In this document: piece after piece, positions 1-64,000 of the stretch
Numbering within the stretch: position 1 is the first letter of the stretch
Layout of the letters: each line of letters begins with the position of its first letter
Origin: Planctomycetota bacterium
Lineage (GTDB): Bacteria > Planctomycetota > Planctomycetia > Gemmatales > Gemmataceae
NCBI GenBank assembly: GCA_021413735.1
Contig: JAIOPV010000196.1
Location: 20,023 to 84,022 of the forward strand
DNA: 64,000 nt
Direction: 5' to 3'
Translations under genes and position numbers: made by a program
Notes under the pieces: model-generated
Database searches by the model: none
What the model saw: only the letters and a program-made list of their open reading frames with translations
What the model was told of the DNA's origin: nothing

Positions 1-1815
1 CCAGGCTTGTTCTTTTTCGGCCTGATCGGTGTGCTGGGTTCCAGAGTGGACAAGTTCTTCGACGGCCCTCTCGACATCCGGTTCGCATACATGATCGTGT
101 TCTGTGCGAGCTTCGGCGGAATGTGCCTCGAGCTGACCGCTTCGCGTGTACTGGCTCAGTTCCTTGGCGTGTCGCTATTCACCTGGACGGGCATCATTGG
201 CGTCATGCTAGCCGGCACCGCCCTCGGAAACCTGACCGGTGGGATCGTCGCCGACCGCGTGAACCGACCGGGCGAAACAATGTGGAATCCCCGCATCGTG
301 TTGGCGGGCACGCTCGTCAGCGCTGGCGGCGCGGTGATTCTCCAGTTCGTCACGCTCGCGGTCTTCCAACGGTACGGCACCTTCGATAACCTTGGCCCGA
401 TTTCCCAGGTCATGGCGTGGACGTTCAGCCTGTTCTTCCTGCCGATGTTCCTTCTCGGAATGGTTTCGCCGCAGGTCATCCGACTGGCCGTGCCGGACCT
501 CGCACACGTCGGCCGCGTCGCAGGTCGCGTCTATGCCTGGAGCACGACAGGAGCAATCCTCGGCACGTTCGTCGCCGGGTATGTCCTGCTTTCCACAATC
601 GGAATGAACCAGACGCTGCTCACGGTCGGATTGATTCTCACGCTCACGAGTCTTCTCGTCGCTCGCGTCTGGGATCACAACGTGATGCTATATCTCTTCA
701 GCATCGTCCTGGGGGCAGTCACCGGCGGCTTCATTCTCACGTCCCGCAGCGGCAATCGCGACGACGACCTGATCGTGCAACTGGAGACGAACTACTACAC
801 GATCAAAGTGACCCATGAGCGAGTGCCGGAGTACGATCGCAACGGCAAGCAGGTCGTAGATGATAAGGGCCGTGAGCTGTCCATCCGCAGCGGCAAGTTA
901 CGGCTCACGCTCGATCACCTTCTGCATTCCACCGTTGACCCTGAGAACCCCGGTTATCTGCATTACGCTCACGAATATGTGCAGATGGAGTTCCTTCGCG
1001 GTGCTCGTGCGGAGAATCCTCGGCCTCGCGTGCTGGTCATCGGTGGCGGCGGTTACACGTTCCCGCGATACGCGATGGAGATGCTGCCCGAAACCAGTAT
1101 GGACGTTGTCGAGATCGACCCTGGCGTCACGAAAGTGGCCCGCGAACACCTCGGCCTGAAGGTGTACGAAGGGCTCGACATCGTTCACATGGACGGCCGG
1201 CAGTTCATCGCGGAGAAGGTGCAGCCGGGTACCTACGATCTCGTCATTCAGGACGCGGTGAACGATCTGTCCGTGCCGTCACACTTGCTGACAAAGGAGT
1301 ACAACGACGCGGTGAAGAAGGCGATGAAGCCGACCGGCGTGTATCTGCTCACGGTCATCGACGTGATCGAATACGGCCAGATCTGGAAGGCCGCGATGCA
1401 CACGCTGGCCCAGACATACCCGAAGGACAACGTCGGGTTGCTGCTGCCTGGCGAACTCGATCCGAAGGCCATCGGCTCGCGGCAGGTGTACGTGATCTAC
1501 GCTTCCGAGAAGCCGCTCGATCTGGACAAGTTACGGATCGCGAATCGGGAGCAGTTACACACGACCGAAGCGACGTCTGTTTTGGCGATGAAGATCGGAA
1601 TGGCAGTTGCGAATGTGCTGGCTGCCCCGCCGATCAACGAACGAGCGTTGCCGTTCTACACGCATCAGGTTGAGCCTGAAGTTCTGAGGCCCTACCTTGA
1701 GGCGAAGCCCATCATCATCCTGACGGATCAGTTCGCGCCAACCGACAACATGATGGCCGACGTGTTTCGGCGTCGCAACGATAAGACCAGCGAAACCGAA
1801 CGCAAACCGCAATGA
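1..1815 (+). CDS. Spermidine synthase-like fused membrane protein (N-terminal TM helices plus SAM-dependent aminopropyltransferase-like domain); 5' end probably beyond window
   Basis: ORF open to window edge with TTG at 7; multiple TM helices, then VLVIGGGGYTFPRYAMEMLPETSMDVVEIDPGVTKVAREHLGL and DLVIQDAVNDLSVPSHLLTKEY, typical of spermidine synthase-like folds. Confidence 0.8.
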   Translation, partial: PGLFFFGLIGVLGSRVDKFFDGPLDIRFAYMIVFCASFGGMCLELTASRVLAQFLGVSLFTWTGIIGVMLAGTALGNLTGGIVADRVNRPGETMWNPRIVLAGTLVSAGGAVILQFVTLAVFQRYGTFDNLGPISQVMAWTFSLFFLPMFLLGMVSPQVIRLAVPDLAHVGRVAGRVYAWSTTGAILGTFVAGYVLLSTIGMNQTLLTVGLILTLTSLLVARVWDHNVMLYLFSIVLGAVTGGFILTSRSGNRDDDLIVQLETNYYTIKVTHERVPEYDRNGKQVVDDKGRELSIRSGKLRLTLDHLLHSTVDPENPGYLHYAHEYVQMEFLRGARAENPRPRVLVIGGGGYTFPRYAMEMLPETSMDVVEIDPGVTKVAREHLGLKVYEGLDIVHMDGRQFIAEKVQPGTYDLVIQDAVNDLSVPSHLLTKEYNDAVKKAMKPTGVYLLTVIDVIEYGQIWKAAMHTLAQTYPKDNVGLLLPGELDPKAIGSRQVYVIYASEKPLDLDKLRIANREQLHTTEATSVLAMKIGMAVANVLAAPPINERALPFYTHQVEPEVLRPYLEAKPIIILTDQFAPTDNMMADVFRRRNDKTSETERKPQ

Positions 1816-1876
1816 CGGAGAGTTCGCCCTCAGGGTGAGCGTCGTGAGTGTCGGTGGAAGTGTCGAGAGTTTGTGA

Positions 1877-1972
1877 TTGTGGTCCGCTCGCTCCGCGAGC
1901 GGTTTGGGGACCCAATTACCTTTCGATACCTCCAACGCGTGCCGAACCGCTCGCGGAGCGAGCGGACCACAA
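1877..1972. repeat. Composite inverted repeat: two 28-nt perfect inverted copies of TTGTGGTCCGCTCGCTCCGCGAGCGGTT, each itself a hairpin
   Basis: 1877-1904 is the exact reverse complement of 1945-1972; the core also recurs at 11514-11548. Confidence 0.9.
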
Positions 1973-1985
1973 TACCACAATCGTC

Positions 1986-2972
1986 TCACTTCCCGAGGTG
2001 TAGCAGCAGTTCGCGTTGCCGCAGGTGTTGGAGCCTCGGCAACCCACCGCAGTGGTTGAGGTACTCGGAGAAATCCTTCACGCCGAAGATGTGATCGTCG
2101 AGGAACTGCGCGAACGCGGCTGGGTCACGTTCCACTTCGAGCCACAATCGCAAGTGGTCTTCATCCGAGAAATACTCGCCGGGCATGTTGCCGGGGTAAC
2201 TCCCGAACGGCACCTCGCACACCGCATCGACACACAGAAACGGAATCTGCGTGAGGTGTGGATTGCGTCGCATTTCATCGTGTGGCACGAGCCGTTCGCA
2301 GGTGATGATGAGTCGCTTCGCCGCCCGTGAGAGCTCGATATCCGCAACCGATGTGCCCGTGAATCGGCAGTTCCCGTAGCGGTCGGCTTCGTGAACGTGA
2401 ATCGCCGCCACGTCAGGGTAGAGGGCTGGCACCGCTGTCAGTTTCTCGCCCGTGAACGGGCATTCGATCTGCTTCGCGGGGCTGTGTGAAAACGTGTCGG
2501 TGCCGAGCAAGCTGTGAGCGGGAAGGAAAGGCACGCCCATCGCCGCGGCGGTGTAGCGAAGCGCGAGCGTGTAGTTCGACCACTCGACGCACTGCACCGT
2601 GCCCGATTCGATCACACGCCGACAGTGCGGCGACAGCCCGCGAGCTTCGACGCCCACGATGTACGCGACATCAACGCGGTCGATGGTCTGGCCGCGTCCG
2701 GTCTGGTTGCCAGCACACAGAATCTGAAAATCGTGCGTCGTGGTGTGGCCGCTGAAGCCGAGATGCTGTCGGCGTTGACGCAGGATTTCGTGACAAACAG
2801 CCGTCGGAACACGATTGGTGCCGAAGCCCCCGGTCGCGACGTAATCGCCATCGTGGACGAACTGGCGAACCGCTTCGGTCACCGACATGACCTTATCGAC
2901 AAGCCCGCGAGGCTTCTGAGCGAACGCAGCTCTTGCGGGTTCGGAATGCGGACTGGTGAAGAGAGGGGGCAT
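1986..2972 (-). CDS. CoA-transferase family protein (glutaconate/3-oxoacid CoA-transferase subunit-like)
   Basis: ORF contains GDYVATGGFGTNRVPTAVCHEIL and AAIHVHEADRYGNCRFTG; start taken at MPPLFTSPHSEP because upstream codons run through an inverted repeat. Confidence 0.75.
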   Translation of the reverse strand: MPPLFTSPHSEPARAAFAQKPRGLVDKVMSVTEAVRQFVHDGDYVATGGFGTNRVPTAVCHEILRQRRQHLGFSGHTTTHDFQILCAGNQTGRGQTIDRVDVAYIVGVEARGLSPHCRRVIESGTVQCVEWSNYTLALRYTAAAMGVPFLPAHSLLGTDTFSHSPAKQIECPFTGEKLTAVPALYPDVAAIHVHEADRYGNCRFTGTSVADIELSRAAKRLIITCERLVPHDEMRRNPHLTQIPFLCVDAVCEVPFGSYPGNMPGEYFSDEDHLRLWLEVERDPAAFAQFLDDHIFGVKDFSEYLNHCGGLPRLQHLRQRELLLHLGK

Positions 2973-2981
2973 TTGAAAACC

Positions 2982-3055
2982 GGACACGAAGACAAGGGAA
3001 CACGGAGACAAGGAGAGAATACCAAAATCCGTGGCTCCGTGTCCCTTCTCCCCCA
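2982..3055. repeat. Low-complexity-armed inverted repeat (words ACACGAAGACAAGGGA / ACACGGAGACAAGGAG with partial complementary arm)
   Basis: GGGAACACGGAGACAAGG pairs imperfectly with CCGTGGCTCCGTGTCCC downstream. Confidence 0.7.
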
Positions 3056-3062
3056 CTCCGCT

Positions 3063-3506
3063 TTACTGACGCGAGCGGTACTCTCGCACCAACTGGCGGA
3101 AACGCGGGTCTTTGCGGATCGAGTCGAGATCTTGGTCTTCTTCCATGAACCCGAAGTCGCGGTAGCCGAGTTCCACGGCCTTGCGAAGCGAACCCAACGC
3201 CTGATCGGGTTGCTTCAACAGGGCGTACCGGCAAGCGAGATTGTAATGTGCGGTGGGGTCGGACGGTCGCGTGGCGACGAGTTGCCGGTCGATGGCGAGA
3301 CCATCGGCGACTCGTCCCTTGATGGTGAGATTACTCGCCTGAACTCGCAAGACTTCGGTGAACGCCGGAACTGCGGCGATCAGCTTGCCGAAGAACTCGA
3401 GTTCAAAGTCAAGCTGGCTGCGTTCGGCGAGGAAGCCGATGACAGAGCCAGGTGGGAAGGCGTTTTCCGAGGCCGGTGGCGTCGGTCGCTTGCCGGAGTG
3501 GGGCAT
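3063..3506 (-). CDS. TPR-like repeat protein
   Basis: ATRPSDPTAHYNLACRYALLKQPDQALGSLRKAVELGYRDFGFMEEDQDLDSIRKDPRFRQL is TPR-like. Confidence 0.7.
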   Translation of the reverse strand: MPHSGKRPTPPASENAFPPGSVIGFLAERSQLDFELEFFGKLIAAVPAFTEVLRVQASNLTIKGRVADGLAIDRQLVATRPSDPTAHYNLACRYALLKQPDQALGSLRKAVELGYRDFGFMEEDQDLDSIRKDPRFRQLVREYRSRQ

Positions 3507-3659
3507 GTGGCGATTCCCCCGATGCGGTGGCCGGTGAGAGGTGGCCCGGTCCAGCCATTCTGATTATACTCTCCCGCCCAGAGTGGTCAAACGTTCCACT
3601 GCCAGAGTGTGGCAGGTTGGGTTCCGATTGTAGCGGTTGGGGAAGCCCCTGAAAATCAA

Positions 3660-3686
3660 GAACCCAGGCCGTTGGCCTGGGTTCTG
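3660..3686. terminator. Hairpin GAACCCAGGCCGTTGGCCTGGGTTC, possible terminator/REP-like element downstream of the PVC-type gene
   Basis: Near-perfect palindrome; AGGCCAACGGCCTG core recurs at about 45010 and 45100. Confidence 0.6.
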
Positions 3687-3722
3687 AATGACACCAACGC
3701 CTCGGTTGTTGGAGTCAGACCA

Positions 3723-6700
3723 TTACTTCTTCACGATGGGCTTCACTTCTTCAGCACTTGTGAGGCTGAAGTAGAAGCCATGAGGATTGTTGCCGTTGGC
3801 TACCTTCAGCAAGATCGTGTTCTTGCCCTTCACGAGCTTCACCGGAACCTTGTGCGTCTCCGGTGCGGCGGCTTTCGTCTCCCGCGTCGTGTACACTTCC
3901 TTGCCGTTGATCCACAGCTTCGCGCCGTCGTCTGGCCCGAGCAGCACTTCCCCGGCCTGATCGGCTGGCGAATCTACCTCCGTATACATATACGACGCCG
4001 AATTGTTCCCCTTATCGCCGTGGTAAGCCGCGAGGTCGAAGTAACCCTTGCCATCCGGGCGAACCGTCTTCCAGCCGACGCTCGTGACGCCCTTCCAGGT
4101 GTAGACTGCGTTCGGGTTGAACTCGCCCTTCTCGGGTCCGTGTTCCATGTCGAGAGCGGCCTCCATGTTCTCGCCTGGGAACGGCCCGATGATCGCGAAC
4201 GTATCTGGCGTGTAGGCGGCCGTCTTCAGCGTTTCGAGGTACGCCACGAGGTCGATCAGCTCGTCCTCGTTCAGCGACGCGACAATGTCTTCGGGCATGA
4301 TCGACACCTTCAACTTGCGGACCGGTCCTTCGATGTCCTTCTTGTTGACGGTGGTGTCCTTGCCGTTGGCGTCGCGGAGCGTGATGCTGGTTGGCGTTTC
4401 GCTGATGAGCAAACCGCTGATGGTGACTTCGGCGTTCGTTGTCACCGAACTCTGGAGGTACTGGTCGGCGATGGCCTTCGACGGCAGCAGAATCGACTCG
4501 AACAGATTCTCGCGGCTGCCCTTCTTGCCGATCATGCTGAGATCGGGGCCAACCTGCCCGCCGATGCCGCGAACCATGTGGCACTTCGCACACTGTGCCG
4601 CTCCCGCGAGGCTCGCGTTCCACACGGCTTTGCCGCGAGCCACGTCACCGGCTCGCTTGGCGAGTTCCGCAATCGCAGGCAGGTTCTTGGGGTTCAGCTT
4701 GCCCGCAGCCGGGAACGCCAGCAGTGCTTGATTCCGCAACCCCTGGAACGGCGAGTTGCGAAGCAACCGGCCCGTTTCCGCGACGAGATCCTTTGGCAGT
4801 TCGCCCTTCTTGTGTGCGTCGAGCAGCCACTGCGAACCAGCCTGATTGCCAGCGAATGCCGAGAGGCACGCCGACTTCAGTTCCGCAGTCGCCTTCTCTG
4901 CGAGCACGCCCTTCGCGATTGCGTTGAGCGCTGTTGTGGAATACGCGGGTGGCTTCTGGCCTTTCGGCAGCAGTTCGCCGAGCGACTTCACGCATTCGAT
5001 CGACAGCGGCCCTTCCGGCGTGCCCACCTTGATGAGCGCCGCGACCGATTCCGCTGCCGGAATCTTGCCGAGAGTGCGAACGGCTTCTTTGCGAATGTCG
5101 AGCGAGGCCTTGTCGTCGGTTGCGAGAGTGGCGACAACTCCGACGCGATCCGCCGAACCGATAGCCGCGATCAGTTGCAGCCCGGTGGCCTGCGACTTCG
5201 CATCCTTGAGCAGTTGGTCGATGACGCCGCCGAGTTCCTTGCCGCCCTGGAGTGCTTTCCACTTCGTCGGCAGGTACAGCTTCAGGCTGTCGATTGCACG
5301 GGCTTTCACTTCGGGGGCGGCGTCCGACTTCAGCACTTCGAGCATCGACTGCCCGGCGGTGGGGTCGTCGTTCGATGCGATGATGTCGATGATGCGAGCC
5401 TTCTGCATCGCGGTGAGCTTGGCGTCGGCGAGGAGTTTGCCGAGTCGTGGCAGCACCGACTTCGGCCGCAGTTCCCACACGAGGTCGGCAACCTTGTCGT
5501 CCCATTCGGGGAAGTGCTTGTCGAAGTCCGCGAGGATGGCGTCGCGGCGTGTCGGATCGGTGCCGCACGCGATGTTGAGGGCGGCGCGATAGAAAATGTC
5601 CTGCCCGTCGTACCGCTTTGCGAGGGCGTAGAACGAACGCTGCACGAATTCGACTGGCTCCATCCTCGCTGCCAACAACATCTCCCGACACGCCGCGATC
5701 GAATGCCGTTTGAGGTTCCGTTCAACCTTCTCGGGGCTTTCCGGTGGACCGAGCTTTGGCCGAGGCGTCGAACTGTGTGCGAAAATGGCCTCATTGATTC
5801 GGATAACGTGCGGATCAAGTTCCGGTATCTCACTCGCTGCAAGCATGAACCGAAGCCAGCCGATCATTGCTTCCTGGGGACGCTTCTCGACAGGAATGCG
5901 ATCACCGATCAGACCGACATGCCAGTAACAAAGGACGGCGACTCTCGGATCGACGGAGTCCATCATGCCGCCCGCGAGCCAAGTTAAGGCTTGCTGGGCA
6001 TCCAACGAGTACAGTTTGCTGATCGCGAGTGCCCGCGTTGCTTGATTGGGGGAACCCAGCGCGGCGAGCACGTTTTCCTTCGTGTCCAGCTTCACTTCCG
6101 GGATCGTGTAGCCCTTGTGGCCCTTCGGAGTGATGCGGTAGATGCGGCCGTCGGTCGGGTCGCCCATGCCGTGACCGCCGACGCCACGGTCGTACCAGTC
6201 GGCCACGAAGATGCTGCCGTCCGGAGCGACGCACACATCCGACGGGCGGAACCAGTTGTCGCTGCTCGTCAGCAGCAGTTCCTTCTCCAGCTCGTAGCCG
6301 GCACCCTTCGGCTTGCGATGGAACCAACGCACTTCACGCGGGCCAGCATCGCAGTGCAGCAGCGAGCCGCGATACTTCTTGTCGAACATCGAGCCTTCGT
6401 AGAACGTGATGCCAGTCGGGCTGCCGAACCCCGTGCGCAGCGTCTTGTGGACGATGCCGGGTTGTTCTTCGTGCCAGTGCGTTTGACCCGCACCACGCGG
6501 GCCGTAGCCGTAGTTGCCGCCGGGCATCACGAAGCAGATGCGAGTTTGCTGATTGCCGTCGTCGTCGTTGTCCGAGAGCCACACTTCGCCGAAGCTATCG
6601 ACGCACGCCTCGTAGTTGTTGCGGAAGTTGTGGGCGATTAGTTCGAGGTTCGTGCCGTCCATGTCGCAACGCCACACCGTGCCCTTCTGGCAATCAGTGG

Positions 6701-7343
6701 TGTTCTGCTTCCAGATCGGCCCCTTCTTGTCACTGCTCTGGAGACCGTTCGGGCCGCTGTCGCCGATGGTGAAATACAGCTTGCCGTCTGGCCCGATGTT
6801 GATGCCGTGGACGCCGTGGTCGTGGTCGAAACCGCCGAACCCCGTGAGGAACTTCTTCGGCGGGCCGTCCGCTTTCAGGTCGCCGTCCTTGTCCTCGAAC
6901 ACGAGGATGTCGGGCGACTGACACACGAACACCTTCTGCCCCTTGCCGTCCGGGTACGGTGCGACGCAGACGCCGAGCGGCCCGTAGAGGTCTTCGCCCT
7001 GGTAGAACGTGACCGCCTTCGACGCCTTGCCCTCGCCCTTCTCGTCGATCAGCACCTGAATGCGGTCGCCTTCCTTGCGGATGATCGGCCGACCGAATCC
7101 CTTGCGGCGGTAGTTCACGGCTTCCGCGACCCACACGCGACCCTTGTGGTCGACGTCGATGCTGGTGGGGTTGATGAGCATCGGCTCGGCGGCGAACAGC
7201 TCGACCTGGAAGCCGTCTGCGACCTTGAGCGCCTTCAGTGCGTCTTCAGGCGAAAGCGGCCCGCCCTTGGGCTGGGCGTTGGCCAGCGTCGTGGACGCAA
7301 GAAGCAGGACGAGGGGCGTTAGCCCCCGGAACAACGACCGCAT
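3723..7343 (-). CDS. PVC-type haem-binding protein: membrane-bound dehydrogenase/sorbosone dehydrogenase-like propeller, HEAT-like region, c-type cytochrome (CAKCH)
   Basis: Signal peptide MRSLFRGLTPLVLLLASTTLANAQ; FQVELFAAEPMLINPTSIDVDHKGRVWVAEAVNYR; AAQCAKCHMVRGIGGQVGPDLSMIGKKGSRENLFESILLPSKAI. Confidence 0.9.
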   Translation of the reverse strand: MRSLFRGLTPLVLLLASTTLANAQPKGGPLSPEDALKALKVADGFQVELFAAEPMLINPTSIDVDHKGRVWVAEAVNYRRKGFGRPIIRKEGDRIQVLIDEKGEGKASKAVTFYQGEDLYGPLGVCVAPYPDGKGQKVFVCQSPDILVFEDKDGDLKADGPPKKFLTGFGGFDHDHGVHGINIGPDGKLYFTIGDSGPNGLQSSDKKGPIWKQNTTDCQKGTVWRCDMDGTNLELIAHNFRNNYEACVDSFGEVWLSDNDDDGNQQTRICFVMPGGNYGYGPRGAGQTHWHEEQPGIVHKTLRTGFGSPTGITFYEGSMFDKKYRGSLLHCDAGPREVRWFHRKPKGAGYELEKELLLTSSDNWFRPSDVCVAPDGSIFVADWYDRGVGGHGMGDPTDGRIYRITPKGHKGYTIPEVKLDTKENVLAALGSPNQATRALAISKLYSLDAQQALTWLAGGMMDSVDPRVAVLCYWHVGLIGDRIPVEKRPQEAMIGWLRFMLAASEIPELDPHVIRINEAIFAHSSTPRPKLGPPESPEKVERNLKRHSIAACREMLLAARMEPVEFVQRSFYALAKRYDGQDIFYRAALNIACGTDPTRRDAILADFDKHFPEWDDKVADLVWELRPKSVLPRLGKLLADAKLTAMQKARIIDIIASNDDPTAGQSMLEVLKSDAAPEVKARAIDSLKLYLPTKWKALQGGKELGGVIDQLLKDAKSQATGLQLIAAIGSADRVGVVATLATDDKASLDIRKEAVRTLGKIPAAESVAALIKVGTPEGPLSIECVKSLGELLPKGQKPPAYSTTALNAIAKGVLAEKATAELKSACLSAFAGNQAGSQWLLDAHKKGELPKDLVAETGRLLRNSPFQGLRNQALLAFPAAGKLNPKNLPAIAELAKRAGDVARGKAVWNASLAGAAQCAKCHMVRGIGGQVGPDLSMIGKKGSRENLFESILLPSKAIADQYLQSSVTTNAEVTISGLLISETPTSITLRDANGKDTTVNKKDIEGPVRKLKVSIMPEDIVASLNEDELIDLVAYLETLKTAAYTPDTFAIIGPFPGENMEAALDMEHGPEKGEFNPNAVYTWKGVTSVGWKTVRPDGKGYFDLAAYHGDKGNNSASYMYTEVDSPADQAGEVLLGPDDGAKLWINGKEVYTTRETKAAAPETHKVPVKLVKGKNTILLKVANGNNPHGFYFSLTSAEEVKPIVKK

Positions 7344-7420
7344 AGGTAAGGCTCCGAGCGGAGAGACGAGGAACAGGCAGGTTTGAACAGTGTACCGCGA
7401 GAACATGCGGATGTGTAGCG

Positions 7421-7479
7421 GTGGTCCCAACGGGACCACGATATCGCAATGCCAGCCCCGGTGGGGCTGGTGCTAAACG
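7421..7479. repeat. Two adjacent hairpins (GTGGTCCCAACGGGACCAC; CCAGCCCCGGTGGGGCTGG) followed by a GCTAAAC REP-like tail
   Basis: Direct palindrome reading; tail GCTAAAC shared with 9730-9755 and 12771-12800. Confidence 0.7.
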
Positions 7480-9719
7480 GATTGCAAACGCCACTTCAGC
7501 AGCGAATAACGTTGCTTCGTCTCGGCGCTGTTGACGGCCTTCCACAGCGCCTTGCGACTACCTACAAGCGCGACGAGCTTTCGACCGCGTGTGATGCCGG
7601 TGTAGATCAGGTTTCGCTGCAACATCGTGAAGTGCTGGTAATGCACCGGGATTATCACGGCCGGATATTCGCTACCCTGCGACTTGTGGATTGAGCAGGC
7701 ATACGCCAGTTGCAGTTCGTCGAGATCGTTGAAGTCGTACTCCACGGGGCGGCCATCGAACTCGACCACGAGCATCTGATCGTCCGCATCGACACCCACC
7801 ACGCGGCCGATGTCGCCGTTGAAGACCTCGCGGTCGTAGTTGTTCTTCATCTGCATCACCTTGTCGCCCGTGCGGAAGGTGTTGTCGAATCGCTTCACTT
7901 CGTCGATGCCGTGCCGCGGCGGGTTCAACGCCGCCTGCAACTCGCGGTTCAGATTCGCGACGCCGAGCGTGGTCTTCACCTGCGGGCTGAGCACCTGCAC
8001 ATCGCGGAACGCATCGAGGCCGAACTTCTTGGGGATGCGTTCCGTCACCATCTGGCGAATGATGCCGATGACTTGGTCGGGTTCGTTCGCTTCGATGAAG
8101 TAGAAATCGCCGCTGCCACCGGGCGGAGCAGATTCGGGCACTTCGCCCCGGTTGACCGAGTGAGCCGCCCGCACGATCCAACTGCTGCCAGCCTGCCGGT
8201 GAACTTCTGTGAGCCTCGCGACGGGCACCGTTTTCGATTCGATGAGATCGGTCAGCACCGAACCAGCGCCGACAGACGGAAGTTGATCGACGTCGCCGAC
8301 GAACACGACGCACGCCCACGGCGGCACCGCCTGCAACAAGCGATTCATCAGTACGACATCGACCATCGACGTTTCATCGACGACGAGCAAATCGGCATCG
8401 AGCGGGTTCTCGCGGCCACGCTTGAAGCCGCCGACTCCCGGATCGAATTCGAGCAGTCGGTGAATGGTCTTCGCTTCGCGGCCGGTGGATTCCGTGAGGC
8501 GTTTCGCGGCTCGGCCAGTGGGAGCGCAGAGCAGCACTCGCAGCGACTTCGCCAGGAAAATCTCGATGATGGCGCGAACGATGGTGGTCTTGCCGGTGCC
8601 GGGACCGCCGGTCACGACGACCATTTTGTTCGCGACCGCTTCCTGAATCGCGACTCGCTGACTGCCCGCGAGTTGGATTCCCATTTTCTTCTCGACCCAC
8701 GCAATCGCCGGACTCATGTCCACCGCCGGCAGCGGGTGCGGTCCTTTGGCGAGAGCCTTGATTGCACGAGCTGTGCCGAGTTCCGCGAGGAACAGCGACT
8801 TGAGGAAGATCAGGCTTTCGGAAGGCGGAGGGCGGAGGGCGGAAGGCGGAGCAGCTTGGTTTTCCTCCCCCTTCTGCTCTCCGCCTTCCGCCTTCCCAGC
8901 AGAGTCTCGCACCACTTCGTCCACGATCCGCAATTGCTCAATCGCGTCCGCGATGCCTTTCTCGGGGATCTCCGTCATCTCGACGGCACGCGCACAAAGT
9001 AGCTCCTCGGGGTAGCCGACGTGTCCGTCACCGCTCGCTTCCGAGAGAACGTGACGCACCGCAGCCTGTGCGCGAAACGGCGAATCGGGCGGTATGCCGA
9101 GCTTCTTCGCGAGTTCATCCGCGGTTGCGAAGCCGACGCCCCAGATGTCGGCACTGAGTCGATACGGGTTCGCCTTGATGAGTTCGATCGCCTGATCGCC
9201 GTAGGTCTTGTAGATGCGAACGGCACGAGCCGTCCCGATGCCGTGCGACTGCAAGAACACCATGATCTTTCGCGATTCGCGTTGTTCCTCCCAGCTCTTG
9301 CGAATCTTCTCGATCATCTTCGCGCCGATGCCCTTCACCTGCGTCAAAAACGTCGGCGACTTCTCCAGCACCTCCAGCGTGCTCTCTTTGAACACGTCCA
9401 CGATCCGCTGTGCGAACTTCGGACCGATGCCCTTGATGAGCCCGCTGCCGAGATACTTTGCGATCCCCTCGGCGGTGTGCGGCGGGTTCGTCTTGATCTC
9501 GCTGGCCTTGAACTGCTGGCCATGCGTGCGGTCGGTGGTCCACTCCCCGGAAGCGGAGACGTATTCCCCCGCGACGACCTGCTGCGTGTGCCCGACAACG
9601 GTGACGAGATCGCGGTGGCCGGGAGCCAGTACCCGCAGCACGCAGTATCCGTTATCCAGATTGTGAAACGTGATCCGCTCGACCACGCCCGTCACTTGTT
9701 CGGCCACATGAAACCTCAT
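7473..9719 (-). CDS. recD2: ATP-dependent RecD2-like DNA helicase
   Basis: HhH region YLGSGLIKGIGPKFAQRIVDVF; Walker A VVTGGPGTGKTTIVRAI; DLLVVDETSMVDVVLMNRLL; C-terminal AYACSIHKSQGSEYPAVIIPV. Confidence 0.93.
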   Translation of the reverse strand: MRFHVAEQVTGVVERITFHNLDNGYCVLRVLAPGHRDLVTVVGHTQQVVAGEYVSASGEWTTDRTHGQQFKASEIKTNPPHTAEGIAKYLGSGLIKGIGPKFAQRIVDVFKESTLEVLEKSPTFLTQVKGIGAKMIEKIRKSWEEQRESRKIMVFLQSHGIGTARAVRIYKTYGDQAIELIKANPYRLSADIWGVGFATADELAKKLGIPPDSPFRAQAAVRHVLSEASGDGHVGYPEELLCARAVEMTEIPEKGIADAIEQLRIVDEVVRDSAGKAEGGEQKGEENQAAPPSALRPPPSESLIFLKSLFLAELGTARAIKALAKGPHPLPAVDMSPAIAWVEKKMGIQLAGSQRVAIQEAVANKMVVVTGGPGTGKTTIVRAIIEIFLAKSLRVLLCAPTGRAAKRLTESTGREAKTIHRLLEFDPGVGGFKRGRENPLDADLLVVDETSMVDVVLMNRLLQAVPPWACVVFVGDVDQLPSVGAGSVLTDLIESKTVPVARLTEVHRQAGSSWIVRAAHSVNRGEVPESAPPGGSGDFYFIEANEPDQVIGIIRQMVTERIPKKFGLDAFRDVQVLSPQVKTTLGVANLNRELQAALNPPRHGIDEVKRFDNTFRTGDKVMQMKNNYDREVFNGDIGRVVGVDADDQMLVVEFDGRPVEYDFNDLDELQLAYACSIHKSQGSEYPAVIIPVHYQHFTMLQRNLIYTGITRGRKLVALVGSRKALWKAVNSAETKQRYSLLKWRLQSV
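8820..8896. repeat. Low-complexity-armed inverted repeat inside recD2 (GGAAGGCGGAGGGCGGAGGGCGGAAGGCGGAGCAG ... CTGCTCTCCGCCTTCCGCCTTCC)
   Basis: Arms complementary by eye; in frame, encodes KAEGGEQKGEENQAAPPSALRPPP. Confidence 0.8.
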
Positions 9720-9729
9720 CTGCTCAGAC

Positions 9730-9755
9730 GCTCCCCTTCGGGACGCGGCTAAACA
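9730..9755. repeat. REP-like element (reverse strand GTTTAGCCGCGTCCCGAAGGGGAGC)
   Basis: Shares GTTTAGCCGC plus CCGAAGGGG with 35788, 36761 and 50643 elements. Confidence 0.65.
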
Positions 9756-9836
9756 TCCTGCAAATCACCCAACCACCGACGATACCCGAGTTCTTGTGAA
9801 TGTCCAACCGGGTAGCGGGTTCGTACCTCTGATCTC

Positions 9837-11498
9837 ATGCGAAATGCTGCCGTGTTGCTCGTTTACGTTGCTGTTCTTGGGTTCGGCCTCTTCCAGACGT
9901 TCGGCCCTGTCCTGAAGTCCGGATTCGCCAGCGTCCAGACCGAACGCGGCGACGGGATGCTCAACCACTACATCCTCGAACATAGCTGGCAATCGCTCAC
10001 GAACTCGGACTACCGGGCGTCGCTGTTCAGCCCGCCGTGCTTCTACCCCGCCCGCTCGACCTTGTGGTACTCGGAACACCTCCTCGGCGTCGCCCCGATC
10101 TATTGGGGTCTGCGGGTCGTGATGCCGTTCGACCTCGCGTATCAGTGGTGGCAGATCATCCTCGAAGCGTTAAATTTCGTGGCGTTCGCCCTGGTCGTTC
10201 GTTGGCTCCGCGGACCGCACATTCTGGCGCTCCTCGGCGGCTACCTCTGGGCGTTCTCGCTCATCAACATCGACCAGATCAAGCATCAGCAGATGATCCC
10301 GCGATTCGCGATGGTGCTGGCCGCGTATCACGCCTGGCAGTTCGTTCTCGCGGTTGGTTCGACGGCCTCGAATCCCAGTCGGCACCTGAACCGAATGATG
10401 GCGGCCGTGTTCCTCCAGGGAATCACCTGTGTGAACACCGGCTGGTTCCTCGTCACGAGCATCGCGACATTCTTACCACTTGCGCTGTGTCTCACACCCG
10501 GCGGTTGGCGAAACACGTTCCGTTTCCTTTGGGGACACCGCTTGCGTGTGGCACTGATCGTCGGTGGTTGGACGGGAGCACTTCTCGCGGCGTATGTGCC
10601 GTATTTCGTGGTGAACTGGGGACTGAGCCGCGGTTACAAGGAATGCATCCCATTGATGCCGACGCAGGATGCATGGCTCGCGGGTGTGCCCGGAACCATT
10701 TGGGAACCGGTGACCGCGCCGTTTCGTGTGGAAGTGATCGACGAAAGCTGGCTCTTTTGCGGCTTCGGGATCGACCTCCTGATGCTGGTGGCGATCATCA
10801 GTCTGGTCGTCTCATTGGTGCTTTCGATGATCGGCTGGAAAGCACGACGGCCCGAATCCGGAATCGCATTGGCGGCACTTCTCACGGCTGTCGTGTGGAT
10901 TCTTTTCACGCTCAAAGTTGACCCAGGCGACCGTTCGTTGTGGGAATTGGTCCGGCACATCCCCGGCGGCACAGCGATTCGAGCCGTGTCGCGGGTATAC
11001 GTGACGGTGTATCTGTTCGGCGTGCTCGGCGCGTTGATGTGGCTGGCACGAGTAACGGAATCGCTTCGCTCGCCGATTCGTTCGCTGCTGCTGGGACTGA
11101 TCGCGGGCGTGTGCATCATCGAGCAATACGGCTACACGCCGCCGAGTTTCGAGAAGCAGGACTTCTACCCAATCGTGGACCGCACCGCTGAGGAACTGAA
11201 GAAGGGCGACATTGGGTACGTCATCCCGCGATACACGGATACCAAGGGAGCGACACCGCCTGATAAGGTTTACGGTGAAGTCTTGGGCATGTGGTGCGGG
11301 TTGCGAGCGAATGTTCCCGTTGTGAACGGCTATTCAGGTCGTGTTCCCGATGAAGTGTTCCATGCGGCCATCGCAGCCCCCGACATCTGGCGAGTGAACG
11401 AGATTCGTCGCTGGCTGAAGGGCAAGTTCCACGGCACCCTCGCGCTCGTCGATCCTGATAATCTCGATGCCACGGTCATCATCGTGATCGACGAGTAA
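9837..11498 (+). CDS. Polytopic membrane protein, GT-C glycosyltransferase-like/hypothetical
   Basis: 553 aa with many hydrophobic helices; next to GT2 and polysaccharide deacetylase genes. Confidence 0.7.
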   Translation: MRNAAVLLVYVAVLGFGLFQTFGPVLKSGFASVQTERGDGMLNHYILEHSWQSLTNSDYRASLFSPPCFYPARSTLWYSEHLLGVAPIYWGLRVVMPFDLAYQWWQIILEALNFVAFALVVRWLRGPHILALLGGYLWAFSLINIDQIKHQQMIPRFAMVLAAYHAWQFVLAVGSTASNPSRHLNRMMAAVFLQGITCVNTGWFLVTSIATFLPLALCLTPGGWRNTFRFLWGHRLRVALIVGGWTGALLAAYVPYFVVNWGLSRGYKECIPLMPTQDAWLAGVPGTIWEPVTAPFRVEVIDESWLFCGFGIDLLMLVAIISLVVSLVLSMIGWKARRPESGIALAALLTAVVWILFTLKVDPGDRSLWELVRHIPGGTAIRAVSRVYVTVYLFGVLGALMWLARVTESLRSPIRSLLLGLIAGVCIIEQYGYTPPSFEKQDFYPIVDRTAEELKKGDIGYVIPRYTDTKGATPPDKVYGEVLGMWCGLRANVPVVNGYSGRVPDEVFHAAIAAPDIWRVNEIRRWLKGKFHGTLALVDPDNLDATVIIVIDE

Positions 11499-11513
11499 TT
11501 GAGGTTTCATCGG

Positions 11514-11548
11514 ATTGTGGTCCGCTCGCTCCGCGAGCGGACCACAAT
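11514..11548. repeat. Palindrome ATTGTGGTCCGCTCGCTCCGCGAGCGGACCACAAT
   Basis: Perfect palindromic arms with 3-nt loop; same core as 1877-1972. Confidence 0.9.
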
Positions 11549-11622
11549 TTCAAATTCTGGGGTTGCGTTCATCGCGACCCCTCGGTATCTGCCTCCCACG
11601 CCCTCTTACCCTCTGTGCCGCA

Positions 11623-12711
11623 ATGGTCGCAACAAGCGCGGCCCTGGTGCTGCTCGTCCTCGCGACGACGGCGTGCCTGGGCTACTTCGTGTTCACGCTT
11701 GCGGGCCTGCTGCCTCGGCGGGCGCGGCTTCCGCTCGCTCCGACGCACTCATTCGCGATACTCATTCCTGCGCACAACGAAGAAACCGGACTGCCCGCGA
11801 CTTTGCGAAGCATCACGGAGTTGGACTACCCCGAGAAACTCCTGCGGGTGTGGGTCGTCGCGGATAACTGCACCGATGGCACAGCGAGTGTGCCGCGTGC
11901 GTTCGGGATGCGCTGCATCAAACGCCACGATGCCGAGAAACGCGGGAAGGGTTACGCCGTCGCGTTCGGGTTGCAATCGCTGCTCCCCGATTTGCCCGAC
12001 ATCGTTCTGATCCTCGACGCGGATTGTCAGTTGAACGCGCTCGCACTTCGTGCGATGGATGCAGTGTTCGCGGCAGGTGCGGACGTGGTGCAAGCAGCGG
12101 TGCGTTCACACAATGCCGACGACGGACCGACGGGCTACGTCGCGGCTGTCGGGGCCGCAGTGGATGAAGCGATCGCAGCTGGGATGGATCGGTTCGGCCA
12201 ATCAGTGCCGCTGCGAGGCACAGGAATGGCCTTTCGGCGACACGTACTGGAGCGGGTGCCGTGGACGGCGTTTGGTCTGGTCGAAGATGCGGAGTATTCG
12301 CGGCAATTGCAGGGTGCAGGCGTTCGTGTACGGCATTGCCGTGACGCGATCGTGAGTAGCGATTCGCCGAGCAGTTGGAAGGTGATGGGCCGTCAACGCA
12401 GACGGTGGCGAACCGCTGGCCTGCTAACGAGCAAGCCGTTGGGCTTGGCATTGATTGCGGCTGCGGCGGCAGTGGCGTTTGCATGTCGATTCGTGTGGTG
12501 GCCAGCGTCGTTGTTGTTGGTGACGGCTGCCGTTTATGGTCGTGCGGCGGCTTCCGTGGGGCTGTCGTGGCGACGTGTCGGGTTACTGCTGAAGTCGCCT
12601 TTGGTGGTGTTGCGGCTCGCTTGCGTGACGCTTGCGGGACTTGTTCAGAAGAAACCGACGACGTGGCAACGTACTCCGCGACCGGGTGAGACCGGAAGGC
12701 GGGCCGCGTGA
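11623..12711 (+). CDS. Glycosyltransferase family 2 protein
   Basis: FAILIPAHNEETGLPATLRSITELDYPEKLLRVWVVADNCTDGTA ... LILDADCQLN ... RGTGMAFRRHVLE ... GLVEDAEYSRQLQ ... RQRRRW. Confidence 0.9.
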   Translation: MVATSAALVLLVLATTACLGYFVFTLAGLLPRRARLPLAPTHSFAILIPAHNEETGLPATLRSITELDYPEKLLRVWVVADNCTDGTASVPRAFGMRCIKRHDAEKRGKGYAVAFGLQSLLPDLPDIVLILDADCQLNALALRAMDAVFAAGADVVQAAVRSHNADDGPTGYVAAVGAAVDEAIAAGMDRFGQSVPLRGTGMAFRRHVLERVPWTAFGLVEDAEYSRQLQGAGVRVRHCRDAIVSSDSPSSWKVMGRQRRRWRTAGLLTSKPLGLALIAAAAAVAFACRFVWWPASLLLVTAAVYGRAAASVGLSWRRVGLLLKSPLVVLRLACVTLAGLVQKKPTTWQRTPRPGETGRRAA

Positions 12712-13334
12712 AGTTTGCTCGTCGCGTGAGTTGGGCGAAGCGAACCGCTTGGCGACTCGTGGGGTGTCGCAGCGCAGCCCCGTTGGGGCTGCGGCTAAAC
12801 AATGTGTTCCTCACGTTCGACGATGGACCGCATCCCGAACACACGCCGACGGTGCTCGATCGCCTCGCCAAGCACAACCTCACGGCCGCGTTCTTTCTCG
12901 TGGGCAAACGAATCGCCGACCCCGCTCTCGTTCAGCGGATCGTTGATGCGGGGCACGTTCTCGGCAATCACACATTCTCGCATGCCGTCCCGAAGTGGAG
13001 TGACACCGCGTTGTCACTCGCCGATGTGCGGCGCTGTCAGGAACAGATTCCGAACGCGAAGCTGTTCCGCCCGCCAATGGGGAGGCTCACCCCCGGATTG
13101 TGGCTCGCGGCTCGACGCTGTGGATTGCGGATTGTGAACTGGTCGTTGGATAGCGGCGACTGGCGCTGTCGGAGTGCAGCGGACGCGGCGATGTGTGCGG
13201 CTGAAGTCCTTCAACTCGTACAACCCGGCGACGTGATTCTGTTCCACGACGATCATCCCTGGATCGGCCCGATTCTCGATGCGGTATTGCCCGCACTTGC
13301 CAATCGGTTCACGGCCAGCACGAGCAATCCGTAG
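12708..13334 (+). CDS. Polysaccharide deacetylase (NodB homology)
   Basis: VFLTFDDGPHPEHTPTVLDRLAKHNLTAAFFLVGKRI ... GHVLGNHTFSHA ... LFRPPMG; GTG start overlaps the upstream stop. Confidence 0.88.
   Translation: MKFARRVSWAKRTAWRLVGCRSAAPLGLRLNNVFLTFDDGPHPEHTPTVLDRLAKHNLTAAFFLVGKRIADPALVQRIVDAGHVLGNHTFSHAVPKWSDTALSLADVRRCQEQIPNAKLFRPPMGRLTPGLWLAARRCGLRIVNWSLDSGDWRCRSAADAAMCAAEVLQLVQPGDVILFHDDHPWIGPILDAVLPALANRFTASTSNP
12771..12800. repeat. REP-like hairpin AGCGCAGCCCCGTTGGGGCTGCGGCTAAAC within the 5' coding region of the deacetylase
   Basis: Hairpin plus GCTAAAC tail as at 7451-7479. Confidence 0.65.
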
Positions 13335-13693
13335 CTCATCAGCCCCGGCCCCTCGCTTGCTGCCCACCACCACGGCAAGCCGGCATCGACATCGACCGCC
13401 AGCATGGCGGCCCCAATCGCAATGTGCAGTTTCGCCAGGAATGGCACCGCAGCGCGATAGCGTTCCCAGTTCAGGGTGACGCCGAGCAAAACGATTCCGT
13501 GCATTCCGTACACAAGCGACAGCGACCGTGCCATGTATCGTGTCAGTGGCACGTTCGCGAGTTCGCCAAGCCCGAGCATGTCGCGGTGAACGGCGTCCAT
13601 CCACGCGAACGGCAGCAGAGCGCACGGCAACGCGAAGAGCAGTATCCCCGCGTTGAGTTGCAGCAAGCGGAACAGGAGTCGTTCAGCGGTCAT
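13253..13693 (-). CDS. Small membrane protein
   Basis: MTAERLLFRLLQLNAGILLFALPCALLPFAW and further helices; start overlaps the patatin stop (ATGA). Confidence 0.65.
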   Translation of the reverse strand: MTAERLLFRLLQLNAGILLFALPCALLPFAWMDAVHRDMLGLGELANVPLTRYMARSLSLVYGMHGIVLLGVTLNWERYRAAVPFLAKLHIAIGAAMLAVDVDAGLPWWWAASEGPGLMSYGLLVLAVNRLASAGNTASRIGPIQG

Positions 13694-16437
13694 GTCGAAC
13701 CTCGGCGCGGGCCGCCACCAGTGCCGAACCACGCTTTCAGGCGTCCGGCTTCGTGGCTTACACCGGGGTGCAACGTGCCGTCCAGATTGCGGAAACCCCG
13801 CACAATCGAGTCGGCTTCAAACGTTGGCAGCGTCCAGCTCAGGGTTGCCGAACTCGCACACTCGAAGCAGACCGTCGTGAAGAACGGATCGGCTTTGTCG
13901 GCTTCCGTTGTGTCGAACGAACGCCCTACCAATTGCAGCAACTGATCGTTCCGGAAGTACGCCCCGCGAGCATACAGGTTCAGAATCGCCTCGGCAGGCG
14001 TGCTCACTTCCGATAGCCCCCACGCCATGAGGTCGCCTTTACCGTCGCCTTCACGGAACTGCACCTTCTCCGCTCGCCGCGGATACGCCCGCACTTCCAC
14101 CAGCACCACACCCGATGTGTATTTCCGCACTGCCTCGCGATTTTCCAGCAACCACAACGCGGCGAGATCGACGCCGAAATTGTCGAAGTAGCCCGCATCC
14201 ACCACGCGGCGCGGCGGCTCCGTCGGCAGGCTCACCCCCGGACCCACAAACGGGAACGTCGCGCTCATGCGAGCCGCAGTGCCAACCTGAAACGCCGGGT
14301 ACGCTTCGGGGAAGTAACGAAACAGGTCGATCGCGCCGACGCTCTGCACTTCCGGTCGCGGTGACTGCGGGATCGGGTAATTCAAGCTCGGGCACACGGC
14401 CTGCGTCAGCGACGACACATCGAGATTGCTAATGAGGACACGCCGAGAATCTTCAACCAGCATCGGCGAGAACAGCAGCGATGGCCGCTTCGCTTCGGCT
14501 TCCAATGCGTGAAGTTCCGCGAAGGACTTTTCGAGTGGCGAACGCGGTCCGAGTTCGCGCCAGAGTATGTGAAGCCAGGCGCGTCGAAGGATGCCGGGGC
14601 GGTCGGCGGCGCTCGCATACGGTCGCGTGTTCTCGTGCCAGGCACGTTCCAGGCTTCGACCGCGATCCCATGGAATCGCCCACGGTATTGCGAGCGCCGG
14701 CAGGTCGGAAAACAGCATCGTCTGCATCGTCGGCCAGAGGCTGTCGCGGGCCAGCATCGCCGAGAGCTTTTCGGGCGACTTCTCCGTTGGCTTCCGTTCA
14801 AAGTCAGCCGCGTAGAGCGCCGCCCCGAGCATTCCGCCGCTGGCCCCCGTGAACAATCGAATGTGATCGCGGAACGCCGCCGAACTGCCGACGCCAGGCA
14901 TCTCGTCTTCGAGCCCTTCCAGCACGGCAGCGGTCCACACCGCAGCACGAATGCCGCCGCCGCTCACCGCGAACAGAACCAACTTCGGAAGCGTGCCGGT
15001 GCCGCGACCCTGACCTTCCTGCCAGTTCGCCGCGAAACGTTCGAGGAGCTGCGTTGCGGTGATCGCTGGCGGACGCGGTTTCGTCGGCACGACATCGAGA
15101 TCGACTCTTGGAAGCGGCGTATTTCCGGTAGTGGTCGCAGTGTCGGTGGAGGCGTGCGGCACCGGATCGAGGTGATAGCGTTCCAGTGCGGGGAAGCTCA
15201 TCTTGTAGGGCATACTTCGATTGCACACCCATGCGACAGCGAGGATTCCCGCGACAACGATGATCTGCACACCGCTGAGATAGAACGCGAGAGCACCGTA
15301 CACGGACGACAGCAGGCCGATGACGAGACAGCCGCTCCACACGGGAGACCAGACGCCCCCGAGTCGGCTTTCGATCGCGAACAGCAACAGGAACGCAAGT
15401 GGGATGCAAGCCATCACCAGCGAACGGATGTGCAGTTCGCGGTTGTGATGCGAGACGTGATTTCGGTCGAAGAACGACGCAAACGGTTCCTTCAGGATGG
15501 TCCGCTCGCTGAAGCTGTACGACGTGTCGAGCGAGAACAGGCTCACGGTAATTGCAACGCCGACCAGCAGGCCGATCAGAGTCGCCGGGATGTAGTTTCC
15601 TTCGCGGAGGATTCGGCGGTATGTCGGCGACGCGATCTTCGGAACATAGAAGATCAGCAGGCACGGAATGAGGGTCCAGAACAGGAAACCCCCGAGTTGA
15701 CGCACGCCTGGGTCGCGTTCGCCAGGTAAGAGCGTGAGCGTGTCGCCGAAGTTCGGTGCGGTCGAGATTCGCGACGACGTTTCCAGCACGAACCGCACGA
15801 ACAGCAGGTTCGCGAACAGCAGCGACACCGCGACGCCAACCCAGAATCGTTGCCACCAACTCTCGGGCCAGATGAGATCCTGAATACCCAGCCCGCGACC
15901 AAGACCGGCCCACGAAGCGAGCCAGAAGAACACGATCACGAGCGGGAACAGCGGATACGTCAGCAGGTAATCGAGGAACGGCTCGGCCCACATCACCACA
16001 AAGCGGATCGGGTTTCCCTGTGCTTCGCCGATATCCACCGGTCGGCCCGGCACGACGTGTCTGGTGCTTTCGACTGGAAGAAAGCGCGACCAAAGTAATC
16101 CCAAGCACACGAACAACGTAATCACGAGGAGCCAACAAATCGTGCGGGCGAACGGTCGGTTGAGCCAGGTCTCGAACTGGTCGATGGCGTGTTCCCACCA
16201 GTTCGGTGGTCGCTCAGTTGTCGGCAGCGGTGGCGGTGGTTCAGGAACGGTGCGCGGCGGCGGAGCCTCTGGGGGCGTTGGTGCGGGTGGCGTGGGATCT
16301 GGCACGGTCGGCTCCGGCACGGGAAAGGGCGAGCGGCGCTCTCTGACCAGATTACTCCGATGCCCGGGTGCTTGCCCGTCGTTTCCACGAATCGTAGAGT
16401 CTGCGGTAATCGCGTTGCTGTTTATCGAGCGCTTCAC
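13690..16437 (-). CDS. Patatin-like phospholipase fused to an N-terminal multi-TM region; start uncertain (GTG at 16437 is one candidate)
   Basis: LPKLVLFAVSGGGIRAAVWTAAVLEGLE, FTGASGGMLGAALYAA (GXSXG-type) and VVDAGYFDNFGVDLAALWLL. N-terminal part of the 1244-aa ORF lies antisense to the + strand gene at 16474. Confidence 0.8.
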   Translation of the reverse strand: MKRSINSNAITADSTIRGNDGQAPGHRSNLVRERRSPFPVPEPTVPDPTPPAPTPPEAPPPRTVPEPPPPLPTTERPPNWWEHAIDQFETWLNRPFARTICWLLVITLFVCLGLLWSRFLPVESTRHVVPGRPVDIGEAQGNPIRFVVMWAEPFLDYLLTYPLFPLVIVFFWLASWAGLGRGLGIQDLIWPESWWQRFWVGVAVSLLFANLLFVRFVLETSSRISTAPNFGDTLTLLPGERDPGVRQLGGFLFWTLIPCLLIFYVPKIASPTYRRILREGNYIPATLIGLLVGVAITVSLFSLDTSYSFSERTILKEPFASFFDRNHVSHHNRELHIRSLVMACIPLAFLLLFAIESRLGGVWSPVWSGCLVIGLLSSVYGALAFYLSGVQIIVVAGILAVAWVCNRSMPYKMSFPALERYHLDPVPHASTDTATTTGNTPLPRVDLDVVPTKPRPPAITATQLLERFAANWQEGQGRGTGTLPKLVLFAVSGGGIRAAVWTAAVLEGLEDEMPGVGSSAAFRDHIRLFTGASGGMLGAALYAADFERKPTEKSPEKLSAMLARDSLWPTMQTMLFSDLPALAIPWAIPWDRGRSLERAWHENTRPYASAADRPGILRRAWLHILWRELGPRSPLEKSFAELHALEAEAKRPSLLFSPMLVEDSRRVLISNLDVSSLTQAVCPSLNYPIPQSPRPEVQSVGAIDLFRYFPEAYPAFQVGTAARMSATFPFVGPGVSLPTEPPRRVVDAGYFDNFGVDLAALWLLENREAVRKYTSGVVLVEVRAYPRRAEKVQFREGDGKGDLMAWGLSEVSTPAEAILNLYARGAYFRNDQLLQLVGRSFDTTEADKADPFFTTVCFECASSATLSWTLPTFEADSIVRGFRNLDGTLHPGVSHEAGRLKAWFGTGGGPRRGST

Positions 16438-16473
16438 TTTGAAGTGTGCGACCTCTTCCGGGAGTATCGACTC

Positions 16474-17652
16474 ATGGGCTTCAAGCAGACCGAACACCAC
16501 AAGATGGGCAAAGGCAGCTACCACCAGATCGGGCTGGTGCGGGGGCAATTCGGCGGCGTTCCCGAGGCGAAGTGGATCAAATTCATCGCCGACAGCGGCT
16601 TCGACGGCTGGGAAGAAGCCTCGTGGGAACTCGACCTGCGGCGCTGCGACACCGACGCGGGAGCCACCGCTTACGCTACCGAAAGGGTTGGCATCGCGAA
16701 GGCTCACGGCCTCGAAATCTTCACCGTGGCGACGCACCTTCAGGGGCAGGTTCTCGGCGACGAGCCGAGCGCCAAGACCCTGAACTTCTGCTCTGGAAAA
16801 GGGCAGGCACGGCCAGCGTACAAGGCGTGGCGTGCGGCTGGCAACAACCCACCGCGAACCGACCCGTACTATGTGCCCCCGGAAGTCGCGAAGCTCATCC
16901 ACCAGGAAGCATTCGCCGACATGATGGCGTGCGCTCGCTACGCCGGGGCACTCTCGAAGTTGCAGAACCGCAAGGTCGCGATGTCCGGTTTCGTCGGCAG
17001 CCCGGCGAACTGTTGGAGCCACTGGTTCCTCTTCCCGCCGTTGCCGTCGTCGATGGAAGGCTACGACATCCCCGACGTACGGCAGGTGTCGCTGGAACTG
17101 CTCATCGAGCGATTCGGGCCGTTCTGGAAGGAGTGCAAGAAGCAGGGCGTGACATTCGACCTGGAGTGCCATCCGAGCGAACGGGCGATGGGCGACATCG
17201 AGAGCGCCAGCGATTACATCAACTTCCTCGGCAAGAACGGCTTCGGCCCGGATGTGGTTGGCTTCAACCTCGACGGCTCGCACATGGAATGGCAGAATGT
17301 GTCGGTGATCGACTTCATCCGCGAGTTCCCGGAGTTCATCCACTGTGCGCACGTCAAGGGCGTGTGGGTGGCTCGCGAGCATTGCCGTGCGGGTAGGCTC
17401 GGTGGTCACCGCCCGATGGGTCACTGGACGAACGGCTGGAACTTCGTGACGGCTGGCACCGCCCGCGACGCGAACTCACTGGAAGACATCTTCATCGAAT
17501 TGAACCGCGTTGGCTTCGACGGTGCGGTGTCGATCGAGTGGGAGGACAACGACGCGGATCAGTTCGCGGGAGCAAAGGCGGCCTTGGCGAACTGCCGCAA
17601 GGCTGACCTTCCGCCGAGCGGCTTGAAGCACGATGAAGCCCTGAAGGGCTGA
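16474..17652 (+). CDS. Sugar phosphate isomerase/epimerase-like TIM-barrel protein
   Basis: FIADSGFDGWEEASWELDLRRCDTD ... DVVGFNLDGSHMEWQNVSVIDFIREFPEFIHCAHVKGVWV ... VSIEWEDNDAD. Confidence 0.85.
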   Translation: MGFKQTEHHKMGKGSYHQIGLVRGQFGGVPEAKWIKFIADSGFDGWEEASWELDLRRCDTDAGATAYATERVGIAKAHGLEIFTVATHLQGQVLGDEPSAKTLNFCSGKGQARPAYKAWRAAGNNPPRTDPYYVPPEVAKLIHQEAFADMMACARYAGALSKLQNRKVAMSGFVGSPANCWSHWFLFPPLPSSMEGYDIPDVRQVSLELLIERFGPFWKECKKQGVTFDLECHPSERAMGDIESASDYINFLGKNGFGPDVVGFNLDGSHMEWQNVSVIDFIREFPEFIHCAHVKGVWVAREHCRAGRLGGHRPMGHWTNGWNFVTAGTARDANSLEDIFIELNRVGFDGAVSIEWEDNDADQFAGAKAALANCRKADLPPSGLKHDEALKG

Positions 17653-17688
17653 GAACAGCGTGGCACGCCGTCCCAAAGTTAGAGGGTT

Positions 17689-17739
17689 GCTCACCGGTCG
17701 TCCGTATGCGCTAATGGTGTCTCGGTCGGACCGGTGAGC
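17689..17739. terminator. Inverted repeat GCTCACCGGTCGTCCG...CGGTCGGACCGGTGAGC
   Basis: Arms of about 11-16 nt complementary, between two + strand genes. Confidence 0.55.
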
Positions 17740-17796
17740 TTGATGCTCGGCATTTTTACCGCACCCAATCGGGTGCTCAGACCACAGGAGTATCCA

Positions 17797-19575
17797 ATGA
17801 AAAACCGTGGGATCCTGGTGTTCTTTTCATTGGTCCTGCTGTCTCTCGCCAGCGAAACTTGGGCCCAGGATGACGCCAAAGTTGTCGCCAAGTGGAAGCA
17901 CCTCGATGGCGTCATCACGCTGTATTCCAACGGCAAGATCAACGATCCGGCGGGCAATCACACGTGGACGTTGACCAACCGCTCCCTGGTTCTTCGCTGG
18001 AAAGATGCGAAAGCGCCTGGTGGGTTCTGGGTCGATACCGTCACCATTTCTCCAGACGGGCAGACATACAAGGGGACGAACCAACTCAATCGCCCCATCA
18101 GCGGCACACTCGTTAAGGATGCACCCGCGGCAAAAGAAGTTGAGAAACCGGTGGTCGTTGCAAAACCTCCCTTGCCGGTACCCGATCCTGGCGTGAAGCC
18201 AAGCGGTCCGGCCGTCGCTGTGTCCGAAGACGTCTGGAAGGTGCTTCAACTCGTGTCGCTCGATTACGAACTGAATTTCAAGAAAGTTCCTCGTGACCAT
18301 TCTCTTCCGCCATACACCCCGTTGATCGCCTCCAAGTCAGCTGGGGTGAGGGAAGTCGCGGCCCTCTCGGCCAAGTGGGAAATTGACGTCTGGGATCTGC
18401 AAAAGGCGTTCAAAAACCGTGTCGGGGCTGTGGAAGGTTTTCTAAAGGTTCCCACGCCGCGACCGGCGAACGCTCAACCTGATCCCGTTCAGCCGGAGAC
18501 GCCCGCAGCCGTCACGGCGGCACTTGCCCAGGCGAAGCGCGATGGGCTGTTGGAGCTGTTCACCAAAATCGAAGAGCGGGTTCCTGAAGTCGAGAAAGAG
18601 GATGGAAAGGTTGGGAAGATGTCCCAGACGTCGGCCGACTACTACCGAACTCAACTGATTGTTGCCCAGAAGCAAGCGGCCCTATGGGCCAGGGCCGAGG
18701 CACTCGCGAAAGCTGCGGCAAACGGAGACAACACACGCGGCAACGACATTGAGGTCAAGGGAGTGTTCGAGAAGGGAAAGACCTGGGGCACCGTGATCGT
18801 CCGGAATACGTCCAAGACCGATTTGGAACACGTCACGGTTACGCTCCTGACACCGAAAAAGGCACTCCCGCCCGGAGCTCCCGTTCTCGACTTCATTCTG
18901 GGGTACGCCGTTGGAGGTGCCGACAAACCCGACCCCAAGGACCCCAAAAAAGTGGCCGCGGGAGTCAACCTTGTCGGTGCTGTTGCTCAGGATCGGGCGT
19001 TCCACGAAATGCCTGGGCAAGTCTTCATACACATCCCGAAACTCGCGCCTGGCGCGGAATGTGAAGTCCGCCTGTTCCGTTCTTCGGCCGAGTTCGCTCA
19101 GACCGTGTCTGCCATGTATTCCGTTTTTGCCCCAGGGGTTTCCATTGCGGGGAAACCGTTACCCGGTTTTGACGCCGAGAAGAGCAACAAGACGCCAACT
19201 GCGGAAAGTGTTGCCGATTCGAAAGACCCACTCCCCAAGGGAACTATCTGGCGTGGCCCGGTGAAGTGGACTCAGGCCGGCACTCCCGATCTCACGCGCA
19301 CGGCAGAGATCACGATTACCGCGAGAAACGACGACAAATTCAAGGGGGTGCTCAAGTTCTTCGGGAACGGCGCCAACGGTAACGCCTCAGACATCGTGGG
19401 GACTGTGGCAGACGGAACGATCAAGTACGAGTTGGTTGGCAGCAACGGCAAAACGGGCCTGCTCCACACGGGGACGATCAAGGGAGTTCGAATTGAGGTC
19501 ACGTACGAGGAGGGTGGGGACAAGCCGCGAAAATCAGTCACGACATTGGATCGTGTTCCGCCTGGCAAAAAGTAA
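17797..19575 (+). CDS. Secreted hypothetical protein
   Basis: Signal peptide MKNRGILVFFSLVLLSLASETWAQ; no family recognised. Confidence 0.7.
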   Translation: MKNRGILVFFSLVLLSLASETWAQDDAKVVAKWKHLDGVITLYSNGKINDPAGNHTWTLTNRSLVLRWKDAKAPGGFWVDTVTISPDGQTYKGTNQLNRPISGTLVKDAPAAKEVEKPVVVAKPPLPVPDPGVKPSGPAVAVSEDVWKVLQLVSLDYELNFKKVPRDHSLPPYTPLIASKSAGVREVAALSAKWEIDVWDLQKAFKNRVGAVEGFLKVPTPRPANAQPDPVQPETPAAVTAALAQAKRDGLLELFTKIEERVPEVEKEDGKVGKMSQTSADYYRTQLIVAQKQAALWARAEALAKAAANGDNTRGNDIEVKGVFEKGKTWGTVIVRNTSKTDLEHVTVTLLTPKKALPPGAPVLDFILGYAVGGADKPDPKDPKKVAAGVNLVGAVAQDRAFHEMPGQVFIHIPKLAPGAECEVRLFRSSAEFAQTVSAMYSVFAPGVSIAGKPLPGFDAEKSNKTPTAESVADSKDPLPKGTIWRGPVKWTQAGTPDLTRTAEITITARNDDKFKGVLKFFGNGANGNASDIVGTVADGTIKYELVGSNGKTGLLHTGTIKGVRIEVTYEEGGDKPRKSVTTLDRVPPGKK

Positions 19576-19584
19576 CAACAAGTT

Positions 19585-20184
19585 TCATTCCTCGGCTTCG
19601 GCCGTGGCTCGGCTTTCCGCGAGCGCCGCGGCCCGCTCGAACACGCGACGCACCTTCCGGTCGTAGGAATTCAACTTCTCCGCGATCTCCGTCGTGGTGT
19701 AGCCCTCGAACTTCAGTTCCAACACCTCACGATCGAACTTCGGAAGTTGCGACAGGAACCGCTCGAACTCCTCCAACAACGCAACCTGAACCTCCGGCAA
19801 CGGCTCCGCAGCCGTGAGTTGGTCCAGAATGCCATCATCCACCGACCCCTGCGCGGTTTCGCGGCCGGGGTCGCGTTTCGCCGCTCGGTGGTGAGCAATC
19901 TGACGAAGCGTTTTGTTCACCGTCAACCGAACCAACAACTTGAAGAGATCGCTTTCGCCCTCGAACGTGAACTGGTCGCTTTTCACACGCGCGAAGAATG
20001 TGCGGAACGCCGACTGAACTGCATCTTCCGGGTCGATGCGGCTCACCATTCGCTGACCAATTCGCCGACTCGCAAGCCGCATCAGCTTCTCGCAATAGCG
20101 ATCAAAGAGCTTCCGCGCCGCAGACTCACTTCCCGCTTTGTACGCGGCAATCAGTTCGCGATCGTCAGTGGCATTGTCGGTCAT
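19585..20184 (-). CDS. ECF-type RNA polymerase sigma factor
   Basis: MTDNATDDRELIAAYKAGSESAARKLFDRYCEKLMRLASRRIG ... DPEDAVQSAFRTFFARV ... LPKFDREVLELKFEGYTTTEIAEKLNSYDRKVRRVFERA. Confidence 0.9.
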   Translation of the reverse strand: MTDNATDDRELIAAYKAGSESAARKLFDRYCEKLMRLASRRIGQRMVSRIDPEDAVQSAFRTFFARVKSDQFTFEGESDLFKLLVRLTVNKTLRQIAHHRAAKRDPGRETAQGSVDDGILDQLTAAEPLPEVQVALLEEFERFLSQLPKFDREVLELKFEGYTTTEIAEKLNSYDRKVRRVFERAAALAESRATAEAEE

Positions 20185-20368
20185 GGAACCAGCGCAGTGG
20201 TATGAAGTAAGGAGAAACGCGATTGCGCCACGATCCACGATACCCGCGCATCGTGGGTGGGTCAAATTACACATTCGTGAGTTCTGATCGGCACAATGTG
20301 TGCCGGGAACATCCAGCGTGTAGAATCGAATGAATGAGAACACCACCTGTCGTGTTCTCATCCACCCA

Positions 20369-22702
20369 ATGGAAGTCGCCTCTCCCAAACCGCCGCGGAC
20401 TATGGGAAGCCTACCACTTTCGGACGAAGATCGCGCCCAACTCTCGGCTCGTGCCGACGAGTTCCACGATGCGCTCGTCCGCGGTGGCATCGCTGACTGG
20501 GATAAATATCTCTCGGGGTTGCCCGATCACATCCGCCTCGCGGTTCTGACTGAACTCGTCATCATCGACCTGAGCTATCGCTGGGGAAATGGCGAACGTC
20601 CGAAGATCGAAGATTACATCGCGAAATTCCCCGAGTTCGGCCCACCTGATCGAGTATCGTCAGCTGTCATCCTCGAAGAACACCGCTCTCGGATCAAAGC
20701 GGGCGAACGCCCCGAACCCGAATCGTATCGTGCGCGATTCCCCACGCAATACGCCGAAATCTGTGGCGAGATCGAATCGGGACGCGGGGCAACCGTCGCG
20801 GGCACAGTTGTTTCAACCATCGCCAGTGCCGACGGCGGCGCTGCCATCGCACATGGTCACTATCCTGGTGGATCGGGCAGCGACTACGAGTTCATTCGCG
20901 TTCTCGGGCGTGGTGTCTTCGGCGAAGTGTGGCTCGCCCAGAAACGAGCGAGCGGCATCGAGAAGGCCGTCAAGATTCTGATGCAAGCAGCCGATCACGA
21001 GGCGGCTCACCGCGAACGCCGGGCGCTCGAACTCATCAAGAATCTGCGGCATCCGTACTTGCTCGCCACCGACGATTTCTGGGTTAGCGACAACCGGCTG
21101 CATGTCGCGATGGAACTGGCCGACTGCACGCTTCGCGATCAACTCCGGCGCTGTCGGGAAGCTGGTCTGCAGGGCATACCGCTATCCGAATTGCTCGGCT
21201 ATATGTGGGAAGCCGCCGAAGGACTGGACTTCCTTCATTCTCGCCATGTGATTCACCGCGACATCAAGCCCGATAACATCCTCCTTTCGCACGGCCACGC
21301 GAAGGTCGGCGACTTTGGCCTGGCGCGTTATCAGGAGGAAGTGCTGGCTCCGATGCGGACCTTCGCGGGCACGCCGGCTTACATGGCTCCGGAAGTGTGG
21401 GGTCGCGAAGGCGGTCCCGCGAGCGATCAGTACAGTCTTGCGATTGCGTATGCGGAATTGCGGCAGGGGGTGCCGCCGCTGCGTCCGCGACCGATTCAAG
21501 AGATGCTACTCGCGCACAATGAAGGGGTGTTCGAGTTTGCGGAGTTCATTGGGCCTGCGGAACGTGCTGTCATCTTGAAGGCGCTGTCGCACAAGTCGGA
21601 TGATCGTTATCCGTCGTGTCGGGCGTTCGTGGAAGCACTTTGCGGCGTGCTCGATTTGCCTGGGGTTCCACGGGCCAGCGGTGGATTCACGTCGGGTGTC
21701 GTGGGGGATCGCTCCTTCACACAGGCACCGACGCATCTCGATTCCGAGATGATCCCGACGCACATCGGAGGCAGCACGGGCACCGTGACCGACGAACCGG
21801 TCCCACCACCCGTGCCTCCACCACCGCGTCCGCTCTGGCAAGTTGCCGCTGTGGGCTTGTTTGTCCTCACTCTCGCGACGACAGCCGGTGCGGGCATCTG
21901 GCAGGCACTCAACAATCGCGGAGGCGGCACCGGCGACGACTCACGGAACACCGACCCTGACGGGAAGCCTCGGCCCAATTCCGTTGAGCCGTGGCTTCCA
22001 CCGGGAACGGTCAAGGCGACTGGTGCGACAGAGGTGCCACTCGCGAGTGGTCCCCCGATGTTCGATTGGGTCGAGGCGAAACTTGGTGGGGAGACGGTTC
22101 GGTTCCGGTTAATCGTGAGCAATGAGAAGGGGCCGCTGGTAGCTCCGTTCTACATCATGGAATCGAAAGTGTGGAACGAACTCTATCGAGCGGGTGGAGT
22201 CGATCCGCCGCCAGAATCGAGTGCGAATGGGCCACACGCTCCCGTGACCTGGGTCACCGCACACGAGGCGAATGAATTTGCGAAGAAACTCGGTGGCCGG
22301 TTGCCCACTCCGGAGGAATGGGACCACGCTGCTGGCCTCTACGCGAACACGGGTCGCGATCAAGTGACGCTTCCGGGCGGTCAAGCTCGCGTCTCTCCCG
22401 AGGGTGGGAAACAACTCGTGCATCCGCTTCCGACGCACGGGCCGGACGCAGGCACCGACCTGAACACGTTCGGCCTGCGCGACATGGCAGGAAATGGTCG
22501 CGAGTGGACAAGTCGGACGATGCCGACCAAGCCGGGCGAGCAGGGCCGCAATATCGTTCGCGGCAACTTATTCACCTTCAAGAACGGCCTGACCTTCACG
22601 GAACTGCGCAATCAAGCGGACCGCCCGCACACGCAATACTGGGCAAAGGGGGGGCCATACACCTCCTTCCGCGTCGTGCTGCCCGCAATAGCAGCCCGTT
22701 GA
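20369..22702 (+). CDS. Ser/Thr protein kinase with TM segment and C-terminal FGE-sulfatase/SUMF1-like domain
   Basis: YEFIRVLGRGVFGEVWLAQK, HVIHRDIKPDNILLS, DFGLARYQ; TM at LWQVAAVGLFVLTLATTAGAGIW; C-terminal GGRLPTPEEWDHAAG ... FGLRDMAGNGREWTSRTM. Confidence 0.9.
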   Translation: MEVASPKPPRTMGSLPLSDEDRAQLSARADEFHDALVRGGIADWDKYLSGLPDHIRLAVLTELVIIDLSYRWGNGERPKIEDYIAKFPEFGPPDRVSSAVILEEHRSRIKAGERPEPESYRARFPTQYAEICGEIESGRGATVAGTVVSTIASADGGAAIAHGHYPGGSGSDYEFIRVLGRGVFGEVWLAQKRASGIEKAVKILMQAADHEAAHRERRALELIKNLRHPYLLATDDFWVSDNRLHVAMELADCTLRDQLRRCREAGLQGIPLSELLGYMWEAAEGLDFLHSRHVIHRDIKPDNILLSHGHAKVGDFGLARYQEEVLAPMRTFAGTPAYMAPEVWGREGGPASDQYSLAIAYAELRQGVPPLRPRPIQEMLLAHNEGVFEFAEFIGPAERAVILKALSHKSDDRYPSCRAFVEALCGVLDLPGVPRASGGFTSGVVGDRSFTQAPTHLDSEMIPTHIGGSTGTVTDEPVPPPVPPPPRPLWQVAAVGLFVLTLATTAGAGIWQALNNRGGGTGDDSRNTDPDGKPRPNSVEPWLPPGTVKATGATEVPLASGPPMFDWVEAKLGGETVRFRLIVSNEKGPLVAPFYIMESKVWNELYRAGGVDPPPESSANGPHAPVTWVTAHEANEFAKKLGGRLPTPEEWDHAAGLYANTGRDQVTLPGGQARVSPEGGKQLVHPLPTHGPDAGTDLNTFGLRDMAGNGREWTSRTMPTKPGEQGRNIVRGNLFTFKNGLTFTELRNQADRPHTQYWAKGGPYTSFRVVLPAIAAR

Positions 22703-23104
22703 TAGGGTGGGCTGAGTCACGTTTTGTGCGAGCCCCACAATTCCACCTCAGCATTTCGCTTTGGTTACGGTGAACTCGACCGCAAAGCCGGTCTCGACCC
22801 ATCCTCCCAAAACTCACTCTCGGAGTTGCCGTGCATTCAAGGGCAACTGCTCTTCTACTCTCCGACAACCATCGGTCGTCGAATTCTGATGATTTGAGAA
22901 TCAGTTCTTTATTCAGTGTATTGAAACTGTACATCGGGATTATCAAAGTGCGAAATCTATTCCCCCGAACTGTCCCCCAATGTATATAATGGGTTTGGGA
23001 ATACTGTCTTGAGTGAGAATATCAGTCTTTAACAACTCAGACAGTTATATTCCTAAGATTTTCCCGTCAATGTCCATATTATTCTCCATTCTGGAAGGGT
23101 TGAT

Positions 23105-24031
23105 ATGAATGTTCGTCCTGTCAAGCGTGCGTTTACATTAATTGAATTGCTGGTAGTCATTGCCATCATTGCGATTCTCATTGGCTTGCTGCTCCCTGCT
23201 GTGCAGAAAGTGCGAGAAGCGGCATCTCGGATGAAGTGCCAGAACAATCTGAAACAGATCGGAATCGCGTTGCACAATTGCAATGATTCGATGGGTGGCC
23301 TTCCACCAGCCGGGGCGTCGAATAACGCCTGGAACGGTGCCGGTTCGGTCAACCCGCTCACGAAGGGCACATGCGCCACGGTCCAGTTCGCCATCCTCCC
23401 GTATATGGAACAGACGTCGCTCTATACAGGTGCCATTGCCGCCGGTGGTACGTCGGACAAGACGGTCGCCGGTAAGCCCGTCTACAACTACATCTTGAAG
23501 GCCTACATGTGCCCCTCGGACCCTTCGCCAGCAGCAGGGACCGGATTCGGAAACCCAGCCGGGCCAGACGGAACGCACGCCGTGGCGAACTACGTCTCGA
23601 ACTACTTGGTATTCGGCAGCCCCAGCACGAATAACCAAGAGGGGTCAGCCCGAATTCCCACCACGTTCATCGACGGGTTGTCGAATACTGTCGTCTTTGG
23701 CGAGCGTTACGGCTGGTACGGTTCTGGAAACTCCGGGGGCGGCCCGTTCTCCAGCCTGTGGGCCAACTCGGCGAGCCCGTGGCGTCCTCAGATGTGTTCG
23801 GCGGTTCAGGCCGGAGGTACTGGCTACGCGGCCTGCCCTGTGCCTCAGAGCAACGTGATCGTGTCCGCCGCTGTCGGCGCTCAGGGTGGAGGTCAGGCAA
23901 TCCACACGAACACCATGAATACGCTTCTCGGGGATGGCAGCGTGCGGGGTGTCAACACCTCGATCGTGGCGGCGACATGGGCGACAGTCTGTGACCCGCG
24001 TGACGGCCTCGTTCCAGGGAGCGACTGGTAA
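23105..24031 (+). CDS. DUF1559 family protein with type IV pilin-like N-terminal methylation motif
   Basis: [64 protein letters not shown]. Confidence 0.95.
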
Positions 24032-24113
24032 CCACGCATCGCCATCTGCCGCCGAGGCCAAGTGCCCGGCGGCCCAGTGCTCCATTCCTCCCCTGGCGAT
24101 TAGGAACACGTCC

Positions 24114-24527
24114 ATGTACCGATTTTGGTGCGGATCGTTTCTGGCTGTGTGCGCGATGATCGCAGGTTGCAGCGAGAGTGTGAAGAGTTCAATCGCTCAG
24201 GGTACGGTCACGCTGAATGGTCAACCTCTGGCGGGAGCCGAGGTTCAGTTTATTCCGAAGTCCGACAGTACCCTCGGGGCCCACACAACGACGACGGGCC
24301 CGGATGGCACCTTCACGATGAAGGCCGCGGCGGCAAACACGCCATTACGGCCAGGCTCCTACATCATCGTTGTCAACAAGTGGACGGCCGGCAGCGGTGG
24401 CGGGATGGAGGGGATGAAGAACGAGGTTCCCGAACTCTACCGCGCTCAAGCGACAACCACCCTGAAGGCAGAGATCAAGGAAGGCGAGAACGCGCTCGGC
24501 ACGTTCTCCCTCGATTCGAAGAGATGA
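24114..24527 (+). CDS. Lipoprotein with transthyretin/carboxypeptidase-regulatory-like domain
   Basis: Lipobox-like AVCAMIAGCSES; GTVTLNGQPLAGAEVQFIPKSDSTLGAHTTTTGPDGTF. Confidence 0.8.
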   Translation: MYRFWCGSFLAVCAMIAGCSESVKSSIAQGTVTLNGQPLAGAEVQFIPKSDSTLGAHTTTTGPDGTFTMKAAAANTPLRPGSYIIVVNKWTAGSGGGMEGMKNEVPELYRAQATTTLKAEIKEGENALGTFSLDSKR

Positions 24528-24536
24528 ACTCAGCGG

Positions 24537-24669
24537 TTGCTGTGTTGAATTGATAGGTGTTTGTGAGCGTCGAGCCGTCAGGCCGAGGGTGGATTTCGCG
24601 AGCCTGACAGTTGTTTACGCCCACCGTCGAGCTCAGGCTTCGACGCTCACAATCATTTCAACACAGCAG
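24537..24669. repeat. Imperfect long inverted repeat (TGCTGTGTTGAA..TGTGAGCGTCGAGCC ... GGCTTCGACGCTCACA..TTCAACACAGCA)
   Basis: Outer arms complementary; inner partial pairing around a GTCAGGC / GCCTGAC segment. Confidence 0.75.
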
Positions 24670-24823
24670 TCAGCGGTGAGACAATTCGAGAGGCAGGGCA
24701 GGGTGCTGCGCACCACAGAACATCACTTCCCACCCCTTTATTCCCAGCACGCGATTGAGTTTTGGTTGCATCGACGCAGACATTCCGGATGATGGCGGAA
24801 CCTTCTCCTCCTGAGAGACCGCC

Positions 24824-25813
24824 ATGTCCGGCCCTTACCCTGATCGTCGTGAACTACTTGCCACTTCTGCCGCGTTCGGCGCATCCGCATTCGGCGTGAC
24901 AGCTGCATCCGCACAGCCGAAGATCGCAGACAAACCGAGGAAACGCTACCCGTTCAAGAAGTCCATCAATCTCTGGGCGTTCCCCTACCCCGAGAAGATG
25001 TCTCTTGAAGCGTGCATGAAGCTCGCCAAGGAAGCAGGCTTCGACGGCATCGAACTGAACTACGACCTCGACAGCGAACTCTCGCCAAAATCTGGACCGA
25101 AAGAGTTCGCCGCGATTCGCCGCATGGCGGACAAGATCGGCATCAACATCAGTGGAATGTGTTCGTTTTTGTTCTGGCCGTATCCGCTGACCAGCAACGA
25201 TCCGATGAAGCGATCACGCGGGTTGGAACTCGCAGGCAAGATTGCGGAAACCGCTGCGGAACTCGGCACTGAGAACGTGCTGGTCGTGCCGGGGGCAGTC
25301 TGCATCCCGTGGCGAACCGATCACGAGCCTGTGCCGAACGATGTCTGCGACAAACGGGCCAAGGAAGCGATCAAGTCTCTGATTCCCGCTGCTGAGAAAC
25401 TGAAGGTGTATCTGAATATCGAGAATATCTTCTTCAACGGCTATCTCATGACGCCCGGCGAGATGAACGACTTCGTGGATTCCTTCAAGAGCGACCGCGT
25501 GCGGGTTCACTTCGACACCGGCAACATCATGTCTTACCAATACCCAGAACACTGGATTCCACAGCTTGGCGGACGAACCAAGAACGTCCACCTGAAGGAG
25601 TGGACCAAGAAGGGCACCGATTACTCGCTGGAATCGTTCCGCCCACTGCTCGACGGCACCACGAACTGGCCCGCAGTGATGGAAGCATTCGACCAAACCG
25701 GCTACAAGGGATATCTCACCTTCGAGTATTTCCACCCTTACATGCACTTCCCCGAGGCGCTGGTTTATCAGACGGCCGATTCGCTCGATCGCATGTTGGG
25801 AATCAAGGGATAA
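24824..25813 (+). CDS. Hydroxypyruvate isomerase-like/sugar phosphate isomerase TIM-barrel protein, possible Tat signal
   Basis: PDRRELLATSAAFGASAFGVTAASA; LAKEAGFDGIELNYD ... VRVHFDTGNIMSYQYPEHWI. Confidence 0.87.
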   Translation: MSGPYPDRRELLATSAAFGASAFGVTAASAQPKIADKPRKRYPFKKSINLWAFPYPEKMSLEACMKLAKEAGFDGIELNYDLDSELSPKSGPKEFAAIRRMADKIGINISGMCSFLFWPYPLTSNDPMKRSRGLELAGKIAETAAELGTENVLVVPGAVCIPWRTDHEPVPNDVCDKRAKEAIKSLIPAAEKLKVYLNIENIFFNGYLMTPGEMNDFVDSFKSDRVRVHFDTGNIMSYQYPEHWIPQLGGRTKNVHLKEWTKKGTDYSLESFRPLLDGTTNWPAVMEAFDQTGYKGYLTFEYFHPYMHFPEALVYQTADSLDRMLGIKG

Positions 25814-25877
25814 GGAAATGAAGTTCTGTGTCGCGTGCCCTCCCTTGCGCGATCCACGAATTGCCGAATCAGCGAAC

Positions 25878-25990
25878 GCAGGGCGTTGCCCAGCATTGCC
25901 TGGGCTCAGATTGTTTCAGCCCTTCGGGCTGAAAACGCTTTGCAGGCCGGAAGCCTGCGGCAACCTCAGCCCAGGGCAACGCTCTGGGCT
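25878..25990. repeat. Nested inverted-repeat element containing CAGCCCTTCGGGCTG and GCAGGCCGGAAGCCTGC hairpins
   Basis: Outer arms GCGTTGCC..CTGGGCTCAGATTG versus CAACCTCAGCCCAGGGCAACGC. Confidence 0.75.
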
Positions 25991-26073
25991 CGCAGTTGGC
26001 ACAACAACTGCACATCTGAAGCATTCCGCTGATTCTCCAAGACCGGTTGCCACAACACTCAGAGCAACATCGG

Positions 26074-27129
26074 ATGCCCATAGCAACTGAGCCGATTGGC
26101 AGTATCCCACGGACGCCCGAGTTGCTCGCCGCTGTGTCTACCAGTCCAGAGGCAACCCCGGCGGCTCTTTACGACGAGGCAATCCGAGACACCATCGCGC
26201 GGTTCGAGGAGACGGGATCGCCTGTGGTCACAGACGGTGAGCAGAGGAAGTATCACAATTTCTGGACGTATTGCGTACACGGGATGACGAACACAGATCC
26301 GAACGGGTTCAAAATTCCGTTCGCGGCGGGGCACGTTCGGCGGATGCCTCGGTTGACGGCAGGGCCGTTCCGATACGCACGATACGCCGACAGTTATCTC
26401 GATGTCGCGCTTCGCTATGCCCACAAACCTGTGAAACAGGCTGTGATCTCGCCCTCGGCCTTGAGCCTCCTCTACCCCGCCGACGAGCTCCCCGGTTACC
26501 CCCGCGAGCAGTTCATCCAAGACCTGCTCCGTGAACACGAGTCGGAGGTGCGGGCGTGTCTCCGCAAGGGGGCTCACGTCGTCCAGGTCGATTTCACCGA
26601 AGGGCGATTCGCGGTTAAGCTCGACCCGTCGGGGAATCTGCTTCACGGTTTCATCGACCTGAACAACATGGCCCTTGCACGCTTCAATGATGCGGACCGA
26701 AAGCGGATCGGCGTCCACACCTGTCCGGGCGGGGATCTCGACTCGACCCATAGTGCCGATGTGGATTACTCCGATCTTCTCCCTGCCCTGTTTGAGCTGA
26801 AGGCGGGTAACTTCTATGTCGCGCTGGCCGGTGAGCCCGACCGGGTCCGTGTTCTCAAGATCATCCGTGAATACCTGAAGCCGCAGCAACGGGTGTTTGT
26901 GGGGGTCATCTCGCCGATCGACCCACGGATCGAGACCCCCGAAGAGGTCCGCGATCGGACCCTCGAAGCAGCGGAATACATCCCGCTCGAACAGCTTGGC
27001 ACAACCGATGATTGCGGGTTCGCACCCTTCTGCGACGACACGTCTACCACACGGGACACAGCGTTCGCGAAGATCCGCTCGCGGGTTCTCGGGACGGCTC
27101 TCGCATCTGCCATACTCGGAGTTGGCTGA
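26074..27129 (+). CDS. Cobalamin-independent methionine synthase (MetE C-terminal)-like methyltransferase
   Basis: EPIGSIPRTPELLAA ... VVTDGEQRKYHNFWTY ... IGVHTCPGGDLDSTHSADVDYSDLLPALFELKAGNFYVALAGEPDR ... VFVGVISPIDPRIETPEEVRDR. Confidence 0.85.
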   Translation: MPIATEPIGSIPRTPELLAAVSTSPEATPAALYDEAIRDTIARFEETGSPVVTDGEQRKYHNFWTYCVHGMTNTDPNGFKIPFAAGHVRRMPRLTAGPFRYARYADSYLDVALRYAHKPVKQAVISPSALSLLYPADELPGYPREQFIQDLLREHESEVRACLRKGAHVVQVDFTEGRFAVKLDPSGNLLHGFIDLNNMALARFNDADRKRIGVHTCPGGDLDSTHSADVDYSDLLPALFELKAGNFYVALAGEPDRVRVLKIIREYLKPQQRVFVGVISPIDPRIETPEEVRDRTLEAAEYIPLEQLGTTDDCGFAPFCDDTSTTRDTAFAKIRSRVLGTALASAILGVG

Positions 27130-29201
27130 TGCCGACGAACGACGACGAGGATCGACAGCTTCGCTCTGCCGCCCTCCAGAACGCCAATGTCGTTCTGCTC
27201 GCGAGGCAACGGGCGGAACGGGAACTGGCCGCCGAACGAGAACTCCTGCGAGTGACCCTCGCGAGTATCGGGGACGCGGTCATCAGCACCGACGCCGACG
27301 GTCGGGTGCGATTCCTGAACGGGGTGGCCGCGACTCTGACGGGGTGGTCTCAAGCCGAGGCAGGCGGGACACCACTCGATCAAGTGTTCCGCATCGTCAA
27401 TGAGACGACTCGCGAGCCAGTTGAGAATCCAGCACTGCGGGCTCTCGCGGAGGGAGCGATCGTTGGGCTCGCAAATCACACCATCCTGATATCGAGGGAT
27501 GGGACCGAGCGGCCGATTCAGGATAGTGCGGCCCCAATCCGTGACGTAACAGGGGCAATTGTCGGGGCCGTCCTGGTGTTCCGTGACATCACTGAACATC
27601 GGCGGGCTGAGCGAGAACTTCAATCCAGTGAGGAGTTTCTCCGTCGGCTTGTGGCGAGTTCCCAGGACTGCATCAAGGTGCTCGACCTCGATGGACGTGT
27701 CCAGTCGATCAACGCATGCGGGATGCGGATGCTGGAGATCGACGATTTCGGTCGGGTCGCGGGAGAGTGTTGGACCGGATTCTGGCATGACGCTGAACAA
27801 TCTGTGGCAGACCGCGCCGTGGCCGAGGCCCGCACCGGACGGTCGAGTGAGTTTGTCGGGTTCTGCCAGACGTTCGCAGGCCGGCCGCGATGGTGGGACG
27901 TGGTCGTGACTCCGATCGCTGGGGCGGGCGGGGCGACGGAGAAGATTCTGGTTGTCTCGCGGGACGTAACCGAGCGGAAGCAGGCGGAGGAAGCCGTTCG
28001 ATTCCTGGCGGATGCCAGCGCGTCGCTGGCGGAGTTGGTCGATTACGACACGACACTCCAGCGGATTGCCAACCTTGCCGTTGCGGGATTCGCCGACTGG
28101 TGCGTGGTGGACATCCTCGACGCTGCCGGGAATCGGCGGCGTTTGGCAGTCACTCACCCTGAGGCTGCTGGGGTCTCGATCCCTCGGTCCACTGATGCAG
28201 CGGGTGTACCGCATGTGTTGCGGACCGGTGAGCCTGAACTCGTTCCCGATGTCCTTGAGCTTGATCCGGCGACCGCACTTGAGGGAGCCGAACGAATCGC
28301 CCTGCTCCGAGCGTGGGGAGTCCGATCCTACATGGCCGTGCCTCTGTCTTCACGTGGTCGGGTGATCGGCGGTATGACGTTCCTGAGCATCTCGGTCCGT
28401 CGTCAGTATGGGCCGGAACATCTGCGGGTGGCACAAGAACTGGCCCGGCGTGTGACGACAGCCATCGAGAATGCCTCGCTGTATCGGGAACTTCAGGAGC
28501 AAGACCGAAGGAAGGACGAGTTCCTGGCGACCCTGGCACACGAACTGCGGAATCCGTTGGCTCCGGTTCGGAATGGGGTGCAAATTCTTCACGCGATGAA
28601 GCTCGCCGACGTTCGCGCCGCACGAACGCTGGGCATGATGGAACGGCAACTCGAACACATGGTCCACATGATTGACGACTTGATGGATGTGGCGCGAGTG
28701 TCGAGCGGGAAGGTGGTGCTCCGCAAGGAATGGGTTGATCTGAAGTCGGTGGTAACCATCGCAGTCGAGGCGAGTCGGCAGGTGATCGAAAAGGGCGGGC
28801 ATGAGTTCACGCTTCGCCTGCCGCCCGAACCGCTGGTGTTGGAAGTCGATCGCGTGCGGCTGTCTCAGGTGCTGTCGAATCTTCTGAACAACGCGGCGAA
28901 ATACACCCCGCACGGAGGCCGAGTTGAACTGATAGCAGAACGAGACGGGCGCGACGCGGTGATTCGTGTGTTGGACACAGGAGTTGGTGTCCCGCCGGAG
29001 ATGTTGCCCAAGATCTTCGAGATGTTCACCCAGGTTGGCAGTTCGCTGGACCGTGCACAGGGCGGGCTGGGAATCGGGCTGACTTTGGTGAAGCGACTCG
29101 TCGAACTCCACGGTGGCACTGTCACCGCCAAAAAGCGCCGGAGCGGGGAAGGGGAGCGAATTCGCCGTTCGGTTGCCGCTGGGCTCCGGACACTTCGATA
29201 G
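27129..29201 (+). CDS. PAS/GAF sensor histidine kinase (first part of an apparently split hybrid kinase)
   Basis: PAS ASIGDAVISTDADGRVRFLNGVAATLTGW; HisKA DEFLATLAHELRNPLAPVRNG; HATPase QVLSNLLNNAAKYTPHGG, GGLGIGLTLVKRLVELHGG. ATG overlaps the upstream TGA. Confidence 0.9.
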   Translation: MPTNDDEDRQLRSAALQNANVVLLARQRAERELAAERELLRVTLASIGDAVISTDADGRVRFLNGVAATLTGWSQAEAGGTPLDQVFRIVNETTREPVENPALRALAEGAIVGLANHTILISRDGTERPIQDSAAPIRDVTGAIVGAVLVFRDITEHRRAERELQSSEEFLRRLVASSQDCIKVLDLDGRVQSINACGMRMLEIDDFGRVAGECWTGFWHDAEQSVADRAVAEARTGRSSEFVGFCQTFAGRPRWWDVVVTPIAGAGGATEKILVVSRDVTERKQAEEAVRFLADASASLAELVDYDTTLQRIANLAVAGFADWCVVDILDAAGNRRRLAVTHPEAAGVSIPRSTDAAGVPHVLRTGEPELVPDVLELDPATALEGAERIALLRAWGVRSYMAVPLSSRGRVIGGMTFLSISVRRQYGPEHLRVAQELARRVTTAIENASLYRELQEQDRRKDEFLATLAHELRNPLAPVRNGVQILHAMKLADVRAARTLGMMERQLEHMVHMIDDLMDVARVSSGKVVLRKEWVDLKSVVTIAVEASRQVIEKGGHEFTLRLPPEPLVLEVDRVRLSQVLSNLLNNAAKYTPHGGRVELIAERDGRDAVIRVLDTGVGVPPEMLPKIFEMFTQVGSSLDRAQGGLGIGLTLVKRLVELHGGTVTAKKRRSGEGERIRRSVAAGLRTLR

Positions 29202-29613
29202 TGCCAGAAAAAGCGGAATCAGCAATGGAAGTGCGAGCCAAGTCCAACTTGCCATTCTCGTGGTGGACGACAATCGGGACGCGGTTGAAAGCCTGGCTCT
29301 CCTGCTTGAAATCAAGGGTCACGAGGTGAGGATGGCTTACGACGGTCCAGAGGCATTGCGGCTGTTGGAGACCTACCGCCCGCACCTCATCATCCTCGAC
29401 ATCGGTTTGCCTGGGATGAATGGTTATGAGGTAGCGAAGAAGATTCGTGAGAGCGAAGGGCACCGCAGGGTGACACTCGCGGCTCTGACCGGATGGGGCC
29501 AGGACGAGGATCGACGACGAACGAAGGAGGCTGGTTTCGATTACCACTTGCTGAAGCCAGCCGATCACGCGGAAGTTGAGAAGTTACTCACAATGGTGTC
29601 CGCGAAGATATAA
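29113..29613 (+). CDS. Response-regulator receiver domain preceded by the missing C-terminal tail of the histidine kinase
   Basis: KGSEFAVRLPLG (HATPase tail) then ILVVDDNRDAVESLALLLEIKGHEVRMAYDG ... LIILDIGLPGMNGYEVAKKI; alternative +1 frame relative to 27129. Confidence 0.85.
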   Translation: MALSPPKSAGAGKGSEFAVRLPLGSGHFDSARKSGISNGSASQVQLAILVVDDNRDAVESLALLLEIKGHEVRMAYDGPEALRLLETYRPHLIILDIGLPGMNGYEVAKKIRESEGHRRVTLAALTGWGQDEDRRRTKEAGFDYHLLKPADHAEVEKLLTMVSAKI

Positions 29614-29653
29614 CCTGTGGCGTAATGAACTCTCACTCAACACACCAATTGGC

Positions 29654-29711
29654 CCGAGCCCGAGCGCCAAGCGAGGTTCAAGCGTGCCCTTCGTTTGGCG
29701 CTCGGACTCGG
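29654..29711. terminator. Strong inverted repeat CCGAGCCCGAGCGCCAAGCGAGG...CCTTCGTTTGGCGCTCGGACTCGG between convergent genes
   Basis: Arms of about 23 nt with few mismatches. Confidence 0.75.
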
Positions 29712-29760
29712 ACCAGCCAGCTCCACCTCGCCCTCGCCCCATGCTTTCAACGTGTTCCAT

Positions 29761-31185
29761 TCATTTCGCCACCACTTCTAACGGGTAGCTATGCCTGAAC
29801 ACGTTGGTTGGATCCCACAGCCGCTTGATCGCACCGAGCCTCGGCAAGTTCGGGCCGAATGCCAACGCCACTTCCCGGCTCGTCTCCGGAAGTCCAGGCC
29901 GAATCTCGGTGCTGTAGGCTCCGACGATGCACGCGTCGAGGGCTACCCACACGTCCGAGACCCATCGCCCGCATGCTGGCGCGACCGGTGAGTCGCCGGA
30001 CCCTGCCCAGGCTCCGATGATCGGGACATTCCACAAAGCCCGACGGCCAGCGAACGCAGTCGCCTCCGTCGCGATCCGACTCATCACGCCGCCAGCGTGC
30101 TGGAAGTCGATCCGGCACAGGTGCGATGGAGCAGACCGCATCAGCCCGACGATGCGGACCGCGACCTCCGGCGAAACTCGCCCGAGGAGCGGGCACTTCT
30201 CCGCACACCAGATCGGCCCTGCGATGGGCTCCCCGGTTCCCGGAGGATCGAACGCGGGTTGGGCCGAGTAGTTGAGTGCGACTGACTCTTGCCAAGTCGG
30301 CGCCCCACACGCGGCATCCAGGGCGTTCCGGACGCGGTCGGCGGCAGCAGTCGGGGCAACGACGTAAGCGAAAAGGACCGGCCCCGTGGCACCGGTTGGC
30401 GTCACCAGGGTACAGGACGCGCAGACATCTTCTGGCAGGTCGTTGGCCCAGGCGGTGAACTCCGTGAACGCCTCGACTGTCGAAACGGAACGGATCACGG
30501 TCAACCCGACCGGGGCCATGTGCGAGCGGAACGTGGCTGCGGTCACCACTCCAAACGGCGGCGTGGCCCCGCGGACGGCCCACCATAGCTCTGCCTCGCT
30601 CCCGGTGCTGGCGTCCGACAGGGTGCGGATCTCCCCGTCAGCGGTCACCAACTCGACTTCCACGAGATGGTCGAGGGTTAGCCCGTGGGAGCGGGTTAGG
30701 TGGCCGAACCCGCCCTGGGTGGCGAGACCCATGCCAGCGATCGGGACAGACCCGATTGGGACGACTCGCCCGGCTGGGGCGAGCACGGCGAGGGCTTGGC
30801 CCATGGTCGCACCGCCGCCCATCCTGGCCTTGTCGCCGATAAGACGTCCGCCGCCCATCCGTGCCTTCATGTCGATGACCACCGCGTCGGTTGCTGAGCA
30901 GATGGTGCTCAGTCCGCCGCCTCGGGTCGTCACGGCACAGCCAGAGTCGCGGGCGATCCTGACGGCGGTAGCTACCTGGGTGGCGTCTTCGGGCTGCACG
31001 ACGCAGGCCGGGCGGGCTGCGGCGGCCAAGGGAGTGAACAGCCCGGTCCTGAACGCAGGGTAGCGTGGATCGTCAGGGGCCAGGACGGCATCTCCGAGTG
31101 CGGAACGCAGGGCGGTCAGGGGGTTGGGCACGGGATGTTCCGGTGGGCGGATGAGATGGCGTTCGCAATACCATACGCCAATCAT
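29761..31185 (-). CDS. FAD-binding (PCMH-type/BBE-like) oxidoreductase
   Basis: ACVVQPEDATQVATAVRIARDSGCAVTTRGGGLSTICSATDAVVIDM ... GGFGHLTRSHGLTLDHLVEVELVTADGEI ... C-terminal RLGAIKRLWDPTNVFRHSYPL. Confidence 0.9.
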   Translation of the reverse strand: MIGVWYCERHLIRPPEHPVPNPLTALRSALGDAVLAPDDPRYPAFRTGLFTPLAAAARPACVVQPEDATQVATAVRIARDSGCAVTTRGGGLSTICSATDAVVIDMKARMGGGRLIGDKARMGGGATMGQALAVLAPAGRVVPIGSVPIAGMGLATQGGFGHLTRSHGLTLDHLVEVELVTADGEIRTLSDASTGSEAELWWAVRGATPPFGVVTAATFRSHMAPVGLTVIRSVSTVEAFTEFTAWANDLPEDVCASCTLVTPTGATGPVLFAYVVAPTAAADRVRNALDAACGAPTWQESVALNYSAQPAFDPPGTGEPIAGPIWCAEKCPLLGRVSPEVAVRIVGLMRSAPSHLCRIDFQHAGGVMSRIATEATAFAGRRALWNVPIIGAWAGSGDSPVAPACGRWVSDVWVALDACIVGAYSTEIRPGLPETSREVALAFGPNLPRLGAIKRLWDPTNVFRHSYPLEVVAK

Positions 31186-31424
31186 AAGCCATCGAACAGG
31201 ATGGCACAGGATGGCTGATGCGAAGAAAAGGCGTTGGGATCAGACGCTTGAGTTGATATGATTAGAGTGCGTTAATTCTCGATTGGGAGTGATGATTGTA
31301 TCATCCGCCTTCTGTTCGTCTCACATTCGCCCTTTGACTCGTCGGTGTAGTATTTACTGAATCTCGACAGGACATCGTTGAATCAAAGGCCTTTTTTCGC
31401 CCGATTATCCAAGGGACCCTCTTC

Positions 31425-32423
31425 ATGACCAGATCAAAGCTGGCCCGTTTCGCTTTCACACTCATTGAATTACTGGTAGTGATTGCCATTATCGCGATTC
31501 TGATTGGGCTGCTGCTCCCAGCCGTTCAGAAAGTTCGCGAAGCCGCTGCACGCACAAAGTGCAGCAACAACTTGAAGCAAATGATGCTCGGGATGCACGC
31601 GTTCCACGATGTCGCCTCAAAATTGCCGCCGTCGTGCGCGAGAGCAACTGTTGGAGATGGTGGGGCGCCGTACGCGGCGGCGTACTGGTCGTACTTCCTC
31701 CTGCCGTACATCGAGCAAGGGCCACTTTACTCGTCGATCCCGACGACGCTCCCGCCAACGTGGTCAGGAACAACTCTCGCGGCACTTCAGGCAAACGTTC
31801 CGTCGTATCGCTGTGCTTCGACGACCGATCTCGACTCTTATGATGTGACCGAGGGAGGCACCACAATTACAGGTCGAAGGGCGGTCAGTTATGGAGTTGT
31901 GGTCAGCAGTTCCGTTGGGAATCCGACGACTCCGCCGGGCACGTACAACGGTTCGGGAGAAAACCACAACTACATGGACGATCCCAGCATTTCACCCGGG
32001 CCCATCGGATCGTACGGCATGAAGCTGATCCATCCGCGGTTCGACGGCGTCTTCAACCAGGGATCTGAAACGAAACTGTTGGATATCTCGGATGGCACGA
32101 GCAACACGGTTGGTATTGGTGAGCGTTACCGTCGCTTTGCGACTGGCTTCAATCCGGGTGGTGGTTCTTGCGGCGGCTACTGGGGTGTTGGTGGTCCATC
32201 AGCACAGAATGAACACTCGCAGTTCAGCGGTTCGCTCGGCATTCCCATTAACGGGGGTTCGGGCGACTCCATTCTGTTCACAGGATTCAGTTCCCGACAC
32301 ACGGGCGGGGCGAACTTTGCGATGATGGATGGGGGTGTTCGTTTCCTCCGCGATAGCACGACCGACAACAACCGCCGGGGTCTTGCAACGAAGGCGGGCG
32401 GAGAAACGACGACCGACGACTGA
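31425..32423 (+). CDS. DUF1559 family protein with type IV pilin-like N-terminus
   Basis: [74 protein letters not shown]. Confidence 0.95.
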   Translation: MTRSKLARFAFTLIELLVVIAIIAILIGLLLPAVQKVREAAARTKCSNNLKQMMLGMHAFHDVASKLPPSCARATVGDGGAPYAAAYWSYFLLPYIEQGPLYSSIPTTLPPTWSGTTLAALQANVPSYRCASTTDLDSYDVTEGGTTITGRRAVSYGVVVSSSVGNPTTPPGTYNGSGENHNYMDDPSISPGPIGSYGMKLIHPRFDGVFNQGSETKLLDISDGTSNTVGIGERYRRFATGFNPGGGSCGGYWGVGGPSAQNEHSQFSGSLGIPINGGSGDSILFTGFSSRHTGGANFAMMDGGVRFLRDSTTDNNRRGLATKAGGETTTDD

Positions 32424-32554
32424 TCTGGAATTGTTGTGATAACGAGATAAGGTGGCGCAGACTTTGGCCTGTGCCACCATATCCACCGGAAACCTTGCCT
32501 TTCTGAGTTACGGCCTTGAGCACTGCCACGACGGCGCCCAAGGGGATTCCGCGG

Positions 32555-32944
32555 TCACGCGACGACCGCGTTCACAAGTTTGCCCGCACCATCGGTTTCA
32601 GCCACAAACGCAGCGCCAACGAACTTCGCGAATCGCTCAGCTTCGGGCGTTCGCGTTGCGCCAACCAGCACGACCTTGAGTTTCCGTTTCGTCGCTCGCA
32701 GTTTCGCTGCCACGAGGTAGCCACTTTCCCCGTCCAGCCCGACCGGCAACACAACAACGCTCGGCTTGCGAGCTATCACAGCGCAGGCGAGATCGTCGCT
32801 GGTGGGCACATTCAGCACGTCCCAGTCGAGCTTGCGAAGTTGATCCGATACGGAAGCGCAGCCGACCTTTCCGACGAGAACTGCGCGTGGTTTGCGAGCC
32901 GTTGCGATTCCCATAAATGCACCAAGAACTCGTTTGTCGCTCAT
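32555..32944 (-). CDS. Stand-alone degenerate (pseudo-)receiver-like protein
   Basis: PSVVVLPVGLDGESGYLVAAKLRATKRKLKVVLVGATRT resembles the receiver core but with Pro at the phospho-Asp position. Confidence 0.55.
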   Translation of the reverse strand: MSDKRVLGAFMGIATARKPRAVLVGKVGCASVSDQLRKLDWDVLNVPTSDDLACAVIARKPSVVVLPVGLDGESGYLVAAKLRATKRKLKVVLVGATRTPEAERFAKFVGAAFVAETDGAGKLVNAVVA

Positions 32945-33290
32945 ATTCGTTGCCTCCATCGCACGCATCAGAACCTGACACACCGCTCTGTGAAGATGTT
33001 CGCGTTGAAGCCCTGTAACTTGCGCGGTTCAGGCCAGATATTTTGCGGTCGCTGGCCCCGTTGAAATACTGTCTCAATCGGTTTCTGCTTGTCATCACGC
33101 GAAGACACGACTAGAAACCAGTTTCCGGAACCGCACCTTTCACCGATAAAGACTTCTCGCGAAGTTCAGGGAAGATACACGATTGGTGTTCGGGTGTCCA
33201 TGATCGTTGCGACCCCTCCCGTCTTTCGTGTGTTCAACCGCCGCGGTAACCGTAACCCTCGGAATTGCCCTTTCTCCCGGAGCGACACAC

Positions 33291-34235
33291 ATGGCAAAGG
33301 CACGTATCTCGATCGGCACTTGGGCGTATTTGTTCAACCAGGAAAAGCCGACCACCGACTTCCACACGATCCTGCACAAGCTGCAAGATCTTGGCTACGA
33401 CGGCGTCGAACTTGGCAGCTTCGGGCCGCACCCAAGCCCTGCGTCGCACCCGACGAAGGCAAGCCGAGCGAAGCTCAAGAAGGAAATCGCCGACCATAAC
33501 CTTTCGCTGTCGGGCATCGCCATCGACCTGTGGGCGTTCAAGACGCCTGGCACTTCGATCATGGACGAAACGCCTTCGGCATACCTGACGGCCTTCCTCG
33601 GCTGGTGTGCGTTCGCGGCCGATCTCGACGTGAAGACGATCCGCGTTGATACGGTGATCGCCCCGGATTACTTCCAGAAAGACCCGGAAGGCATCAAGAT
33701 CGGCACGGAAGCGGGCATGGAGCGCATCGCGAAGGTGTGGGACAAGGCGAGCAAGATGGCGGCCGACTATGGCATGAACATCTGCTGGGAGTTCGAGCCC
33801 GGGTTCGCGTTCAACAAGCCGAGCGAAATCATTCAGCTTGTGGACTGGGTTCGCGGCAAGGGGAACAACAACTTCGGCGTGTTGTACGACACCTGCCACG
33901 CTCACATGTGTGCCGTGGTTGGTGCGAATCAGGCTGGCGAGAAGGAAACGCTTCCCGGTGGCGAGTTGGAACTGCTCGAACGGCTCAAGGGGAAGATCAC
34001 GCACGTTCACGTCATCGACAGCGACGGCAGCTTGAACGAGCACAACACGTCAACGCACAATCCTTTCGGCACAGGCAAACTGAACTTCGATCAGCTTGCA
34101 CCGGCGTTGCGGAAGTGTGGCGTTCCGCACGAGTGGTGGTGCGTCGATTTGTGCTTCTGGCCGGACGCCTGGCAAGTGACCGCCGACAGCAAGAAGTACC
34201 TCGACAAGCTCCGCGAGAAGTATGCCGCCGTGTGA
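33291..34235 (+). CDS. Sugar phosphate isomerase/epimerase-like TIM-barrel protein
   Basis: LQDLGYDGVELGSFGPHPSP ... NICWEFEPGFAFNKPSEIIQLVDWV ... FGVLYDTCHAHMCAV ... ITHVHVIDSDGS. Confidence 0.87.
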   Translation: MAKARISIGTWAYLFNQEKPTTDFHTILHKLQDLGYDGVELGSFGPHPSPASHPTKASRAKLKKEIADHNLSLSGIAIDLWAFKTPGTSIMDETPSAYLTAFLGWCAFAADLDVKTIRVDTVIAPDYFQKDPEGIKIGTEAGMERIAKVWDKASKMAADYGMNICWEFEPGFAFNKPSEIIQLVDWVRGKGNNNFGVLYDTCHAHMCAVVGANQAGEKETLPGGELELLERLKGKITHVHVIDSDGSLNEHNTSTHNPFGTGKLNFDQLAPALRKCGVPHEWWCVDLCFWPDAWQVTADSKKYLDKLREKYAAV

Positions 34236-34247
34236 TAGATTGAATCC

Positions 34248-34280
34248 TGGCGAGCGGGGGGCGAGAGCCCCCCGAGTTTC
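34248..34280. repeat. Hairpin CTGGCGAGCGGGGGGCGAGAGCCCCCCGAGTTT upstream of the Uma2-like gene
   Basis: GGGGGGC-GAGA-GCCCCCC perfect stem. Confidence 0.65.
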
Positions 34281-34302
34281 TCCTGCAATGAGGACTTCAC
34301 GG

Positions 34303-34959
34303 ATGGCCGTCGCGATTGAAACTCCCACAGAATCATTTGCAGATTTGCATGCTCGACTTGGTGGGGTGCCGTTGAGCCGTATTCGCCTCAAGCCGGCACC
34401 TGGTACGGCGACCGAGGAAGATCTTTTGCGAGCACGAAAGCCCGTTTGCGAATTGGTTGATGGTGTTCTCGTGGAGAAAGCGGTGGGAACAGCAGAATCT
34501 CTGCTTGCGGGCTACATTCTGCGTTTGCTTTGGGTGCATGTCGAACCTGACGACCTCGGTGTAGTTCTTGGAGCGGATGGGCACTTGCGACTGGCACCAG
34601 GTCAAGTCAGGGCACCGGATGTAAGTTTCGTTCCTTGGTCGTCATTTCCCAACGGTGAATTACCAGAAGACGAAGCATATTGGTCGGTTGCTCCGACGCT
34701 TGCAATTGAAGTTCTGAGTTACACGAATACCGCAGCTGAGATCGAACGCAAACTGGGCGAACTTTTCACCGCTGGTTGCAAGCTCATCTGGATCATTGAT
34801 CCACGAACGAAGACAGCCAAGGTTTACACGTCACTGAAGCGGTTCAAGGAACTCGACGAAACCGGCGTCCTCGACGGCGGGAAGGTGCTGCCGGGGTTCA
34901 AATTGCCGCTCGCCGACCTGTTCGCCGTCGGCAAACCTCGCAAGAAGAAGCCGCGTTGA
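34303..34959 (+). CDS. Uma2-family (DUF820) PD-(D/E)XK nuclease-like protein
   Basis: CELVDGVLVEKAVGTAESLLAGYILRLL ... QVRAPDVSFVPWSSF ... PTLAIEVLSYTNTAAEIERKLGELFTAGCKLIWIIDPRTKTAKVY. Confidence 0.85.
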   Translation: MAVAIETPTESFADLHARLGGVPLSRIRLKPAPGTATEEDLLRARKPVCELVDGVLVEKAVGTAESLLAGYILRLLWVHVEPDDLGVVLGADGHLRLAPGQVRAPDVSFVPWSSFPNGELPEDEAYWSVAPTLAIEVLSYTNTAAEIERKLGELFTAGCKLIWIIDPRTKTAKVYTSLKRFKELDETGVLDGGKVLPGFKLPLADLFAVGKPRKKKPR

Positions 34960-35102
34960 CGCTTCCGTTTCGCTCGGTATCCGTTGCCGAAAGGGTCGTC
35001 ACTTCGCATAACGCGCTGTAGCGAGCCTCTCATCACCCCACGGTTCGGGCCGGAATGCACCGGGCGCATCATCGTTGGTGGAGTCCGTCACTCCATCGGG
35101 AC

Positions 35103-35774
35103 ATGGAATTGCTGGAGTTCGGCCACGGCGGCGCGAGAGTCATCGCGTTCCCCACGTCTCGCGGTCGGTTCTTCGAGTGGGAAGATCACGGAATGCCCCG
35201 TGCGCTCTCGCACCTGCTCGACAATGGCCACCTGCACCTCACCTGCGTTGATGCGGTCGATGGCGAAAGCTGGTACGCCTACCACAAACACCCCGGCGAC
35301 CGCGCCTGGCGACACGAACTGTACACCCGCTATATCGTTGATGAAGTGTTGCCGTGGACGCACTGGCGCAACAACCACCCATACTCTATCTTCACCGGCG
35401 CGAGCTTCGGTGCGTTCCACGCTCTGTCAATTGGCCTGCGAAACCCCGACAAGGTGAACCGCATCCTGAGCATGAGCGGTCTCGTCGATATCCGTGGCTT
35501 CCTCGGCGGATTCCACAACGAGACAGTCTATTTCCAGAACCCCGTTGAGTTCATCCCGAACGAACACGACCACTGGCGACTTGAGCAACTTCGCCGACAG
35601 GATGTCATTCTCGCGGTGGGCAACGGCGATCGGCTCCTTCACCAGAACCGCGAACTCTCGGGCCAACTGTGGAGCAAGGGTATCGGCAACGCCTTCCGCG
35701 AATGGGATGGCTTCTCACACGATTGGCCGGTGTGGCACAAGATGGTGAACATGTACATCGGCGGGCATGATTAA
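35103..35774 (+). CDS. Alpha/beta-hydrolase putative esterase
   Basis: SIFTGASFGAFHALSIGLRNPDKVNRILSMSGLVDI (GXSXG-type elbow GASFGA); start taken at MELLEFGHGG. Confidence 0.8.
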   Translation: MELLEFGHGGARVIAFPTSRGRFFEWEDHGMPRALSHLLDNGHLHLTCVDAVDGESWYAYHKHPGDRAWRHELYTRYIVDEVLPWTHWRNNHPYSIFTGASFGAFHALSIGLRNPDKVNRILSMSGLVDIRGFLGGFHNETVYFQNPVEFIPNEHDHWRLEQLRRQDVILAVGNGDRLLHQNRELSGQLWSKGIGNAFREWDGFSHDWPVWHKMVNMYIGGHD

Positions 35775-35787
35775 CGTTCTGAATCCT

Positions 35788-35820
35788 CGTTTAGCCGCGA
35801 CGCGAAGCGGAGCGCTCACC
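35788..35820. repeat. REP-like CGTTTAGCCGCGACGCGAAGCGGAGCGC
   Basis: GTTTAGCCGC head as at 9730, 36761 and 50643. Confidence 0.55.
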
Positions 35821-35831
35821 TGAAGGCAACA

Positions 35832-36749
35832 ATGAAGAAAGTCGGCGTCATTGTCGGTCGCGAGTGGTCGTTCCCACCGAAGTTCATCGAAGAGGTGAAC
35901 CGGCGAGATAAGGGCGTCGTCGCGGAATTCGCCCGCCTCGGCGGCACCCGTATGGACGAGAAGATTCTATACGACGTTCTCGTTGATCGCATCTCGCACG
36001 AGGTACCCTATTATCGAAGCTATCTTAAACATGCCGTTCTCGAAGGCGTGACAGTTATCAACAACCCGTTCATGTGGACGGCTGACGACAAGTTCTTCGG
36101 TGCCTCGCTGTGTGCGAAACTTGGCCTTGGACACCCCAAGACAGCGGTGCTGCCGAACAAGGATTATGTGCCCGGAATCGTGAAGACCGAGAGCCTTCGC
36201 AATCTCGTCTACCCGATGGATTGGCAAGCAATCATCGACTACGTCGGGTTGCCGTGCATTCTCAAGGACGCCCACGGCGGCGGCTGGCGTGGCGTCTATG
36301 TCTGCCACAGCATCGAGGAACTGATTCGATACTACGACGGCTCCGGGCTGCTCACGATGATCGCTCAGGAGTTTATCAAGTGGGATCAGTATGTCCGCGT
36401 GATGTGTATTGGTCAGGATGTTGTGTTGCCGATGCCGTATGATACGCACAACCGCAAATATATTCCCGATCCGAACTATTTGACCCCAGCGCTCTATAAG
36501 CGAGTCGCGGCGGATTCACTCAAGCTGGTGCAGGCTCTCGGCTACGACATGAACACGGTCGAATGGGCGATCAAGGACGGCGTGCCGTATGCGATCGACT
36601 TCATGAATCCGGCCCCGGACATGGACCTTAACTCGCTGACGCCGGAATACTTTGGTTGGGTCGTCGAGAAGATGGCCGATCTCGTCATCGACCGGGCACT
36701 CAACCCGAAGCCGCAGATCAAGGATTTGCGGTGGAGCAAACTATTCTAA
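35832..36749 (+). CDS. ATP-grasp-like ligase
   Basis: FGASLCAKLGLGHPKTAVLPNKDY ... GLPCILKDAHGGGWRGVYVC ... LTMIAQEFIKWDQYVRVMCIGQ ... IKDGVPYAIDFMNPAPDMD. Confidence 0.8.
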   Translation: MKKVGVIVGREWSFPPKFIEEVNRRDKGVVAEFARLGGTRMDEKILYDVLVDRISHEVPYYRSYLKHAVLEGVTVINNPFMWTADDKFFGASLCAKLGLGHPKTAVLPNKDYVPGIVKTESLRNLVYPMDWQAIIDYVGLPCILKDAHGGGWRGVYVCHSIEELIRYYDGSGLLTMIAQEFIKWDQYVRVMCIGQDVVLPMPYDTHNRKYIPDPNYLTPALYKRVAADSLKLVQALGYDMNTVEWAIKDGVPYAIDFMNPAPDMDLNSLTPEYFGWVVEKMADLVIDRALNPKPQIKDLRWSKLF

Positions 36750-36760
36750 CCTAACTCATT

Positions 36761-36793
36761 GTTTAGCCGCTGCCCCGCCGGGGTGGCCGCTTC
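36761..36793. repeat. REP-like GTTTAGCCGCTGCCCCGCCGGGGTGGCCGC
   Basis: Same head motif and CCCC/GGGG stem. Confidence 0.55.
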
Positions 36794-36806
36794 ACATGGG
36801 GAACGC

Positions 36807-38162
36807 ATGTCCGACGCTATCACCAGCTATCACGATCTGCTCGCCTCCGATTCGGCACTCGCGTTTGACTCGCAGGCCGCGCTGGAACAAGCTCAGAAGA
36901 ATCGCGGGCTGATGTTCGGCACACGGCCCATTTGCAGCGTGTTACGTCCGCGATTCCTCACGCACACGCAGTACAAATTCCTGCAAGACACCGTGAAGGG
37001 GCTGCTTCCCGCGTTCCAGAAGACCTACGACCGAGCCCTCGGCGACGCCGACTTCCGCACGCAGTTCAAGCTCACGCCATACGAAGAAGAACTCCTGGTG
37101 ATCAACCCGGGTTACCGCGACCCGAGCCCCACAAGCCGTTTCGATTCGTTCTTCGTCTCGAACGAGGAACTGCTGTTCACCGAGTTCAACACCGAAACGC
37201 CCGCCGGGGCCGGATACTCCGATTCGCTCGCCGAAGTCTTCTACGGTATGCCCGTGTTTCAGGAGTTCCAGCGGAACTACCACGTCTTCCCGCTGCCCGC
37301 AAAGCCAGGCGTTTTGCACGCCTTGATGGGTTCGTTCAAGCAGTGGCAGGGGAACACTTCCCAGCCGCCGCGAATCGCCATCCTCGACTGGCGTGAGGTG
37401 CCAACGTTCAGCGAATTCGTGATCTTCTACGACTATTTCAAGGCGATGGGCATTGAGGTTCGCATCGTCGATCCGCGGGACTGCGAATTCCGCGACGGCA
37501 AACTCATGGCCGGCGACTACCACATCACCCTGATTTACAAGCGTGTGCTCATCACCGAACTGCTCGACCGTGGCGGTATCGAGCATCCCGTTGTGTTGGC
37601 GGTTCGTGCCGGTGCGGTGTGTATGGTGAACTCGTTCCGCAGCAAGATTCTCTTCAAGAAGGCGTCGCTCGCGGTGCTCTCGGACGAACGCAACGAGAGC
37701 ATGTTCACTGCGGATGAGTTGCTTGCACTTCGGAGACACATCCCTTGGACGCGAGTGATGGAACAGCGGATGACAGTTGCCCCCAACGGCAGTGACATTG
37801 AGTTGCTTCTCTGGACGATGGGCAACAAGGACAATCTCGTGTTGAAGCCGAACGACGATTACGGCGGGCACGGTATCACGCTCGGCTGGACGGTCGATGA
37901 AGAGCAATGGGGCAAGGCAGTCTCGGCTGCGCTGGACACGCCGCACGTCGTGCAGTGGAAGGTTCGCCTGCCCAGCGAGGCGTTTCCGAGCGTCGAGAAC
38001 GGCACGCTTCACGTCATTGATCGAATGCTCGACACGAATCCGTATGTGGCGTTCGGCTCGTACATGCACGGCTGCCTGACACGCATCTCGACGGACCCAC
38101 TCGTGAACGTGACTGCGGGCGGCGGCTCAACGGTCCCCACGTTCTTGGTGGAAGAACGCTGA
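36807..38162 (+). CDS. Glutathionylspermidine synthase-type/circularly permuted ATP-grasp-like ligase
   Basis: LLFTEFNTETPAGAGYSDSLAEVFYGMPVFQEF ... DNLVLKPNDDYGGHGITLGWTVDEEQWG ... VVQWKVRLPSEAFPSVENG. Confidence 0.78.
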   Translation: MSDAITSYHDLLASDSALAFDSQAALEQAQKNRGLMFGTRPICSVLRPRFLTHTQYKFLQDTVKGLLPAFQKTYDRALGDADFRTQFKLTPYEEELLVINPGYRDPSPTSRFDSFFVSNEELLFTEFNTETPAGAGYSDSLAEVFYGMPVFQEFQRNYHVFPLPAKPGVLHALMGSFKQWQGNTSQPPRIAILDWREVPTFSEFVIFYDYFKAMGIEVRIVDPRDCEFRDGKLMAGDYHITLIYKRVLITELLDRGGIEHPVVLAVRAGAVCMVNSFRSKILFKKASLAVLSDERNESMFTADELLALRRHIPWTRVMEQRMTVAPNGSDIELLLWTMGNKDNLVLKPNDDYGGHGITLGWTVDEEQWGKAVSAALDTPHVVQWKVRLPSEAFPSVENGTLHVIDRMLDTNPYVAFGSYMHGCLTRISTDPLVNVTAGGGSTVPTFLVEER

Positions 38163-38268
38163 CTCGTGTTTGGTGTTTCGTGTTTTGTGTTTAGGATTGA
38201 AACGTCCTCCTTCTCGCTGGTGTGATCGTCTTTTGACAAAACACTAAACACCCAACACAAAACACGAC
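38163..38268. repeat. Low-complexity-armed inverted repeat (words CGTGTTTGGTGTTT / CGTGTTTTGTGTTT)
   Basis: 38163-38193 pairs imperfectly with 38233-38267 (AAACACTAAACACCCAACACAAAACACG). Confidence 0.8.
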
Positions 38269-38270
38269 CT

Positions 38271-39380
38271 ATGAAAGCCCCATCGCTCACGCTCGGGATC
38301 GAGGAAGAGTACCAGATCATCGACCCCAACACGGGGGAGTTGAAGTCGTTCATCACGCAGATGCTCGAAGAAGGTAAGCTCGTTCTCAAGGAACAGATCA
38401 AAGCCGAGTTGCATCAGTCGATGGTTGAGGTTGGCACAGAGATTTGCCGCACGCCAGCCGACGCACGAACCGAGTTGGTGAAGTTGCGTCGCTCGATCAC
38501 CGAGTTGGCTGGCCGTCACGGGTTGGTCATCGCGGCAGCAGGCTCGCACCCGTTCTCGAACTGGGAAAAGCAGGAAATCACGCCGTTCGAGCGCTATCTC
38601 GGCGTGCAGAACGACATGCAGGATCTCGCCCGGCAACTGCTCATCTTCGGCACACACGTTCACATCGGCATCGAAGATCGCGACTTCCTCATCGACGCGA
38701 TGAACGTGGCTCGCTACTTCGCGCCGCACATTCTGTGCTTGTCCACGTCGTCGCCGTTTTGGTCGGGCCGTCAAACGGGGCTGAAGTCGTATCGGTCGAT
38801 CATCTTTCGGCACTTCCCGCGGTCGGGCATTCCGCCGTTCTTTCAGAACTGGTCGGAGTACGACGGAATGGTGAGCACGATGGAACGCACCAAGTGCATT
38901 CCGGACGGCTCGAAGATCTGGTACGACGTGCGGCCCAATCACCGCTATCCGACGCTCGAATTTCGCATCTGCGATGTCTGCACGAAGGTCGAAGAAGCTG
39001 TGTGCATCGCGGCACTCTTCCAGGCAATCATTGCGAAGCTCTGGAAACTGCGGCGCGATAACCTCACGTTCCGTGTCTATCCGACGGAGTTGATTGAAGA
39101 GAACAAATGGCGTGCGGTGCGGTATGGCCTCGACGGGAAGTTACTCGATCTCGGCAAGGATCAGGAAGTGCCGGTTCGCGAGCTGATTCACGAACTGATC
39201 GACTGGTTCCTGCGAGACGTGATTGACGAACTCGGCACTCGTAAGGAGATCGAGTACGCTTACAAGATCATGGAAGGCGGCTCCAGCGCCGACCGGCAGC
39301 TAAAGATTTTCGAGCAGGCTGGCAGCACGCGAGCGGTGGTCGATCAGCTCGTTCGTGAGACGCAGGAAGGCGTTTCTTGA
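38271..39380 (+). CDS. YbdK-family carboxylate-amine ligase (GCS2, glutamate-cysteine ligase-like)
   Basis: LTLGIEEEYQIIDPNTGELKSFI ... LIFGTHVHIGIEDRDFLIDAMNVARYFAPHILCLSTSSPFWSGRQTGLKSYRSIIFRHFPRSGIPPFF. Confidence 0.93.
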   Translation: MKAPSLTLGIEEEYQIIDPNTGELKSFITQMLEEGKLVLKEQIKAELHQSMVEVGTEICRTPADARTELVKLRRSITELAGRHGLVIAAAGSHPFSNWEKQEITPFERYLGVQNDMQDLARQLLIFGTHVHIGIEDRDFLIDAMNVARYFAPHILCLSTSSPFWSGRQTGLKSYRSIIFRHFPRSGIPPFFQNWSEYDGMVSTMERTKCIPDGSKIWYDVRPNHRYPTLEFRICDVCTKVEEAVCIAALFQAIIAKLWKLRRDNLTFRVYPTELIEENKWRAVRYGLDGKLLDLGKDQEVPVRELIHELIDWFLRDVIDELGTRKEIEYAYKIMEGGSSADRQLKIFEQAGSTRAVVDQLVRETQEGVS

Positions 39381-39468
39381 GAAGTCGTAAAGTCGTAAAG
39401 TCGAAAACAGACATTCGGCTCTTGGTCCCCGACTTTATGACTTTCGACGTTACGACTTTACGACTTGG
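39380..39468. repeat. Low-complexity-armed inverted repeat (word AAGTCGTA/AAGTCGAA)
   Basis: AAGTCGTAAAGTCGTAAAGTCGAAA versus TTCGACGTTACGACTTTACGACTT; arms of about 25 nt with one mismatch. Confidence 0.9.
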
Positions 39469-39477
39469 AGGTGAGCC

Positions 39478-39903
39478 ATGACTGCTTTTGAACGCGACGG
39501 CATCACTTTCCACTATCCCGCGTCGTGGCGAATTGAGATCGAAGACGCTGAGGATGGCGGTTGGGCCGCCACCGTGAGCAGTCCCGACACGGCGTTCATG
39601 CTGGTGTCGCTGCGACCCGATGCCCGCGACCCTGCCGACCTCGCCGACCAAACGCTCGCCGCACTGCAAGAAGAGTATGAAGACCTCGAAGTCGAGAATC
39701 GGCTGGAAACCATCGCGGGCCAGCCTGCCCTTGGTCACGATCTCGACTTCATCACGCTCGACGTGCCGATCACTTGCCGAACGCGGTCACTGGGTACGCT
39801 TGCTGGGCCACTGCTGCTGATGTGCCAGACGAGCGAGTTCGACCGCGAACGAAACGATCCTGTTCTGCGGGCGATTGTCGCATCGCTGCGATTGGAAGAG
39901 TGA
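39478..39903 (+). CDS. Hypothetical protein (possible PsbP/DcrB-like small domain)
   Basis: MTAFERDGITFHYPASWRIEIED...; family assignment tentative. Confidence 0.6.
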   Translation: MTAFERDGITFHYPASWRIEIEDAEDGGWAATVSSPDTAFMLVSLRPDARDPADLADQTLAALQEEYEDLEVENRLETIAGQPALGHDLDFITLDVPITCRTRSLGTLAGPLLLMCQTSEFDRERNDPVLRAIVASLRLEE

Positions 39904-39907
39904 CGCC

Positions 39908-40135
39908 GTGCGTGCCGCACTTCTCGTGCTGCTGGTGTGCGCGGCGGCCGATCTCGTGGTGTGTGCCGTGCTGCTGGCGTTCGTGTGGGTCGAACATCGC
40001 CGCGTTCGTCGCGAAGCTGCCGCAGCGGGGGAAGTGGTGCCGGCCGCGTCCGGGCAGTTCGGTTGCTTGATCGCGTTCGGTGTCGTTGGATTTGTTCTGC
40101 TTTACGGTGCCGCGTGGCTCCTCCTCCGCGAGTAA
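39908..40135 (+). CDS. Small two-TM membrane protein
   Basis: GTG start; VRAALLVLLVCAAADLVVCAVLLAFVWVEHRR ... FGCLIAFGVVGFVLLYGAAWLLLRE. Confidence 0.5.
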   Translation: MRAALLVLLVCAAADLVVCAVLLAFVWVEHRRVRREAAAAGEVVPAASGQFGCLIAFGVVGFVLLYGAAWLLLRE

Positions 40136-40141
40136 TCGCCC

Positions 40142-41626
40142 ATGTCGTCTGCCGATCCGTTTGCCGTCAAGCGCCAGCAGATGCGCGAAGAACTGTTCGC
40201 CAAACTCTTCATGCTCGGCGGCTGGACCGGAGCCACCGACACCTACAAACGCACCATGTGGTCCGCGGTTCCCGACATCGCGGTCGAACCTGCATGCTAT
40301 TCGCTCACGTTCCGCAAGGGCGTACCCGAACCGGGTGCCGGAAATCAGCTTATCATGGCGGGCCACGAAGCCATGCTCGCGCAGTGGTTTCACCGGCCAC
40401 TCAAACGCAGTGACATCGCATTGTCACAGCAGTGGTACGCCGGCCACTCCGCGACGAAAGCGTATCCCGCCGAACTGTGGGACGCCGTGCTGAAGCAACA
40501 GCCTTGCGAAGACATCACGCTTCCCGTCGATGTATGGGGCTTCCCGGGCGGGCAGACGTTCCTCGCAGGGGTGCCGTGCCTCATCTTCGAGGGAATGGGC
40601 GGGCTGATCTCGTATCTCGAACCCGCGATGTGCCGATACTTCGCACCGGTCATACAGGCGACCAAGGCCAAGCTGATGAAGCAAGCCACGCCGCGAGATG
40701 CTGAGTTCGGATTGCGGTCGGCTCCCGTCGAAGTGTGCAACCTGATTCTGCTGCTGGCGCGATTCGTCGGCGGTGCGGGAGCCGCGGGAGTTCCGCAACT
40801 CACGTCGAACGACACGGCCGAGTTCATGTACCCCGAGCTGTTCCGGTCGATCGGCACCATCGGGCACGAGATGATGTGCGCTGCGCAGACGTTCGACAAG
40901 TCACTCGCAGCCGCCGAGTACGAGATGATGGATCGGTTCGTCTCGAAGATGGGCACGGCATCGCTGCTGTGTGATCTCGTGGACGCGGAGACGGTCGGCC
41001 TCGAAAACGCCTTGCGCATCATCCAAAGTCACCCGGAAACGGATCGCGTTGGCGTGCGTGTCGATAGCGGCGACATCGCGGGGCAATGCGTTCTGTACTT
41101 CCAGAAGATGAAGCAACTCGGCATCCCGCCGCGGGTCATCGTGTTCGAAGACGAGGTGACTCCGGACGGCGTGAAGAAGGTGTACGAGACGTTCCGCACG
41201 GCCACCGGCATCGAGCCGACGATGTTGTTCCCCGGTGCCGGCGGCTACTGGTGGAAGTTGGTTCATCGCGACACCGTGAGCGCCGCCTTCAAACGCACGG
41301 CAACCAACGGCCGACCAAACGTGAAGTTCTCGAACTCGCCGGGAAAGGAAACGATCCCCGGGTACATTCGCGTTTATGGTCGCGGCGACACGATGATCGT
41401 CGCCGATAAATCCGAAAGCATCGACGGCGAGCCGCTGCTGGTGAAACTCGTGGATCGCGGGCGCGTGGTGTACGCCGAGTCGTTTCAGGAACAGGCCGCA
41501 CGAGCCGAACGCACCTGGAATCGCTTCACACGCTGGGTGCCGTCGCCGCTGGTGGGCGACTACCTCCACCGCTTCCAGGCGATGCGAACGGCAGAGATTG
41601 CAGCAGCGAAGGCACGCCTGGGATGA
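40142..41626 (+). CDS. pncB: Nicotinate phosphoribosyltransferase-like protein
   Basis: NAPRTase-type motifs: LPVDVWGFPGGQTFLAGVPCLIFEG, VGVRVDSGDIAGQCVLYFQKMKQLGIPP, followed by NAD synthase. Confidence 0.85.
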   Translation: MSSADPFAVKRQQMREELFAKLFMLGGWTGATDTYKRTMWSAVPDIAVEPACYSLTFRKGVPEPGAGNQLIMAGHEAMLAQWFHRPLKRSDIALSQQWYAGHSATKAYPAELWDAVLKQQPCEDITLPVDVWGFPGGQTFLAGVPCLIFEGMGGLISYLEPAMCRYFAPVIQATKAKLMKQATPRDAEFGLRSAPVEVCNLILLLARFVGGAGAAGVPQLTSNDTAEFMYPELFRSIGTIGHEMMCAAQTFDKSLAAAEYEMMDRFVSKMGTASLLCDLVDAETVGLENALRIIQSHPETDRVGVRVDSGDIAGQCVLYFQKMKQLGIPPRVIVFEDEVTPDGVKKVYETFRTATGIEPTMLFPGAGGYWWKLVHRDTVSAAFKRTATNGRPNVKFSNSPGKETIPGYIRVYGRGDTMIVADKSESIDGEPLLVKLVDRGRVVYAESFQEQAARAERTWNRFTRWVPSPLVGDYLHRFQAMRTAEIAAAKARLG

Positions 41627-41657
41627 CCCTCCCCGTTCTCGAATGTAAACTGCCCCC

Positions 41658-43673
41658 ATGAAACATCACGGCTTCCTCCGCGTTGCAGCCGCCAGCCCGG
41701 AACTTCGGCTCGCGGACTGCCCCTTCAATGCCGACCGCACTCTGAGCCTCATGAAGCAGGCCGAGGATCGCGGCGTCAACCTGATCGTGTTCCCGGAGTG
41801 CGGCCTCACTGGCTACACCTGCCACGATCTGTTCCACCACAAACCGCTCTGGCAGGCGGCAGAGGATGCGCTCGTTCGCGTCGTCGAACTCGGCGAGAAA
41901 ATCTATCGCGGGGTCGCAGTCGTTGGGTTGCCGCTCATGGTGGATGGGCAACTCTTCAACGTTGGCGCGGTCATTCACGCGGGGAAGATTCTCGGCATCG
42001 TGCCCAAGAGCTACCTGCCGAATTACAAGGAGTTCTACGACGCTCGCTACTTCTGCCCGGCCGACAACGCCACGTTCAGCAGCGCCAGCATCGCTGGTCA
42101 GAGCATCCCGTTCGGCACGAATCTGCTGTTCGATTGCCGCAATGTGCCGGGCTTCATCCTGGGCGTCGAAGTCTGCGAAGACCTGTGGATGCCGGTGCCG
42201 CCCAGTTCGCTCGCGGCACTTATGGGCGCAACCGTGCTGGCGAATCTTTCGGCGAGCAACGAGGTGATCGGCAAGGCGGGCTATCGACGGCAACTTGTCG
42301 CCGGCCAGTCGGGGCGTTGCCTCGCGAGCTATGTGTATTCGTCGTGTGGCGTCGGTGAATCGACCACCGATATCGTCTTCGGCGGCCACTGCATCATCGC
42401 GGAGAACGGGGTCGTCGTCGCGGAGTCGGAACGGTTCCGTCGCGGCGGTCACCTTCTCGTTTCAGACATTGATCTCGACCGTCTCGTGCATGATCGCATT
42501 CAGACGAACACATTCCACGATGCGAACCGTGCCCCCGATCTGAACTTCGGCAAGTTCCGCAACCTCTACTACGAACTCGAAGTCACCGCACGCGAGCCTG
42601 AATTGATTCGCACGGTTGAGGCAGCGCCGTTCGTGCCGAACGATCCTGCCACGCGAGATGAACGCTGTCGTGAAATCTTCCAGACGCAGGTGGCGGCGCT
42701 CGGTCGTCGCCTCTCGCACATCGGCACGCCGCCGGTTTCGATTGGCGTCTCGGGTGGCCTCGATTCGACGCTGGCACTGCTGGTCGTGTGCAAGACGATG
42801 GACGATCTGGGGGTCTCACGTGACGAAGTGCGTGCCCTGACGATGCCGGGCTTCGGCACCTCGGACAAGACCAAGGGCAACGCCCACGCCTTGATGCGGA
42901 TGCTTGGCGTGTCGGTTCGCGAGTGCGACATTCGCCCGCCCTGTTTCGAGGAGATGAAGCTGCTGGGGCATTCGCCGTTCGGCATCAAACTGGAGACTGA
43001 AACGGTTGAATCGCTCAGCGAGAAACTGAAACACTTGGCGTCAGACAATCGCAACGATTTGGTGTTCGAGAATACGCAGGCACGCATGCGGACGAGCCTG
43101 CTGATGAACTCGGGCTTCGTGATCGGCACCGGCGACCTGTCGGAACTGGCGCTCGGCTGGTGTACGTACAACGCCGATCACATGAGCATGTACAACGTGA
43201 ACGTGAGCATCCCGAAGACGCTGGTGAAGTTCCTGGTGAAGTGGGCCGCGGAGAACGAGTTCGACGGCGAAACACGCAAGACGCTGCTCTCGGTGGTTGA
43301 AACGGAGATATCGCCGGAGTTGCTTCCGACGGATGCGAGTGGTCAGATGGTGCAGTCGACGGAGTCGAGCATTGGGCCGTATGAGTTAGTGGATTTCTTC
43401 CTGTATCACTTCCTGCGATTTGGTGCGAGTCCGGAGAAGATACTCTTCTTGGCGAGGCACGCGACGTTCACGAAACCCTACACGCCGGGATTGGTGCGTC
43501 ACTGGTTGGGGGAGTTCTTGCGACGCTTCTTTGCGAACCAGTTCAAGCGGAGTTGCTTGCCGGACGGCCCCAAGGTGGGTTCGGTGAGTGTGTCACCGCG
43601 TGGCGACTGGCGAATGCCGTCGGACGCTGCCGCGCGCGTCTGGCTCGACGAAGTGGAGAAAGCGGAGTCGTGA
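41658..43673 (+). CDS. nadE: Glutamine-dependent NAD+ synthase
   Basis: CN-hydrolase N-terminus NLIVFPECGLTGYTCHDLFHH; synthetase SIGVSGGLDSTLALLVVCKTMDDLG; GTGDLSELALGWCTYN. Confidence 0.95.
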   Translation: MKHHGFLRVAAASPELRLADCPFNADRTLSLMKQAEDRGVNLIVFPECGLTGYTCHDLFHHKPLWQAAEDALVRVVELGEKIYRGVAVVGLPLMVDGQLFNVGAVIHAGKILGIVPKSYLPNYKEFYDARYFCPADNATFSSASIAGQSIPFGTNLLFDCRNVPGFILGVEVCEDLWMPVPPSSLAALMGATVLANLSASNEVIGKAGYRRQLVAGQSGRCLASYVYSSCGVGESTTDIVFGGHCIIAENGVVVAESERFRRGGHLLVSDIDLDRLVHDRIQTNTFHDANRAPDLNFGKFRNLYYELEVTAREPELIRTVEAAPFVPNDPATRDERCREIFQTQVAALGRRLSHIGTPPVSIGVSGGLDSTLALLVVCKTMDDLGVSRDEVRALTMPGFGTSDKTKGNAHALMRMLGVSVRECDIRPPCFEEMKLLGHSPFGIKLETETVESLSEKLKHLASDNRNDLVFENTQARMRTSLLMNSGFVIGTGDLSELALGWCTYNADHMSMYNVNVSIPKTLVKFLVKWAAENEFDGETRKTLLSVVETEISPELLPTDASGQMVQSTESSIGPYELVDFFLYHFLRFGASPEKILFLARHATFTKPYTPGLVRHWLGEFLRRFFANQFKRSCLPDGPKVGSVSVSPRGDWRMPSDAAARVWLDEVEKAES

Positions 43674-43705
43674 TACAAACGGAGAGGTTCCTTTGACGGT
43701 TTTGG

Positions 43706-43752
43706 TATTAGCCGCTTGCGGCGTTGCACATGTTTGCTACGCCGCAAGCGAC
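43706..43752. repeat. Inverted repeat with REP-like head: GTATTAGCCGCTTGCGGCGT...GCTACGCCGCAAGCG
   Basis: CGCTTGCGGCGT pairs with ACGCCGCAAGCG. Confidence 0.65.
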
Positions 43753-43775
43753 AAATCCCCGGCGAGGAAATACCC

Positions 43776-44981
43776 ATGCGACGATGGATCACAGCCTCGG
43801 TGCTTTTCTGCACTGTCGGTGCCGTTCTATTGTGTGCAGAAACCCCGATGGCGAAGGGTGCCGACCCCGTTGCAGAAACATTCCTCACAGCCGACGGAAT
43901 CCAACTCCACGGCCTCTTCACGCCGTCGTTGAAGAACGCGGGCACCGATCCCGTCGTGATTCTGCTCTACCCGCCCGGCAAAGACAACACGATGACCAAG
44001 GGCGACTGGAAGGGACTCGCAACCCTTCTGTCGAAGGAAGGGTATCACGTCTTTCAGTTCGACTGGCGCGGCCACGGCAAGAGTACGGACATCAAAGACA
44101 CAGCGCGATTCTGGAATTTGCAGGGGCCAAAAGATGAGTCGCCGCCCAACCCGTTCACCGGGTCGTGGAATAGCTCCAAACTCATCTCGGGTGCCCCGTT
44201 TCCGATGACCAAGGGGAAGATCAAGAACGAACTGCACTACAAGGATCTGTTCAACCCCGAGAAGTATGCCCCGATGTACTTGCTCGATCTCGCGGCGGCG
44301 AGACATCACCTCGACACCAAGAACGACGGTGGCGACCTGAACGCCAGTTCGATCTATCTTGTGGGAGCGGACATTGCTGCGTCAATCGGGATCGCGTGGC
44401 TGGCTATCGAGTGGAATCGCCCGGCGTATATGTGGACGCCTAGCGCGTTCCCGCCCACCGGTCGGGGTACGTTCCCGACATACAAGTACGTTCCTCAACC
44501 ATTCCCGGGTGGGCTTCCGAACGAACTTGGTGGCGGTGACATTTCAGGAGCAGTTTGGCTATCGCCAGCTCGAACGCCACCTTTCACCGAAGCCCTGCTG
44601 AAAAATTTGGTGAAGGATACGCCCAAACTTCGCGAGAACCCAATGTTGTTCCTTCATGCGCCGAAGGACGCGAAGGCGAAGTTGCAAGCGTCGTTCTTCG
44701 TTGATGAGGTGCTGGTCGCGAACCCCCCGGCGAAATCGCCGTTGCCGAAACTTGAGCACACGCTCGCTGAGGAAGTGAAGAATGGCGAAAACCTGCATGG
44801 CGTGGCGTTGCTGAGCGCAAACGTGGGAACTGAGGAGATGATCCTGACGTACCTCGCCGCGCTGCAGAAGAACCGTGCGAAGTTGATTCGCAAGAATCGT
44901 GGGTTCACCGCACCGTGGTCGATCCAACTGGCACCAGACAACAATCTCGCTGGCTCCGGATTTGGCTTCGTGCGACCGTGA
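43776..44981 (+). CDS. Secreted alpha/beta-hydrolase-like protein
   Basis: Signal peptide MRRWITASVLFCTVGAVLLCAE; DPVVILLYPPGKDNTMTKGDWKGLATLLSKEGYHVFQFDWRGHGKS. Confidence 0.75.
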   Translation: MRRWITASVLFCTVGAVLLCAETPMAKGADPVAETFLTADGIQLHGLFTPSLKNAGTDPVVILLYPPGKDNTMTKGDWKGLATLLSKEGYHVFQFDWRGHGKSTDIKDTARFWNLQGPKDESPPNPFTGSWNSSKLISGAPFPMTKGKIKNELHYKDLFNPEKYAPMYLLDLAAARHHLDTKNDGGDLNASSIYLVGADIAASIGIAWLAIEWNRPAYMWTPSAFPPTGRGTFPTYKYVPQPFPGGLPNELGGGDISGAVWLSPARTPPFTEALLKNLVKDTPKLRENPMLFLHAPKDAKAKLQASFFVDEVLVANPPAKSPLPKLEHTLAEEVKNGENLHGVALLSANVGTEEMILTYLAALQKNRAKLIRKNRGFTAPWSIQLAPDNNLAGSGFGFVRP

Positions 44982-45002
44982 AGAGAGCGAGTTCGGTGAG
45001 AG

Positions 45003-45125
45003 CCAAAGACCCCAGGCCAACGGCCTGGGCTGAGGAAGATCGGTCCTTCAAACCTCAAAAACCAAGCATGTCCCTGCGGTCTGAAGGACTGCCCTCAGCT
45101 CGGGCCAACGGCCTGAGGTCTTGGG
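45003..45125. repeat. Large nested inverted repeat (arms about 45-48 nt, each containing an AGGCCAACGGCCTG-type hairpin)
   Basis: 45003-45050 aligns with reverse complement of 45081-45125 (CCAAGACCTCAGGCCGTTGGCCCGAGCTGAGGGCAGTCCTTCA). Confidence 0.8.
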
Positions 45126-45260
45126 TGATGCACCAAAATACCTCAACTGCGAGCTACACCAAGCTCGGGCTTGACCGTCGCGACCGCTGTAGGTATCGCG
45201 CCGGTCACCACACGATTCCATAACAAGCGATCCTCGTTCCACTGACCCACGGAGGTTGCC

Positions 45261-46010
45261 GTGTCAGCGTGGAAGAACCTGATCCTCCTCGTGCCGGTGT
45301 TTCTCTGCGGGTGCGCGACCGGATTCGACCGTCACGGACGAGATGATGCGGCCGATGTCGCTGGGCACTATCAAGCAAACTGCTTCAAGGCACAGACAGA
45401 ACTCTTCGCTGCCGTTCGCGCGGATGATGCAGTCCGAATTCGCGAATTGCTTCGGACATTTCCCGAACTGGCGAACGAGTATGAACGCGGCACAAAGCGT
45501 CCCCTGACGCCGCTTCAAGTCGCCACGGAACGCAACCAACCGGCCGCGATGCTCGCCCTGATCGAATGCGGGGCAGACCTGCAAGCGGGTGCGGATTCAT
45601 CGGAAGGTACGCCACTTCAGATGGCTGCACGCAACGGCCACAAGGAAGCCACGGACATGCTGTTGAACAGCGGAGCAACCCTGGACTTATACTCGGCTGT
45701 GGCGCTGAACAAGATTGTCTCGGTCGAGCGATTCTTCCGCGTCGCGACTGCGTTGGGTGTTAGTCCGTGGTTCGCAAACAGTCGATGGACGGAACCCGGC
45801 GGTCGCGAAACACCGCTGTTGCTCGTGGCGATCACGAATGGGCACCTCGAGATGGTGCGGTTGCTGCTGGAACACGGTGCCAGCCCATTCGCGCAGACGA
45901 TCATCAATCCTTGCTTCATCTCCGACAACAACTTCAAAGGCACGACAATCGGTCTGACGCCCGTAGGACCACCGACAGGCGATCTCGACGTTCCCATCCG
46001 CAAGCCGTGA
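45261..46010 (+). CDS. Ankyrin-repeat lipoprotein
   Basis: Lipobox LLVPVFLCGCAT; TPLQVATERNQPAAMLALIECGADLQAG, TPLQMAARNGHKEATDMLLNSGA, TPLLLVAITNGHLEMVRLLLEHGASP. Confidence 0.87.
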   Translation: MSAWKNLILLVPVFLCGCATGFDRHGRDDAADVAGHYQANCFKAQTELFAAVRADDAVRIRELLRTFPELANEYERGTKRPLTPLQVATERNQPAAMLALIECGADLQAGADSSEGTPLQMAARNGHKEATDMLLNSGATLDLYSAVALNKIVSVERFFRVATALGVSPWFANSRWTEPGGRETPLLLVAITNGHLEMVRLLLEHGASPFAQTIINPCFISDNNFKGTTIGLTPVGPPTGDLDVPIRKP

Positions 46011-46032
46011 GAGTACATCGCAGCGTTATTCT

Positions 46033-46306
46033 GATGGATTTTCTTCCGGACGAGTGAAATGATTCCGCGACTCTCCGGACTCAGTGAAAACGGGGCTTGT
46101 GCTGCATCAAATGCCGCAAGGTGTTCCACGCAATTGAGATGAGTATGCGTGAGAGGAATGATCTGATGATGTTTCTTCCGGACGAGTGAAATGGTTCCGG
46201 AGGTGGAGTTTTCATCACTTTTCGCCGCATCGCGAACCGTCCAAACGAGTTGACTTCATTCGGATGGTGTTTCTTCCGGACGAGTAAAATGGTTCCGGAG
46301 GTGGGG
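46033..46306. repeat. Three dispersed direct repeats of TTTCTTCCGGACGAGTGAAATGGTTCCG(GAGGTGG)
   Basis: Copies at about 46033-46067, 46165-46206 and 46263-46306. Confidence 0.9.
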
Positions 46307-46465
46307 TGTAGGTGTGGCCCGGAACCAATACGAACCACGCACCCTCCATCAGAACCACCAGCCTCAAGATGATCCCGCGTTTGCGGTGTCCTTGTCTCGC
46401 GTGCATGGGGGACTATCAGTAATCTTACCTCTCCGCCCAGCCCGCCGCCCGCCTTCGGAGTCCCC

Positions 46466-49387
46466 ATGTTCAGCGAGAACGGCGAACTCGTGGAAGAGAT
46501 GTTCCGCAAGTGGCAAGCGAACTCTCAGTCCGTCGATTCCACCTGGCAAGCCTTCTTCGCCGGAATGCAGTTCGCCGGCAAAGTGCCCGACAGTTCCGGC
46601 GTTAGTACACCCAGCTCCTCGAACGCCGATCTGCGTCTCCAAACGGGCGTCGTGCGGCTCGTGAACTGGTATCGGCAAGCGGGGCACCTCAAAGCGCAGA
46701 CCGATCCGCTGACGATGTCGGCACCGGCAACGTCGCCGTTGTTCGCGCTCGAATCCTATGACCTCTCGCCAGGCGATCTCGACAAGATCGTTGACGCTTC
46801 GATGTACTTCGGACTCGACGGCAACGTGCGACTTCGCGATCTGATCGAGGCACTGGAGGAAACGTACTGCCGCACGATCGGCGTCGAGTACATGCACATC
46901 GACTCGCTCGAAGTGCGGGGCTGGCTCGCGAAGCGAATGGAGCCGGTTCGCAATCGGCACCCGATGCCGTTGCGTCAGAAATACCGCATTCTGATGACGC
47001 TTCACCAGGCGGAACTCTTCGAGAAGTTCCTGCACACGAAGTACGTCGGCCAGAAGCGGTTCTCGCTCGAAGGCGGCGAAACGCTCATCCCAATCCTCGA
47101 TGGCATCATCGAACGCGGTCCGAGTTTGGGCGTGAAGGAGTTCGTCATTGGCATGGCCCACCGTGGCCGGCTGAACGTGCTGGCGAACACGCTGAACAAG
47201 CCATTCGCGGAGATCTTCAACGAATTTGAGGACAACTACCTGCCGATGTCGACGCACGATGGCGACGGCGACGTGAAGTATCACCTCGGCTTCTCGGCGG
47301 ATGTCGAAGCGTCCGACGGCCAGATGGTTCACCTGTCGGTGACGCCGAACCCGAGCCATTTGGAGATCGTGAATCCGGTGGTGGAAGGCCGCGTGCGGGC
47401 GAAGCAGCGGCTTCACGGCGACAACGAACGCAAGACCGGCGTGCCGGTGCTGATCCACGGCGACGCGGCGTTCGCGGGGCAGGGGGTCATCATGGAAACG
47501 TTCAACATGATGACGCTGACCGGCTACAAGACCGGCGGCACGGTTCACGTTGTCATTAACAATCAGATCGGCTTCACGACCAACCCGCGAGATTCCCGCA
47601 GCACGCAGTATTGCACCGACATCGCGAAGTTCGTGCAGGCTCCGATCTTCCATGTGAACGCGGAAGATGCCGAGGCATGCGTTGCCGTGTCGCAATTGGC
47701 ATTGGAGTTTCGCCAGCAATTCAAGCGTGATGTCGTGATCGACATGGTGTGTTATCGCAAGTGGGGCCACAACGAAGGCGACAATCCCGGCTACACGCAG
47801 CCGTTGCAATCGAAGGTGATCGAGAAGAAGGAACCGCTGTCGCGAGTGTATGCCAAGCAGCTCGCGGAAGGTTCAGCAAATGAGGGCGTGGCAGCTCACG
47901 TATCGGAGGCTATTGGCGAGGCGTTCGCGGAAAAACTCGCTGAGGCCGTTCAGGTCGCTGACACGGCCGCGGACGAATACAAGCAGCGGATGCAAAAGGC
48001 TTACGACGAAACCAAGGCTCGCGTGAAGAGTGGGCAGAGTCGCAAGCGTGGCATGGAAGGCTTCTCGGGGCGCTGGAAGGGATTCACGAACGAGTACACG
48101 CACACTCCAGTTGCGACCGGCGTGGCGGAGAAGGTGCTGGACCGCATCGCAGACGCGATTGGCACATTCCCGGCAGGCTTCACGCCGCACCCGAACTTGC
48201 AGAAGATCCTCGAAGCCCGGCGCGACAATATCAAGGCCCGCAAGCACATCGATTGGGGCACCGCTGAGGCGCTGGCGTTCGGTTCGCTGGTGCTAGAAGG
48301 CACGCCGGTTCGCCTCTCAGGGCAAGACAGCCGTCGCGGCACGTTCACGCAACGGCACTCGGTCGTCGTCGATTTCAACACGGGTGCCGACCACTACCCG
48401 CTGTCGAATCTTGACCCGAAGCAGGCACCGTTCGATGTCTTCGATAGCTCGCTTTCCGAGGCGGCGGTTCTCGGCTTCGAGTTCGGCTATGCGATGGACG
48501 ATCCGCAATCGTTGGTGATGTGGGAGGCGCAGTTCGGCGACTTCGTGAACGGCGCTCAGGTCATCATTGACCAGTTCCTGACATCGTGCGAATCGAAGTG
48601 GAACCGCTCGAACGGCCTCGTGATGCTGCTGCCGCACGCCTATGAGGGACAGGGGCCAGAGCATTCCTCCGCACGGCTCGAACGCTTCCTGCAAATGTGC
48701 GCCGAGGACAACATTCAGGTCGTGTATCCGACGACACCGGCCCAGTACTTCCACATGCTTCGCAGGCAGGTTCGCCGCACATTCCGCAAGCCGCTCGTGG
48801 TGATGACACCCAAGAGCCTGCTGCGATTCACCGAGAAGAAACCGCTGGAGTTGCAGGCCGCGTCGCCGGTCTCCGACTTCAACAGCGGCAACTTCCTCGA
48901 AGTGCTCGACGATCAGAAAGCTCAGCCAAACGCGGTCACGCGAGTACTGCTGTGTTCGGGCAAGGTCTACTACGACCTCGCCACACGCCGCGACGAACTG
49001 AAGTCGTCAACGGTTGCGGTGATTCGGCTGGAGCAGTTCTACCCGTGGCCGGGTGAGCAGCTTGCTGCTGTGTTCAGCAAGTATCCGAAGTGCCGCGAGT
49101 GGGTGTGGGTGCAGGAAGAATCGCAGAACATGGGCGGTTGGTCGTTCGTGGAACCGCGACTGCGTGCCATGAACTTCCCGTTCGAGTACGTCGGTCGCGA
49201 CGCCAGCGCCAGCCCTTCGACCGGTTCGCACCACGTTCACGAACGCGAGCAGAAGTTGCTCGTGGATGGCGCGTTCGCGGTGAACCCGTCAGGTCCGATC
49301 GGCCCTGGTTATGTGGGCTGGGTCGAACCGACTGCGAACGGCAGCAACGGCGAACACGCTCCGGCGAAACCAAAGACAAACGCCTGA
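46466..49387 (+). CDS. sucA: 2-oxoglutarate dehydrogenase E1 component
   Basis: FVIGMAHRGRLNVLANTLNKPFAEIFNEFE, DVKYHLGFSADVE, HLSVTPNPSHLEIVNPVVEGRVRAKQ, LLPHAYEGQGPEHSSARLERFLQ. Confidence 0.97.
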   Translation: MFSENGELVEEMFRKWQANSQSVDSTWQAFFAGMQFAGKVPDSSGVSTPSSSNADLRLQTGVVRLVNWYRQAGHLKAQTDPLTMSAPATSPLFALESYDLSPGDLDKIVDASMYFGLDGNVRLRDLIEALEETYCRTIGVEYMHIDSLEVRGWLAKRMEPVRNRHPMPLRQKYRILMTLHQAELFEKFLHTKYVGQKRFSLEGGETLIPILDGIIERGPSLGVKEFVIGMAHRGRLNVLANTLNKPFAEIFNEFEDNYLPMSTHDGDGDVKYHLGFSADVEASDGQMVHLSVTPNPSHLEIVNPVVEGRVRAKQRLHGDNERKTGVPVLIHGDAAFAGQGVIMETFNMMTLTGYKTGGTVHVVINNQIGFTTNPRDSRSTQYCTDIAKFVQAPIFHVNAEDAEACVAVSQLALEFRQQFKRDVVIDMVCYRKWGHNEGDNPGYTQPLQSKVIEKKEPLSRVYAKQLAEGSANEGVAAHVSEAIGEAFAEKLAEAVQVADTAADEYKQRMQKAYDETKARVKSGQSRKRGMEGFSGRWKGFTNEYTHTPVATGVAEKVLDRIADAIGTFPAGFTPHPNLQKILEARRDNIKARKHIDWGTAEALAFGSLVLEGTPVRLSGQDSRRGTFTQRHSVVVDFNTGADHYPLSNLDPKQAPFDVFDSSLSEAAVLGFEFGYAMDDPQSLVMWEAQFGDFVNGAQVIIDQFLTSCESKWNRSNGLVMLLPHAYEGQGPEHSSARLERFLQMCAEDNIQVVYPTTPAQYFHMLRRQVRRTFRKPLVVMTPKSLLRFTEKKPLELQAASPVSDFNSGNFLEVLDDQKAQPNAVTRVLLCSGKVYYDLATRRDELKSSTVAVIRLEQFYPWPGEQLAAVFSKYPKCREWVWVQEESQNMGGWSFVEPRLRAMNFPFEYVGRDASASPSTGSHHVHEREQKLLVDGAFAVNPSGPIGPGYVGWVEPTANGSNGEHAPAKPKTNA

Positions 49388-49419
49388 TCGCGACGAATTC
49401 ACTTCACGAGGAATGACCG

Positions 49420-50634
49420 ATGCCGCTTGAAGAAGTCGTGGTGCCGCGGGCTGGTGAGTCGATCAGCGAAGGCACCTTGAACCGCTGGATGAAACCAGAC
49501 GGTGCATATGTGAAGGTCGATGAACCGCTGTTCGAGTTGGGCACCGACAAGGCGACGCAGGAAGTCGCTGCGACAGTCGCGGGTGTGCTGAAGATTCTTG
49601 TCGCTGAAGGGCAAACGGTTCAAGTCGGCGCGGTGGTGGCGAAGATCGACACCGACGCGAAGGCACCTGCTGCGACTGCGGGGAGTGCGAAACCAGCACC
49701 TGCTGCGACCGCTTCAACGCCAGCCCCAACCGGCGGCACTCCATCTCCTGCTGCCTCGCGTGTAATGGCTGAAGCCGGTCTGAAGCCTGGCGATGTGGCT
49801 GGCACGGGTCCGGGTGGTCGCATTCTGAAGGAAGACGCGGTTGCCGCGACCACTGCCAAAGCGAGCCCTGCGCCTGCGACAAGCGGGAATGGCAAGGCAG
49901 CAGAGCCAGCGAAGCCAGCTGTCGTGGCGGGTGCTCGATCGAGTCGGCGTGAAGCGATGTCGCAGGTTCGCAAGCGAATCGCATCGCGGTTGCTCGAATC
50001 GCAGAACACCACAGCCACCCTGACGACGTTCAACGAAGCCGACATGACGGCGATTCAGGAACTGCGAGCGAAGTACAACGAGAAGTTCGAGAAGAAGCAC
50101 GGTGCGAAACTCGGGTTCATGTCGGTGTTCGTGAAAGCTGCGGTCGAAGCGTTGAAGTCGTTCCCGCTCGTGAACGCCAAGATCGACGGCACCGATATCG
50201 TGCATCAGGACTTCTATGACATCGGCGTGGCGGTCAGCACTGAGAAGGGGTTGATGGTGCCGATCGTTCGGGACGCTGACCGCATGGGGTTCGCGGACAT
50301 CGAGAAGAAGATTGGCGAGCTTGCTAAGAAGGCCCGCGACGGCAAGATCGCGTTCACCGACCTCGAAGGCGGCACGTTCACAATCACGAACGGCGGTCTG
50401 TTTGGCTCGATGATGAGTACGCCTATCCTGAATCCACCGCAAGTTGCGATTCTGGGTATGCATAGCATTCAGAAGCGTGCCATCGTAATCAATGACCAGA
50501 TTGTGATTCGCCCGATGATGTATCTGGCGTTGAGTTACGATCACCGGTTAATTGATGGCCGCGACGCAGTGCAGTTCCTCGTGCGAATCAAGGAATGCGT
50601 CGAGAATCCCGAACGCATGTTGTTGGAAGTATAA
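49420..50634 (+). CDS. sucB: Dihydrolipoyllysine-residue succinyltransferase (E2)
   Basis: Lipoyl domain ([12 protein letters not shown], with the ETDKA-like lysine), peripheral-subunit domain, [33 protein letters not shown]. Confidence 0.95.
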
Positions 50635-50642
50635 ATCTCATC

Positions 50643-50692
50643 GCGTAGCCGCGACCCGAAGGGGAACGTTCCCCTTCGGGTCGCGGCTACGC
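50643..50692. repeat. 50-bp perfect palindrome GCGTAGCCGCGACCCGAAGGGGAAC|GTTCCCCTTCGGGTCGCGGCTACGC
   Basis: 25-nt arms, zero loop, zero mismatches by direct reading; two head-to-head REP-like units. Confidence 0.95.
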
Positions 50693-50709
50693 ATTTCCGG
50701 GTATATATC

Positions 50710-52125
50710 ATGGCCGAACAGTACGATCTCGTTGTCATCGGTGGCGGGCCGGGTGGATACGCCGCGGCGATCCGTGCGTCGCAGCTCGGGCTCAAGGCCG
50801 CGTGCATCGAAAAGCGGCCAAATAAGGCGTTCGGCGGAACGTGTCTGAACGTCGGCTGCATCCCGAGCAAGGCATTGCTCGATTCCAGCGAGATGTACGA
50901 AACGACGCTACACAAACTCTCCCGGCACGGCATCAAGGTCGGCAGCATCGCTCTCGATCTGGAAGCGATGCTGAAGCGGAAAGACAAGGTCGTTTCCGAC
51001 CTCACCGGTGGCATCGCGGGGCTGTTCAAGAAATACAAAGTGACGCCGCTTTACGGCACGGGGAAACTGCTCGGTGGCGGTAAGGTTGAAGTGACTGCGG
51101 CCGATGGCAATAAGATCATACTTGAAGCTAAACATATTCTGCTGGCGACGGGCAGCGAAAGTATCGAACTGCCATTTATGAAGTTCGACGGAAAGTATAT
51201 CGGCAGTTCCACCGATGCATTAAATTACAACCCCGTGCCGAAGCATCTCATCGTTGTGGGTGGTGGGTATATTGGACTTGAACTCGCGTCGGTGTGGAAG
51301 CGGCTCGGGTCGAAGGTCACAGTGTTGGAGTTTCTGCCGCGTCTGTTGGCGATCTGCGACGGCGAAGTCTCATCGGAAGTGCAGAAGATCCTCACGAAGC
51401 AGGGCATGGAGTTCCACCTCGAAACGAAGGTGACTGGAGCGAGCGTGAAGGGCGATCAGATCACGGTGACCGCGCAGGCAAAAGACGGCAAGGCACTCAG
51501 TTTCACGGGCGACCGCGTGTTGGTGGCAGTAGGTCGGCGACCATTCACGGCAGGGCTTGGGCTCGACGAAGCCGGCGTGAAGTTCGACGCCAAATCTGGT
51601 CGCATCGAAGTGGATTCGCACTTCAAAACGAGTGCGGCGGGGGTGTATGCGATTGGCGATTTGATCGCGGGGCCGATGCTGGCTCACAAGGCGACCGAGG
51701 AAGGCATTGTGTTCGCGGAGCAACTCACGGGCATGAAGCCGCACATCAATTACGATGCGATTCCGAGCGTGATCTACATTTGGCCCGAGGTGTCGAGCGT
51801 CGGCCTGACGGAAGAACAGTTGAAGGAAAAGGGCGTCGAGTATCGTGTCGGGAAGTTCAAGTTCGCGGCAACGGGTCGTGCCCGTGCGATGGACGAAATC
51901 GACGGGTGGGTGAAGGTGCTGGCCGACGCGAAGACGGACCGCGTGTTGGGCGTTCACATCCTTGGCCCGCGAGCGTCGGACCTGATCGCGGAGTGCGTGA
52001 CGATCATGGAATACAAGGGCAGTGCCGAGGACATCGCACGTTGTACGCACTCGCATCCGACGCTGAGCGAAGCCGTCGGCGAAGCCGCGAGAATGGCATG
52101 GAGCGGCAACCCAATCAACTCGTGA
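50710..52125 (+). CDS. lpd: Dihydrolipoyl dehydrogenase
   Basis: DLVVIGGGPGGYAAAIRASQLGLKAACIEKR ... GGTCLNVGCIPSKALL ... AIGDLIAGPMLAHKATEEGI ... CTHSHPTLSEAVGEAA. Confidence 0.97.
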   Translation: MAEQYDLVVIGGGPGGYAAAIRASQLGLKAACIEKRPNKAFGGTCLNVGCIPSKALLDSSEMYETTLHKLSRHGIKVGSIALDLEAMLKRKDKVVSDLTGGIAGLFKKYKVTPLYGTGKLLGGGKVEVTAADGNKIILEAKHILLATGSESIELPFMKFDGKYIGSSTDALNYNPVPKHLIVVGGGYIGLELASVWKRLGSKVTVLEFLPRLLAICDGEVSSEVQKILTKQGMEFHLETKVTGASVKGDQITVTAQAKDGKALSFTGDRVLVAVGRRPFTAGLGLDEAGVKFDAKSGRIEVDSHFKTSAAGVYAIGDLIAGPMLAHKATEEGIVFAEQLTGMKPHINYDAIPSVIYIWPEVSSVGLTEEQLKEKGVEYRVGKFKFAATGRARAMDEIDGWVKVLADAKTDRVLGVHILGPRASDLIAECVTIMEYKGSAEDIARCTHSHPTLSEAVGEAARMAWSGNPINS

Positions 52126-52136
52126 CGGGAGATCAA

Positions 52137-52694
52137 ATGAGTTCCAGACTCCCAGTCGAAGTTATGCTCAGATTGCCAGACCCACTCATGAGGCTGGTGA
52201 GAAACTGCGAGGTTATCTGCGTCGCAGGCTGTTGTGGGTTGGGTGCGTTCGAGCGTGATTCCAGGCACCTTCTTCCGTGGTTTCGCGAACATCCAGACCA
52301 ATTCATGGCCATCGTGGACCAACTCAGTGAAGTCATCAGGTTTGCCGGCGATCAAAAAGGTGTAATCGCGTCAGACCCAGATGATTTCAACAGCTCCTGG
52401 GAACCGCATGAGTTTGTCCAGTTCCTCACAGAGTGGCGTCAGACGATTCTAGAGGCTGCTGAAAAGGTTTTCGGGCAATCTCTGCCGACACTTGAGCCGC
52501 AGTGGCTCACGTCAACAGTGACGCAACTCACACAAGGCATCTACGACGATCGCGCCTTCGATCGCCTTCCCATTCTTGCGGATGCACTCCAAGATGCTGG
52601 CTGCGACAACGCCGATGTGCTGAACCATTGCCGCGAGAACGGGCCGCACGCTCGCGGTTGTTGGGTTGTCGATATGGTGCTCGGGAAGCAGTGA
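52137..52694 (+). CDS. DUF6331-like protein with a C-terminal RLPILADALQDAGCDNADVLNHCR..GCWVVDMVLGK module
   Basis: CEVICVAGCCGLGAFERDSRHLLPW; start at ATG 52137 (N-terminal part of the 466-aa ORF is antisense/out-of-frame to lpd). Confidence 0.7.
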   Translation: MSSRLPVEVMLRLPDPLMRLVRNCEVICVAGCCGLGAFERDSRHLLPWFREHPDQFMAIVDQLSEVIRFAGDQKGVIASDPDDFNSSWEPHEFVQFLTEWRQTILEAAEKVFGQSLPTLEPQWLTSTVTQLTQGIYDDRAFDRLPILADALQDAGCDNADVLNHCRENGPHARGCWVVDMVLGKQ

Positions 52695-52710
52695 AACGCA
52701 CGCCTTCAGG

Positions 52711-53424
52711 CTACTCAATCACGACAAACGGGCGGATCTTGTCGAGCGTCTTCGGGCCGATGCCCCTCACGCGGTCGAGATCGGCGAGCGAACGAAATGG
52801 CTTGTCGGCTCTCGCGTTCACGATGCTCTGAGCGGTAACCGGGCCGATACCCGGGAGTTGCTGCAACTGATCGACGGTTGCCGTGTTCACATTGATTGGC
52901 GGTTCGCCCGGTTGCAGTTTCTTTGCACCTGCCGAACGCGGGTATGGTGCCGTTACCGGTGGAGTCGGCTTGCGTTCCAGAACGAGCGGCTCGCCATTTC
53001 CAGGAACCGTATCAGGCGGGAACGCCGCGGAATCAACTCGCAGAAATGCCCGCACTTTGTCGAATGTCGCCGGGCCGATGCCCTTCACTCGCCGTAACTC
53101 CTCGACAGTCTTGAATGCGCCGCGTTTCTGTCGATCGTCTGCGATTTCTCGGGCGAGATTCGGCCCGAGACCGGGAATCTGTTCGAGTTCCGCACGCTCA
53201 GCTTTGTTCAGATCGAGTAGCGCGACGGGAACGCTTTCCGTGGGTCTCGCACCAAGCCAGGAGCCGTAACCGCGAAAGACGAGCATCCCAAATGTGATTG
53301 CGAGAAAGACGCCAAGTGCGATCTGCGCCGAGCGTGCCGTGTGCATCACAACAGGCAGAGGTTCGGCCGACGCTGCGGGAGCAGGCGGGGGAAGTGGTTC
53401 CGGTGCTGGGGTAGGAATGGACAT
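52711..53424 (-). CDS. ComEA-like helix-hairpin-helix protein with TM anchor
   Basis: LNKAERAELEQIPGLGPNLAREIADDRQKRGAF, LRRVKGIGPATFDKV, VNTATVDQLQQLPGIGPVTAQSIVNARADKPF, LDRVRGIGPKTLDKIRPFV. Confidence 0.87.
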   Translation of the reverse strand: MSIPTPAPEPLPPPAPAASAEPLPVVMHTARSAQIALGVFLAITFGMLVFRGYGSWLGARPTESVPVALLDLNKAERAELEQIPGLGPNLAREIADDRQKRGAFKTVEELRRVKGIGPATFDKVRAFLRVDSAAFPPDTVPGNGEPLVLERKPTPPVTAPYPRSAGAKKLQPGEPPINVNTATVDQLQQLPGIGPVTAQSIVNARADKPFRSLADLDRVRGIGPKTLDKIRPFVVIE

Positions 53425-53511
53425 CGGGGCCGACGGGATTGAGGAACCCGCACAACCCCGACATCTTAGTCTGTCTGCCGAACGATCTCCAGAGCCTATC
53501 TCGGAGAAGAC

Positions 53512-54969
53512 TCACTTCTTCTTCGGCTCGGGTTCCTTCTCCTTCGTCACGATGCCGGGGCTGGCGTTCCAAATCTTCACCGGCATCCCATCAGCAACCT
53601 TCCAGACGCCCACGCTGCCGTCGTAGCTGCCACCCGCGACCAACGTGCCATCCGCACTGAACGCTACCGCGTACACGTAATCCGTGAGGCCTGCGAGCAC
53701 TTTGCCCGCAGTCAGGTTCGCGTCCCAGAGTCGCACCGTCTTGTCGGCGCTGCTCGTGGCGAACACTGCGTCCTTCGGACCTGCGACGATCTTGAACACG
53801 TCGTCGCCGTGACCGCCCGCGTTCTTCACTTGCTTGCCTTCGCCGCTCGGCTTCCATGTGCGAAGTTGCTTATCCGCACCCACCGAGAAGCCAGCAGAAC
53901 CGTCGGCTTTCACGGCCACGCCGTAAACGATGTTCTGGTGTTCCGGGAACGTTACGACCGATTCCTTCGCTTTCAAATCCCAGACCTTCGCCGTCTTGTC
54001 GCGGCCAGCGGTCACGAGATACTTTCCGTCCGCACTCAACGCACAGCCCAGCACCCAGTCGGCGTGGTTCTCGACCGTCTGTACCAGCTTCGCCTTGTCG
54101 AGTCCTTCGGAAAGATCGAACACCCGCACGGCTCGGTCGCAGCCGCCGGCAGCCAGCGTCTTGCCGTCCGGCGTCACGGCGAGGCACAACACCGCGTCTT
54201 CGACGTCGAACAGATGCTTCACCAGAACCGCCTTGTCGTTCACGCCATCCAGCACATTGACGCCATCTTCAGTCTTGCCCTTCGCGTTGATGTCGTAAAT
54301 CCGCACGTCGCCTTCCTGACCCGGACGCCCGCCAGCCACAACGAGCTTCCCATCTGGAAGGAACGCCAGCCCATAAGCTCGTTCGGCCCGCGTGTAGAGC
54401 CGCTTTGCCAACTTGCCCGTCTCGATTGTCCAGAACGTGATTTCGTGATGCCCGCCAACCGCGAGTTGCTTCCCGTCCGGCGTGAAGGCAATCGCGTTCA
54501 CGATCGTCGGGAACGGATACACCTTTGGCGGCACCGGCGGCTTCCACCGCACGCGAAGTTCCTTCACCAGATCGGCCTTCGCGTCGAGACCCCCGTCGAG
54601 CTTCGCACCTTCCTTGATCCACTGAGCGATGATCGCGGCCTTGTCCTTCGGAACCGCTTCGCCCTTGTCCCGCGGCGGCATTCGGCGTTGCTCGGCCGTC
54701 ACCATGAGGTCGTGAAAATCGCTCTTCTCTGGCTTCCCCGCTGTGATCGGTTCACCGTTCGCGCCGCCAGCCATGATCTTCTCGTAGGTCGTCATGTCGT
54801 ACTTGCCGGACTTCTTCTTCGCATCGTGGCAGGCGAAGCAGTTCTCCTTCAGGATCGGCGCGACATCGTTGATGAAGCTCACGGGCTTGCCAGCTTGTGC
54901 TGCGGCTCGTTGGGGTGTTGCGCCGCCGAACAGGCACGCAGCGAATGCAATGAGGAAGAGGCGAGGCAT
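53512..54969 (-). CDS. Planctomycete-type cytochrome c/WD40-repeat secreted protein
   Basis: Signal MPRLFLIAFAACLFGGATPQRAAA; FINDVAPILKENCFACHDAKKKSG; WD40 motifs LAVTPDGKTLAAGGCDRAVRVFDL, DGKYLVTAGRDKTAKVWDLK. Confidence 0.9.
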   Translation of the reverse strand: MPRLFLIAFAACLFGGATPQRAAAQAGKPVSFINDVAPILKENCFACHDAKKKSGKYDMTTYEKIMAGGANGEPITAGKPEKSDFHDLMVTAEQRRMPPRDKGEAVPKDKAAIIAQWIKEGAKLDGGLDAKADLVKELRVRWKPPVPPKVYPFPTIVNAIAFTPDGKQLAVGGHHEITFWTIETGKLAKRLYTRAERAYGLAFLPDGKLVVAGGRPGQEGDVRIYDINAKGKTEDGVNVLDGVNDKAVLVKHLFDVEDAVLCLAVTPDGKTLAAGGCDRAVRVFDLSEGLDKAKLVQTVENHADWVLGCALSADGKYLVTAGRDKTAKVWDLKAKESVVTFPEHQNIVYGVAVKADGSAGFSVGADKQLRTWKPSGEGKQVKNAGGHGDDVFKIVAGPKDAVFATSSADKTVRLWDANLTAGKVLAGLTDYVYAVAFSADGTLVAGGSYDGSVGVWKVADGMPVKIWNASPGIVTKEKEPEPKKK

Positions 54970-55176
54970 ATTGGCAGCTCTCCGAAGTGCGTTTGGGGCA
55001 GGTTCAGGAAGTATATCCGGTGGGGAGCAACTGTGAAACGGGAAAGCTGTTCGCGATCTGCAGTAAACGCAATCACCTTCAATTGCTACCACATCGGAGA
55101 GGCATCGGGTATCCTGATTGGAACCCTCCTGTTCTCCGCGTTTCCTGCATTTTCGTTTCTCAGTGGATTGACGTCG

Positions 55177-57552
55177 ATGACGAGACACCCCCACCACTAT
55201 TTGCTTGGCATCGCGTTGGCTGTCGTCGCGAGTGGTGCGTCCCCCACTTTCGCTGCTGATCCAGTGCCGACGCCAGAGGACGTTCGTTTCTTCGAGATGA
55301 AGATCCGACCACTGTTGGCGGAAAAGTGCTTCAAGTGCCACGGAGCCGAGAAGCAAAGAGGCGAACTCCGGCTCGATACCGCGGAAGGTGTCCGCAAAGG
55401 TGGCGACTCCGGGGAACCGCTCATCGCGGTTGATAAGCCCGAGAAGGGAACGCTGCTGCGTGCCGTACGGCACGAAGAGGGCGTTCCCGCGATGCCTCCG
55501 AAAGCGAAGTTGAAGGATTCGGAAATCGCGGACCTCGCGGCGTGGGTGAAGCGGGGTGCTCCGTTCCCGGCATCCGTCAAAGTCAGTGGCGACACGTCAA
55601 AGCACTGGGCATTCCAACCGGTCGTGAACTCGCCGCCACCCACGGTCAAGGACGGCACCTGGGCCAAGTCCGACCTCGACCGGTTCATCCTCGCGAAACT
55701 CGAAGCTGCCCAACTGAAGCCTGCGGTTCCCGCCGACAAGCGTACGCTGATCCGTCGAGCAACATTCGACCTCATCGGCCTGCCACCGACACCCGAGGAA
55801 ATCGACGCCTTCCTCAAAGATGCCTCGCCCGATGCCTTCGCCACAGTGGTCGATCGCTTGCTCGCGTCAAACGCTTACGGGGAACGCTGGGGAAGGCACT
55901 GGCTCGATGTCGCCCGCTACGCCGATAGCAACGGACTCGACGAGAACACCGCTCACGGCAACGCCTGGCGATACCGCGATTACGTGATCGCCAGCTTCAA
56001 CGCCGACAAACCTTACGACCGGTTCCTGCTCGAACAGATCGCAGGCGACCTGTTGGGAAAGGACGAAAAGAAAGCCTCATCCTTCGATCCCGTGATCGCC
56101 ACGGGGTTTCTCGCACTTGGGCCGAAGGTGCTTGCGGAACCCGATGAAAAGAAGATGGAGTTCGACATCGTCGATGAGCAGATCGACACTCTCGGGAAAA
56201 CGGTGATGGGCCTCACGCTCGGTTGTGCGCGCTGTCACGATCACAAGTTCGACCCCGTGAGTACCGCCGACTACTACGGCCTGGCTGGCGTGTTCATCAG
56301 CACCAAGACCATGGAGACCTTCAAGAAGGTCGCTCGATGGCACGAGAACAGCCTTGCCACGCCCGCTGATCTCAAACGCAAAGCGGATCACGATGCCGAG
56401 GTCGCGAAACTCAAAGCGCTGATCAAGGGGCTAACTGCCAAGACCGATGAACCATCGAAGGTGGAGTTGAAGAAGCTCAAGGCGGAACTCGCTGAGTTGG
56501 AGAAGAAAGCCCCCGAGTTGCCCGCCGCGATGGGTGTGACAGAAGGCAAGCCGACCGACGTTCCGGTGCTGCGCCGCGGAAATCACCTGACCCCTGGCGA
56601 GATGGTCGCCCGGCGATTCCCCGTCGTCATCGCTGGGGCAAAGCAGGCAGCATTGCCGAACGATCACAGTGGTCGGCTCGAACTCGCGAAGTGGATGACA
56701 GACCCGAAACACCCGCTCACGGCCCGCGTCATGGTGAACCGAGTCTGGCGCTGGCACTTCGGCCAGGGATTGGTGCGTTCGGTAGACAATTTTGGTTTGC
56801 TCAGCGACAAGCCAAGTCACCCGGAGTTGCTCGATTCGCTCGCCGTGGAGTTCGTGCAATCCGGGTGGTCCCTGAAGGCTCTGCATCGCCGGATCATGCT
56901 TTCGGCCACCTACCAGATGAGTTCGACTCACGATGCGAAGGCGGCCGTTGCCGATCCCGACAACCGGCTGCATTGGCGGTCGAACATTCGCCGACTGGAG
57001 GCCGAAGCGATCCGGGATTCGCTGCTCGCGGTGGGCGGGTTGCTCGATCGCACTGCGGGCGGCCCCGCACTCACGCACCTGAAGAACCGCGATTACATTT
57101 TCGATCACACGTCGAAGGACAAGACGAGTTACGCGAGCCATTGTCGCTCGGTGTATCTGCCCGTGATTCGCAACAACCTGTACGACGTGTTTCAGTTGTT
57201 CGATGCTCCGGATGCGTCGGTTCCGAATGGTGACCGCCCCACGACCACCGTTCCAACTCAGTCGTTGTTCTTCCTGAACAGCGAACTCGTGGCCAGTTCC
57301 GCTGGCGCACTCGCGGATCAGGTATTGAGCCGAAGTGAGATATCCGACGACGACCGCGTACGGCAAGTGATCGCGATGGCTTACGGCCGCCAGGCGACGA
57401 CGAAAGAAATCGAGCGACTGACTGCTGCGGTCGCCGTGTTCGAGAAGGACTTCGCGACAAGTGAGGCCGACGCCGCGAAACGCCGTCGAAAAGCGTGGTC
57501 GGTCGTGTGCCAAACCGTCCTGGCTTCCAACGAGTTCATCCACATTCGATAA
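55177..57552 (+). CDS. DUF1549/DUF1553 cytochrome c-containing (PSD1-type) protein
   Basis: FFEMKIRPLLAEKCFKCHGAEKQRGELRLDTAEG; RWGRHWLDVARYADSNGLDEN; GCARCHDHKFDPVSTADYYGLAGVFIST; HRRIMLSATYQMSS. Confidence 0.95.
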   Translation: MTRHPHHYLLGIALAVVASGASPTFAADPVPTPEDVRFFEMKIRPLLAEKCFKCHGAEKQRGELRLDTAEGVRKGGDSGEPLIAVDKPEKGTLLRAVRHEEGVPAMPPKAKLKDSEIADLAAWVKRGAPFPASVKVSGDTSKHWAFQPVVNSPPPTVKDGTWAKSDLDRFILAKLEAAQLKPAVPADKRTLIRRATFDLIGLPPTPEEIDAFLKDASPDAFATVVDRLLASNAYGERWGRHWLDVARYADSNGLDENTAHGNAWRYRDYVIASFNADKPYDRFLLEQIAGDLLGKDEKKASSFDPVIATGFLALGPKVLAEPDEKKMEFDIVDEQIDTLGKTVMGLTLGCARCHDHKFDPVSTADYYGLAGVFISTKTMETFKKVARWHENSLATPADLKRKADHDAEVAKLKALIKGLTAKTDEPSKVELKKLKAELAELEKKAPELPAAMGVTEGKPTDVPVLRRGNHLTPGEMVARRFPVVIAGAKQAALPNDHSGRLELAKWMTDPKHPLTARVMVNRVWRWHFGQGLVRSVDNFGLLSDKPSHPELLDSLAVEFVQSGWSLKALHRRIMLSATYQMSSTHDAKAAVADPDNRLHWRSNIRRLEAEAIRDSLLAVGGLLDRTAGGPALTHLKNRDYIFDHTSKDKTSYASHCRSVYLPVIRNNLYDVFQLFDAPDASVPNGDRPTTTVPTQSLFFLNSELVASSAGALADQVLSRSEISDDDRVRQVIAMAYGRQATTKEIERLTAAVAVFEKDFATSEADAAKRRRKAWSVVCQTVLASNEFIHIR

Positions 57553-57574
57553 GGCGCCGAGTAAGGAACGAACG

Positions 57575-58978
57575 ATGGCTTTTCATTCTGCTTTCCCGAG
57601 TCGGCGTGACGTTCTCCACCAGAGTGCGCTGGGGTTCGGCTTCCTCGCGCTCACGGATTTGCTGCGTGCGGCCGATGCTCCCGCTGGCGGGAAGGCACCG
57701 CACTTCAAGCCGCGAGCGAAGCGGGTCATCTTCCTCTTCATGAAGGGTGGCCCGTCGCACATCGACACCTTCGATCCCAAGCCGCTACTTGATCGCGACG
57801 ACGGGAAGCCATTCCCAGGCGAACGGCCGCGAGTCGTGTTCGCCAAGACGGGGAACTTGCTCAAGTCGCCCTGGAAATTCAAGCAGCACGGGCAATCGGG
57901 CAGCCCAGTGAGCGAGCTGTTTCCGCACGTCGCGGGATGTGTGGACGACATCTGTTTCGTCAACTCGCTTCACGGAACGAACCCGGCTCACGGTGGCGCC
58001 GCGTTGAAGCTCCACACGGGCAGCGAGAATTTCGTCCGCCCCAGCATGGGAGCGTGGGTTGCGTATGGTCTCGGCACTGCGAACGAGAACCTGCCGGCGT
58101 TCGTGACTGTGTGTCCCACGCTCGCGCACGGTGGCGTGAACAACTGGGCCTCGGCGTTCCTTCCGGCATCGTGCCAGGGCGTACCACTTGGAAACGCAGG
58201 CTCACCCGTGGAGCAGGCGAAGGTCCGGTACATCGAGAACACCCACCTGACACGCGCCGACCAGAAGAAACAACTTGCCCTGCTCGCCGAATTGAACTCA
58301 GACCACCTCGCTCGCAACGGTCCGGATGCTGCTTTGGAAGGGCGAATCGACTCGTTCGAGTTGGCCTTCCGGATGCAGAAGGCCATGCCGGAAGCCGAGG
58401 ATATCTCGAAGGAAACGGACGCGACGCGGAAGCTGTACGGACTTGATGATCCGATCACGGCTCCGTTTGGTCGGCAGTGCCTCTTGGCGCGTCGGCTTGC
58501 GGAACGCGATGTGCGATTCGTTCAAGTGACGCACAGCGACGGCATGGTGCAGTGGGACCAACATGGCGACTTGCGGAAGGGGCACGCGAAGAACGCTCGC
58601 GAGGTAGATAAGCCCATCGCGGGGTTACTCACGGACTTGAAACGGAGCGGAATGCTCAAGGACACGCTCGTGCTGTGGGGTGGCGAGTTCGGGCGAACTC
58701 CAACCGTGGAAGGCGGCGGGAACGACGGTCGCGACCACAACCCCGAGGGGTTCACCGTTTGGATGGCGGGTGGTGGCGTGAAGCCTGGCTTCCGTTATGG
58801 AGCGACCGACGATTACGGCTGGTACGCGACCGAGAACAAGGTTCACGTTCACGATCTCCACGCGACGATGCTGGCGCTGTTGGGATTGGATCATGAACGC
58901 CTGACATTCAAGCACGCGGGCCGCGATTTCCGCCTTACCGATGTCCACGGGCAGGTGATTCAGGAATTATTCGCGTGA
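57575..58978 (+). CDS. DUF1501 family protein (Tat-like signal)
   Basis: SRRDVLHQSALGFGFLALTDLLRA; KRVIFLFMKGGPSHIDTFDPKP; LVLWGGEFGRTPTVEGGGNDGRDHNPEGFTVWMAGGGVKPG. Confidence 0.95.
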   Translation: MAFHSAFPSRRDVLHQSALGFGFLALTDLLRAADAPAGGKAPHFKPRAKRVIFLFMKGGPSHIDTFDPKPLLDRDDGKPFPGERPRVVFAKTGNLLKSPWKFKQHGQSGSPVSELFPHVAGCVDDICFVNSLHGTNPAHGGAALKLHTGSENFVRPSMGAWVAYGLGTANENLPAFVTVCPTLAHGGVNNWASAFLPASCQGVPLGNAGSPVEQAKVRYIENTHLTRADQKKQLALLAELNSDHLARNGPDAALEGRIDSFELAFRMQKAMPEAEDISKETDATRKLYGLDDPITAPFGRQCLLARRLAERDVRFVQVTHSDGMVQWDQHGDLRKGHAKNAREVDKPIAGLLTDLKRSGMLKDTLVLWGGEFGRTPTVEGGGNDGRDHNPEGFTVWMAGGGVKPGFRYGATDDYGWYATENKVHVHDLHATMLALLGLDHERLTFKHAGRDFRLTDVHGQVIQELFA

Positions 58979-59012
58979 ACATCGAAAGCGCCGCAGGATC
59001 TGCATTCGGGCT

Positions 59013-61262
59013 TCATCGGGCTGCCGCTTCGAGGCGGTAGCCGACCTTCTTGGCGTCTTTCAAAGCAGCGGGCTTGTCGCCGTTCTCCAACAGGTCGATC
59101 AGCACGTTCCTGGCCGTTCCTCGGCTCAGGTAAGTGTCGGCCCAATCCGCCGCGGACAACTTCACTCGTCGCGGTTGTTCAAAGCTGACAACAACCGAAC
59201 CCTTGAAGCGAGTCAATCGCACAGCCTTCACATTCTCAGTGAACGCATCGGTCGCCGGTGCCCACTTGTCGCCAACCTGAAACTCGATCACCGTCGGCGG
59301 TTCTTTCGGCTGATCCTTCGTGTCTCGCAGATAGATCGGCAGCACTTCGTACAACTCCGCGAGCTGCTCCTTGCCATCGCCGCTAATGCGGGTTTCCACG
59401 TTCACGCCCTTGTCGTCGATCTTGAACGTGCGGCTGTAGTCGTACTTCCCCGCGATGGTCTTCTCCTGACCAACAATCGAAGCGGGGATCGTGCCCGCGA
59501 CCTTCACGCTGCTGGTGTTGCCGTCAATCGCGATGTCGGTGGTTGGCTTCTGAATGCGTGCCGAGGTGAAGAACACGCCGTCGGCTGTCACGCCGCTCAC
59601 CGAGTGATTCGGCCACGTTCGCCAGGTTTCCACGGGGTCGAATGACTTGTCGTTGTTCATGCTGCCACGCTGACCGAGAATCACCGAACCCGTGCCTGGC
59701 GTCCAGAACGCCGAGAGCTGCCCGCCGCTCAGACCCATCGGTCCGGTGAATTGACGCATGCCGTCGTTGGCGTGTTGACTGCCGATTGGTCCCGTGTGCA
59801 GGATCGCTGCGAAGTTCGGCTGCCTCGCGACCACGAATTCCTTGTTGAAATCGCGAATGAACGATTCCCCGCGCTCGAACGGCGACTTCAGCAGCGGTGA
59901 GTTCTTCTTCTCCAGTTCGAGGCGGTGAGCGAATGCCCCCTTGTGGTAGAACTCGTAGCCGGGGTTCACGCTGGCGGGGAAGTTGTACGTCATCCACACT
60001 CGCCACTTCCACGGATACGAAATGATCTGCTCGTTCTTGATGAAGCCGCCTTTGCCGTCGACGCCGTTCTCGCGGATGTCCTCGGCGAAGTGACGGGCTC
60101 GCTTGGCTGGCGCTTCGCGAAGCTCCTCCTCGGTTGGTCGCCGTGCGACGTGAGCAGCCTCATCGGTGACCATCGCAGCAGCGGTATCGCGGGCACCATC
60201 CCACGCCCACTGATCGAGCGAAGCCGCACCACCGAGACGCGAGTTGAAGTGACTCGGTCCGCTGAACTTGCCGTCGGGTTCGGGAAGGATCAGGTGCCCG
60301 CGCAAGCGGTACACGCGGTCGAGCGATTCCTTCGCGAACGGCCAGTCGGTGGCCAGCGCCGCGGTGACTGCGAAGAAGTTCGCGTGGCCGTTGAACGGGA
60401 TGTCGGGGCCACCGCGTTGAATCCAGTAGCCCGCCGGGCTGAAGTATTGCGGATCAGTGAACAACTTGCGGCTATAGGCTTCGACCGTCTTCGTGAACGC
60501 CGCGTCATTGATGGCTCTGGCGACGCAGTGCAGCCCGAACGGCGCATGCAGGTCGTTGTGGATGTCTTCGCCGCGAATGCCCCAACTTAGCACGCGCTCG
60601 CCCATCTTCTTCAGCCCGGTTTCGTAGGCTTTCTGCACGTCAGCGGGGAGCACATCCTTGAAGCCTGGATACGGCAAGCCGAAGTAAACCAGTTGGTACG
60701 AGAAGCGATCAGCACGGCCGAGCTTCGGGTCGTTCTCGAAAGCGTCGTCAAGCATCATTAGCATCACGGCAGCGGTGACGAACGCACGCAGTTTCAGAGC
60801 ACGGTTGTCGTAGTACGGATTGCCGGGGTGCTTCCACTGCACGAATGGAATGAGCGTTTCGGGCCACACGGGCGGATGCATGACAGCTTCGGCCGTCTCG
60901 ATGCCTGCGAGCGTGAACCGAGCGGGCGGTGCGTTGATCGCGGGGTAGCCGCGCTTGGTACCGATGAGCGGCTGATGCATCATCGTCATGATGTAATGCC
61001 GGTACAGATACTCCGGGTCAGTGTCGGTTGTCTTCTCGGTCACGAGAGTGGTGACGCCGTGCGTGAAATCCTTCTCAGTGAGCGTCGCCATGAACTTGCG
61101 AAGTACCTGCTGATACTCGTGAGCCTGCGGCAACTTCCCCAGCGTGTTCGGCTCGCCTTTCTGTGTCGAAGGGGCAGGGGCGACGGGGGCTGGCGGAGCC
61201 GCGATAATCGCGCTCGGAACTGCCAGCACGCCAGCAATCAGAAGGAGGGGGATCGTGCGCAT
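59013..61262 (-). CDS. Large secreted protein, possible polysaccharide lyase/heparinase-like (alpha/alpha toroid plus beta domain)
   Basis: Signal MRTIPLLLIAGVLAVPSAIIA; NGHANFFAVTAALATDWPFAKESLDRVYRL; overall layout only, family not certain. Confidence 0.5.
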   Translation of the reverse strand: MRTIPLLLIAGVLAVPSAIIAAPPAPVAPAPSTQKGEPNTLGKLPQAHEYQQVLRKFMATLTEKDFTHGVTTLVTEKTTDTDPEYLYRHYIMTMMHQPLIGTKRGYPAINAPPARFTLAGIETAEAVMHPPVWPETLIPFVQWKHPGNPYYDNRALKLRAFVTAAVMLMMLDDAFENDPKLGRADRFSYQLVYFGLPYPGFKDVLPADVQKAYETGLKKMGERVLSWGIRGEDIHNDLHAPFGLHCVARAINDAAFTKTVEAYSRKLFTDPQYFSPAGYWIQRGGPDIPFNGHANFFAVTAALATDWPFAKESLDRVYRLRGHLILPEPDGKFSGPSHFNSRLGGAASLDQWAWDGARDTAAAMVTDEAAHVARRPTEEELREAPAKRARHFAEDIRENGVDGKGGFIKNEQIISYPWKWRVWMTYNFPASVNPGYEFYHKGAFAHRLELEKKNSPLLKSPFERGESFIRDFNKEFVVARQPNFAAILHTGPIGSQHANDGMRQFTGPMGLSGGQLSAFWTPGTGSVILGQRGSMNNDKSFDPVETWRTWPNHSVSGVTADGVFFTSARIQKPTTDIAIDGNTSSVKVAGTIPASIVGQEKTIAGKYDYSRTFKIDDKGVNVETRISGDGKEQLAELYEVLPIYLRDTKDQPKEPPTVIEFQVGDKWAPATDAFTENVKAVRLTRFKGSVVVSFEQPRRVKLSAADWADTYLSRGTARNVLIDLLENGDKPAALKDAKKVGYRLEAAAR

Positions 61263-61528
61263 CGCGTGGTCCACTGGGAGGGGATGTCGATTCGGGGAGG
61301 GCTGCGAGGCGGGCATTCAGACTCTCTCAAACCGTTTCTGGACTGTCAAGCAGCTTCCCCTCGTTAAAAGGCGCTTGCGGCTCCGCACTCCATAAGAATG
61401 GCGACAATGCACGTTCCGTGCGACACTGAACAGACTGCACAACTTCCGCTGCGAACTTTTTCAGAAATATTCCGAAGTCCTGGGCGATGGCCAGGAACTA
61501 TCTGGGTGTTGGCACTTCGGAGGCAGCG

Positions 61529-63310
61529 ATGAGCGTGTCATCCCGCGGGTTATTCGGTTACCTGGCTCGGCTTCACATGCCAGCGTCCGCCGATTCCGAC
61601 GCGGATCTGCTCGATCAGTTCGTACGCACGGGCGACGAATCGGCCTTCGCGGGCCTCGTTCGTCGGCACGGGCCGATGGTGCTGAACGTCTGCCGTCGCC
61701 GGCTTCGGTCGGATAGCGATGCCGAGGATGCTTTCCAGGCAGTGTTCCTCGCGCTCGCGACATCGGCACACTCGATCGGTCGGCGAAGTTCACTCGCGGG
61801 CTGGCTGTATCGCGTGGCGTATCTGATCGCGTTGAAGGCCGCTGGACGGCGGGCACGTCTGCCCGTCACGGCAATAGAGACGGAGGAGGTGCCGATGCCC
61901 GCTCCCTCAACCTCTGCCGGAGAAACGCACGAACTCAAGGCGATTATCGACTCGGAACTCGCCGGGCTGCCCGACAAGTTCCGATCCGTGGTCGTGCTGT
62001 GCTTGATCGAAGGACAGACGAACACGGAAGCGGCTGCCGTGCTGGGTGTGCCCGTTGGCACCATCGACTCACGGTTGAACACGGCACGCAGAAGGCTTCA
62101 GGATCGGCTCACGCGGCGAGGAGTCGCGTTGGGGCTGAGCATCACATTGGAACAAATGCTCGGTGGGCCGCTCGGTGCGTCCGACCGTTCAGCGACTCAG
62201 GAATTGATTGCTTCAACTGTCCGGGCAGTTCTCGCTGAGATTGCCGGACCGGGGACCGGGGCCGTGTCGCCCGCGGTCGTGGAACTTGCACGAGGAGCTA
62301 CGACGATGATGACGACGAAACTCCGAATGATCGCGATCGTGGGCATCACGCTCGGTGTTCTTGGTGGAGCAGGGGCAGGTCTCTACTACGCGATGGCCGC
62401 CGACCCGGTGAAGCCCGTTGCGAAAGTCGCCGACCAGAAACTGACTCCGGCAACGGTCGCCGCGCCGGTGGCGAATCCTCTGCCGGCAGCGAATCCCGAG
62501 GCTAACGCTGATGCTGGGGCTGGCGCACTCGCGCTGCTCAAACCGTTCGGGGTGAAGCCCGAGCCAAAGGGCACGCCGCTCGAAGAAATCCTCACCCACA
62601 TCGAGGATCAGAGTGAACTGGTGATCCGCGTGGATGTCGCCGCGTTTCTCCGGGTTGGGATTGTCTCGACAGATATGGGTGGCGATATGACAGCGGAGCA
62701 ATTGCTCAAGAGTATCTACGAATCCAAGGTGCTGCTGCCGCGACGGGCAGACAAACTGCTCACCCGCGATGTGCTGGCGGATTCGCTGGCACAGGTGCCG
62801 GTGTCGCCTCCTTGCACCTTCCAGATTCGCGGCACGCAACTTCTCATCGTGCCGGCTTACGTGCCGCCCGTGGCTCCTGGTGTCAACCCGTTGGACCTGA
62901 ACGGCGGCGACCCCAACGTTCCCGCTGATCCTCCCGTTGTGAATGTCAAGGTGCTGAATGAGCAAATCCACGGCGGCGTGGTGAACTTGACAGCCGACCG
63001 CAAGCCGTTGGCCGATGTCCTTGCGGATTTGCGGAAGCAGACCGGAGCGAACATCATCCTCGATCCTCGCTGCGAAGCTTTGGAGAAGAAAGCGACTCTG
63101 AGCATCACGCTGAGTGACGTGCGCCTTTACGATGCACTTCGGGTGATTGCCGATATGGCCGATCTGAAGATGGTGTACGCGGGGAACATCTACTATGTGA
63201 CGACGGCCGCGAATGCCAAGTCGTTCCAACCGCCGGTTCGACCGATGCCCCAACCACCGGCCCAGCAACCGTTCCCACCGCAAGCAGTCCCTGCGTTGCC
63301 AGGTAAATAA
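61529..63310 (+). CDS. ECF sigma factor fused to TM segment and C-terminal STN/secretin-N-like domain
   Basis: DLLDQFVRTGDESAFAGLVRRHGPMVLNVCRRRLRSDSDAEDAFQAVFLALA ... VVLCLIEGQTNTEAAAVLGVPVGTIDSRLNTARRRLQDRL; TM MIAIVGITLGVLGGAGAGLYYAMA; C-terminal KPLADVLADLRKQTGANIILDPRC ... LYDALRVIADMADLKMVYAGNIYYVT. Confidence 0.85.
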   Translation: MSVSSRGLFGYLARLHMPASADSDADLLDQFVRTGDESAFAGLVRRHGPMVLNVCRRRLRSDSDAEDAFQAVFLALATSAHSIGRRSSLAGWLYRVAYLIALKAAGRRARLPVTAIETEEVPMPAPSTSAGETHELKAIIDSELAGLPDKFRSVVVLCLIEGQTNTEAAAVLGVPVGTIDSRLNTARRRLQDRLTRRGVALGLSITLEQMLGGPLGASDRSATQELIASTVRAVLAEIAGPGTGAVSPAVVELARGATTMMTTKLRMIAIVGITLGVLGGAGAGLYYAMAADPVKPVAKVADQKLTPATVAAPVANPLPAANPEANADAGAGALALLKPFGVKPEPKGTPLEEILTHIEDQSELVIRVDVAAFLRVGIVSTDMGGDMTAEQLLKSIYESKVLLPRRADKLLTRDVLADSLAQVPVSPPCTFQIRGTQLLIVPAYVPPVAPGVNPLDLNGGDPNVPADPPVVNVKVLNEQIHGGVVNLTADRKPLADVLADLRKQTGANIILDPRCEALEKKATLSITLSDVRLYDALRVIADMADLKMVYAGNIYYVTTAANAKSFQPPVRPMPQPPAQQPFPPQAVPALPGK

Positions 63311-63332
63311 GCCTGACACACCGTAACGGGTT

Positions 63333-63399
63333 TCACAGGTCCGCAGCGTTGGCATGGGGAACCGTTCCCTTGCTCACGCTGCGGGCCTGTGATTTTTGA
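63333..63399. terminator. Long inverted repeat TCACAGGTCCGCAGCGTTGGCATGGGGAAC..TTCCCTTGCTCACGCTGCGGGCCTGTGA followed by TTTTT
   Basis: Arms of about 28 nt with few mismatches and a T-run. Confidence 0.75.
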
Positions 63400-63513
63400 G
63401 CAGAGCGGGCTTGCTCTCCGGGAACCTCTTTGTTATTTGCCCAACCAAATCTGCATGAGTGGGTGGGGGGAAGTCTGGCGCAATCGCGCTGGCGCATCCT
63501 ATTGGGGGAATCC

Positions 63514-63898
63514 GATGGATCGTCGTGTCTTTTTGGCTTCGGTCGGCACCACGTTCATCGGTTCGTTCGCCAGCGGTTGCCGTTCGCATCAGGTCGGCGA
63601 AGTGCTCACGGCCGACAAGAAAGATGCCGTCGGCAACACTGCGGCTGGCGGCGAAACGTACAAACCGCTCATCGACGAAGCCCTCGGGAAACTCCTCGCG
63701 CGGCAGTGCATCGTGACGCCGGTCGGCGGCGTGGTCCCTGGCCCGAAGAAAATCTGCTTCGTCGGCCTCGAGAACAAGTCGTCTGAAGAACTCGGGGACT
63801 TTAAAGAGCAGATCATCGAAATCATCGACACAAAGATCAACTCGTCGGGGGCATTCGAGCAGGGTGCAGTGGGTTTCCAGACAGCTTGTTTGCTCTGA
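63514..63898 (+). CDS. LpoB-like lipoprotein N-terminal part, apparently truncated
   Basis: MDRRVFLASVGTTFIGSFASGC lipobox; ICFVGLENKSSEELGDFKEQIIEIIDTKINSSGAFEQ then non-conserved GAVGFQTACLL and stop. Confidence 0.55.
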
Positions 63899-64000
63899 TA
63901 TGTCTTGGTTTTCAAGGAAATTTGCGAACCGACACGCCTACGGTTGAGCCGATTGGTTTCGTTAACGGTCGAATTGAGCTGGGAAAATACAGGGGCATGC

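Follow-up and report, generated by a model that had tools for sequence, protein, structure and literature searches.

Rickettsia palindromic elements (RPEs; Ogata et al. 2000) are short dispersed palindromes that are located in frame in conserved proteins (PMC2229807, PMC10969869) and have a length of about 105–146 bp (PMC2229807). REPs are also found inside ORFs, many of them in repair genes, and different REPs have been reported at about the same recB site in two Xanthomonas species (PMC3733652). The heptameric G-rich repeats of Xanthomonas and Nostoc are dispersed and consist of about four units, whereby the arrays are under-represented in coding regions (PMC4692102). The Correia element exists in a 107-bp and a 155-bp form, of which the stop-free one is present within genes and the stop-rich one in intergenic DNA (PMC2229807). 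Here, we analyzed a palindromic element within the recD2 gene of a planctomycete, located in a window of 64,000 nt, which is the whole stretch of DNA under study. The genome of the window is designated G000, and all other G-numbers refer to genomes of the same genus. The kind of event is already known from coding REPs and from the different REPs at the recB site. As far as our searches reach, the planctomycete setting, the number of repeat families in one loop, and the inverted architecture of 7-base words with frequent copies in genes are new.

The RPEs are the closest counterpart, and the recD2 element seems to work like an RPE but is not one of them. It is likewise a dispersed palindrome that lies in frame in unrelated conserved genes (14 of 26 copies), which agrees with the likeness to RPEs that had been proposed in the first-pass annotation. 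The planctomycete host, the length of 77 bp, the arms made of 7-base words, and the unrelated spacers set it apart from the RPE description, as does the finding that in most congeners this recD2 site is occupied by a different palindrome. With REPs and REPINs, the elements of this genus share the dispersal and the arrangement as inverted pairs of short hairpins, together with Y1_Tnp matches in 16 of 19 congeners, and the recD2 elements of G008 and G015 look REPIN-like. However, the GGCGGA element is composed of tandem 7-base words, and inspection by eye of the 26 listed copies revealed no GTAG or CGTC tag bounding them. Some other repeat families of G000 do begin with GTAG. With regard to MITEs, terminal inverted repeats are present and the internal sequence is not conserved. 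Like the heptameric repeats, the element consists of dispersed G-rich tandem 7-base units, which here form paired inverted arrays. Compared to other inverted repeats, the GGCGGA family is over-represented in genes. The contrast between a stop-free and a stop-rich type known from the Correia element recurs here between the GGCGGA family and other families, whereas the Correia sequence is conserved and contains no word arrays.

The recD2 element and its host gene

The host gene (7473–9719, minus strand) encodes an ATP-dependent helicase of the RecD2 type with 748 aa, as judged from the ORF and its domain matches, and its translation contains ...VVRDSAGKAEGGEQKGEENQAAPPSALRPPPSESLIFLK.... The domain search yielded OB_YrrC (residues 7–80), HHH_RecD2 (145–234), AAA_30 (349–529), SH3_13 (590–654), and UvrD_C_2 (671–719), and the protein matches the structure PDB 3e1s with an E-value of 2e-84. 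By inverted-repeat search and TRF, the palindrome was resolved into a G-rich arm of about 4.5 GGCGGA-type 7-base units (8820–8851, plus strand), a spacer (8852–8864), and a C-rich arm (8865–8896, plus strand), which is the inverted copy of the first. The arms comprise 32 nt each, are 88% complementary, and are separated by 13 nt that are not common to other family copies, as seen from the spacers of 26 copies. TRF reported period-7 arrays at 8819–8851 and 8880–8896, and the palindrome score is reached by 0.3% of random 140-nt windows from the window sequence. Thus, a GGCGGA-word inverted repeat in frame in recD2, as described in the first-pass annotation, was recovered in its arms, arrays, and reading frame, and the encoded residues and the flanking RecD2 segments are those that had been stated there. 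Rfam showed no RNA family match within the window.

The element (8820–8896) encodes residues 275–300 of RecD2 on the minus strand, which fall between HHH_RecD2 (145–234) and the helicase core (from residue 349). In an AlphaFold2 model built from 30 RecD2 sequences (mean pLDDT 84), residues 281–295 form the sole internal stretch with a pLDDT below 50 and constitute the turn between the strands 269–272 and 303–306. The insert is therefore predicted to sit in a disordered beta-hairpin loop. Elsewhere, G000 contains another fragment of a RecD2-like helicase (C138:15356–16558), which is 56% identical and has an open frame of 480 aa.

The GGCGGA family across the genome

The inverted-repeat survey covered 1.26 of the 9.8 Mb of G000, with genes predicted by a home-made gene caller. 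It yielded 236 inverted repeats with a score of at least 15, compared to none in first-order Markov shuffles. Although 81% of the surveyed sequence was called coding, only 14 of the 236 repeats were located well inside genes. A different picture was obtained for copies similar to the one in recD2, since 14 of the 26 collected GGCGGA pairs lie in frame inside genes, as opposed to 9 of 228 other inverted repeats in the 1.26-Mb survey (Fisher p about 1e-10). The sequence GGCGGARGGCGGARGGC occurs 59 times in G000, 27 times in G001, and at most four times in each of the other 17 genomes. As judged from sequence motifs, the host proteins include MutS2, threonine synthase, homoserine dehydrogenase, a PSD1-type protein, an RluD-type pseudouridine synthase, a two-domain ABC ATPase, a GlcD/GlcF-like (glycolate-oxidase-like) protein with two copies, and two protein kinases. 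The two kinases carry their elements (L285:1538–1600 and L289:1512–1573) at the same place, between the HRD.KPAN catalytic loop and DFG.

The GGCGGAA word contains no stop codon in any of the six frames, so that an insertion in any phase can be read through. This may explain why GGCGGA copies are found in genes more often than other inverted repeats, and it suggests a simple rule for gene-resident repeats. The survival of a copy within a gene would then depend on its length and spacer, whereby the filter itself is inferred.

The spacers of the 26 copies are unrelated to each other. A unit variant in one arm is mirrored in the other arm of the same element, but the variants differ from element to element. 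In a sample of 34 inverted repeats with tandem arms from the G000 stretches L161–L220 and the window, 25 have a period of 7, and in 32 the 5' arm is richer in G than in C, whatever the word. All ten GGCGGA pairs of this sample have the G-rich arm first. The binomial p of 7e-8 overstates this polarity, because members of a family do not count as independent observations. Word arrays with fixed strand polarity and unconserved spacers represent an unexplained repeat type. Six literal repeat words had no earlier description in the searched literature except for unrelated papers on human genes, most subscription journals being outside the scope of this search. One GGCGGA element (G000:C36:19420–19481; L173, L024) lies about 20 bases from what appears by eye to be a tRNA gene. 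Inverted repeats of the CACGGATGAACACAGATGA and ATCCGCAGATTACACAGATGG types occur in G000 at C24:17032, C171:49454, C136:30443, and C8:47237, and similar words may exist in other phyla.

Orthologous sites in congeners

RecD2 was compared in 18 genomes of the same genus and in ten other genera, the named relatives being Gemmata and Gemmataceae. In 12 of the 18 genomes, the linker contains a palindrome with a score of at least 31 (p ≤ 0.006 each against coding windows), which in all 12 is the best palindrome of the recD2 gene. The linkers of G012, G009, and G007 hold composite or eroded C-rich elements, and in G016 one arm remains. No linker palindrome was present in RecD2 of G002, G011, and G017, nor in the ten other genera, where the linker is short in nearly all cases. 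Thus, the Pro/Glu segment is not kept in RecD2 of relatives that lack the palindrome. The earlier idea of a lineage-specific insertion of about 25 residues held insofar as the palindrome is absent from the linkers of the ten other genera. A simple addition of this size was rejected, because the linker is only about eight codons longer than in G011 and G017, whose linkers comprise 96 nt of unrelated sequence. Overall, linker length ranges from 96 to 294 nt.

What recurs in these congeners is the site and not the sequence, as most of them hold another palindrome in the RecD2 linker. GGCGGA words are found in G000, GCGGAAC words in G013 and G016, hairpin pairs ending in GGCGARC in G008, G015, G003, and G014, GAAGCCGCTCGCGGCTTCG in G004, and C-rich elements in G001, G005–G007, G009, G010, and G012. 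According to the RecD2 tree, even the sisters G000, G008, and G013 carry different elements, and the same applies to G001 and G004. Of the 105 pairs of linkers compared, 79 show no more similarity than shuffled sequences do. The words of G000 and G013 are about one base apart in each 7-mer. The linker elements are dispersed in their own genomes, with 78 exact matches in G008, 14 in G004, and 5 and 13 in G013 and G016, respectively, compared to zero in reversed-pattern controls. Coding palindromic repeats are thereby extended to a planctomycete genus, in which one helicase loop provides an unusual natural series of many repeat families in close relatives together with empty controls. Such a series makes the neutrality of the inserts, the frequency of their arrival, and the moving agent testable.

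Y1 transposase domains (PF01797) were identified in 16 of 19 congeners, with 11 matches in G000 and none in G011, G017, and G007. None of the four repeat patterns searched for occurs in the small genomes G011 and G017, which also lack a RecD2 palindrome and serve as a natural repeat-poor control. Since G007 has palindromic remnants in its RecD2 linker without a Y1_Tnp match, the link between Y1_Tnp and the linker palindromes is suggestive only.

A second informative site is QueA. In G000, the loop that precedes the LRPFCGET segment contains a C-rich element, whereas this loop is short and empty in most congeners. G015 carries the same C-rich family in the same loop (L241 and L242) but in the opposite orientation: the internal sequences give a far higher alignment score in reverse complement (117 vs. 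83.5), and the last 28 bases are identical. One family in one loop in two orientations argues for independent insertions. The QueA loop of G010 holds a different palindrome.

Furthermore, 11 other genes were compared at 21 orthologous sites in G008 and G013, where the orthologues align on both sides of the in-gene elements. Four of these sites (ABC and threonine synthase in G013, GlcF and GlcD in G008) carry a palindrome built from a different word (each p < 0.01 against coding windows; binomial 5e-5). An ungapped detector found four inverted repeats at the 21 sites, and when the background comprised all windows, intergenic ones among them, 4 of 21 pass the 5% level (p = 0.02), so that the same-site pattern is only moderately positive under this stricter test. 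MutS2 and homoserine dehydrogenase in G013 were borderline (p 0.048 each), and further sites called visually (MutS2, Hom, PSD1b, and Kin2) are suggestive only. RluD shows other repeat words in some congeners, and an ATP-grasp insert is private to G000. Several of the 21 sites are empty, including PSD1a, L020, and Kin1. At these three, the G000 element stands in place of 27–39 nt of the ancestral loop, which is not what simple transposition would produce. At the filled and empty pairs of QueA, PSD1a, and L020, no target-site duplication was visible by eye.

Origin of the inserts

We consider it probable, at roughly 0.75, that the RecD2 segment originated from the in-frame insertion of a dispersed mobile palindromic repeat, and that several families keep inserting so that loops are hit again. 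Small mobile repeats would thus seem to invade conserved proteins repeatedly and leave them intact. This is based on the dispersal of the repeats, the in-frame copies in many genes, the one loop with different families, the QueA orientations, and the disorder in the model. Across these genomes, 7-base-word inverted repeats, REPIN-like pairs ending in GGCGARC, and C-rich MITE-like elements would insert. Copies that break a gene would be lost, while stop-free copies that keep the frame could persist in loops with room for additional residues. Such loops might then be hit again by the family active in the respective species, often with replacement of earlier content. The copies would spread by transposition, the REPIN-like families presumably being moved by Y1 (RAYT-type) transposases, purifying selection would do the filtering, and the inserts themselves would be near-neutral. 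Several points count against repeated insertion, among them the lack of a visible target-site duplication, the replacement of ancestral sequence at PSD1a, L020, and Kin1, and the linker remnants of G007, which has no Y1_Tnp match. In addition, the unrelated spacers of the GGCGGA copies are unlike copies of one transposon, and an additional cause or a very high rate of insertion would be required for one linker to be occupied so often.

The different words, free spacers, and mirrored arms, together with a G-rich 5' arm in 32 of 34 repeats, led us to a tentative and rather doubtful reading, in which the 7-base-word inverted repeats form a distinct self-propagating class that is made by fold-back without a classical transposase, while tolerant coding loops swap palindromes. 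Such repeats could be made by end addition and fold-back copying during break repair.

It is unlikely, although several observations fit, that an ancestral palindrome of the genus persists and is rewritten or exchanged in place by hairpin cleavage and repair, with other genomic palindromes as the source, by arm-to-arm conversion, or by drift of the words. Such turnover would account for a site that is fixed across the RecD2 tree while its sequence changes, for the replacement of existing sequence at PSD1a, L020, and Kin1, for the unit variants that are mirrored within but differ between elements, and for the G000 and G013 words that are about one base apart. However, the opposite orientations in QueA and the many empty congeners need separate insertions, the sequences of the 79 linker pairs at shuffle level are unrelated, and no clear spacer homology was seen by eye at shared sites.

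We regard selection for a function of the palindrome as improbable, whether as a hairpin at the RNA or DNA level in the recD2 message or as a flexible charged helicase linker, with any palindrome being favoured. The presence of a palindrome at the same place in 12 of 18 genomes would suit this idea, as would the observation that coding REPs of other bacteria often reside in DNA repair genes (PMC3733652), but RecD2 of G011, G017, G002, and the ten other genera retains an open frame without a palindrome, the GGCGGA family also resides at unrelated loops of unrelated proteins, and the linker length is variable (96 to 294 nt). An ordinary low-complexity linker that is palindromic by chance or composition is hardly credible, since, although the segment is disordered in the model and such linkers diverge quickly, the palindrome scores are far above those of coding windows in 12 genomes, shuffles gave no inverted repeats, and the arms match dispersed repeats of the same genomes. 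A chance palindrome was excluded by the Markov shuffles and the coding-window controls.

The first-pass annotation had also assigned the architecture of the recD2 element to three intergenic elements of the window. This was confirmed for the elements at 38164–38265 (I10; GTGTTTG-type words, period 7; p = 0.01) and 39382–39466 (I5; AAGTCGTA words, period 8; p = 0.003), both found by inverted-repeat search and TRF. It applies weakly to the one at 2982–3056 (GACACGGAGACAAGG-type words; p = 0.026), which was missed by the inverted-repeat search. Synteny with G008 around these intergenic elements is weak. Further palindromes of the window are located at 1856–1993, 11514–11548, and 50643–50692. Two of them belong to a GTGGTCCGCTCGC family, and the one at 50643–50692 is a perfect 25-bp palindrome, GCGTAGCCGCGACCCGAAGGGGAAC.
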